Part shown: one piece after another, positions 1 through 38,702 of the stretch | Layout: every line of letters begins with the position of its first letter | How positions within the stretch are numbered: position 1 is the stretch's first letter | Assembly (NCBI GenBank): GCA_947624165.1 | Contig: CANQJC010000020.1 | Location: 1-38,702 of the forward strand | Source: an uncultured Clostridia bacterium | GTDB lineage: Bacteria; Bacillota; Clostridia; UBA1381 | DNA: 38,702 nt | Reading direction: 5' to 3' | The notes under the pieces: model-generated | What the model was told of the DNA's origin: nothing | Databases searched by the model: none | What the model saw: the letters and a program-made list of their open reading frames with translations, nothing else | Program-made: the position numbers and the translations under genes

Positions 1-1530
1 GAGGGTTTCGCGGGTTACAGCCTGTTCCAGAACCTCTGCGCCGGCGGTCAGACGCGCGACGGTCTTGACGCGACGAATGACCTTTCTTTCCTTTGTATTC
101 AGGCTTCGATGCACACGCGTCTCCCCGCGCCGTCGTTCTCGGTGCGTATCTGGAACGGTACGCCGAACGAATTTATGATTAAATGCGCCGAGCTTACGCG
201 TACGGGCGTGGGACTTCCCGCGTACTACAACGACGAGGTTATTATTCCCGCGCTCATGAGCAGGGGAGTTACGCTTGAGGACGCGCGCGACTATAACATA
301 ATCGGCTGCGTAGAGCCGCAGGCTTCTCACAAGACCGACGGCTGGCATGATGCGGCGTTCTTCAATATGTGCCGTCCGCTGGAATTGGTATTCTCGAACG
401 GTGTTGACAAGGGCGTCCAGGTCGGTTTACAGACGGGCGACGTTCTTCAAATGAAGACGTTCGACGAGTTTTACAATGCGTACAAGGCGCAGATGAAGTA
501 CATGATACAGCTCATGGTAAACGCCGACAACGCTATTGACGTGGCGCACGGAGAGCGCGGACAGCTGCCGTTTGTGTCGATGATGATAGACGACTGTATT
601 GCGCGCGGAAAGACGATACAGGAGGGCGGTGCTCACTATAACTTCACAGGTCCGCAGGGCTTCGGTATCGCGAACATGACGGACGCGCTGAACGCTATAA
701 GAACGCTCGTGTTCGATAAAAAGCTCGTGTCTATGGCTGATTTCAAGGATGCGCTTTTACATAACTACGGCAGAGGTCTTACGCCGAAGGCGGCAAAGAA
801 CGCGACGGCGGAGGTAGTAAAGAATCTTGCCGATATGGGCAAGCCCGTTTCAAAGGCGCAGGTCGAGGAAATATGCAGAATGTTCCTTGCGGGAACGTCG
901 TCAAAAGAAGATTTGGCGCGTTACGACAAGCTGCTTGAAATGATAGACGAGCTTCCCAAATACGGAAACGATATTGAAGAGGTAGACCTTTTCGCCCGCG
1001 AGGTCGCGTATATCTATACGCGCGAGGTCGAGAAGTATTATAATCCGCGCGGCGGTCAGTTCCACGCGGGACTGTACCCCGTTTCTGCTAACGTACCTCT
1101 TGGCGAGCAGACGGGCGCGACGCCCGACGGCAGACTTGCGAATACGCCTATCGCCGACGGCGTAGGCCCGCGCAGCGGCAGCGACCGTCTCGGTCCTACG
1201 GCTGCGGCTAACTCCGTCGCGAAGCTCGACCACGGCATCGCGTCAAACGGAACGCTCTACAATCAAAAGTTCCACCCGTCGGCACTCAGCGGTATAGAGG
1301 GACTGAAAAACTTCGTTTCGTATATCAGAGCGTATTTCGACCAGAAGGGTATGCACATGCAGTTTAACGTCGTTAGCAAGGAAACGCTTTTGGACGCGCA
1401 GCAGCACCCCGAAAACTACAAGTCGCTCGTTGTCCGCGTAGCGGGTTACAGCGCGCTGTTCACAACGCTTTCGCGCTCGCTTCAGGACGATATAATAGCG
1501 AGAACGGAACAGGCAAACTTTGTCGACTGA
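1..1530 (+). CDS. Glycyl radical enzyme, dehydratase/lyase class (3' part)
   Basis: The reading frame is open from base 1, so the N-terminal part (about 300 residues if the family length of 790-850 holds) lies outside the window; 509 residues remain. The active-site motif GCVEP is encoded at 304-318, giving the thiyl-radical cysteine and the Cys-x-Glu arrangement of glycerol/propanediol dehydratases, choline TMA-lyase and hydroxyproline dehydratase, not the Cys-Cys pair of true pyruvate formate-lyase. The C-terminal radical loop reads RVAGYSALF, with the radical glycine codon at 1444-1446. A block typical of the group, DGVGPRSGSD followed by GPTAAANSVAKLDH, lies at about 1158-1233. The activase follows 23 bases downstream. 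These enzymes are cytosolic and oxygen-sensitive. The substrate cannot be read from this fragment: the substrate-contact residues of the N-terminal half are missing and no pathway gene is visible. Confidence 0.93.
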   Translation, partial: EGFAGYSLFQNLCAGGQTRDGLDATNDLSFLCIQASMHTRLPAPSFSVRIWNGTPNEFMIKCAELTRTGVGLPAYYNDEVIIPALMSRGVTLEDARDYNIIGCVEPQASHKTDGWHDAAFFNMCRPLELVFSNGVDKGVQVGLQTGDVLQMKTFDEFYNAYKAQMKYMIQLMVNADNAIDVAHGERGQLPFVSMMIDDCIARGKTIQEGGAHYNFTGPQGFGIANMTDALNAIRTLVFDKKLVSMADFKDALLHNYGRGLTPKAAKNATAEVVKNLADMGKPVSKAQVEEICRMFLAGTSSKEDLARYDKLLEMIDELPKYGNDIEEVDLFAREVAYIYTREVEKYYNPRGGQFHAGLYPVSANVPLGEQTGATPDGRLANTPIADGVGPRSGSDRLGPTAAANSVAKLDHGIASNGTLYNQKFHPSALSGIEGLKNFVSYIRAYFDQKGMHMQFNVVSKETLLDAQQHPENYKSLVVRVAGYSALFTTLSRSLQDDIIARTEQANFVD

Positions 1531-1553
1531 TTAAAATTATAAAAGGATTCAAT

Positions 1554-2345
1554 ATGGAAAACTATTTAGATGCAAAAGGACGTATATTCGATATACAGAA
1601 ATATTCCATACACGACGGACCCGGAATACGTACTATCGTATTCCTTAAGGGCTGCGCCCTGCGCTGCCGTTGGTGTTGCAATCCCGAATCGCAGGAATTT
1701 GACGTTCAGCCGATGATGTTTGAGGGTAAAGAAAAAATCATGGGCAAGGACGTTACCGTCGCGGAGCTTATGCCGATAATACTTCAAGACAGATTCTATT
1801 ATGTAAGAAGCGGCGGCGGTCTTACGCTGTCGGGCGGCGAATCGCTTTTACAGCCCGATTTCGCGCCGCACCTGCTGCGTGCAAGCAAGGAGCTTGAAAT
1901 CAACACGGCAATTGAAACGACCGGCTTTGCGAAGTGGGAAACGATACAGAAATATCTTCCGTATCTCGATTATGTACTTATGGATATAAAACATATGAAC
2001 AGCGCGAAGCATAAGGAGTTTACGCGTCAGCCGAATGAGCTGATACTCGAAAACGCGCGTAAAATAGCGGAGAGCGGTATGGTAAATCTCACGATACGCG
2101 TGCCGGTGATCCCGACGTTCAACGATACTCCCGCCGAAATATACGATATTGCGATGTTTGCCGCGTCGCTGCCGGGTGTTGAGAGACTGCACCTTCTCCC
2201 GTACCACCGGCTCGGTCAGGGCAAGTACGAAGGCTTGGGCAGAGAGTATCTTATGGGCGACTTGCCGCTCATACCGAACGACCATATGCAGCTGCTTTTG
2301 GAAAATGCAAAAAAGAGCGGTCTGAAATGTCAAATCGGAGGATGA
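1554..2345 (+). CDS. Glycyl radical enzyme activase (radical SAM)
   Basis: This 263-residue protein would abstract hydrogen from the radical glycine of the enzyme encoded just upstream, using S-adenosylmethionine and a 4Fe-4S cluster. The radical SAM motif CxxxCxxC is at residues 34-41 (CALRCRWC), followed by the activase landmarks YYVRSGGGLTLSGGE and IETTGFA, and a conserved DIKHMN segment. The N-terminal IQKYSIHDGPGIRT is the usual activase opening. Apart from the cluster cysteines there are only Cys42 and one near the C-terminus, so the ferredoxin-like insert with two extra clusters that many dehydratase-type activases carry is absent; in this respect it resembles pyruvate formate-lyase activase (about 246 residues). 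An AAAGGA ribosome site precedes the ATG. The two genes are probably one transcript. Confidence 0.93.
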   Translation: MENYLDAKGRIFDIQKYSIHDGPGIRTIVFLKGCALRCRWCCNPESQEFDVQPMMFEGKEKIMGKDVTVAELMPIILQDRFYYVRSGGGLTLSGGESLLQPDFAPHLLRASKELEINTAIETTGFAKWETIQKYLPYLDYVLMDIKHMNSAKHKEFTRQPNELILENARKIAESGMVNLTIRVPVIPTFNDTPAEIYDIAMFAASLPGVERLHLLPYHRLGQGKYEGLGREYLMGDLPLIPNDHMQLLLENAKKSGLKCQIGG

Positions 2346-2347
2346 CG

Positions 2348-2412
2348 GGGACACTAAAATAATATAGGGACACTAAAATAAAAAATAAAGGGACACTAAA
2401 TTTTAGTGTCCC
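2348..2412. repeat. Cluster of GGGACACTAAA repeats
   Basis: Three direct copies of GGGACACTAAA start at 2348, 2367 and 2390; the first two extend identically to GGGACACTAAAATAA. An inverted copy TTTAGTGTCCC lies at 2402-2412. The cluster begins three bases after the activase stop codon and ends before the walK stop codon. Short GGGACAC/GTGTCCC repeats are known in several bacteria as REP-like or transposase-associated elements. Membership of such a family is inferred from resemblance only; no transposase is in the window. Confidence 0.75.
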
Positions 2413-2418
2413 TTTATT
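2384..2418. terminator. Perfect palindrome, likely walK terminator
   Basis: Seventeen-base arms at 2384-2400 and 2402-2418 are exact reverse complements around a single T. It sits between convergent genes. On the minus strand the hairpin is followed by a T-rich run (complement of 2367-2383), so it should end walK transcription. On the plus strand the tail is not T-rich, so termination of the activase transcript is less certain. Confidence 0.7.
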
Positions 2419-2422
2419 GAAC

Positions 2423-4240
2423 TTATTTACATGGGATCGTGATCGTGACCTCGGTACCTTTTTGCAGTACGCTTGAAATTTTGATTTTGCCGCCGAAGCT
2501 CGATTCAAGCGATTGCTTGGCGATTGCAAGCCCCAATCCCGTACCGCCGGTATCACGCGAGCGTGCTTTATCGACGCGGTAAAACCTGTCGAAAATATGT
2601 GGGAGCTTATCCTCGGGAATACCTATTCCGTTGTCCGTTACCTTAATGCATATATCGTTATAAACCTTGCTTGAATATACGTTGATTTTGCCGCCCTCGC
2701 CGGTGTATTTGAGCGCGTTGCTTACCACATTTATTATTGCGCGTTCAAGAACGCCGTAATCGCCTGTTATGATAGGTACTTCGTTTGTCGGACGGTAAGT
2801 AAGCGTTTGATTCTTTTTCTTTGCCGTAAGACTCATTCTCTCGACAATTATTTCAAGCATTTTCCTCACGTCGATCGTGTCCGGCGTTTTAATGTAGGTG
2901 TGGTTTTCGTCAAGCTCGGACAGAGTAAGCAAATCGCTTATTATCCTCGCCATTCTGTCGGATTCCGAAGCAATTACGTCAAGGAAGCGCACCTGAAGCT
3001 CTCTGTCGACGTCCGGCATATCGGCGAGCGTTTCCGAATAGGATTTTATCGTCGTAAGCGGCGTGCGCAGCTCGTGCGAGACGTTTGCCACAAAGTCGCG
3101 GCGCGAATGTTCGAGTTTTTCCTGCTTTGTTATGTCGTGAATTATAACGATTATACCTCCGACCTTATTATCTACCTTGAACGTTGCAAAATTCAGCTGA
3201 AGATATTGGTTGGAAATACGCACCTCGCGTTCCACGCTGCCATCGGGCTGCATATACAGTAGATCGCCGAGAGTGATTCCGGCGTTGATCTCCTTAAAGA
3301 ATCTGTCGAATTTTATATCATCGAAATAGCGGCGTTGGAGCAGCTTCTTTGCTTCGCGGTTATAGTGTATCAAATTGCCTTTCATGTCGAACGCGAGAAT
3401 TCCGTCGCTCATGTTCTGCAATATAGTTTCAACCTTGATTTTTTCTCCCATGGCTTGATCCGAAGAACGCTTTCTTGTCTGAGCAAGGTCAACGAGCGCG
3501 TTTCGAAGCGATGAAAGCTCGTCGCGGGATTCGGTCTTTTGCAGAGCCGTTATGTCGCCGTCCGCAAGCTTACGCGCGTGAGACGAAAGCTGCTGAATGG
3601 GGACGGTGATCGATTTTGAAATTATTGTTGCGAATATCGCAGATACGATAAGCGACAATATTAAGGACATCAAAAATATGTCTATCAGCGTCTTTGTGAC
3701 GGAAGCGAGCTGATGACAATTGTCCTTTATATATACGACGTACTTGACGGCGTCTCCGTTTTTGAGCGGGAACGCATAGTCCATATATTTTTTGCTTATC
3801 CGCGCTTCTTTTGCTTCGTTTCCCGCGATTGCCGTTTCGACGGTAGGCGTATGGTCGATAATGGTCGTACCGTCGGAAGACGTGAGGACCTTTCCGTCCT
3901 TACCGTCGAGTATACAATAAAATCTTGACGCTGTTATACCGAGAGAGCCTGAATGTGAGGATAATATGTCGTTGATCATGGCTATGTTGTTTGCCGAAGA
4001 CTCTTCCATGACCGTCGCCGCACCGTCGTCCTCCGCGGGGGCGGGGATAGTCAGCTCGTTTGCGGCGGCGAGAAGGTCGTTTTTGATATCCTCCGTGAAA
4101 ACCGTATCGACAGACTGCGAAAATTCGCGGTGATAGTGATTTGATACGCCGATAAGATTAAATATTCCGATAAGTATTTCAGACGAGAGAACAAGAAACA
4201 CAAATATTATTGTGATCTTCCATCGTATACTTTTAAACAT
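2423..4240 (-). CDS. walK: Sensor histidine kinase, WalK-like
   Basis: This 605-residue membrane kinase has one transmembrane segment at about residues 8-31, an extracellular sensor region of about 150 residues, a second membrane segment at about 186-208, a HAMP linker (about 208-260), a PAS domain (about 268-370), a HisKA domain with the phosphoacceptor His389 in VSHELRTPL, and an HATPase domain with N-box (VVSNALKY), DNGIGIP, the FDRFYR segment and GTGLGLAI. This order is that of WalK/VicK, which controls peptidoglycan hydrolases in Bacillota. The cognate OmpR-type regulator lies directly upstream. A GGAAAGGA ribosome site precedes the ATG. The accessory genes walH, walI and walJ that follow in Bacillus are absent here, so the pair is minimal. 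PhoR is the main alternative; the context does not separate the two completely. Confidence 0.85.
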   Translation of the reverse strand: MFKSIRWKITIIFVFLVLSSEILIGIFNLIGVSNHYHREFSQSVDTVFTEDIKNDLLAAANELTIPAPAEDDGAATVMEESSANNIAMINDILSSHSGSLGITASRFYCILDGKDGKVLTSSDGTTIIDHTPTVETAIAGNEAKEARISKKYMDYAFPLKNGDAVKYVVYIKDNCHQLASVTKTLIDIFLMSLILSLIVSAIFATIISKSITVPIQQLSSHARKLADGDITALQKTESRDELSSLRNALVDLAQTRKRSSDQAMGEKIKVETILQNMSDGILAFDMKGNLIHYNREAKKLLQRRYFDDIKFDRFFKEINAGITLGDLLYMQPDGSVEREVRISNQYLQLNFATFKVDNKVGGIIVIIHDITKQEKLEHSRRDFVANVSHELRTPLTTIKSYSETLADMPDVDRELQVRFLDVIASESDRMARIISDLLTLSELDENHTYIKTPDTIDVRKMLEIIVERMSLTAKKKNQTLTYRPTNEVPIITGDYGVLERAIINVVSNALKYTGEGGKINVYSSKVYNDICIKVTDNGIGIPEDKLPHIFDRFYRVDKARSRDTGGTGLGLAIAKQSLESSFGGKIKISSVLQKGTEVTITIPCK

Positions 4241-4269
4241 ATAGAAAATCCTTTCCGCCTAAATATTCT

Positions 4270-4304
4270 AAAACACCCAAAACCAAAGTGTTTCGGGTGT
4301 TTTT
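4270..4304 (-). terminator. Hairpin between walR and walK (attenuator-like)
   Basis: On the minus strand, 14-base arms (complement of 4304-4291 and of 4283-4270) pair with one G-U wobble around a six-base loop. The 3' arm ends in GTTTT followed by AGAATATTT. It sits wholly in the 73-base gap between walR and walK and would reduce, but probably not abolish, read-through into walK. Confidence 0.6.
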
Positions 4305-4313
4305 CGCAAATTA

Positions 4314-5018
4314 TTATTTGTTGAAATAGTAGCCTACGCCTCTTTTTGTGATTATGTATTTGGGCATACTTGGGTCGTCCTCGATTTTTTCGCGGAGCCT
4401 TCTTACGGTCACGTCGACCGTACGCACGTCTCCGTAGTATTCGTAGCCCCATACGTTTTCAAGAAGCTTTTCTCTTGAGAAGATTTTTGTGGGCTGCGTT
4501 GCGAGGAAACGGAGAAGCTCAAATTCACGAAGAGTTATGTCGATAATTTCTCCGTTCTTCGTAACCTCGTAGCGTTCTGCGTTTATAACAAGATCGCCGG
4601 ATACGATATCGTCCTGTCCTTCGTCGTTTTTGTTTTCGGGTATCGGGGGCGGTGCGGCACTTCTTCTTAAATTCGCCTTAACTCTTGCCGCAAGCTCGCG
4701 CATTGAATAGGGTTTTGTGATGTAATCGTCCGCGCCAAGCTCCAAGCCCAGGATTTTATCTATCTCATCTTCGCGCGCGGTAAGCATTATAATAGGAACC
4801 TGCGACTGCTCGCGTATTTTCTTGCATACTTCCCATCCGTCGAGACCGGGCAGCATTACGTCGAGCAGGATAAGATCCGGATTCTCCGTAAGAGCTTTTT
4901 CAAGTCCCGTTATTCCGTCCAGTGCGGAAATCGTTTTGTAGCCTTCTTTCTTGAGTGAAAAGGCAAGAATATCGTTTATATTCTGTTCGTCCTCGATGAC
5001 AAGTATTGTTCGCTCCAT
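4314..5018 (-). CDS. walR: OmpR-family response regulator, WalR-like
   Basis: The 234-residue protein has a receiver domain with the acidic pocket Glu9-Asp10, phosphorylation site Asp53 (LILLDVMLPG), Thr81 and the Lys of DDYITKPY, followed by a winged-helix DNA-binding domain. Its recognition helix region DVRTVDVTVRRLREK and the ending YIITKRGVGYYF are close to the WalR/YycF consensus. It pairs with the kinase downstream. The ribosome site AAAGGG stands 9 bases before the ATG. A TTGCAC/TAAAAT promoter lies about 70 bases upstream, and a seven-base-pair hairpin (5040-5058) lies in its leader. Other OmpR-type regulators such as PhoP are similar; the WalR call rests on the C-terminal segment and the kinase's PAS/HAMP layout. 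Confidence 0.87.
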   Translation of the reverse strand: MERTILVIEDEQNINDILAFSLKKEGYKTISALDGITGLEKALTENPDLILLDVMLPGLDGWEVCKKIREQSQVPIIMLTAREDEIDKILGLELGADDYITKPYSMRELAARVKANLRRSAAPPPIPENKNDEGQDDIVSGDLVINAERYEVTKNGEIIDITLREFELLRFLATQPTKIFSREKLLENVWGYEYYGDVRTVDVTVRRLREKIEDDPSMPKYIITKRGVGYYFNK

Positions 5019-5084
5019 TTATTTCAACCCTTTCGTTAGCTTAATGTTTCCCATTAAGACATATTTTTCGCTATTATTACATAT

Positions 5085-5113
5085 ATTTTATCAGAAAGTT
5101 ACATGAAGTGCAA
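5085..5113 (-). promoter_or_regulatory. Sigma-A promoter for walR-walK
   Basis: On the minus strand TTGCAC (complement of 5108-5113) and TAAAAT (complement of 5085-5090) are separated by exactly 17 bases, giving a start site near 5078, about 60 bases before walR. Confidence 0.6.
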
Positions 5114-5181
5114 GTATATTTTGTAAAAAAAACAAAAAAATTTTGAGAATGATAAATTTTATGAATATTTCCTCAATCATA

Positions 5182-5210
5182 TAGACAAGAATTTATTTTT
5201 GTTATATAAT
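5182..5210 (+). promoter_or_regulatory. Sigma-A promoter for the pyr operon
   Basis: TAGACA (5182-5187) and a consensus TATAAT (5205-5210) are 17 bases apart. Transcription would begin near 5217, leaving a leader of only about 33 bases before pyrR. Confidence 0.72.
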
Positions 5211-5249
5211 GTAACTTAGTACAGAATCATGAAAACGGAGGGATCTTCA

Positions 5250-5804
5250 ATGCCGGACTACGCTGAAAAAACGGTGCTGATGGACGAAGCGACAGCCGGA
5301 CGCGCCGTAAGCAGGATCGCTTATGAAATTTTGGAAAAAAACGAAGGTACGGACAACCTTGTCGTAATAGGTATTCAAACAAAGGGGTTCCTTCTCGCGC
5401 GGAAAATCGTCGACAGAATACGCGAGATAGAGGGGATCGCCCCGCCGCTCGGCAGTCTTGACATTACGTTTTACAGAGACGATCTGACGCGTCTTGCGGC
5501 TCATCCCGTAGTTGCGGGGAGCGATATTGCCTTTTCCGTCGAGGACAAGAAGATAATCCTTGTGGACGACGTGCTTTACTCAGGAAGAACGATCCGCGCC
5601 GCTATGGAAGAGATTTTCGATATGGGACGTCCCGAAAGAATAGAGCTTGCCGTGCTTGTTGACCGCGGAGGAAGGGAATTGCCGATATGCGCCGATTTTG
5701 TCGGTCAAAACGCGCCCGCTTCGCACGAGGAGTACATAGACGTCAAGATAAATAATGACAGACTTGAAAAAGTTTCAATATGCGTCAGGGGGGAAGAACG
5801 ATGA
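5250..5804 (+). CDS. pyrR: PyrR bifunctional regulator / uracil phosphoribosyltransferase
   Basis: The 184-residue protein matches PyrR in length and in its type I phosphoribosyltransferase PRPP loop, [13 protein letters not shown], at residues 102-114; it also has the segments TFYRDDL and [13 protein letters not shown]. In Bacillota PyrR binds UMP/UTP and pyr mRNA to cause early termination, and it has weak uracil phosphoribosyltransferase activity. The start at 5250 is preferred over an in-frame ATG at 5229, because GGAGGG (5237-5242) stands seven bases before 5250 and nothing precedes 5229. It is the first gene of the pyr operon and overlaps pyrB by four bases (ATGA). The usual PyrR-responsive attenuator was not seen in the short leader. 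Confidence 0.93.
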
Positions 5805-6721
5805 AGAAGGATCTGCTCGGTCTTAAAAATCTGAGCGCGGAAAGTATAACGAACATACTTGACGTCGCCGATACGATGAAGCTCGTTTTAAAACAGCCAA
5901 ACAAAAAAACGCCGCATCTTCAGGGCAAAACGGTCGTGAATTTGTTTTATGAAAACAGCACGCGTACAAGACTTTCATTTGAACTTGCCGCGAAATACAT
6001 GAGCGCGAACGCCGCAAATATAACGGCGAGCGGCTCGTCGGTACAGAAGGGCGAAACGCTGACCGACACGGCGCATACGATAAACGCGATGGGGACGGAT
6101 ATCCTCGTAATGCGGCACAGCATGAGCGGCGCGCCGCATCTTATCGCACCGCTTGTAAGCGCGTCGGTAATAAACGCGGGCGACGGAATGGACGAGCATC
6201 CGACCCAGGCACTTCTCGACATGATGACGATACGCGAGAAAAAAGGAACGATAGACGGCTTAAAGGTGGCTATCGTCGGGGACATATATCACAGCAGGGT
6301 CGTCAGAAGCAATATATACGGTCTTACGAAGCTCGGCGCGCAGGTAAGCGTCGGCGGACCGAGCACGCTTATACCGCAGGGTATGGAGAATATGGGCGTA
6401 AAGGTTTTCAAAAGCGTACACGAAGCGATTTTGGACGCGGACGTGGTAATGGGACTCAGAATACAGCTTGAACGTCAAAAAAGCGGGCTTTTCCCGACGT
6501 TGAGAGAGTATTACAGATTCTTCGGGATCGACGAAAAAAGACTTAAATTCGCCAAGCCCGACGCGCTTGTGATGCATCCGGGCCCCGTGAACAGGGGAGT
6601 GGAATTTTCCACGGCTGTTATTGACGGAGACCAAAGCGTTATAAACGAACAGGTGACAAACGGAGTTGCGGTGAGAATGGCGGTCATGTACATTCTTTCC
6701 CGCGGCGGTTTTGACGAATAA
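5801..6721 (+). CDS. pyrB: Aspartate carbamoyltransferase catalytic chain
   Basis: PyrB condenses carbamoyl phosphate with aspartate, the committed step of UMP synthesis. The 306-residue sequence has the carbamoyl-phosphate motif STRTR at residues 53-57, Lys83 in QKGET, the HPTQ motif at 133-136, and the aspartate-side segments GLRIQLERQ and MHPGPVNRG. The start at 5801 (ATGA overlap with the pyrR stop, GGGGGGAAG ribosome site) is preferred over an upstream in-frame ATG at 5780, which would give a seven-residue extension. No regulatory chain PyrI is present, so it should work as an unregulated trimer of the Bacillus type. Confidence 0.97.
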
Positions 6722-6738
6722 TCGGGAGGTATGCTGTA

Positions 6739-8031
6739 ATGAGAATACTTATAAAAGGCGGCAGAGTTATAGACCCCGCCAACAATATTGATAAGGTTAC
6801 CGATATTTATATCGACAAGGGCGTCATAGCCGAAATCGGAGAAAACAAGGAACTTGAAGGGATAGAAATGGAGGTAATAGACGCGTCGGGAAAGACTGTC
6901 GTTCCCGGACTTGTCGATATGCACTGTCATTTGCGCGATCCGGGACAGGAGTACAAGGAGGATATTGAATCCGGCACGAGAAGCGCGGCTGTCGGAGGTA
7001 TCACCTCGGTGGCTTGTATGCCGAACACAAAGCCCGTCGTTGACAGCGAAGCCGTGGTTACGTATATCAAGACAAAGGCTAAGGATGTGGGCTATGTAAA
7101 CGTTTTCCCTATCGGTGCGATATCCAAAGGACTTGAGGGCAAAGAGCTTGCCGAGATAGGAGAGCTGAAGTTTGCGGGCGCCGTGGCGGTGTCGGACGAC
7201 GGACGACCGGTGAGCGATTCGGGACTTATGCGCCGCGCGATGGAATACGCCGATATGTTCGACATGACCGTCATTTCGCACTGTGAGGATCTGAGCCTTG
7301 CCGACGGCGGTCACATGAATGAAGGCTACATGTCCACGTATCTCGGCTTGAGAGGTATAACGCGCGCCGCCGAAGAGGTTATGGTTTCGAGAGATATTTT
7401 GATTGCGGAGGCGACGGGCGCGGCGATCCATATTGCCCATGTAAGCACAAGAGGGTCGGTCGAGCTTGTACGCAGAGCGAAAGAACGCGGCGTGAGAGTT
7501 ACGTGCGAGACGTGTCCGCACTATTTCACTCTTACCGAAAAAGCCGTCGACGGATATAACACAAACGCAAAAATGAACCCGCCGTTAAGGACGGATGACG
7601 ACGTTGAAGCAATAAAGGAGGGTTTAAAAGACGGAACGATAGATTGTATCGTTACCGACCACGCGCCGCATCACCCCGACGAAAAGAACTGTGAATTCGC
7701 GCTTGCGATGAACGGTATCGTCGGCTTTGAAACGTCGCTCGGTCTGTCTGTCGAATATCTTGTCAGGACGGGTGTGCTTACGCTGAATCAGCTTATCGAG
7801 AAGATGTCGCTCAACCCGTCGAGAATACTCGGGTTGAGCAAGGGCGATCTGTCGGTCGGCAGAGCGGCGGATATAACGATATTTGACCCCGAAAAGGAAT
7901 GGACGGTACGCGTATCGGATTTCCTGTCAAAGAGTAAAAATTCGCCGTATGACGGATTCAAGCTTCACGGAAAGCCCGAATATGTCATAGTCGGCGGTAA
8001 CATAGTGGTTAATCAGGGTATTTTGCTTTAA
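6739..8031 (+). CDS. pyrC: Dihydroorotase, class I
   Basis: This 430-residue amidohydrolase cyclises carbamoyl aspartate to dihydroorotate. The zinc ligands can be placed: His62 and His64 in [10 protein letters not shown], an aspartate at 153-154 in VSDDGRPV, His181 in ISHCED, His234 in HIAHVSTRG, and the catalytic Asp307 in VTDHAPHH. Length and the early HCHLRDPG motif fit the type I (PyrC/allantoinase-like) form. It starts 17 bases after pyrB behind GGGAGG, in the same operon. Confidence 0.96.
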
Positions 8032-8044
8032 TGGAGGAGAAATT

Positions 8045-8962
8045 ATGTCGGTTGATTTGCTTGTCAGGAAAATAAAGGAAAAGGGTAATCCGTCAGTTGC
8101 GGGTCTCGATCCCAAGATAGACTACGTGCCGCGCTTTATACGCGATGAAGCGTACGAGAGATACGGAAAAAATCTCAAAGGCGCGTGTGAAGCGATCTGG
8201 CTTTACAACAAGGGTCTCATAGACGCCCTTTACGACGTTGTCCCCGCCGTAAAACCGCAGTCCGCGTTTTACGAAATGTACGGACTTGACGGGGAGGAGC
8301 TTTTGCATCGGACGATCGCTTACGCCAAAGAAAAAGGACTGTATATAATTCTCGATGTGAAGCGTAATGATATAGGTACGACTGCGGAAGCGTATTCAAG
8401 GGCGTACCTCGGCAGGACGGAGATAGAAGGCGAGGAATATGAACCGTGCGGGGTAGATTGCATAACCGTTAACCCTTTCCCAGGTACGGACGGTGTGAAG
8501 CCATTTATACAGGATTGCGTCAAGTATGACAAGGCTATATTCACGCTCGCAAAAATGTCAAATCCCTCGTCCGGCGAGTTTCAGGATATCGTTACGGAAA
8601 ACGGCGCGCGCGTATACGAGGCGATAGCCGAGAAAATAAACGAATGGAACAAGGGAACCGAGGGCGAGAGCGGTTACGGCGCGGTAGGCGCGGTAGTCGG
8701 AGCGACGTATCCCGAACAGGCGAAAACCCTGAGAGAGCTTATGCCGAAATCGTATTTTCTCGTACCGGGTTACGGCGCGCAGGGCGGCGGCGCGGCGGGC
8801 GTTAAGCCGTGCTTCAACTCGGACGGTCTCGGAGCGATAGTCAATTCGTCGCGCGGGATAATGTGCGCTTATATGAAAGGCGATTGGAAGGAAGAAGAAT
8901 TTGCCGAAGCGGCGAGGTCGGAAGCAATACGCATGAAAGAGGATCTGACGAGCGTATTGTGA
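8045..8962 (+). CDS. pyrF: Orotidine 5'-phosphate decarboxylase, type 2
   Basis: The protein decarboxylates OMP to UMP, the last step of the pathway. The catalytic Asp-x-Lys-x-x-x-Asp array is visible as Asp104, Lys106 and Asp109 in ILDVKRNDIGTTAEAYS. At 305 residues it belongs to the longer type 2 family (about 270-310) and not to the 230-240 residue Bacillus form. The segment VGATYPEQ and the phosphate-loop region VPGYGAQGGGA are also conserved. A GGAGGAG ribosome site precedes it, and it lies 13 bases after pyrC. Confidence 0.96.
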   Translation: MSVDLLVRKIKEKGNPSVAGLDPKIDYVPRFIRDEAYERYGKNLKGACEAIWLYNKGLIDALYDVVPAVKPQSAFYEMYGLDGEELLHRTIAYAKEKGLYIILDVKRNDIGTTAEAYSRAYLGRTEIEGEEYEPCGVDCITVNPFPGTDGVKPFIQDCVKYDKAIFTLAKMSNPSSGEFQDIVTENGARVYEAIAEKINEWNKGTEGESGYGAVGAVVGATYPEQAKTLRELMPKSYFLVPGYGAQGGGAAGVKPCFNSDGLGAIVNSSRGIMCAYMKGDWKEEEFAEAARSEAIRMKEDLTSVL

Positions 8963-8977
8963 TAAAAAGGAGAAAAT

Positions 8978-9742
8978 ATGAAACACACAGAATTATGTAA
9001 ACTTATATTAAAAACAGAAATTGCGGACGGCATATTTGATTTTACGATAGACGCGCCGAAAATCGCCGCCGAAGCTCAATGCGGACAATTTTTGCATATT
9101 GATTGCGGCGGCGCGTTTCTGCGTCGTCCCATAAGCATATGCGACGTATACGACGGTAAAGTGAGATTTATTTTCGAGGTCAAGGGCGAGGGTACCAAGG
9201 CACTCGCGAAATATGAGGTCGGCGATTTGATCGACGTTATGGGACCGCTGGGTCACGGATTTGAAATTGACGGCTCCGTAAAAAATCCGATAATCATAGG
9301 CGGCGGGATTGGCGTATTTCCGCTTTACAACCTCGCGAAGAAGCTTAAAAATGTCGATGTTTTTCTCGGATTCAGGAATAAGGACAGGGTCGTTATGGAA
9401 AAAGAATTTGAAGACGTTTCGGATATGGTAATAGTCGGAACGGACGACGGAAGCTACGGATACAGCGGCTATATAGCCGCCGCCGCCGAACAGTATCTGT
9501 CTTTTCACGACTGCGATATGATTTATTCGTGCGGACCCATGCCGATGCTTAAGGCGGTCAAGAAGCTTGCGGAGGAAAGAGGAATAAGATGTCAGCTTTC
9601 CCTTGAACAGCGTATGGGCTGCGGAATCGGGGCGTGTCTCGTATGCAGCTGCGAAACGACAAAGAGCGGTTCGGACAAATACGCGCGCGTATGCACGAAC
9701 GGACCGGTATTTTACTCCGAGGAGGTGACGCTCAATGACTGA
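8978..9742 (+). CDS. pyrK: Dihydroorotate dehydrogenase electron-transfer subunit
   Basis: PyrK passes electrons from the FMN of PyrD to NAD+ through FAD and a 2Fe-2S cluster. The 254-residue chain has the FAD motif RRPISI (49-54), the NAD-binding GGGIGV (108-113), YSCGPMPML near 183-191, and a C-terminal cluster motif with Cys215, Cys220, Cys223 and Cys239. It overlaps pyrD by eight bases, consistent with translational coupling of the two subunits. The pair makes the class 1B, NAD-linked enzyme suited to anaerobic metabolism. Confidence 0.96.
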   Translation: MKHTELCKLILKTEIADGIFDFTIDAPKIAAEAQCGQFLHIDCGGAFLRRPISICDVYDGKVRFIFEVKGEGTKALAKYEVGDLIDVMGPLGHGFEIDGSVKNPIIIGGGIGVFPLYNLAKKLKNVDVFLGFRNKDRVVMEKEFEDVSDMVIVGTDDGSYGYSGYIAAAAEQYLSFHDCDMIYSCGPMPMLKAVKKLAEERGIRCQLSLEQRMGCGIGACLVCSCETTKSGSDKYARVCTNGPVFYSEEVTLND

Positions 9743-10646
9743 TACAAGAATAAATTTCTGTGGAGTGGAGTTTAAGAATCCGATAGTCACCGCGTCGGGT
9801 ACCTTCGGATTTGGAATGGAATACAACCAATTCGCGCCGATAGAGGAATACGGCGGGTTCAGCGCGAAGGGACTTACGCGTTTTCCGCGCGAGGGTAACA
9901 GACCTCCGAGGATCGCGGAAACACCGAGCGGCATTTTAAACAGCGTCGGGCTGCAAAATCCGGGAGTGGAGTATTTTGCCGAAGCGATAATGCCTATAAT
10001 TTCGGAGTACGACACAAATATAATAGCGAATATATCGGGTAACACGCCGGAGGAATACTGCGAGATGGCGCAAATACTTTCGGATACCGACGTGTCGCTT
10101 ATAGAAATGAATATTTCCTGCCCGAACGTCAAACACGGAGGACTTGCCTTCGGAACGGACGCGGGAGTTGTGGAGGAACTGACGGGAGAGGTAAAGAAAT
10201 ACTGTAAGAAACCTCTTGTTGTGAAGCTTTCTCCGAACGTCACGTCAATATCGGATATTGCAAAGGCTGCGGAAGCGGGCGGCGCGGACGGAGTTTCGCT
10301 CATAAACACGCTCCTCGGCATGAGGATAGACGTAAACACCCGCCGTCCCGTGCTCAGAAACAACACGGGCGGCTTGTCAGGTCCTGCGGTAAAGCCCGTG
10401 GCGGTACGAATGATACACGAGGTTTATAACGCGGTAAGTATTCCGATAATCGGTATGGGCGGCGTTGCGGCGGGCGACGATGTAATAGAGCTTATGCTTG
10501 CCGGCGCGTCTCTCGTCGCGCTCGGTACGTCTCTTTTCAAAAAGCCGGATCTTATATATGACGTGAAATCCGATATTATAAATTATATGGAACGTCACGG
10601 CATAGAAAATATAAATACGTTGGTCGGCGCGGCGCAGATGTGGTAA
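9735..10646 (+). CDS. pyrD: Dihydroorotate dehydrogenase catalytic subunit, class 1B
   Basis: The 303-residue TIM-barrel flavoprotein oxidises dihydroorotate to orotate. Its catalytic base is Cys129 in EMNISCPNVKHGG; a cysteine here marks class 1 enzymes. The N-terminal ASGTFGFG and the FMN-phosphate region IIGMGGV ... GTSLF are conserved. The neighbouring pyrK makes it class 1B. It is the last gene of the operon, and a strong terminator follows about 75 bases later. The next enzyme, orotate phosphoribosyltransferase (pyrE), is not in the window. Confidence 0.97.
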   Translation: MTDTRINFCGVEFKNPIVTASGTFGFGMEYNQFAPIEEYGGFSAKGLTRFPREGNRPPRIAETPSGILNSVGLQNPGVEYFAEAIMPIISEYDTNIIANISGNTPEEYCEMAQILSDTDVSLIEMNISCPNVKHGGLAFGTDAGVVEELTGEVKKYCKKPLVVKLSPNVTSISDIAKAAEAGGADGVSLINTLLGMRIDVNTRRPVLRNNTGGLSGPAVKPVAVRMIHEVYNAVSIPIIGMGGVAAGDDVIELMLAGASLVALGTSLFKKPDLIYDVKSDIINYMERHGIENINTLVGAAQMW

Positions 10647-10720
10647 AACGTCTTGTCTTATACAGCCGCGCTTCGGGCCGCCTTCGGATATACGCGGCAC
10701 GGCTTACGTGCAGATAAATG

Positions 10721-10773
10721 TGATATGCGTCTTTTGGGCATTTGTCTCAAAAGACGCATATCAATTTTATTTT
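10721..10773 (+). terminator. Intrinsic terminator of the pyr operon
   Basis: Sixteen-base exact arms at 10721-10736 and 10748-10763 around an 11-base loop are followed by ATTTTATTTT. A second, weaker inverted repeat (GCCGCG and CGCGGC within 10664-10702) lies upstream. Confidence 0.88.
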
Positions 10774-10911
10774 CCGCGCACGGCTGATTTTTTTGTATAA
10801 AAAAAGGGTTTTACGCAATAAACGGAGTATTATTTATAGGGAAAATCCAATCGTTTCAACCCAAAACGTCAAAAAAATGTTAGAAAATGAGAAAAAAGGG
10901 TAAGTATTAGA
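10774..10911. other. AT-rich intergenic stretch before dnaG
   Basis: This is the middle of the only long gap (10647-11007). It is AT-rich with several A and T runs. I see no open reading frame with a ribosome site, no tRNA-like fold and no recognisable riboswitch. The gap otherwise holds the pyr terminator and the probable dnaG promoter. Confidence 0.5.
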
Positions 10912-10940
10912 TAGACGCGCGCTTTAAGCGTAAATATAAA
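10912..10940 (+). promoter_or_regulatory. Probable sigma-A promoter for dnaG-sigA
   Basis: TAGACG (10912-10917) and TATAAA (10935-10940) are 17 bases apart. The -35 element resembles the TAGACA of the pyr promoter. The short inverted sequence CGCTTTAAGCG lies in the spacer. Confidence 0.42.
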
Positions 10941-11007
10941 ATGGCATTATAGGTATATTTTTCTGCATAACGTGCGAAAATAATACCGTCAAGAGGGAGG
11001 TGGCGGC

Positions 11008-12807
11008 GTGCCAAGGCGTATTTCCGACGATATTATAGCCCGCATAAACGACGAGAACGATATAATAGACTATGTGTCGCAGTACGTACAGCTAAAAAAA
11101 ACGGGACGTGATTACAGCGGGCTGTGTCCGTTTCATCACGAAAAAACGCCGTCCTTTCACGTCAGCCAGGATAAGCAGCTGTTTCATTGTTTCGGCTGCG
11201 GCGCGAGCGGCAATCTTGTTCAGTTTGTGATGCGTACCGAAAATCTCGATTTTGTGGACGCGATAAAGCTTCTTGCCGACAGAGCGGGTATAATCATTCC
11301 CGAGGACGACGGTTTCACGGACGATAATCACGAGAAAAAGAAAAGAATACTTGAAATGAACAAGTGCGCGGCAAGATTCTTCTACTCGTGCCTGAAGGAT
11401 AAAAAACTGGGCGAGAAGGGTCAGCAGTATTTAGCCAAGAGAAACATACCATGGAAAACAATAACCGTTTACGGACTCGGTTACGCCCCCGACAGCCGCG
11501 ACCTGCTTTTAAAACACCTCGCCGCGAACGGATTTTCCGTTGAGGAAGCCGCCGACGGCGGGCTGGCGGTGAGACGGGAAGGTAAAATATACGATAAATT
11601 CAGAGGACGCGTGATGTTTCCTATCATCGACGTCAGAGGGAACGTGATAGGTTTCGGAGGGCGCGTCACGGACGACGTAAAAGAGGTCAACGGCTACAAG
11701 ATACCGAAATATCTCAATTCGCCCGAAACAGCGGCGTTTGACAAGGGAAGAAATTTATTTTCACTTAATCTCGCAAAAAATTCAAAGGAATCGGATCTTA
11801 TATTGTGCGAAGGGTATATGGACGTTATATCCGTGTATCAGGCAGGCATAAAAAATATTGTTGCGACGCTCGGTACGGCGATAACGGAAAACCAGGCGAA
11901 GCTTATGCTTCGTTACGCCGGTGAAATATTGATATGCTATGACAGCGACGAAGCGGGCGTAAAAGCGACGCTTCGCGCGATAGACGTAATAAGCGGCGCG
12001 GGAGGACGTTCGCGCGTTATAAAGCTCGGCGGCGCAAAGGATCCTGACGAATACATAAACAAGAACGGAGTTGAAAAGTTTAAAGAAGCGGTCAGAAAGG
12101 CTGTTCCCTCCACCGAATTCAGGATTTCACTTATTAAAAAGCAGTACGATACGACAACCACCGACGGTAAAATAATGTTCATCGACGAAGCGGCAAACGT
12201 CTTGGCGTCCGTAAAGGACGCGGTAGAGGCGGACGCGTATATAACAAAAATAGCGGAGGATACGGGAATAAGCCGCGGTGCGGTTTTGAGCAAGTACCGC
12301 GAAAAAACGTCGGGGAACAGGCACAGGCGTATTCCGATGAAAACCGAATATCGGAAACAGACGGAGCGCAAGGAACGCGAGACGGTCAGGAAGGAAAATA
12401 CAACGCCGACGCTTATTGCCGCCGAAAAACGTTTGCTCGGACTGATGGCGCAGAGCAAAAAGCTTTACAAAATCGCGGAAAAACGTATTAAACCCGATGA
12501 TTTTTCGACGCAGGTTTACAGAAAGCTTTCACGGCTCATATACGACAGCTACGATCACGACAACGCGCCGGAACCGGCGATAATTTTAAATTCGTTCGAT
12601 TCGGACGAGCTGAGCGAAGCGTCCGAGGTTTTTTACAATTTTGAGGTTTACGACGGAGACGAAGCGACCGTTGCGGAGCTTTTAAATACAATCACATTGG
12701 AAAAGCTTGATATCCGAATCAAAAACGAAACGAACGCGGCTGTGCTTGCCGAATTGTTTCGGGAACGGCAAAAAGCGATTGAAGAAAAAAATACTTGGGA
12801 GGATTAG
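11008..12807 (+). CDS. dnaG: DNA primase
   Basis: DnaG makes RNA primers at the replication fork. The 599-residue chain has the CHC2 zinc finger (Cys40, His43, Cys61, Cys64), the RNA-polymerase core region, and a TOPRIM domain with catalytic Glu268 (LCEGYMDV) and the metal-binding Asp312-Ser-Asp314. The helicase-binding C-terminal region (about 460-599) is more divergent, as is usual. The start is GTG, with GGGAGG (10995-11000) seven bases upstream. The gene is followed after three bases by sigA, the classical macromolecular-synthesis operon order. Confidence 0.96.
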   Translation: MPRRISDDIIARINDENDIIDYVSQYVQLKKTGRDYSGLCPFHHEKTPSFHVSQDKQLFHCFGCGASGNLVQFVMRTENLDFVDAIKLLADRAGIIIPEDDGFTDDNHEKKKRILEMNKCAARFFYSCLKDKKLGEKGQQYLAKRNIPWKTITVYGLGYAPDSRDLLLKHLAANGFSVEEAADGGLAVRREGKIYDKFRGRVMFPIIDVRGNVIGFGGRVTDDVKEVNGYKIPKYLNSPETAAFDKGRNLFSLNLAKNSKESDLILCEGYMDVISVYQAGIKNIVATLGTAITENQAKLMLRYAGEILICYDSDEAGVKATLRAIDVISGAGGRSRVIKLGGAKDPDEYINKNGVEKFKEAVRKAVPSTEFRISLIKKQYDTTTTDGKIMFIDEAANVLASVKDAVEADAYITKIAEDTGISRGAVLSKYREKTSGNRHRRIPMKTEYRKQTERKERETVRKENTTPTLIAAEKRLLGLMAQSKKLYKIAEKRIKPDDFSTQVYRKLSRLIYDSYDHDNAPEPAIILNSFDSDELSEASEVFYNFEVYDGDEATVAELLNTITLEKLDIRIKNETNAAVLAELFRERQKAIEEKNTWED

Positions 12808-12810
12808 GTA

Positions 12811-13968
12811 ATGCTTGAAAGAAAAAAGGCGATCAAGAAGGAGCTTATTGAAAAAGGGAAGAAAAAAGGGGTTCTTTCCTATAAAGAGATAACGGACGCG
12901 TTTGAGGAGATAGAAATAGCGACCGACGAAATCGAACAGCTCTACGACAGGTTTGAAAAGGAAGGAATAGAGCTTGTCGAGGATCTCGATAAGGAGCTTG
13001 AAGAAATCGAGGTCACAAAGGAGGAGCTTGAAGACCTGTCAGTTCCCGAAGGTATCAACATCGACGACCATGTAAAGATGTACCTGAAGGAAATAGGTAA
13101 GGTCGATTTGCTGACAGCCGAGGAGGAAATGACGCTTGCAAAGCGTATGGCTGACGGCGAGGAAGCGAAGCGTCGGCTTGAAGACGAGAACGCGAAAATT
13201 TCCAAAGCGGAAAGAAAACGTCTAGAAACAGCCGTTGAGGACGGAGAACGCGCGAAGAAAGGACTTGCGGAAGCAAATCTGCGTCTTGTGGTAAGTATCG
13301 CCAAGCGTTACGTCGGACGCGGTATGCTTTTCCTCGACCTTATCCAGGAGGGTAATCTCGGACTTATAAAGGCGGTCGACAAATTTGACTACACAAAGGG
13401 ATATAAATTTTCAACATACGCGACATGGTGGATAAGACAGGCTATCACGCGCGCGATAGCAGATCAGGCAAGAACGATAAGAATACCCGTACACATGGTC
13501 GAGACGATAAATAAGCTTGTGAGAGTGTCGCGTCAGCTTGTGCAGGAGCTTGGCAGAGAGCCGACGCCGGAGGAGCTTGCGAAAGAGCTTAATATGCCGG
13601 TGGAAAAGGTTCGTGAAATTTCAAAAATTTCACAGGAGCCTGTTTCGCTTGAAACGCCGATAGGCGAGGAGGAGGACAGTCATCTGGGAGACTTTATTCC
13701 CGACGACGACGCTCCGGCTCCCTCCGAAGCGGCGAGCTTCGTACTTCTTAAAGAACAGCTCGGAGACGTGCTCAAAACGCTTACCCCGCGTGAAGCGAAA
13801 GTGCTTCGGCTGCGTTTCGGACTTGACGACGGACGCGCCAGAACGCTCGAGGAGGTCGGAAAGGAATTTGAAGTGACGCGAGAAAGAATACGCCAGATCG
13901 AAGCGAAGGCACTGAGAAAGCTGCGTCACCCGAGCAGGAGCAAAAAACTCAAGGACTTTTTAGATTGA
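12811..13968 (+). CDS. sigA: Primary sigma factor SigA/RpoD
   Basis: The 385-residue protein has an acidic N-terminal region 1.1, region 1.2 ([12 protein letters not shown]), region 2 with the core-binding and -10 recognition helices ([32 protein letters not shown]), region 3, and region 4 with the -35 recognition helix [20 protein letters not shown]. It has the short insert between regions 1.2 and 2.1 typical of Gram-positive SigA, and not the long non-conserved region of enterobacterial RpoD. It is co-transcribed with dnaG; its ribosome site GGGAGG lies inside the dnaG end. Confidence 0.97.
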
Positions 13969-13973
13969 TAAAT

Positions 13974-14007
13974 AAAAAAGCAATATCCGAAAAGATATTG
14001 CTTTTTT
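13974..14007 (+). terminator. Intrinsic terminator after sigA
   Basis: Fourteen-base exact arms (13974-13987 and 13994-14007) enclose a six-base loop; the 3' arm ends in CTTTTTT. It ends only eight bases before the GGAGG of prmA, leaving no room for a promoter between them. Confidence 0.85.
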
Positions 14008-14027
14008 CGGAATACGGAGGATATGTT

Positions 14028-14999
14028 ATGAATTGGATACAGGTAACTGTTTTTACCACGTCGCAGGGTATCGAGCCGGTAAGCGGAAGACTTTATCAAC
14101 TCGGTATAACGGGCTTGGAAATAGAGGACGAGCTTGACTTCAAGGATTTTCTGGAAAACAATCGCCGGTATTGGGATTATGTCGACGAAGAGCTTACCGA
14201 AAAAATGAAGGGCGAGACGAAGATAAAGGTATACGTAAGCGACGATACTGCGGGACGCGATCTTCTTATCGCAATAAAATCCACCCTTGCGGAGCTTAAA
14301 TCGCTCGATAAGGACGGTGAATTCGGCAGACTTGAAACAGAAGCGGATAATATGACCGAGGAGGATTGGGCGAATAACTGGAGACAGTATTTTCATACCA
14401 TGGAAATAGGCGAGCGTATAATTATAAAGCCGGAGTGGGAGCAGGTCGGCGATACGAACGGAAGGGTAGTATTTAACATTGAGCCCGGAATGAGCTTCGG
14501 GACAGGCTCGCACTTTACCACGCAGCTATGTCTCGAAGCACTTGAAAAATACATAGTCCCGGGCGTCAAGATGCTCGATCTCGGCTGCGGAAGCGGTATT
14601 TTGTCCGTGGTATCCCTGCTGCTCGGCGCGGATATGGCCGTCGCCGTCGATATAGACCCCAACGCCGTCGATACCGCCTACGCAAACGCTGAGAGAAACG
14701 GTATCGACAAATCAAAATATACAGTCCTTGCGGGTAATGTTCTCTCGGATGCGGACGTTCAGAGAGAAATATCGAAAAACCGATATGACGTAGTTGCGGC
14801 GAATATCGTCGCGGACGTTATAATCGCGCTCGCGCCGAAGACGCGCGAATACATGAAGGATAACGGAGTATTTATCACGTCGGGAATTATCAGCGACAGG
14901 ATAGATGATGTAAGCCGCGCTTTATCGAAAAACGGATTTTGTATAAAAGACACGGTAAGACGCGGCGACTGGGCTTCCATAATATGCGTTCGGGGGTAA
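14028..14999 (+). CDS. prmA: Ribosomal protein L11 methyltransferase
   Basis: PrmA trimethylates ribosomal protein L11. The 323-residue chain has the N-terminal substrate-recognition domain and a class I methyltransferase fold. The GTGSHFTTQLCLEAL signature comes before the SAM-binding DLGCGSGILSV at about residue 184, followed by AVDIDPNAV and NIVADVI (the catalytic N-I-V/L-A motif). The start at 14028 is chosen because GGAGG (14016-14020) precedes it by seven bases; an upstream in-frame ATG at 13965 would overlap the sigA end and read through the sigA terminator. A flavodiiron-like gene follows after three bases. Confidence 0.95.
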   Translation: MNWIQVTVFTTSQGIEPVSGRLYQLGITGLEIEDELDFKDFLENNRRYWDYVDEELTEKMKGETKIKVYVSDDTAGRDLLIAIKSTLAELKSLDKDGEFGRLETEADNMTEEDWANNWRQYFHTMEIGERIIIKPEWEQVGDTNGRVVFNIEPGMSFGTGSHFTTQLCLEALEKYIVPGVKMLDLGCGSGILSVVSLLLGADMAVAVDIDPNAVDTAYANAERNGIDKSKYTVLAGNVLSDADVQREISKNRYDVVAANIVADVIIALAPKTREYMKDNGVFITSGIISDRIDDVSRALSKNGFCIKDTVRRGDWASIICVRG

Positions 15000-15002
15000 A
15001 TC

Positions 15003-16082
15003 ATGTTAAAAATTACCGATAATGTATACCGCGCCGACGGAAAATACGGCGTGTATCTGATAAAAGATGAAAAAACGGTCGTCGTCGACACGGTTTGCGA
15101 TGAGTATGCGGAGGAATATGTGACCGATATAAAATCGGGAACGGAGAATAAAAAAGTAGATTTTCTCGTGCTGACACATACGGAACCTCATTGTAAAAAA
15201 TTCGTGCGCATGATGATTGCGGAGAATCCCGATATTGTCATTGTCGGCACGATTCCGGCGGTAAAAAATCTGAGGGAAATACTTAACGGCGGTTTTTGCG
15301 AACAGATAGCGAAGAACAACGCCGAGCTTGATGTGGGTGCGTATCCGCTGAGGTTTATTATCACGCCTAATCTGCCTTGTCCCGACAGTATGGTCGTTTT
15401 TATCGAAAAACGCGCCTTATTGTTCGGCGGACGGCTGTTTTCCTCCGAGAGCGATACTGCCGGCGGCGCGGAGGAATACTATTTAAAAAATCTGTCTCCG
15501 TTTCGAGCTTTTGTGAGCGAAGCTTTAAAAAGACTTCCGAATGATATAAAAACAATATGTCCGTATCAAGGAGAACCGATAAAGGATAACGCTCTCGGTT
15601 TCATAAAAAAATATGAGAAATTATCCGAAGAACGATCGGGAGAAAAAATTACCGCGGTATGTTTTTCGCCGCGCGGCGGCTATACCGAGCGGATGGCGCG
15701 TATCGTCGAAAAAACCTTGAACGACGAAGGAGTAGGGACGATGCTCGTATGTGCGGACGATAAGGACGCGGCGAAAACGCTCAACAGTGCCGACGCTGTC
15801 GTTATCGGGACCTCGACGCTCAACAAAAACGCGCGTCGTGAAATACTTTCCCTGCTTGCCGAAGCGGACGCGGTACGCCTGAACGGAAAGCCGTATTTTG
15901 TGTTCGGTTCATACGGGTGGAGCGGCGAAGGAACGCAGATAGTCCACGCGTATCTAAAAATGCTCAGAATGAAACCGTTTTCAAAGCCGATAGGCGCGTA
16001 CTTCGATCCGTCAGAAAAGGAGGAAGAAGAGCTGCGTGAAGTCTCCGCGAATTTTGCGAAAATGCTTTGCGAAAACGGTTAA
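15003..16082 (+). CDS. Flavodiiron-like protein with degenerate metal site
   Basis: The 359-residue protein has the A-type flavoprotein layout: a metallo-beta-lactamase-like domain (about 1-210) followed by a flavodoxin domain (about 215-359). The FMN-binding features are kept: SPRGGYTERMA near 222-232, GTSTLNKNARREI, and FGSYGWSGEG near 301-310. The iron-binding residues are not. The family's HxExDH is HTEPHC (residues 59-64), with one position missing; the HWPDSM histidine is proline (LPCPDSM, Pro125); the LFSNDAFG aspartate region is LFSSESD; and the PSHG histidine is glutamine (PYQG, Gln189). Oxygen or NO reductase activity is therefore unlikely. A role as a flavin scaffold or electron carrier is inference. 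It starts three bases after prmA and probably shares its transcript. Confidence 0.85.
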   Translation: MLKITDNVYRADGKYGVYLIKDEKTVVVDTVCDEYAEEYVTDIKSGTENKKVDFLVLTHTEPHCKKFVRMMIAENPDIVIVGTIPAVKNLREILNGGFCEQIAKNNAELDVGAYPLRFIITPNLPCPDSMVVFIEKRALLFGGRLFSSESDTAGGAEEYYLKNLSPFRAFVSEALKRLPNDIKTICPYQGEPIKDNALGFIKKYEKLSEERSGEKITAVCFSPRGGYTERMARIVEKTLNDEGVGTMLVCADDKDAAKTLNSADAVVIGTSTLNKNARREILSLLAEADAVRLNGKPYFVFGSYGWSGEGTQIVHAYLKMLRMKPFSKPIGAYFDPSEKEEEELREVSANFAKMLCENG

Positions 16083-16095
16083 CGGACGCAATATA

Positions 16096-16124
16096 TTGAC
16101 TTTTTCGCTAAAACATGATACAAT
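16096..16124 (+). promoter_or_regulatory. Sigma-A promoter for the GH26-like gene
   Basis: TTGACT (16096-16101) and TACAAT (16119-16124) are 17 bases apart, each one mismatch from consensus. The predicted start site falls at about 16131, inside the inverted repeat that follows. Confidence 0.75.
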
Positions 16125-16125
16125 A

Positions 16126-16145
16126 TGTATTGCATTTTCAATACA
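16126..16145 (+). promoter_or_regulatory. Inverted repeat at the transcript start
   Basis: TGTATTG (16126-16132) and CAATACA (16139-16145) are exact reverse complements across six bases. The right arm ends just before GGAGGAG. It could be an operator or a short 5' mRNA hairpin; the sequence does not decide. Confidence 0.45.
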
Positions 16146-16159
16146 GGAGGAGATTTAAC

Positions 16160-17890
16160 ATGAAAAAATTTGCAGGCTTGACAGCGGTAATTACCGCGAT
16201 CATTATGTCCTTCGGCACGGTTTATGCATATGATTTTCCGCAGCCGGACTGGGGTGCTCTTTTGCAGGAGAGGACCGAGATGGTAAAGGAAACGGATTTT
16301 GAACTGTACGCGGAAGCAAGTCCTGATAAGGCTTTAAACTACGGCGCGAAATTCGAACCGGCTGCCGGCGCGTATATAGGTATGAGCGCGGACACGTCGG
16401 AGGAATTCAAGCCGCTCGGTTCTTATTTAACATATATAGAATCGTTTTCACAGCTTGATTTATACTATCCGTCCAACGAGATGGCACGCTCGGACAATTC
16501 TGTAATTATGGTGGGCTGGACGGTAAATTCGCTCGACGACGTTGATTATGACGCGGTACAAAAGACGTGCGAGAACCTGAACGCTTACGGAAAGAAGATT
16601 TTCTTCCGCTTCGCGAATGAAATGAACTGCTCGCAGCTTGGCGACGAGCCTGACAGATATGTTGAAATATTCAGAAACGTTGCGAATATAGCGCATCAAT
16701 ACCCGAATTTGGCTGTCGTATGGTCGCCCAACGATATGGGCGCGCTTGACAGACCGTTCGAGTATTATTACCCGGGAAACGAATATGTCGACTGGGTGGG
16801 AGTAAGCTGCTATACGGAAAGGAAATTCCAAAACAACGCAAACACATCGGAAAGCGATTCCATATACTTTATGACGGGCGACTATTCATGGACAACAAAC
16901 AAACTGAAGCCGCTCATAGATTTTATGGAGAAAAATAATATAGAGAAACCAGTTATGATAAGCGAAGGCGCAGTCGCGCGTTACGACGAAACGGGAGCGA
17001 GCTACGACGGCTGGCATGAACCGCGCTTGAGAAATATGCTCTGGAACACAATAATGAAGTATCCGCAGGTAAAGATGATAAACTATTTCAATGTTCATTT
17101 TGACGGATACATCGGAGAACAGTTCAGCATTTTAAACTATCCCGCATCGATCGACATATTCAAGGACGCGGCTTCGAGCGGTGCGTATCTGCGTTCCGCC
17201 GACGATACACCGAAGTTTGTCTTTAAGCCGGCCAATGACGCGGGGACCCTTACAGCGGACGAAAACGGAATAATAAAGCTTCGTACGCTCGCGTACTTTG
17301 CAAACCAACCAAACGTTACCGTAACGTACAGACTGGACGGCAATTGGTTCCATTCATCGGATCAAATCCCGTATACGTGTAATTTGGACGTAAATTCCAT
17401 CAGCGACGGCGCGCATACAATGACTATCGCTACCGACACAGTCTCTAAGGATTACGCGTTTACAAAGAACGGAAACAGTATATCCTTCGGAACGGCGGGA
17501 GGTGCCGATATGTCCGTTCCCGCGCCAAATCCCGCTCCCGAAAACGGCATATCTGTTATTTATAACGGAAATCCGATCGCATTTGAGCAACCGCCGGTGA
17601 TCATCAACGATCATACGCTTGTTCCGCTTCGCGCGATATTTGAAGCCATGAATGCTTCCGTAGACTGGGACGACGCGACAAAAACGGTTACGTCCGCAAG
17701 GGGAGATATAACCGTTTTACTCACGATAAACGACAACATTCTGTACAAAAACGGCAAAGGCACCGAAATCGAAGTCCCCGCGCAGCTTGTGGGCGATTAT
17801 ACTATGATACCCGTCCGCGCTATCGCCGAAGCTTTCGGCAGCAACGTTGAGTGGATACAAGAAACAAAGACGGTCGTTATAACCGAATGA
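16160..17890 (+). CDS. Secreted GH26-like glycosidase with C-terminal stalk domain
   Basis: The 576-residue protein begins with a signal peptide (about 1-23, cleavage after VYA). Residues about 55-355 resemble a GH26 (beta-mannanase-type) barrel: the probable acid/base Glu154 lies in FFRFANEMN and the probable nucleophile Glu269 in PVMISEGAVAR. The usual histidine of the HEM motif is asparagine. Residues about 370-450 look like an Ig-like module, and about 465-576 form a copper-amine-oxidase N1-type stalk domain (TLVPLRAIFEAM, YTMIPVRAIAEAFGS), common in clostridial surface proteins. It is therefore probably exported and wall-associated. The start is at 16160 behind AGGAGG; an in-frame ATG at 16115 lies inside the promoter. 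It has its own promoter and terminator. The substrate is unknown. Confidence 0.82.
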   Translation: MKKFAGLTAVITAIIMSFGTVYAYDFPQPDWGALLQERTEMVKETDFELYAEASPDKALNYGAKFEPAAGAYIGMSADTSEEFKPLGSYLTYIESFSQLDLYYPSNEMARSDNSVIMVGWTVNSLDDVDYDAVQKTCENLNAYGKKIFFRFANEMNCSQLGDEPDRYVEIFRNVANIAHQYPNLAVVWSPNDMGALDRPFEYYYPGNEYVDWVGVSCYTERKFQNNANTSESDSIYFMTGDYSWTTNKLKPLIDFMEKNNIEKPVMISEGAVARYDETGASYDGWHEPRLRNMLWNTIMKYPQVKMINYFNVHFDGYIGEQFSILNYPASIDIFKDAASSGAYLRSADDTPKFVFKPANDAGTLTADENGIIKLRTLAYFANQPNVTVTYRLDGNWFHSSDQIPYTCNLDVNSISDGAHTMTIATDTVSKDYAFTKNGNSISFGTAGGADMSVPAPNPAPENGISVIYNGNPIAFEQPPVIINDHTLVPLRAIFEAMNASVDWDDATKTVTSARGDITVLLTINDNILYKNGKGTEIEVPAQLVGDYTMIPVRAIAEAFGSNVEWIQETKTVVITE

Positions 17891-17895
17891 CATTG

Positions 17896-17933
17896 AAAGC
17901 AGCCGGTCCGCACTGTCGGACAGGCTGCTTTTT
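17896..17933 (+). terminator. Intrinsic terminator after the GH26-like gene
   Basis: AAAGCAGCC (17896-17904) pairs with GGCTGCTTT (17923-17931), with an inner GTCCG/CGGAC pairing and a following T run. Confidence 0.82.
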
Positions 17934-18051
17934 ACGGAGCGTTTACCGATAATAAAACCTTCGGAAAACGGGTATAATATTCCTGTAAAGGACAGGCTTT
18001 GAAATATAGTCTGAAAATGGGTAAAAATTTTAATTTAAATTTAAATTACTA

Positions 18052-18080
18052 TTGATTTATCGGTGAAAATAGTATAAAAT
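18052..18080 (+). promoter_or_regulatory. Probable promoter for pgi
   Basis: TTGATT (18052-18057) is followed after 17 bases by TAAAAT (18075-18080), or after 15 by TATAAA. An AT-rich block of alternating AAATTT runs (18025-18047) lies directly upstream and may act as an UP element. Confidence 0.5.
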
Positions 18081-18122
18081 GAAAGTAAATAAATGCTAAT
18101 TAAATAAGGAGGTATAAGCGAA

Positions 18123-19475
18123 ATGAGCAATATCAAATTCGATTATTCAAAAGCACTTCCGTTTATCGGACAGCATGAGATAGACAATATGTCGGCTTAC
18201 GTGAAGGAAGCGCACGATATGATTCACAATAAAACGGGGGCAGGAAACGATTTTCTCGGTTGGGTCGATCTTCCTACCGACTATGACAAGGACGAGTTTG
18301 AGAGAATCAAGAAGGCGGCGGAAAAAATCCGCTCGGATTCGGATGTGCTTGTCGTGATCGGCATAGGCGGTTCGTATCTCGGCGCAAGAGCCGCTGTGGA
18401 AATGCTCGGTCATTCTTTCTACAACGCGCTTGACGCAGAAAAGAGAAAGGGTCCTGCCATTTTCTTTGCGGGAAATAACATCAGCTCGACATATATGGCC
18501 GACTTGCTTGAAACGATCGAGGGTAAAGATATTTCCGTAAATGTTATTTCAAAGTCCGGCACTACGACGGAGCCTGCTATCGCGTTTCGTATTTTCAAGG
18601 AATTGCTCGAGAAGAAGTACGGCAAGGAAGGCGCGAAAGGCAGAATTTACGCCACGACGGACAAGGCGCGCGGCGCGCTCAAATCGCTTGCGGACGAAGA
18701 AGGATATGAAACGTTTGTGATAGCCGACGACATTGGAGGAAGATATTCGGTGCTTACCGCCGTAGGACTTCTCCCTATCGCCGCGGCGGGAATAGATATA
18801 GACGCTATGATGAAGGGCGCGAAGGAAGCGCAGGACGAATATTCAAATCCCGATTTAAAAAAGAATCAATGCTATCAGTATGCGGTCGTAAGAAACGCTC
18901 TTGCCAGAAAGGGTAAGACGGTTGAAATGATGGTCAACTACGAGCCCGCTCTTCACTATTTCGGAGAATGGTGGAAGCAGCTCTACGGCGAAAGCGAAGG
19001 CAAGGACAACAAGGGAATTTTCCCCGCAGCCGCCGATTTCTCGTCGGATCTGCATTCGATGGGTCAATATATCCAGCAGGGACAGAGGATATTGTTCGAG
19101 ACGGCTCTTTTGGTCGAGTCGCCGAGAAAAGATATAGAAATTCAGGCTACCGACGATAATATTGACGGTCTCAACTTCCTTGCGGGAAAGACGATAGATT
19201 TCGTAAATTCGAAGGCGGCGCAGGGAACGGCACTTGCTCATACGGACGGACAGGTTCCGAATCTTTCCGTAACAATACCTTCGCTCGACGCGTATAACTT
19301 CGGAAAGCTTGTTTATTTCTTCGAAAAGGCGTGCGGTTTGTCAGGATATCTGCTCGGCGTGAATCCGTTTGACCAGCCCGGCGTTGAAGCGTACAAGAAG
19401 AATATGTTCGCGCTTCTCGGCAAGCCCGGATACGAGGACGCAAAAGCCGCTCTCGAAGAGAGATTATCCAAATAA
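18123..19475 (+). CDS. pgi: Glucose-6-phosphate isomerase
   Basis: Pgi interconverts glucose-6-phosphate and fructose-6-phosphate in glycolysis. The 450-residue length is that of the Bacillota form. Recognisable segments are [14 protein letters not shown] (about 79-92), the phosphate-binding [12 protein letters not shown], the segment [17 protein letters not shown], and [14 protein letters not shown] carrying the catalytic glutamate region. AAGGAGG precedes the ATG. It is followed by the small P-loop gene after 61 bases. Confidence 0.97.
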
Positions 19476-19536
19476 GATTTTGATGAGAGACGACTCTCAA
19501 AATATAAAAATATTTTAATAAAGGAGGAAGATTAAC

Positions 19537-19947
19537 ATGGTTGAACTTCTGATTGGAAAAAAAGGCACAGGAAAAACAAAGGCTCTTATTGACAAGGTAA
19601 ACACCGCGATTACCGTAGCGAAGGGCAACGTGGTCTACATCAGCAACAGCGGAGAAAATATGTTTGCTGTCAATTCAAAGGCGAGAATGGCTAATACTTC
19701 GGATTTTGACATTAAATCATACAGCGAATTTCTCGGATTCGTAAGCGGAATCGTGAGCCGTGACTATGATATAACAAATATTTTCGTTGACGGTATCTTT
19801 AAGATAGTCGGAACGACAAGTCTTGACGGCTTTGAAGATTTTTTAAACAGACTTGAGAACATGGGCAACAAATTCCAGATTTCTTTTGTATTGTCTGTCA
19901 GCATCGACGCGGATACGGCACCCGAATACATAAAGAAGTTGTCGTAA
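19537..19947 (+). CDS. Small P-loop protein of unknown function
   Basis: The 136-residue protein has a Walker A motif GKKGTGKT at residues 7-14 and a hydrophobic strand ending in Asp, NIFVDGIF, that could be Walker B. It has no signal peptide or membrane segment. The C-terminal half (SFVLSVSIDADTAPEYIKKL) fits the end of a small RecA/kinase-like sheet. Similar short clostridial proteins are sometimes labelled PilT-like, but nothing here points to pili. AAAGGAGG precedes the ATG and a terminator follows, so it may be transcribed with pgi. I cannot assign a function. Confidence 0.8.
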   Translation: MVELLIGKKGTGKTKALIDKVNTAITVAKGNVVYISNSGENMFAVNSKARMANTSDFDIKSYSEFLGFVSGIVSRDYDITNIFVDGIFKIVGTTSLDGFEDFLNRLENMGNKFQISFVLSVSIDADTAPEYIKKLS

Positions 19948-19957
19948 AAATTAAATT

Positions 19958-19999
19958 TGCCTGCATGAACCTCTTTGTTTGTGCAGGCATGATTTTGTT
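19958..19999 (+). terminator. Intrinsic terminator after the P-loop gene
   Basis: TGCCTGCA (19958-19965) and TGCAGGCA (19982-19989) are exact complements, followed by TGATTTTGTTT. The thrC ribosome site starts about 15 bases later. Confidence 0.68.
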
Positions 20000-20017
20000 T
20001 ATTTGGAGGTTAATACA

Positions 20018-21520
20018 ATGCAGTATAAAAGTACGAGGGACAAAAGCATTTCCGTAAGCTGCGCGGAAGCGATAAAGACGGGATTGAGCGCGGACGGCGG
20101 TCTTTTTGTACCCGAAAGTTTTCCTTCGGTTACCATGGATGAAATCAAATCGCTTTCTTCCATGTCGTACAATCAAAGAGCGTATTTTGTACTCGGCAAA
20201 TTTCTCACGGATTTCACGGACGAAGAACTGAAGAAGTGCGTGGACAGCGCGTACACAAAGGAAAAATTCGAGACGAGCAGTATCGCGCCGCTTTATAAGC
20301 TCAACGACGGCACGTACTTCCTTGAGCTGTGGCACGGTCCCACCTGCGCGTTTAAGGATATGGCTTTACAGATCCTTCCGCACTTGCTTACAACGTCAAT
20401 GAAAAAGACAAACGAGGATAAGGAGGTCGTGATCCTTGTCGCAACTTCCGGCGATACGGGAAAAGCCGCGCTTGAAGGCTTTAAAGACGTCGAGGGTACG
20501 CGAATCATCGTATTTTATCCCGATAACGGCGTTAGCGAAATTCAGAAACTGCAAATGGTGACGCAGGAAGGGAATAACGTATGCGTCGCGGCGGTTAAAG
20601 GTAATTTTGACGACGCGCAGAACGGCGTGAAGAAGATATTTACCGATAACGATTACAAAAATCTTCTTGAAAGAAATCAGTTCAGACTTTCGTCCGCAAA
20701 CTCGATTAACTGGGGCAGACTTGCGCCGCAGATAGTATATTACTTCTCGGCGTATGCGGAGCTTCTCAAAAACCATGAGATAGAAGCGGGCGAGAAGATA
20801 AATATCGTTGTGCCTACCGGCAATTTCGGTAATATTCTCGCCGCGTATTACGCGAATAAAATGGGACTGCCTGTCAATAAATTCATATGTGCTTCGAATG
20901 AAAACAACGTACTGACCGATTTTATAAAGACCGGCGTGTACAACAAAAACAGAGACTTTCACACTACGATTTCGCCGTCAATGGATATCCTCATATCGAG
21001 CAACCTCGAAAGATTCCTTTTTGATCTTTACGGCGGTGACGATGAGCGGATCAAGGAGCTTATGTCCAAGCTGAGCGAAACGGGCGCGTATGAAATATCG
21101 GATGACGTTAAGGCAAAAATGCAGTCAATGTTCTGCGCCGGATACTGCGACGACTCCGAAACAATGGCTACGATCAAGAAATGCTCTGACGAATACGATT
21201 ACGTTATGGATACGCATACCGCCGTCGCAAAAGCCGTTTACGACAAGTACGTTGGCGAGACGGGCGATATGACAAAGACGGTGATCGCGTCCACGGCAAG
21301 TCCGTTTAAGTTCAATCAGAGCGTGCTCATAGCTCTCGAGGATCATAATGCCGTCGCGGGAAAAGATGAATTTACGCTTCTTTCCGAGCTTGCCCAAAAG
21401 AGCAGAATGACAATTCCGAAATCGCTTTATTCGCTTAAGGATAAATCGGTCGTTTTCGACCTGGTATGCGATAAGGATGAAATGAAGCAGTTCGTAAGCG
21501 ATTTTCTCATGGTCGAATAA
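20018..21520 (+). CDS. thrC: Threonine synthase
   Basis: ThrC converts phosphohomoserine to threonine with pyridoxal phosphate. The 500-residue chain belongs to the longer class (about 460-500). It has the PLP lysine Lys113 in HGPTCAFKDMALQ, the substrate loop VATSGDTGKAALEGF, and the PLP-phosphate segment PTGNFGNILAAYYA. The start at 20018 follows GGAGGT by eight bases; an in-frame ATG at 19979 lies in the preceding terminator. No hom or thrB gene is adjacent. The galactokinase-family gene follows after 29 bases. Confidence 0.95.
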   Translation: MQYKSTRDKSISVSCAEAIKTGLSADGGLFVPESFPSVTMDEIKSLSSMSYNQRAYFVLGKFLTDFTDEELKKCVDSAYTKEKFETSSIAPLYKLNDGTYFLELWHGPTCAFKDMALQILPHLLTTSMKKTNEDKEVVILVATSGDTGKAALEGFKDVEGTRIIVFYPDNGVSEIQKLQMVTQEGNNVCVAAVKGNFDDAQNGVKKIFTDNDYKNLLERNQFRLSSANSINWGRLAPQIVYYFSAYAELLKNHEIEAGEKINIVVPTGNFGNILAAYYANKMGLPVNKFICASNENNVLTDFIKTGVYNKNRDFHTTISPSMDILISSNLERFLFDLYGGDDERIKELMSKLSETGAYEISDDVKAKMQSMFCAGYCDDSETMATIKKCSDEYDYVMDTHTAVAKAVYDKYVGETGDMTKTVIASTASPFKFNQSVLIALEDHNAVAGKDEFTLLSELAQKSRMTIPKSLYSLKDKSVVFDLVCDKDEMKQFVSDFLMVE

Positions 21521-21549
21521 TATAAAATTTATTATTTGGGGGGTTAAAT

Positions 21550-22839
21550 ATGCGTTCTGTCACGGAAACAAAAAATGCACTCGCTTCGGGCGAATACGAC
21601 GATAAACTGAAGTATTTGTACTCGTGTTCCGACAGCGATACCGCGAGGTATGCGGAAAGATATACAGACGTTATCAACAGCTTTGAAGAAACCTTTGGAA
21701 AAGCCGATGAAATCGCTCTTTTTTCGGCACCCGGGCGCACTGAGATAGGCGGTAACCATACCGACCATCAGCACGGATGCGTGCTTGCGGGGAGCGTTAA
21801 TCTTGACGTTATCGCCGCAGCTCGCCCGAACGGCACCAACACGGTGCGTATACAGTCGAGAAATTATAAAATGGACGTCATAGACCTTGACGACCTCGAA
21901 ATACATATCGAGCAGTACGATAAGGCGATAGCTCTTATACGCGGCGTGATAAAAAAATTCGTAGATTCGGGATATGACGTAAGGGGCTTCGACGCGTATA
22001 CCGTTTCAAATGTGCTTAAAGGATCGGGACTTTCGTCTTCGGCTGCGTTTGAGGTGCTTGTCGGAACAATAATAAACGGTCTTTTCGCGGAGGGCAAGGT
22101 AAGTCCGATAGAAATTGCGCAATTCGGGCAATACGCGGAAAACGTGTATTACAACAAGCCGAGCGGTCTTATGGATCAGATGGCGTCGTCTGTCGGTTCG
22201 GTCGTTGCAATTGATTTTGCAAGTACGGAGAAACCGCTCGTCAGCAAAGTCGAATTTGATTTGGCGACGCACGGATACGCGCTTTGTATAATAGATTCCG
22301 GCGCGGATCATGCCGATTTGACGGACGAATATGCCACGATACCGAGCGAAATGAAACAGGTCGCGGGTTTCTTCGGCAAGGAATACCTCAGGGAAACAGA
22401 CAAGAACGACTTCTTCGCAAACATAAAAAATATACGAAAAAAGCTCAATAATGACAGAGCGGTCCTGCGCGCAATACATTTCTTTAATGAGAACGAACGC
22501 GCGCAGAAAGAGGTGGAGGCTCTGCGGAACAACGATTTTGATGAATTCAGACGTCTGGTGAAGCAGTCGGGCTTCTCGTCGTATATGTATCTTCAGAATG
22601 TGTTCGCCGCGTCGTCGCCGCTCAATCAAGCGGTATCGCTTACGCTCGCGCTTTGCGATGAGCTTCTCGGCGACAGGGGAGCGTACAGAGTACATGGCGG
22701 CGGATTCGCCGGTACCGTACAGGCGTTTGTGCCGTTTGATATGCTCGATTACTTCAAATCGTCTGTCGAAGGCGTTCTCGGTGAGGGAATGTGTCACGTT
22801 CTGTCCATCAGACCTGTGGGAGGATACGAGCTGAAGTGA
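21550..22839 (+). CDS. galK: Galactokinase-family GHMP kinase
   Basis: The 429-residue protein is a GHMP kinase. The family signature appears as GRTEIGGNHTDHQHG (residues 62-76), the ATP loop as KGSGLSSSAAFEVL (157-170), and the C-terminal motif as HGGGFAGTVQAFVP. Classical galactokinases (about 390 residues) read GRVNLIGEHTDY; here the glutamate that contacts galactose in GEHTD is asparagine, and there is about 40 residues of extra N-terminus. The phosphorylated sugar may thus be galactose or a relative; this variant may well be common in Clostridia. GGGGGG precedes the ATG. No galT or galE is adjacent; the upstream neighbour is thrC. Confidence 0.85.
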   Translation: MRSVTETKNALASGEYDDKLKYLYSCSDSDTARYAERYTDVINSFEETFGKADEIALFSAPGRTEIGGNHTDHQHGCVLAGSVNLDVIAAARPNGTNTVRIQSRNYKMDVIDLDDLEIHIEQYDKAIALIRGVIKKFVDSGYDVRGFDAYTVSNVLKGSGLSSSAAFEVLVGTIINGLFAEGKVSPIEIAQFGQYAENVYYNKPSGLMDQMASSVGSVVAIDFASTEKPLVSKVEFDLATHGYALCIIDSGADHADLTDEYATIPSEMKQVAGFFGKEYLRETDKNDFFANIKNIRKKLNNDRAVLRAIHFFNENERAQKEVEALRNNDFDEFRRLVKQSGFSSYMYLQNVFAASSPLNQAVSLTLALCDELLGDRGAYRVHGGGFAGTVQAFVPFDMLDYFKSSVEGVLGEGMCHVLSIRPVGGYELK

Positions 22840-22883
22840 TGATCCCGTATTGTCTCTTGCGGCATGGTTTAATATTTATAATT

Positions 22884-22910
22884 AAAACGTCGGCTTGCCG
22901 GCGTTTTTTT
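22884..22910 (+). terminator. Intrinsic terminator after galK
   Basis: AAAACGTCGGC (22884-22894) and GCCGGCGTTTT (22897-22907) pair with one wobble around TT, followed by more T residues. The T run ends in the first Spo0A box. Confidence 0.82.
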
Positions 22911-22935
22911 GTCGAAAAATTTTTTTGATTCGACA
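22910..22935 (+). promoter_or_regulatory. Two exact Spo0A boxes upstream of spoIIGA
   Basis: TGTCGAA at 22910-22916 and its reverse complement TTCGACA at 22929-22935 each match the Spo0A box TGNCGAA exactly. A third, imperfect copy TTTGACA (22942-22948) overlaps the -35 element. Known from Bacillus: Spo0A-P activates spoIIG. The binding here is inferred from sequence. Confidence 0.72.
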
Positions 22936-22942
22936 ACTATAT

Positions 22943-22975
22943 TTGACATTTTTCTTACATTTCAAGGAGTATAAT
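22943..22975 (+). promoter_or_regulatory. spoIIG-type promoter with long spacer
   Basis: Consensus TTGACA (22943-22948) and consensus TATAAT (22970-22975) are separated by 21 bases instead of 17. The Bacillus subtilis spoIIG promoter has a similarly over-long 22-base spacer and needs Spo0A-P to be used by sigma-A polymerase. Confidence 0.75.
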
Positions 22976-22995
22976 ACATTTTAGAGGTGAGGACA

Positions 22996-23835
22996 ATGGT
23001 TGTATATGCCGATGTATTATTCCTTGTCAATTTTATATCGTGTTATATCATGATTCAAATCCTTGCCAAAACGGTGTTCGTTGTAAAAATAAGCAAAATA
23101 CGCGCCGCCGCCGCGTCACTTTTGGGCGGTGCGGGCGCGGTGGCAGTATTCTGTATTCCGTTCGGGAAAGCATCGGGAGCCGCCGTTCGTATTTTGTCGG
23201 TATTTTTCATGATTTTTACCGCGTTTTACGAGCAAAGAAAACGATTTTCGGAGCAAATCGTTTATTTCGCGCTTTTGTCGGGCATGACGGTTTTTGCGAT
23301 GATTTTTGTTGCGTCTGCGGCGGTTCGGACGTTAAACGTCACGGTTAAATCAGGTATTTTGTACTTTGATTTACCGCCGAAAATTTTCCTGCCGTCTCTC
23401 GGAGCATCGTATTTTATTATGCTTTTCTTTGTAAAAGCGTTTAAAAACAGGAAAAATAAAAGATACTATATTGTATCGGTGACACATAACGACAGGACAG
23501 TAACCGTAACTGCTTTATTCGACAGCGGAAATCTCCTGCGCGAGCCGTTCACGGGAAAGTATGTAAGCATCATGGAATGGGAAAGCGTAAAAGAGTTTTT
23601 CGGCGCGGATTACGATTATTCGCAGATAGAAAATCATGCCGAGGATATGAAGCTTTGGGCGGTCCCTTTTAATTCTGTCGGGAACCAATCGGGAATAATA
23701 TTCGCGTTCCTCGCCGACAGCCTTTTTATCCGAGAAGAGAAAAAAACAATAAAGAAAGCGATGATAGGGATATGCGGGAACGCGCTTTCAAAGGACGGGA
23801 AATACCGCGCGCTTATCAACGCGGGACTATTATGA
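22996..23835 (+). CDS. spoIIGA: Sporulation sigma-E processing peptidase SpoIIGA
   Basis: SpoIIGA is the membrane aspartic protease that removes the pro-sequence of SigE in the mother cell. The 279-residue protein has about five N-terminal membrane segments (residues 1-150), then a soluble domain with the catalytic Asp176 in [13 protein letters not shown], whose spacing to the following conserved GKYV fits the family. The start at 22996 (ATG behind AGAGGTGAGG) is preferred over a GTG at 22987, which lies within that ribosome site. The gene overlaps the region of the sigE start, and the operon is spoIIGA-sigE. The promoter upstream looks Spo0A-controlled. Confidence 0.93.
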
Positions 23836-23855
23836 AGGGAGTTTATTTTTGTAAA

Positions 23856-24569
23856 ATGGAGCTATTGAGGAAAATAAGCAAAAAATTTGTTTTTATCGGA
23901 ACGAATCCATTAAAATGCGACGACGTGTTCTACATAGGCGGCAGCGACACGCTCCCGCCGCCGCTCAACAAGGAGGAGGAAGCGGAGTTGATCGCGAAGC
24001 TTGCCGAAGGGAACACCTCCGTCAAATCAACGCTCATAGAACGGAATTTAAGACTTGTGGTATATATCGCGCGTAAATTTGAAAATACGGGCATATATGT
24101 CGAAGATTTAATTTCAATAGGTTCGATCGGTCTGATAAAAGCGATAAACACCTTCAATCCGGCAAAAAATATTAAGCTTGCCACCTACGCGTCCCGCTGC
24201 ATAGAAAATGAAATATTGATGTATCTCCGTAAAAATTCCAATATGCGCAGCGAGGTCTCGATCGACGAACCTCTTAACGTCGATTGGGATGGAAACGAAC
24301 TGCTTTTATCGGATATTTTGGGTACCGATAACGACGTTATATGTAAAAACATAGAAGAGGAGGTCGACAAAACGCTTCTCGCGGACGCGCTTGAAAAGCT
24401 TTCGGGGCGCGAACAACAGATAATGCGTCTGAGATTCGGTTTGGGCAGCGAAAAGGAAAAGACGCAGAAAGAAGTTGCCGATATGCTCGGAATATCCCAG
24501 TCGTACATATCAAGACTTGAAAAAAGAATAATAGGCAGACTGAAAAAGGAAATCGCTAAAATGTGTTAA
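23856..24569 (+). CDS. sigE: Sporulation sigma factor SigE (pro-form)
   Basis: SigE directs early mother-cell transcription. The sequence is close to Bacillus SigE throughout: [13 protein letters not shown] just after the pro-sequence, [48 protein letters not shown], and a region 4 helix [20 protein letters not shown]. The start at 23856 gives 237 residues and a pro-sequence of about 24, near the 239 and 27 of B. subtilis. An alternative ATG at 23832, forming ATGA with the spoIIGA stop, would add eight residues. GGGAG at 23838-23842 is 13 bases from the chosen start, so the start is not settled. SpoIIGA, encoded upstream, should process it. Confidence 0.94.
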
Positions 24570-24580
24570 AGCTGCCGAGG

Positions 24581-24636
24581 TCATATCTTGTACATAGCCG
24601 CCCTGCGGCGGTTTAATAAGGAGGAATAAGATATGA
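24581..24636 (+). promoter_or_regulatory. Inverted repeat sequestering the sigG start codon
   Basis: TCATATCTT (24581-24589) is the exact reverse complement of AAGATATGA (24628-24636), which contains the sigG ATG (24633-24635). Nested inside is a GC-rich hairpin, GCCGCC/GGCGGT (24597-24602 with 24607-24612), followed by TTTAAT. The AAGGAGG ribosome site lies in the remaining loop. Folding would hold the start codon in a stem. Confidence 0.62.
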
Positions 24637-25403
24637 CAAACAAAGTGGAAATATGCGGGGTAAACACGTCTAAGCTTCCCGTTCTTTCGCGTGAGGAGAA
24701 GGACGAATTATTCATAAAAATAAAGGCGGGCGACATGAAGGCGCGCGAGACGTTCGTTAAGGGCAATCTCAGGCTTGTGCTGAGCGTGATACAGCGTTTT
24801 AACAACAGAGGTGAAAACGCGGACGATTTGTTTCAGGTCGGCTGTATTGGACTTATCAAGGCGATAGACAATTTTGACCTGAGCCAGAACGTTCAGTTTT
24901 CAACTTACGCCGTACCGATGATTATCGGCGAAATAAGGCGGTATCTGCGCGACAATAACTCAATACGAGTAAGCCGTTCGCTCAAGGATATAGCATATAA
25001 AGCAATGCACATAAAGGAAAAACTCATCAGTGCAAATTCAAAGGAACCTACCATTTCCGAGATAGCGAGGGAGCTTAATCTCCCGAAGGAGGACGTCGTT
25101 TTCGCGCTTGATGCAATCGCCGAGCCGGTTTCCCTGTTTGAGCCGATCTATCACGACGGCGGCGAAGCGATTTTTGTGATGGATCAGGTCAAGGACACAA
25201 AAAACGTAGATGAAAATTGGCTTGAAAGCATAGCTTTAAGCGAAGCGATGAAGCATCTTGACGAAAGGGAAAAGCATATATTAAATCTGCGCTTTTTTCA
25301 GAGCCGCACGCAAATGGAGGTGGCTGAGGAAATCGGTATTTCGCAGGCTCAGGTGTCGAGATTGGAAAAGAGTGCATTGAAACAGCTCAGAAAATATATC
25401 TGA
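24633..25403 (+). CDS. sigG: Sporulation sigma factor SigG
   Basis: SigG directs late forespore transcription. The 256-residue protein begins with NKVEICGVNTSKLPVL, the hallmark N-terminus of SigG (also the anti-sigma SpoIIAB contact region), then NLRLVLSVIQRFNNRGE, DDLFQVGCIGLIKAIDNFD, STYAVPMIIGEIRRYLRD, and the region 4 ending QMEVAEEIGISQAQVSRLEK. The order spoIIGA-sigE-sigG is conserved in many spore formers. It is probably reached by read-through from spoIIGA-sigE as well as by a forespore promoter that I could not place. The leader can fold over the start codon. Confidence 0.96.
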   Translation: MTNKVEICGVNTSKLPVLSREEKDELFIKIKAGDMKARETFVKGNLRLVLSVIQRFNNRGENADDLFQVGCIGLIKAIDNFDLSQNVQFSTYAVPMIIGEIRRYLRDNNSIRVSRSLKDIAYKAMHIKEKLISANSKEPTISEIARELNLPKEDVVFALDAIAEPVSLFEPIYHDGGEAIFVMDQVKDTKNVDENWLESIALSEAMKHLDEREKHILNLRFFQSRTQMEVAEEIGISQAQVSRLEKSALKQLRKYI

Positions 25404-25438
25404 AATAAAAATAATGTCAAAAAAATAGTTTTCCGCTC

Positions 25439-25467
25439 TTGCATTTGTCATAAAATTCATGTATAAT
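25439..25467 (+). promoter_or_regulatory. Sigma-A promoter for the CdaR-type regulator
   Basis: TTGCAT (25439-25444) and consensus TATAAT (25462-25467) are 17 bases apart, with the regulator's start about 55 bases downstream. Confidence 0.65.
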
Positions 25468-25520
25468 AAATATATATAGCATATTATGCCGGTTTAAATA
25501 ATGTAAGTGGAGGAATGAAG

Positions 25521-26606
25521 ATGATTAGCAAGGCATTTCAGAATATTATAACGCAGATGACAGACGTTTATCCGAAGAAGTTCGGCATAGTTGATTCTCA
25601 CGGATTGATTTTGGCTTCAAACGGAGACGAACCTGACGAAAGTATTATAGAAAATCTCATTATCGCGGCTTCGAGCAGCGACAAAGTCCTTTACAAGGAC
25701 GGATATACCGTGCGCGCTATGTCAAATAAGCCTTACGCGGAATATATCGTTTACGTCGACGGTACGGACGAGGTTTCAAAATTCTGCTGTAAGTCTATCG
25801 TTGTGGCGGCTAATAATGTGCGTTATTATTATGATGAAAAGTTCGACAAGAACAACTTCATGCAAAATATCATTTTTGATAATCTTCTTTCCTTTGACCT
25901 TCACCAGAAGGCGCGCGAGCTTCACGTTGATATAGATATACCCAGAGCCGTATATTATGTAAAGGTTCTCGAAGAGGGCGAGAACGGAATTTATGAGGTT
26001 TTGAGGAACATGTTCCCCGATAAGGAGAAAGATTTTGTCATCAATATAGATGCAAGCAACATCGTGCTTATCAAGGAACTGAAAGAGGTAGAAATGTCGG
26101 ATAAGCTCGAGGAGACGGCGCAGGCGATCGTCGATACGGTCAGCGCGGAGACGATGCTTACCGTATGCGTCGGACTTGGAACGGTAGCGGTAAATATAGA
26201 CCAGATAAACAACGCATACAAGGAAGCGCAGATCGCGATAGAAGTAGGAAAGGTATTCGATGAGGAAAAATACATTTTAAACTACGACAATCTCGGGATC
26301 GGCAGACTTATTTATCAGCTCCCGATCAAGCTCTGCGAACTGTTCTTGCAGGAGGTATTTAAAAAGGGCGACATTTCAACGCTTGACGAAGAAACGATCC
26401 TTACGATAAATAAATTCTTTGAGAACGACCTGAATGTGAGCGAAACGTCGAGACAATTGTTTGTACACAGAAACACTCTCGTGTACCGTCTTGAGAAAAT
26501 ATACAAGCTTACAGGACTTGATCTTAGGAAATTCGACCAGGCTATCGTATTTAAGGTAGCCATGATGGTTCATAAATATCTTGAATCTAACTCTATGAAA
26601 ATATGA
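25521..26606 (+). CDS. CdaR/PucR-type transcriptional regulator
   Basis: The 361-residue protein has an N-terminal sugar-diacid-recognition-like sensor region (about 1-110, containing GIVDSHGLILASN), a central GGDEF-like domain of the CdaR/PucR class (about 120-250), and a C-terminal PucR helix-turn-helix (about 300-355) with LNVSETSRQLFVHRNTLVYRLEKI. Related regulators respond to diacids, glycerate or purine breakdown products; the ligand here is unknown because no metabolic genes are adjacent. The start at 25521 is chosen because TGGAGG ends seven bases before it; an ATG at 25515 is too close. It has its own promoter and terminator. Confidence 0.88.
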   Translation: MISKAFQNIITQMTDVYPKKFGIVDSHGLILASNGDEPDESIIENLIIAASSSDKVLYKDGYTVRAMSNKPYAEYIVYVDGTDEVSKFCCKSIVVAANNVRYYYDEKFDKNNFMQNIIFDNLLSFDLHQKARELHVDIDIPRAVYYVKVLEEGENGIYEVLRNMFPDKEKDFVINIDASNIVLIKELKEVEMSDKLEETAQAIVDTVSAETMLTVCVGLGTVAVNIDQINNAYKEAQIAIEVGKVFDEEKYILNYDNLGIGRLIYQLPIKLCELFLQEVFKKGDISTLDEETILTINKFFENDLNVSETSRQLFVHRNTLVYRLEKIYKLTGLDLRKFDQAIVFKVAMMVHKYLESNSMKI

Positions 26607-26608
26607 GA

Positions 26609-26640
26609 ATAGGGGGATATAAAACCCCCTATATTTTTTT
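26609..26640 (+). terminator. Intrinsic terminator after the CdaR-type gene
   Basis: ATAGGGGG (26609-26616) and CCCCCTAT (26625-26632) pair around eight bases, followed by seven T residues. The ctpA ribosome site begins three bases later. Confidence 0.88.
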
Positions 26641-26656
26641 GAAGGGGCGGGTATGA

Positions 26657-27874
26657 ATGGACGATAAAAACAAGATCGTTCGAGCCGTAATAATAACGGC
26701 AGCCGTGACGGCTGTGGCGACGGGATTTATAACCTCGTTCGTAAAGGATAATATATCGCCGTATCTCGTAAGCGGCGATGCGGACAAGATGTTTGCCCGT
26801 AAAACACAAAGTATTGAAAGAATCTTAAGGACGCACTACCTGTATGACTATGACGAAACGGAGCTGCGCGAAAACGCGCTTCGTTCATATGTCGACGCGC
26901 TTGACGAGCCGTATACGCATTATTACAGCCCGAGCGAATTTTCATCTTATCTTACAAATACTCAGGACGGATATGTGGGTATCGGCGTTGTTGCGGGCGT
27001 CGACGATAACGACAGAATCGTCGTTATCGCGCCTTTTGAGGACACGCCCGCCTTTGAAGCGGGAATCGAACCGGGAGACATTATAACCGCCGTCGAGGGA
27101 AAAGAGTATGACGGAAGTATGCTCACCGAAGCGGTCGACGCGATAAAAGACGGCAAAGAGGGTACGAGCGTAAATATAACCATATTAAAAACGAGCGGGG
27201 AAACCGTCGATCTTTCAATCGAAAGACGCGACATTTCGGCGGATTCGGTCAAAACAGAAATGCTCGGCGACGGCGTCGCCTATATGAGGATAACGGGATT
27301 TAATATGAGCTCGGAAAACGGAGAGCACAGCACGTCGTCCGAATTCGAGCGGCAGCTTTCGTCTCTAAAAGAACAGGGAGCGGATAAGCTGATAATCGAT
27401 CTTCGCGACAATCCGGGCGGCGTTTTGAGCGAGGTATGTAAAATTGCCGACGCGCTGCTGCCTGAGGGTACGATAACCTATACGGAAACAAAAGACGGAA
27501 AGAAAAAGTATTTTTCGTCCGACGCGGAATTTACCGACATGCCGTTGGCTGTAATTGTAAACGGGAACAGCGCGAGCGCGTCGGAGGTGCTGACGGGCGC
27601 GCTGAAGGATTACGGCAGAGCGGTCACGGTCGGAACCAAAACATACGGAAAGGGTATTGTACAGGACGTTATACCGTTCTTCGACGGGTCCGGGCTCTCG
27701 GTCACGTCCGCCAAATATTACACGCCCAACGGCGTGTGCATACACGATATAGGAATAGAGCCGGATATAATATGCGAACCGTCGGAAGAGTACAAGGACG
27801 CTTACGCGACGACAATACCGCGCGAGGATGATTTGCAGCTGCAAAAAGCAATCGAGGCAGTTAAGGAGAAATAA
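26657..27874 (+). CDS. ctpA: S41 C-terminal processing peptidase (CtpA/CtpB type)
   Basis: The 405-residue protein has an N-terminal membrane anchor (about 8-28), a helical segment, a PDZ domain (about 100-190, with GYVGIGVV and GIEPGDIITAV), and the tail-specific protease core. The catalytic pair is Ser307 in NSASASE and Lys332 in TYGKG, exactly 25 residues apart as in this family. It acts outside the membrane. In Bacillus the paralogue CtpB cuts SpoIVFA and so releases SpoIVFB activity; since a SpoIVFB-like gene lies 8 kb away, that role is possible but not shown. An ATG at 26653 is out of frame. The next gene starts four bases after its stop. Confidence 0.95.
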   Translation: MDDKNKIVRAVIITAAVTAVATGFITSFVKDNISPYLVSGDADKMFARKTQSIERILRTHYLYDYDETELRENALRSYVDALDEPYTHYYSPSEFSSYLTNTQDGYVGIGVVAGVDDNDRIVVIAPFEDTPAFEAGIEPGDIITAVEGKEYDGSMLTEAVDAIKDGKEGTSVNITILKTSGETVDLSIERRDISADSVKTEMLGDGVAYMRITGFNMSSENGEHSTSSEFERQLSSLKEQGADKLIIDLRDNPGGVLSEVCKIADALLPEGTITYTETKDGKKKYFSSDAEFTDMPLAVIVNGNSASASEVLTGALKDYGRAVTVGTKTYGKGIVQDVIPFFDGSGLSVTSAKYYTPNGVCIHDIGIEPDIICEPSEEYKDAYATTIPREDDLQLQKAIEAVKEK

Positions 27875-27878
27875 GAAG

Positions 27879-29882
27879 ATGATTAAACTCAGAAAATGGC
27901 CGTGGATACTTTTGGGAAGTATTTTTTCGCTCGCCCTGTGGACGTTTATCAGCGTAAATACGGAGCTTTTCCGCAGCAGCGACGATACGTTTGATTATTT
28001 TTTGTATATCACATCATATGTTCTTGTTATTGGCTTCTGGGGACTTGTCGTAGCCGATTTTGATATTTCCGAAAGACTGCACAAGATAATTTCCGTGGCA
28101 ATATTTGCCCTGACGCCTTTTTTCTGTATGCAGATCGCCATGATACTTTCTGGCGCGCCGGAATATTCGTTCGGGATATACTTTATAAATATCCTCTTTT
28201 ATTCGTGCATTATGGCGGTCGCCATGGCTGTGACCCGCAGTATGCGTATAAGCTCGATAGTGACGGTTGTCGTATCGTATCTTTTTAATCTCGCAAGCTT
28301 TGTCGTAAACATACTTCGCGGTACGCCCCTTATACCGGGGGATTTTCTTGCTATCGGCACGGCGGCGCAGGTCATGGAAAATTACAGCTTTGAAATGCAG
28401 TATCCGATCGTTGCCGCTACGGTTATCGCCGCGCTTGTGATCGCTCTTTCGGCGAAATTTTCGTTTAAGTTTTCGTTTAAATTTAAAAATATAATCCTGC
28501 CCTCGGTCTCGATTTTGTTTGTAGGCGTGTTTATGCTGTCGCTCGGTTTAACGGACTATACGTACAGCGAAATGGACGTTTTCGACCAATATCACGCTAA
28601 TAATACGCACGGCACGCTTTACAGCTTTTACATAAACGTGCGTAAAATGATACTGCATAAGCCAGAAGGCTACGACCCCGCGGAAGCGCGGGCTTTGCTC
28701 GACGCCGATAACGGCTCCGAGAAGGCTAACGAGGATTCTCCGAACATTATAGTAATAATGAACGAGAGCTTCGCGGATTTGAAAAGCGTCGGGGATTTCA
28801 AAACGAGCGAGGATTATATGCCGTTTATACACGACATGAATAAAAACACAATAAAGGGCGAGCTCCTCGTTTCGCCCTTCGGAGGATATACCTGCAATAC
28901 TGAATTCGAGTTTCTCACGGGTCTTTCTATGGGATTGCTTCCAAACGGTTCCGCGCCGTATCTTCAGTACGCGTCCAAGGAATATGATTTTTCTCTGCCG
29001 GCGCATCTGTCGTCGCTCGGATATAAAACGGAAGCTATTCATCCGTACTATGCGCGCTGCTGGAACAGAAAAAAGGTATACGACCTCATGGGATTCGATA
29101 AATTTATCAGTCTTGACAATTTTGACGACGTTATTCCCGAGGAGGAATGGGAGTATGTCAGATACTATATAAGCGACAAAACGGTTTTCAACGGAATACG
29201 TAAAGAGCTTGAGGATAAAGAAAAGAATAAAAAAATGTTTATCTTCAATGTAACCATGCAGAACCACGGCGGCTACACCTACGGCGGCGCGGAATTCCCG
29301 ACGGTGACATTGTCGGATATGCAGGGTCATTACAAGGAAACGGAGCAGTATTTATCTCTTATAAAAGAGAGCGACGAAGCGTTTGGAGAACTCGTAAATT
29401 TCCTTAAGGGATTTGATGAAAAAACCATTGTAGTCATGTTCGGCGACCATCAGCCGGCGGTGGAACAACAGTTTTACGAGGAGCTTTACGGCAAACAAAT
29501 ATCGGAGCTGACGGGCGAGGAATTGCAAAGACGATATAAGGTTCCTTTTGTGATTTGGGCGAATTATGATATTGAAAGCGGCACGGACGTAAAAAAGGAT
29601 TCGGACGACGATGACGACGATGACGACGACAAATCAAAGGATACGAGCCTTATAAAAACAAGCCCGAATTATCTTGCCAATCTTATACTCGATACGGCAA
29701 AGCTGCCGAAGACCTCGATAGGAGGTTTCACATCTCAGATAAGCGGCGAGATCCCGCAAATAAACGTTATGGGACATTACAACAAAAACGGTGTTTGGGA
29801 ACGCAACTCGACAGAGGATTCCGAGTATCTTAAAAAATACGCGTCCGTTGAATATTACGCGCTGAAAAATAAGGATAAATAA
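27879..29882 (+). CDS. LTA-synthase-family membrane sulfatase/phosphoglycerol transferase
   Basis: The 667-residue protein has about seven hydrophobic segments in residues 5-240, then an extracellular alkaline-phosphatase-like domain. Metal-site motifs are NIIVIMNESFADL (glutamate), FGGYTCNTEF (nucleophile Thr338), and VVMFGDHQPA (Asp-His). The family transfers glycerol phosphate from phosphatidylglycerol to polyglycerol-phosphate or other surface polymers; whether this one makes lipoteichoic acid is unknown. Residues 576-584 are nine consecutive aspartates, between the catalytic core and the C-terminal segment. The start at 27879 is four bases after the ctpA stop, behind AAGGAG; a longer in-frame start at 27828 lies inside ctpA. 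Confidence 0.9.
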   Translation: MIKLRKWPWILLGSIFSLALWTFISVNTELFRSSDDTFDYFLYITSYVLVIGFWGLVVADFDISERLHKIISVAIFALTPFFCMQIAMILSGAPEYSFGIYFINILFYSCIMAVAMAVTRSMRISSIVTVVVSYLFNLASFVVNILRGTPLIPGDFLAIGTAAQVMENYSFEMQYPIVAATVIAALVIALSAKFSFKFSFKFKNIILPSVSILFVGVFMLSLGLTDYTYSEMDVFDQYHANNTHGTLYSFYINVRKMILHKPEGYDPAEARALLDADNGSEKANEDSPNIIVIMNESFADLKSVGDFKTSEDYMPFIHDMNKNTIKGELLVSPFGGYTCNTEFEFLTGLSMGLLPNGSAPYLQYASKEYDFSLPAHLSSLGYKTEAIHPYYARCWNRKKVYDLMGFDKFISLDNFDDVIPEEEWEYVRYYISDKTVFNGIRKELEDKEKNKKMFIFNVTMQNHGGYTYGGAEFPTVTLSDMQGHYKETEQYLSLIKESDEAFGELVNFLKGFDEKTIVVMFGDHQPAVEQQFYEELYGKQISELTGEELQRRYKVPFVIWANYDIESGTDVKKDSDDDDDDDDDKSKDTSLIKTSPNYLANLILDTAKLPKTSIGGFTSQISGEIPQINVMGHYNKNGVWERNSTEDSEYLKKYASVEYYALKNKDK

Positions 29883-29886
29883 TAAC

Positions 29887-29917
29887 AAGGGGCTTCAAAT
29901 AATTTGAAGCCCCTTTT
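29887..29917. terminator. Bidirectional terminator between convergent genes
   Basis: Thirteen-base exact arms (29887-29899 and 29903-29915) around TAA, with T residues on the plus strand and an A run giving U residues on the minus strand. Confidence 0.88.
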
Positions 29918-29920
29918 GCT

Positions 29921-30793
29921 TTATTCCGATATCTTTTCGAAAAATTCCTCCGAGCCGATACCGCTCGGTCGATTGTATCTTTTCAGCAAAAACAACGATT
30001 CGGAATAAGGCTTTATATAATTTATGCCTTCCGTACAGGTAAGGCTCATCTTAAATCCCATTTCCTTTAGCACGTCGGTGCTTATCTCGTCGTATTCGCC
30101 GAACGGATACGTGTATATTATCGGCGAGAAGCCTGTTTTTTCCATAAATCTGTCCTGCGCCTTTTTCGTATCTTCATAGAATATATTTTTATATTCCTCG
30201 TCCGTTTCGCCGTAATTGCGTCCCGCGCCTTTTCGTCCGTTGTCCATGGAATGAAAGTTATACGAATGGTTGCCGACGTCGATACGCGGCGACAGAAACA
30301 GGTCGTATATGTCGCTCCAGCGCAGGTAACCGTAGCTTAAATTTGCGATATTACTTTCGGAAAATTCGTCGGTGTAACTGCCGACAACGGAAATTACGGC
30401 TTTTGCGTCGCACTTTTCCAGCAGCGGCTTTACGTAGCCGTAATTGTTGTAAAAGCCGTCGTCAAACGTGAGCATGACGGGCTTCTTCGGCATTACGCCG
30501 CCGTTTTCGGCATAATCTATAAGTTCGGACGCCGATATGAACGTGTAGCCGTTTGCGTGAAGATACTCTATGTCTTTTTTGAGCGTGTCCGGGGTTATGA
30601 CGTACATTCCCGAACGGCTTTCATCTTTTATTACGCTGTGATACATAATGATTGGGAGCGGGATAGATTCACCTTCGCTGTCGGGTGAAAAAACAGGTAC
30701 GGTCGATATGTTGTCGAAAAGCACTCCGAGAATGACGCAGTAGAGAACAGATACGAAAATAACCGTACAAAAGGTTTTCATCTTATTTATCAT
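29921..30793 (-). CDS. Polysaccharide deacetylase (NodB/PgaB-like), membrane-anchored
   Basis: The 290-residue protein has an N-terminal membrane anchor (about 7-26) and an extracellular NodB domain. Motif 1 is TFDDG with Asp111-Asp112, and the metal histidines are His176 and His181 in NHSYNFH. The five-residue spacing resembles PgaB-type enzymes rather than the four-residue HSxxH of chitin deacetylases. TYPFGEYD corresponds to motif 3. Likely substrates are N-acetylated wall or exopolysaccharide sugars; none can be named. The ribosome site GAGGGGTG lies within the 3' arm of the preceding fba terminator. No promoter fits between that hairpin and the ATG, so expression should depend on read-through from fba. 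Confidence 0.9.
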   Translation of the reverse strand: MINKMKTFCTVIFVSVLYCVILGVLFDNISTVPVFSPDSEGESIPLPIIMYHSVIKDESRSGMYVITPDTLKKDIEYLHANGYTFISASELIDYAENGGVMPKKPVMLTFDDGFYNNYGYVKPLLEKCDAKAVISVVGSYTDEFSESNIANLSYGYLRWSDIYDLFLSPRIDVGNHSYNFHSMDNGRKGAGRNYGETDEEYKNIFYEDTKKAQDRFMEKTGFSPIIYTYPFGEYDEISTDVLKEMGFKMSLTCTEGINYIKPYSESLFLLKRYNRPSGIGSEEFFEKISE

Positions 30794-30833
30794 AAAAACA
30801 CACCCCTCATCAAATATTATGACGAGGGGTGTG
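30794..30833 (-). terminator. fba terminator overlapping the next ribosome site
   Basis: On the minus strand 13-base arms (complement of 30821-30833 and of 30799-30811, one G-U pair, nine-base loop) are followed by five T residues and then directly by the deacetylase ATG. The 3' arm contains its Shine-Dalgarno sequence. Confidence 0.8.
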
Positions 30834-30848
30834 AGGAAATTACTAAAA

Positions 30849-31712
30849 TCACGCCTTATTTACCGAGCCGAAAAGCTCCATTTTTTCTTTTACGATAACC
30901 TTTATCGCTTCGGTTCCGGGGGCGAGCAGCTTTCTTGGATCGAAGCCCTTGCCCTGAAGATCCTTACCCTCTTCGATGTACTTTCTTGTGGCTTCCTGGA
31001 AATAAAGCTGGCACTCTGTGTTTACGTTTATTTTCGCAACGCCGAGAGATATGGCTGTTTTGATCATATCGGCGGGGATCCCCGTACCTCCGTGAAGTAC
31101 GAGAGGTAACTCTCCGATAAGCTCTTTGGTCTTGGCAAGCGCGTCGAAATCAAGTCCCTTCCAATTTTCGGGATATTTTCCGTGGATATTGCCTATACCC
31201 GCCGCGAGAAAATCGACGCCGAGATCTGCGATTTTTTTACATTCGTTCGGGTCTGCGATTTCACCTGCGCCTATCACGCCGTCTTCTTCGCCGCCGATAG
31301 AGCCTACCTCCGCTTCTATCGAGATGCCCTTTTCATGGCACACCTTTACGAGCTCTTTTGTTTTTTCGACATTTTCCTCTATGGGGAAGTGCGAGCCGTC
31401 AAACATAACGGAAGAAAATCCCGCTTCGATACATTTATAGCAGCCCTCGTATGTTCCGTGGTCGAGATGCAGAGCCACGGGGACGGTTATGTTCATTTCT
31501 CCTATCATAGCCTTTACCATAGCCGCCACGGTTTTAAATCCCGTCATATATTTGCCCGCGCCCTCCGATACTCCCAAAATTACGGGCGAATTATTTTCCT
31601 GGGCGGTAGCCAGTATAGCCTTTGTCCATTCCAGGTTGTTTATGTTGAACTGACCTACGGCGTATTTGCCCGCCACCGCTTTATTCAACATTTCCGTTGC
31701 CGATACTAACAT
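30849..31712 (-). CDS. fba: Fructose-1,6-bisphosphate aldolase, class II
   Basis: The enzyme splits fructose-1,6-bisphosphate into dihydroxyacetone phosphate and glyceraldehyde-3-phosphate. The 287-residue chain is of the class IIB/Gram-positive size. Zinc ligand histidines appear in ALHLDHGTYE (residues about 80-89), AGIGNIHGKYP and LVLHGGTGIP, and the phosphate-binding NVNTECQ is present. AAGGAGG precedes the ATG. It follows the zinc-ribbon gene by 45 bases on the same strand. A terminator follows that overlaps the downstream gene's ribosome site. Confidence 0.96.
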   Translation of the reverse strand: MLVSATEMLNKAVAGKYAVGQFNINNLEWTKAILATAQENNSPVILGVSEGAGKYMTGFKTVAAMVKAMIGEMNITVPVALHLDHGTYEGCYKCIEAGFSSVMFDGSHFPIEENVEKTKELVKVCHEKGISIEAEVGSIGGEEDGVIGAGEIADPNECKKIADLGVDFLAAGIGNIHGKYPENWKGLDFDALAKTKELIGELPLVLHGGTGIPADMIKTAISLGVAKINVNTECQLYFQEATRKYIEEGKDLQGKGFDPRKLLAPGTEAIKVIVKEKMELFGSVNKA

Positions 31713-31757
31713 TTTTTATTCCTCCTTAAATTTATTAAATAAATATAATTTTTTATT

Positions 31758-32369
31758 TCAGTCGCCGATTATTATCGCATGGGCGTTGAGAAGCCGCGTA
31801 AGCGTTTCTTCGCTCGTCTCGATAAGCTTCGATTTTTTACATCTCGCGCAGGTGAGGATTATGTTGCCGTTTATTATGTTAAAATCAACGTCCTCGTGAC
31901 CGCATACGCACGAAATACGGCGGCGGTCCTTGAGTTTATGCAGACGTTCGATGATCATATACAGAAGGTTGAACGACTCGTCCTCATCCTCCTCGTAAAG
32001 CTCCTCAAGAGCTTCGGGATAAAGCTCGGTGCTTTCGCAGAGCTTTTTTTCAACGTCCTTCTCGCCGCCTGCAAAAAATATATCTATCCCCGCCGCGGGG
32101 CATTTGTACGTTATTATTTTCTTGTGCCAGAAGCTGTCTCTCGATATCGAGTAGGTGTGGCGTTCGCCGCAAAGAGGACATTCCACGTCGATTTTATAGC
32201 GGTCGCTCTTCTGCGTGATGTTTACGCACACTTCATGACAGTTATGCGTCGGGCATATAAGCTGTATTCTGTCGGTGCCGGAGAAGTTGAATACAGAAAG
32301 TACCCTTGACGAAATATTGGAGCAGAAGGGGCATATATACGCTACCGTTCGTTTTAAATCAACAAGCAT
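31758..32369 (-). CDS. Zinc-ribbon protein of unknown function
   Basis: The 203-residue protein contains several cysteine pairs of zinc-ribbon type: Cys13/16 (CPFC), Cys39/44/48, Cys64/67 (CPLC), Cys154/156 (CVC) and Cys174/177 (CARC). An acidic helical stretch (about 115-130, LEELYEEDEDE) separates the N- and C-terminal ribbon regions. It has no signal peptide, membrane segment or catalytic motif I recognise. The start at 32369 is preferred because GGAAAGGA lies about 10 bases upstream; a longer frame to 32516 would run back into the glycosylase gene. It is between the glycosylase and fba genes on the same strand. Nucleic-acid or protein binding is only a guess from the ribbons. Confidence 0.78.
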   Translation of the reverse strand: MLVDLKRTVAYICPFCSNISSRVLSVFNFSGTDRIQLICPTHNCHEVCVNITQKSDRYKIDVECPLCGERHTYSISRDSFWHKKIITYKCPAAGIDIFFAGGEKDVEKKLCESTELYPEALEELYEEDEDESFNLLYMIIERLHKLKDRRRISCVCGHEDVDFNIINGNIILTCARCKKSKLIETSEETLTRLLNAHAIIIGD

Positions 32370-32407
32370 TTTACATTTTCCTTTCCGCCCGAATTTTACG
32401 GCAAGCC

Positions 32408-32421
32408 CTGCCCGCGGGCAG
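32408..32421. repeat. GC-rich perfect palindrome before the zinc-ribbon gene
   Basis: CTGCCCGCGGGCAG is a 14-base exact palindrome in the 58-base gap between the glycosylase stop and the zinc-ribbon start. No T run follows on either strand, so it is not a standard terminator. It may be a protein-binding site or an mRNA processing hairpin. Confidence 0.4.
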
Positions 32422-32427
32422 ACGGGA

Positions 32428-33300
32428 TCAGGATATTCCGATTTTATTTTCCCTTGCGTAGAAGAAGAGGTATTGTTGAGCAAAACCGCCCAGAGGACCG
32501 AACCGTTCGGCGGCAAAGCGTGAGATCGTGTCTATGCTTTGCTCAGAGCCGAAATAACAATACTCCATGATTCTTTTTATCCATACGTCTACGGGGAAAG
32601 AGTCGGCGCGGCACAGCCCGAAAAGCAGAATACAGTCGCTTACCTTATTTCCGACCCCTTTTATGCTCATCAAAGCTTTCTTAGCGTCGAGAGTGGAGAG
32701 TGAGCGGATATATTCGTCGCTCAATTCGCCGTTGCTGAATTTCAACGCCGCGTCAATAATATATTTATCCCTGTATCCGGCGCGTATTACCGATAAATCG
32801 GCGCACGTCAGCGATGCGACCGTTTCGGCGTCGGGGAAGGAATAATATGTATTTCCCATATATTCTGTTTTATTCCCGAAGGCGTGACAGAAACGCTCTA
32901 TTATCCCTTTGATCCTTGGGATATTGTTGCTTGCGGAGATTATAAACGAAACGACAGTCTCCCATAGCTCCTGGTTTAATATTCGTATTCCGTCTCCGTA
33001 GGACACGGCTTTCTTCATTACGCTGTCGCGGGACAGTGTTTTTTTGATTTCGCCGTAATCGCGGCCCAAATCAAAGTAATCGAACCATACGGAACGAAAA
33101 TCCTCCTCGGTCGTTTCATAAAATGTGACCGTGTCGCGGCTTTGGGAAATTTTAAGTGCCTTGCCCTTGGCAACGCCGATATAGGTTTGTTCGTCCACGG
33201 CATTGAACCTGAAGCATTGACCGCAGTCAAATATATGATCAAGGTTGAAATCCCGCAATCCCGTGACGATCAGATCATTGTTCTTATATTGCAAATCCAT
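32428..33300 (-). CDS. 8-oxoguanine DNA glycosylase, OGG1 type
   Basis: This 290-residue base-excision repair enzyme has the OGG1 N-terminal domain (HIFDCGQCFRF, residues 22-32) and a helix-hairpin-helix GPD domain with catalytic Lys219 in KGVGNKVSDC and Asp238 in FPVDVW. OGG1-type enzymes remove 8-oxoguanine and nick by beta-elimination; the bacterial members are close in length. The start at 33300 places the family's conserved N-terminus correctly. An in-frame ATG at 33318 would lie upstream of the -10 element described separately. No Shine-Dalgarno sequence is visible before 33300, and the promoter position implies a transcript starting at or next to the ATG. Confidence 0.92.
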   Translation of the reverse strand: MDLQYKNNDLIVTGLRDFNLDHIFDCGQCFRFNAVDEQTYIGVAKGKALKISQSRDTVTFYETTEEDFRSVWFDYFDLGRDYGEIKKTLSRDSVMKKAVSYGDGIRILNQELWETVVSFIISASNNIPRIKGIIERFCHAFGNKTEYMGNTYYSFPDAETVASLTCADLSVIRAGYRDKYIIDAALKFSNGELSDEYIRSLSTLDAKKALMSIKGVGNKVSDCILLFGLCRADSFPVDVWIKRIMEYCYFGSEQSIDTISRFAAERFGPLGGFAQQYLFFYARENKIGIS

Positions 33301-33306
33301 ACAAAT

Positions 33307-33335
33307 ATTATACCACATTATCCCTATCTTAGCAA
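33307..33335 (-). promoter_or_regulatory. Sigma-A promoter touching the glycosylase start
   Basis: On the minus strand TTGCTA (complement of 33330-33335) and consensus TATAAT (complement of 33307-33312) are 17 bases apart. Only six bases separate the -10 element from the ATG at 33300. Confidence 0.65.
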
Positions 33336-33396
33336 TTACAATAAAGTAAGTTTGTACAAAATCAATAAAAATTTTTTTTCGAATTTGTATAAACAG

Positions 33397-33425
33397 TGGA
33401 CTAATTTATATATTTATGTTAGAAT
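33397..33425 (+). promoter_or_regulatory. Probable promoter for the M18 aminopeptidase
   Basis: TGGACT (33397-33402) and TAGAAT (33420-33425) are 17 bases apart; the start codon is 30 bases downstream. Confidence 0.5.
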
Positions 33426-33454
33426 AGTATTATAAAGCTATGGAGGTAATCAAA

Positions 33455-34861
33455 ATGACGGACAAGGAATTATTTGACGAACTGAGTTACAAAAGAGAAA
33501 ACGCCTATGAAAAAATGAGCGACGCCGAGAAAAAGGATATGCTCGGATTATGCGACGAATACCGCGAATTTCTGGACGAGGGAAAGACGGAACGCGAATG
33601 TGTCGCGAAGGCGATCGAAATGGCTGAAAAGGAGGGCTTCGTAAATATTGACGACGTTGAAAAAATAAAGTGCGGAGATAAGCTGTATAAGATCAACCGC
33701 GGCAAGAATATTCTTTTGACCGTAATAGGAAGCGAGGACATAAAGAACGGTATAAATATCGTCGGAGCGCATATAGATTCGCCGAGACTCGATCTTAAGC
33801 AGAATCCGCTTTACGAAAGCAACGGTATGGCACTTCTGAAAACGCACTACTACGGAGGAATAAAAAAATATCAATGGACGACCATACCGCTGTCTATCCA
33901 TGGAGTGATCTATACGCGCGACGGACAAAAAATAACGCTTTGTATAGGAGAAAACGATAGCGACCCCGTATTTTGCATAACCGATCTTCTGCCGCACTTA
34001 GCGAAGGATCAGATGTCCAAGAAGCTTGCCGACGGCATAGAAGGCGAAAATCTCAACGTACTTATCGGCGGAATGCCAATCGGCGACGACGACGTAAAGG
34101 AAAAGGTCAAATTCGGAATTTTAAAAATACTTAATGAGAGATATAACGTGACCGAAAGCTCTTTCCTCAGCGCGGAGATCGAGATCGTACCCGCATTTAA
34201 AGCGAGAAATATAGGATTCGACGAGAGCTTCATCGGAGCATACGGACAAGACGACAGAGTATGCGCCTTTACGACACTTAAGGGTATTTTCTCGGTAAAC
34301 GCTCCAAAACGAACCGCGCTCGCGATACTCGTCGATAAAGAAGAGATAGGTTCCGAGGGGAATACGGGTATGCTCAGCGCGTTTTTCCCGATGACGCTTG
34401 CCGAAATAATAGAAAAGCTTACGGGCAAGTGCGGCGTGACCGATTACAACGAGGTAATCGCCAATTCAGCGTGCCTTTCCTCGGATGTCGGTGCCGCGCT
34501 TGACCCGAATTACGAGAATGTGAGCGAAAAACGTAACGCGTCGTTTGCCGGCGGCGGTATTGCCGTCATGAAATATACCGGCGCGCGCGGTAAATCGTCC
34601 TCGTCGGACGCGTCGTCCGAATTTGTATATGAAATAGGAAAAATTCTCGATGAGGACGGAGTTGTATGGCAGACGGGCGAGCTTGGAAAGGTCGACCAAG
34701 GCGGCGGCGGAACGATCGCGCAGTATGTGGCGAATCTCAATATGGACGTTATAGACTGCGGCGTGCCGGTGCTTTCAATGCACTCGCCGTTTGAGGTGAC
34801 GGCAAAGAGCGACGTTTATATGGCATACAGAGCTTATAAGGCGTTCTACAACGGAAGATAA
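33455..34861 (+). CDS. M18-family aminopeptidase
   Basis: The 468-residue metallopeptidase removes N-terminal, usually acidic, residues from peptides in the cytosol. M18/M42-type zinc ligands and catalytic residues are visible: GAHIDSPR (first histidine, about residue 106), GQDDRVCAF (bridging aspartate), DKEEIGSEG (catalytic Glu and ligand Glu), SSDVGAALDPNY, and the final histidine in VLSMHSPFE. The start at 33455 lies eight bases after GGAGG (33442-33446); an in-frame ATG at 33440 overlaps that site. A strong terminator follows. Confidence 0.94.
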   Translation: MTDKELFDELSYKRENAYEKMSDAEKKDMLGLCDEYREFLDEGKTERECVAKAIEMAEKEGFVNIDDVEKIKCGDKLYKINRGKNILLTVIGSEDIKNGINIVGAHIDSPRLDLKQNPLYESNGMALLKTHYYGGIKKYQWTTIPLSIHGVIYTRDGQKITLCIGENDSDPVFCITDLLPHLAKDQMSKKLADGIEGENLNVLIGGMPIGDDDVKEKVKFGILKILNERYNVTESSFLSAEIEIVPAFKARNIGFDESFIGAYGQDDRVCAFTTLKGIFSVNAPKRTALAILVDKEEIGSEGNTGMLSAFFPMTLAEIIEKLTGKCGVTDYNEVIANSACLSSDVGAALDPNYENVSEKRNASFAGGGIAVMKYTGARGKSSSSDASSEFVYEIGKILDEDGVVWQTGELGKVDQGGGGTIAQYVANLNMDVIDCGVPVLSMHSPFEVTAKSDVYMAYRAYKAFYNGR

Positions 34862-34864
34862 CTA

Positions 34865-34910
34865 AAAAACAGTACGCGTATTTCATATTTACGCGTACTG
34901 TTTTTATTTT
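34865..34910 (+). terminator. Intrinsic terminator after the aminopeptidase gene
   Basis: Sixteen-base exact arms (34865-34880 and 34890-34905) are followed by ATTTTTTT. Confidence 0.92.
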
Positions 34911-34948
34911 TTTGGACATATACATAATAAAAGGGGGAGGTGTCTTAT

Positions 34949-35773
34949 TTGATAAAGCTTACGGAATATGTCAGAATACACGCGCTTACCGTTGCGATGT
35001 TTTCGGTATGTATTCTTCTGCATTATCCGTCCGTATTCTATATAACCTATGCGGTAATGCTGCTGCACGAGCTTGCTCATTGTGCGGCGGCGGTATGTAT
35101 AGGACTGAAAGTGGAATATATTGCCTTTTATCCGTTCGGAGTAAACCTCAGACTGAAAAATAAAATCGTTCGCTCTCTCGCCGACGAAGTGATCCTGTAT
35201 ATCAGCGGACCGGCTTTGAACGCGCTTATCGCGCTTTGCGCCGCTTTTATATGCAAGAGATATAATTACGAGATATTCAGAATGTTTTATATAAGCAATA
35301 TAATGCTGTTCCTAATGAATATGCTTCCCGCGATACCTCTGGACGGAGGTATAATACTGCGGCGAATATTAATCGATTTTCTCGGATACAGAAGAGCATA
35401 CGGCGTAATGAGATGTGTGAGCGCGGTAATTTCGTTCGGGTTGGCTGCTATGGGCGCGTATGTGTTTGTAAAATCGGGATTCAATTTTTCGCTGCTTTTG
35501 TTCGCGTCGCTTATTATGGGAAATATGTTTACTCAATCGGAAAAATACGACGTCGATTTTGTGCGCGGAATGATGTTCGGCAAAAGAAAAAACAGACGGA
35601 GAGTATGCCACATACTTGCGGACGAGGATTCAACGCCGCGGGAAATAGCTTCGCGCTTCTCCGCGCGGCGGTATAATGTTGTATATCTTACGGACAGCGA
35701 CGGAAAAATAACGAAAACGCTTACGGAAACCGAGGTTATAAATCATCTTATGGACAATAATATTACAATCTGA
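34949..35773 (+). CDS. spoIVFB: Site-2 protease, SpoIVFB-like (M50)
   Basis: The 274-residue membrane protein has about six hydrophobic segments. The zinc site is HELAH at residues 40-44 with the second motif NMLPAIPLDGG (Asn124 to Asp132), as in M50B proteases. The C-terminal 60 residues (VCHILADEDSTPREIAS, YLTDSDGKI) look like a single CBS-type module, as in SpoIVFB, which cleaves pro-SigK in the mother cell. The start is placed at TTG 34949, eight bases after the end of GGGGGAGG (34933-34940); a GTG at 34940 overlaps that site. No spoIVFA partner is adjacent. A housekeeping M50 protease remains possible. Confidence 0.83.
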   Translation: MIKLTEYVRIHALTVAMFSVCILLHYPSVFYITYAVMLLHELAHCAAAVCIGLKVEYIAFYPFGVNLRLKNKIVRSLADEVILYISGPALNALIALCAAFICKRYNYEIFRMFYISNIMLFLMNMLPAIPLDGGIILRRILIDFLGYRRAYGVMRCVSAVISFGLAAMGAYVFVKSGFNFSLLLFASLIMGNMFTQSEKYDVDFVRGMMFGKRKNRRRVCHILADEDSTPREIASRFSARRYNVVYLTDSDGKITKTLTETEVINHLMDNNITI

Positions 35774-35782
35774 TAACAAGTA

Positions 35783-35811
35783 TGGAATTTTTTGCGGAAA
35801 TGTGCTATACT
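35783..35811 (+). promoter_or_regulatory. Probable extended -10 promoter for spoIIIE
   Basis: TGCTATACT (35803-35811) is an extended -10 element; a weak -35 (TGGAAT, 35783-35788) stands 17 bases before it. Confidence 0.5.
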
Positions 35812-35855
35812 GATAAATATGTTAGGATCAACAAATAGACGAAGGGCGAGGTTTT

Positions 35856-38240
35856 ATGGCGACCAAAAAGAAAAAAACCACAAAAAAAACCGTGTCGCGC
35901 GGTAAGAAACAGGAAAGAAACCACTTACCGACATATATAATATCAATGATCGTTCTTACGCTTCTTGTTTCGGTATTTATGTATCTCGAAAACGGCGGCG
36001 TTGGGATCGTCAATACTGCGGTCAAGAAGGCACTGTGCGGAATGTTCGGCATATGCGGCTTCTTTGTTCCCGTGCTTCTTGCCGGCGTAACGGTTTATCT
36101 TGTCAATACGAAGGATATAAAAAAGTTCTGGATAAAAACAGGGCTTTCGTTTCTTGCCCTTTTAAACGTAAGCTCTATAATCAACCTCGCGCTTGACAAT
36201 ACCATAAGCTACGCTTTCGTCTACGGATATGAGAATTACGCGGGCGGCGGCTTTCTCGGCGCGTGCGTTTCGGTATTTCTTGAAAGCATGGTACAAAAAG
36301 TCGCATCGTATATAATACTTATACTTACGCTTATTATTCTCGCGAGCCTGATATCGAACGTTTCGATTTTTGCGGAGGTCGCGGGCGGTATACGCAGACT
36401 GTACGAGTCGGCGAAGGACAAATATTACGAGTACGGCGACGACGAAAACGGCGATGAAGGCGGCGAATATTATCCTGAGAACGAGAAACGCGCCGTAACG
36501 AATATTCTCGACGCCGCCGAGGATTTTGCCAATGATATAGAATATCAGAAAAAAAATAAGAAAAAGGATAAACAAAAGCCGGAAAAAGTACCCGCGAACG
36601 AACCCTTCTCGAACGGTATAGACGAGGTGTTTTCCTTTGACGAACCGACAGACAGGCCGGACGGCGATAACGAGGCACCCGTCAAGGAGGAAGCGGCAAA
36701 AAAAGAAAAGGCAAGCAGTATATCCGAAAAGGAAAAGGAGCGTTACAACGAAGAGTTTAACAAGGCTATCGAAGCTCCCGTAATACAATATGTCAAGCCG
36801 CCGATCAAACTGCTGAATACGGTGTCGGCGACGTCGGGCGACAAGCGTGAGGAAATGCGCCGTACAGCGGAAAAGCTTATCTCCGTGCTTGACGATTTTG
36901 GCGTTAAGGCGAAGCTTATGCAGGTTACTCAGGGACCCACCGTTACGCGTTACGAAATTTCTCCCGATACGGGCGTGAAGCTGTCAAAAATCGTAGGTCT
37001 TGCGGACGATATCGCTCTTAATCTCGCGGTGTCGACCGTACTTGTCGCGCCGGTACCGGGGAAAGCGGCTGTCGGCGTGGAAATTCCCAACAAAAAGGTA
37101 GCCAGCGTTTCCATACGCGAAATGCTTACGTCGGATGAGTTTAAGAAAGCAAAATCAAAGCTTACAGTCGCGCTCGGCAAGGATATAGGCGGTAACGTCG
37201 TAATAGGCGATATTGCGAAAATGCCGCACGTGCTTATAGCCGGAGCGACAGGCTCGGGTAAAAGCGTATGCATAAATACAATAATTATGAGTATTTTGTT
37301 TAACGCTTCGCCCGAAGAGGTACGTCTTATAATGGTAGATCCGAAGGTCGTCGAGCTTGGAGTGTATAACGGTATACCGCATTTGCTTATTCCCGTCGTG
37401 ACCGACCCGAAAAAAGCCGCCGGCGCGCTCAATTGGGCGGTGTCGGAAATGATGCGCCGATATGAGCTTTTTAAAGAAACAGGCGTGAGAAAGCTTGAAT
37501 CGTATAACAAACTGATTGAAAGCAAGGGCGGCGACAAGGTTCCGCAAATCGTAATTATCATTGACGAGCTTGCCGACTTAATGATGGTCGCGGCGAAGGA
37601 AGTGGAGGATTACATAGTTCGGCTTACCCAGCTTGCGCGCGCTGCGGGAATACACCTCATAATCGCTACGCAGCGTCCGTCGGTAGACGTGATCACGGGT
37701 CTTATAAAGGCGAACGTTCCGTCGAGGATCGCCTTTGCGGTATCCAGTCAGGTCGACAGCCGCACGATCATCGACAAGGGCGGCGCGGAAAAGCTCCTTG
37801 GAATGGGAGATATGCTTTATCACCCTGCGGGTGCACGTGCGTCGATACGCGTCCAAGGCGCGTATGTCACTGATTCGGAAATTGAATCGGTAGTTGATTT
37901 TATAAAGGAAAATTCGGGCGATACGCATTACAGCGAGGATCTTGAAGAAGAAATAGAACGTCACGCGTCCGGCGAAAACGGCGTTACGCCTGATACGGAG
38001 GAAGACGGCGACGCGCTGCTGCCGGAAGCGATAGAACTTGCCGTAAGCTTGGGTAAAATCTCAACGTCCATGATACAGCGGCGTCTCGGAGTGGGATATT
38101 CCCGTGCGGGAAGGATCATTGACCAAATGGAAATGCGCGGTATCATTTCAGGCGCGAACGGCTCGAAACCGAGAGATGTTCTTGTAACTCACGCCGATTT
38201 TGCCGCGCTGCCGGAGGAAGACGAGTATGACGAAGAATGA
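35856..38240 (+). CDS. spoIIIE: DNA translocase SpoIIIE/FtsK
   Basis: This 794-residue hexameric motor pumps chromosomal DNA through the division or sporulation septum. It has a basic N-terminus, four membrane segments (about 24-43, 60-83, 92-113, 150-170), a variable charged linker (about 190-330), the alpha/beta motor with Walker A GATGSGKS near residue 463 and Walker [13 protein letters not shown] near 568, and a gamma winged-helix domain (about 725-785) that reads polar DNA motifs. The linker is rich in Glu and Lys. The length matches SpoIIIE (787 in B. subtilis) and not the long enterobacterial FtsK. It overlaps the next gene by 14 bases. Confidence 0.96.
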
Positions 38241-38702
38241 CTTTCTCCCGATATGCGCCGAGGATATGAAAAAGCGCGGTTGGGACAGGCTTGATTTTCT
38301 TTACGTCGTCGGCGACGCGTATGTTGATCATCCCAGCTTCGGTCACGCGATAATATCGCGCGTACTCGAAAATCACGGATACAGAGTAGGGATAATAGCT
38401 CTGCCCGACTGGAGAAGTCTCGATGATTTTACGCGTATGGGGAGACCGAGACTTGCAACGCTTGTCAGCGCGGGGAATATAGACAGCATGGTAAATCACT
38501 ATACCGTATCGAAAAAACGCCGCCGAGACGATATGTATGCTCCGGGCGGCAAATGGGGTATGCGCCCTGACAGGGCAACGATCGTATACTGCAACAGAAT
38601 AAGGGAAGCGTTCGGCTCGGATATGCCGCTGCTTATAGGCGGCGTTGAAGCAAGTCTGAGACGATTCGCTCACTACGATTATTGGGACGATAAGGTACGC
38701 CG
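38227..38702 (+). CDS. YgiQ-family radical SAM protein (5' part)
   Basis: The frame starts at ATG 38227, inside the end of the translocase gene, behind GGAGGA, and is still open at the window edge; about 158 residues are seen of a protein usually 550-700 long. The N-terminus is highly characteristic: [77 protein letters not shown]. The radical SAM cysteine motif should come further on and is not in view. The role of the family is not established. It is probably co-transcribed with the translocase gene. Confidence 0.93.

Follow-up and report, generated by a model that had tools for sequence, protein, structure and literature searches.

The analyzed window is a 38,702-nt stretch of contig CANQJC010000020.1 (assembly GCA_947624165.1) from an uncultured gut-type spore-former (Clostridia, UBA1381). 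On its plus strand it encodes spoIIGA (22987..23835), sigE (23856..24569) and sigG (24633..25403), with a gap of 63 nt between sigE and sigG. The SigG product matches TIGR02850 with 474.3 bits, above the cut-off of 457, and SigE matches NF006158 with an E-value of 9.3e-124 (the sigE start was chosen in the present analysis). SpoIIGA is divergent: its match to TIGR02854 is nearly full-length, yet the score of 133.8 bits (E-value 7.9e-39) lies under the curated cut-off of 209.55.

Two heptamers read from the sequence upstream of spoIIGA, TGTCGAA at 22910..22916 of the plus strand and TTCGACA at 22929..22935 (a minus-strand site, thus in the opposite orientation), are taken here to be 0A boxes. 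They precede a sigma-A type promoter (22943..22975, plus strand) with TTGACA at 22943-22948, a 21-nt spacer and TATAAT at 22970-22975. This arrangement of opposed 0A boxes and a long spacer (22910-22975) resembles the unusual PspoIIG promoter of B. subtilis.

In the sigE-sigG gap, TCATATCTT (24581-24589) is exactly complementary to AAGATATGA (24628-24636), the latter holding the sigG ATG (24633-24635). The original prediction had described this inverted repeat, with a GC-rich hairpin nested inside and a ribosome site in the loop, and all of these elements are recovered by folding. The repeat lengthens to a 12-pair stem, further referred to as the lock, formed by the 5' arm (24580..24591, plus strand) and the 3' arm (24626..24637, plus strand). 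The inner hairpin (24596..24613, plus strand; 24596-24602 paired with 24607-24613) is nested within the lock, starts at a UACAUA box and has no T-tract, and the Shine-Dalgarno (SD) sequence AAGGAGG (24618..24624, plus strand) lies in the loop. The predicted energy of the 58-nt element is -22.8 kcal/mol, compared to -10.5 +/- 2.5 for 200 dinucleotide shuffles (z -4.95, 0/200). For 24570-24660, the stretch with flanks that the original prediction proposed to fold, z is only -2.07 and 6 of 200 shuffles are as good. Rfam covariance models gave no matches up to an E-value of 1 within 24300-24900.

In the ensemble of predicted structures for the window, the AUG has an unpaired probability of 0.00 and the SD sequence one of 0.88; the stem is predicted to close the start codon and not to sequester the SD. 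Relatives show the SD region (positions -14 to -7) with a mean unpaired probability of 0.59 across 37 leaders, defined below as linked.

At E<=1e-100, SigG was detected in 60 of the 70 family genomes, and 58 leaders were used, those of G029 (contig edge) and G064 (13 nt of leader) being left out. Leaders separated from sigE by no more than 110 nt are called linked; these number 37, and the other 21 are unlinked. The comparison of sigE-sigG gaps proposed in the original prediction reveals compensating changes, the two arms co-varying in the linked leaders rather than changing independently. The own arms of these 37 leaders pair with -14.6 kcal/mol versus -8.2 (sd 2.8) for 3' regions swapped across genera. 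When the arms of the 25 linked leaders that differ in their 3' regions are re-paired at random, the real mean pairing is attained in 0 of 20,000 permutations, and for a single leader per genus (8 genera), which is the sole correction for relatedness, the fraction of permutations reaching the real pairing is 0.0001.

The paired letters vary by genus. The arms are GUCAUAUCUU/AAGAUAUGAC in genus g1, AUGCUGUUU/AAACAGCAU in g2, GGUCGUACCC/GGGUAUGACC in g4 and GGUUAUACC/GGUAUGACC in g8, and several different paired forms occur in g9. In genome G007 (GCUAUAUCUUU/AAAGAUAUGGC) the second codon encodes Ala, not Thr, and the 5' arm is changed to match. Inside the genus alone the co-variation is modest, with 98.7% of cells paired, two pairs showing two-sided change, and 15 of 500 shuffles equally high. 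In the unlinked leaders the fraction of foreign regions pairing as well as the own one is 0.286, versus 0.036 in the linked leaders; an arm at p<=0.05 is seen in 6 of 21, and the UACAUA box is retained in 19 of 21. Some unlinked cases are clear, such as UUUAUCACAUA/UAUGUGAUAAA about a GUG start in g11.

Closure of the start codon distinguishes linked sigG leaders from those of other genes. An unpaired probability of less than 0.3 is predicted for this codon in 32 of the 37 linked leaders, compared to 9 of 21 other sigG leaders, 4 of 16 spoIIR leaders and 2 of 28 SASP leaders (L244 and L255 were dropped from 30 SASP loci), and the means are about 0.12 for linked sigG, 0.49 for spoIIR and 0.56 for SASP. 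Pairing across the start codon is conserved with compensatory change, as expected of a lock sequestering it. The element is probably a cis-acting RNA lock that gates sigG translation, and the lock would act by repressing translation.

Elsewhere in genome G000, 30 of the 37 matches to TACATA followed by AGGAG were examined, and seven stand before a start codon. The strongest arm of these seven is that of sigG (-15.1), the next one (-11.3) being located before a 46-aa ORF. As a genome-wide signal the combination was rejected, since 37 matches compared to 50 in the reversed control show no enrichment. At one locus (L265, G000 contig 4), with a SpoIVA-like start by eye, TACATA lies about 20 nt before the ribosome site and the arm is weak (-4.8).

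The original prediction stated that in B. subtilis a sigG leader hairpin lowers translation, which PMC5942855 supports, and suggested that the same control exists in this lineage. The likeness holds in that there is a leader stem before sigG hindering initiation, here predicted from sequence, and that the lineage has a locking stem of its own with compensating changes; the control is not the same. The B. subtilis hairpin forms five pairs over the SD and ribosome-binding site (PMC5942855), whereas the lock places 12 pairs across the AUG and leaves the SD open. The sequences in the window differ as well, and the loop adds the UACAUA box and the inner hairpin. Another, large hairpin of B. subtilis blocks sigG translation from spoIIG read-through mRNA, and the lock would likewise silence sigG in sigE-derived transcripts; in that hairpin, however, the 5' arm precedes the point where sigG transcription begins, and the sigG transcript itself lacks it (PMC5942855).

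The position of the arm relative to promoters was analyzed using a sigma-F-type score, based on a hand-built consensus of same-genus spoIIR promoters and known elements. In other Firmicutes, 72 of 80 loci gave a sigG start, and removal of three family members left 69 leaders. The same-genus spoIIR promoters score 10.2-16.9 in 16 of 16 cases. A score of at least 8 within about 120 nt is reached in 53 of the 69 leaders from other Firmicutes and in 9 of 21 unlinked leaders, compared to 2 of 37 linked ones; in a slightly wider stretch three of 37 linked leaders reach 9, and the linked mean of 5.9 is close to the shuffled value of 5.1. No sigma-F-type promoter above shuffles was found in the 318 nt upstream of sigG in the window, the best score being 4.9 versus a shuffled mean of 6.8.

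Among the 69 leaders of other Firmicutes, 27 could be scored for promoter and significant arm together, and in 27 of 27 the end of the arm is upstream of the transcription start, the arm lying inside or upstream of the sigma-F promoter. This is partly a matter of geometry, as the distance from those promoters to the start codon is just about 45 nt. With the arm so placed, only read-through RNA would be locked there. The read-through lock known in B. subtilis therefore looks widespread in Firmicutes across these loci (L083-L159). Both linked leaders that score at least 8 likewise have the arm upstream of the promoter start; in unlinked family members with a promoter, the arm is downstream of the start in four of four scoreable cases, unlike the large B. 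subtilis hairpin. Neither is a transcription start of the B. subtilis kind found in the window, so that an arm upstream of a sigma-F or sigma-G promoter start is not seen there. Since a sigma-F-type promoter is present in just two of 37 linked leaders, we infer that most sigG RNA in linked family members would be locked.

One could suppose that a forespore promoter between the arm and the AUG has escaped detection and that the box is part of it, which would make the element a read-through lock of the B. subtilis type. The placement of the arm in the 27 scoreable Firmicutes and in both linked leaders scoring at least 8 agrees with this, as does the promoter that has been mapped upstream of sigG for C. 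difficile (PMC3789822). Still, the best score in the window is below the shuffled mean and far from the range of same-genus spoIIR promoters, and the argument from 27 of 27 is weakened by the short distance to the start codon. Moreover, in genera g11 and g15, 8 of 11 leaders score at least 9 farther upstream of the box and keep the box 6-12 nt before the SD region; were it a -10 element, the RNA would start at the SD. The box was thus rejected as a promoter element, and a hidden promoter appears improbable. A promoter within the sigE tail was rejected too: the codons of a -10-like stretch are not unusually fixed, CTT-GAA just upstream being nearly fixed, and no consistently scoring site was found across the genus in 1.3 kb. 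For C. acetobutylicum, a sigma-F promoter between sigE and sigG was predicted to be missing, with which Northern data disagree (PMC2530871).

The UACAUA box in the loop of the lock (24591..24596, plus strand) is the exact hexamer targeted by B. subtilis EndoA/MazF; the original prediction had made no mention of it. It is present in 16 of 16 genus members, where no other run from the arm to the SD is invariant (a single A, at 24615, is invariant as well), and in 56 of 58 family leaders, compared to 4.9% of shuffled leaders. The boxless leaders, G056 and G047, have weak locks (fractions of foreign regions pairing better 1.00 and 0.25, respectively). No UACAUA was found in the 69 leaders of other Firmicutes; in sister families, inspected by eye, the box is present in three of three leaders of one and in none of ten readable leaders of two others, an eleventh being cut by the contig end. 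In the linked leaders the mean unpaired probability of the box is 0.69; in the window it is 0.54 and the box is partly paired, with 0.04 for the first U. A second site beyond the arm is observed in 18 of 37 linked leaders (all TACATA by eye), and the window has one box.

None of the 58 sigG coding regions contains the hexamer, against an expectation of 12.3 +/- 2.8 occurrences (0/300 synonymous shuffles are as low). This depletion is not clean, since in the same regions GACATA (12 vs. 25.9 expected) and TACATG (0 vs. 3.0) are also low, and in other Firmicutes TACATA is somewhat scarce in sigG too (7 vs. 13.5 in 70 coding regions). There is no clear depletion in sigE (17 vs. 20.7 expected in 40 genes), and in the window its coding region carries two copies (23931..23936 and 24504..24509, plus strand). 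TACATA occurs 10 times vs. 4.5 expected in a SigG paralogue (13 loci, one of 14 being left out) and four times vs. 3.4 in eight other genes of the window, sigE among them.

Broader roles of the box were considered and rejected. As to a general signal, 16 genus genomes contain 114 matches to GTACATARCCG, and among the 50 examined (48 distinct; two, L166 and L176, are sigG) 49, all except L166, lie in open frames of at least 120 codons, the frames being unvetted as genes. As to spoIIR leaders being fellow targets, TACATA is present in 10 of 31, its positions shift, and at least three of 31 starts look miscalled.

Separately, in SASP leaders of the genus (L245-L257, by eye) most of those of one gene carry a TTTACATAAA-type sequence pairing with TTTATGTAAA at the SD, and thus the hexamer lies within a stem beside the ribosome site of another forespore gene. 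The other SASP gene (L228-L243, by eye) has a GTCGATACAATTCGAC-like palindrome at the expected -10 region.

The inner hairpin follows the box closely: by eye, of the 42 leaders with a fold between box and SD, 41 have its first pair at a distance of 0-1 nt from the end of the box. As the MAFFT alignment of this hairpin was out of structural register, no pair counts were drawn from it. The original prediction had offered, as another option, that the nested hairpin trims read-through from sigE, which would make it a terminator or attenuator. A GC-rich hairpin followed by TTTAAT in the window suits this idea; however, a T-rich tail is present in only two of 42 family leaders, the window not among them, which makes the hairpin unlike a terminator, and the terminator scan called nothing at the hairpin or elsewhere in the sigE-sigG gap. 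The window lacks the T-run of an intrinsic terminator, and we consider this option highly improbable.

PF02452, the family of EndoA, is found in 63 of 70 family genomes, representing 17 of 17 genera. The protein of this genome (G000) is identical to B. subtilis EndoA in 75 of 107 positions (70%), an enzyme of the matching type. Its gene is downstream of alr (TIGR00492) and of a 63-aa ORF. The latter (L192:1375-1563), in the position of the antitoxin, is only 63 aa long and has a weak match to MazE (E-value 0.0021, below the cut-off).

By end-sequencing, B. subtilis EndoA cuts U/ACAU only before A (PMC11780869), and TACAT is followed by A in 56 of 56 boxed leaders. The target U/ACAUA is the same hexamer as here, predicted to be partly unpaired, in a host encoding EndoA. 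In B. subtilis, cuts at U/ACAUA were observed when exonucleases were deficient but not in the wild type, and EndoA is discussed as an enzyme that may initiate mRNA decay (PMC11780869); the site here falls between the lock and the SD, where cutting could activate instead. In E. coli, leaderless mRNAs made by MazF likewise result from a cut in the 5' leader that alters translation (PMC6562991), whereas here the SD would remain and the pairing arm would go. Sporulation of an ndoA mutant of B. subtilis is reduced 10-40 fold in spore number (PMC3163665). The mazEF genes of C. difficile depend on the mother-cell factor sigma-E (PMC3789822), which would place the enzyme in the wrong compartment, on the wrong side of the septum, for making SigG. 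The physiological role of EndoA/MazF was called unknown in a 2019 review (PMC6562991), and among the top-ranked entries of searches in an open-access library (most subscription journals being outside its scope) none linked EndoA/MazF to sigG or to an unlocked leader.

The predicted effect of a cut was estimated by folding the leaders from the cut site. For the 37 linked leaders the mean unpaired probability of the start codon increases from 0.11 to 0.54, reaching approximately the level of spoIIR and SASP leaders, and 23 of 37 rise by more than 0.4; for 19 unlinked leaders it increases from 0.52 to 0.65, with 7 of 19 rising by more than 0.4. The predicted cost of opening the region from the SD to +13 decreases from 12.0 to 4.8 kcal/mol in linked leaders, from 11.2 to 4.9 in unlinked ones and from 11.5 to 1.8 in the window. 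Truncation at -43 lowers the opening cost by 7.0 for linked sigG, compared to 0.3 for spoIIR, 2.0 for SASP and 4.2 for sigG of other Firmicutes, in which the arm sits in the promoter.

Comparison of sequences thus shows a stem, the co-variation of its arms, a near absence of recognizable sigma-F-type promoters from the gap and a conserved UACAUA box between arm and SD. Early in sporulation, Spo0A-driven transcription from the spoIIGA promoter would run through spoIIGA, sigE and sigG. In the read-through RNA, and in some relatives also in RNA from a forespore promoter, the 5' arm would pair with the start-codon region. SigE would be made while sigG stays shut, with the SD exposed and the AUG closed, and hence SigG would hardly be made from the early mRNA. 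Later the arm would be removed or melted.

One way of opening would be translational coupling, in which ribosomes finishing sigE disturb the 5' arm and sigG starts, SigG being tied to SigE synthesis. The arm in the window begins 10 nt past the sigE stop, and the first paired base is 5-15 nt past the stop in 29 of 37 linked leaders (in four the arm overlaps the end of sigE), so that a terminating ribosome could reach it. The downstream edge of such a ribosome is, however, at about 9-10 nt, and the arm is mostly at or past it. Moreover, leaders distant from sigE retain the box and, in part, the arm, and under coupling SigG would come early, opposite to its known timing. We find this mode of opening improbable.

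Of the candidate keys, EndoA has the most support; that a cut occurs, when, and in which compartment, we infer. It is conceivable, and we propose it tentatively, that EndoA opens the lock by cutting at U/ACAUA, which would take off the 5' arm. The cut mRNA would start beside the inner hairpin, retain the SD and have a free AUG. The inner hairpin would then sit near the new 5' end, and in Bacillus a hairpin near the 5' end can protect RNA against RNase J. In other Firmicutes the arm is lost because transcription starts downstream of it, and this family may lose it through a cut in the RNA. In its full form, which we also advance with reserve, the proposal is that the toxin-antitoxin RNase EndoA serves as a developmental key: the cut in the loop would switch sigG on, replacing a private sigma-F promoter, and the same enzyme would cut sigE mRNA twice and spare the sigG coding region.

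Another possibility is that the lock is never opened and constitutively damps SigG at all times, the UACAUA box being kept for an RNA-binding protein, a small RNA or the like. The lock is conserved across the family, and damping by 2-4 fold has a precedent in B. subtilis (PMC5942855). In addition, eight of the 56 boxed leaders have weak locks (at least 30% of foreign regions pair equally well), and hence the box may have a role of its own. On the other hand, opening here would cost about 12 kcal/mol compared to 6.2 for the hairpin of B. subtilis, and strengthening the latter almost abolishes translation (PMC5942855), so that very little SigG would be expected from an unopened lock this strong. 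Constant damping would also leave two coincidences, the exact match of the box to the EndoA hexamer and the lack of this hexamer in the sigG coding region. We regard it as rather unlikely.

Leader hairpins of sigG are known; what is new here is the start-codon form with an open SD, in a family mostly without a recognizable private promoter. How SigG synthesis is timed in the forespore has long been a question. The conserved EndoA hexamer, at a site where a single cut would release the sigG start codon, bears both on that timing and on the role of EndoA. Should EndoA play no part, a start-codon lock maintained across several genera through compensatory change would still represent a different gating of sigG when a private promoter is absent.
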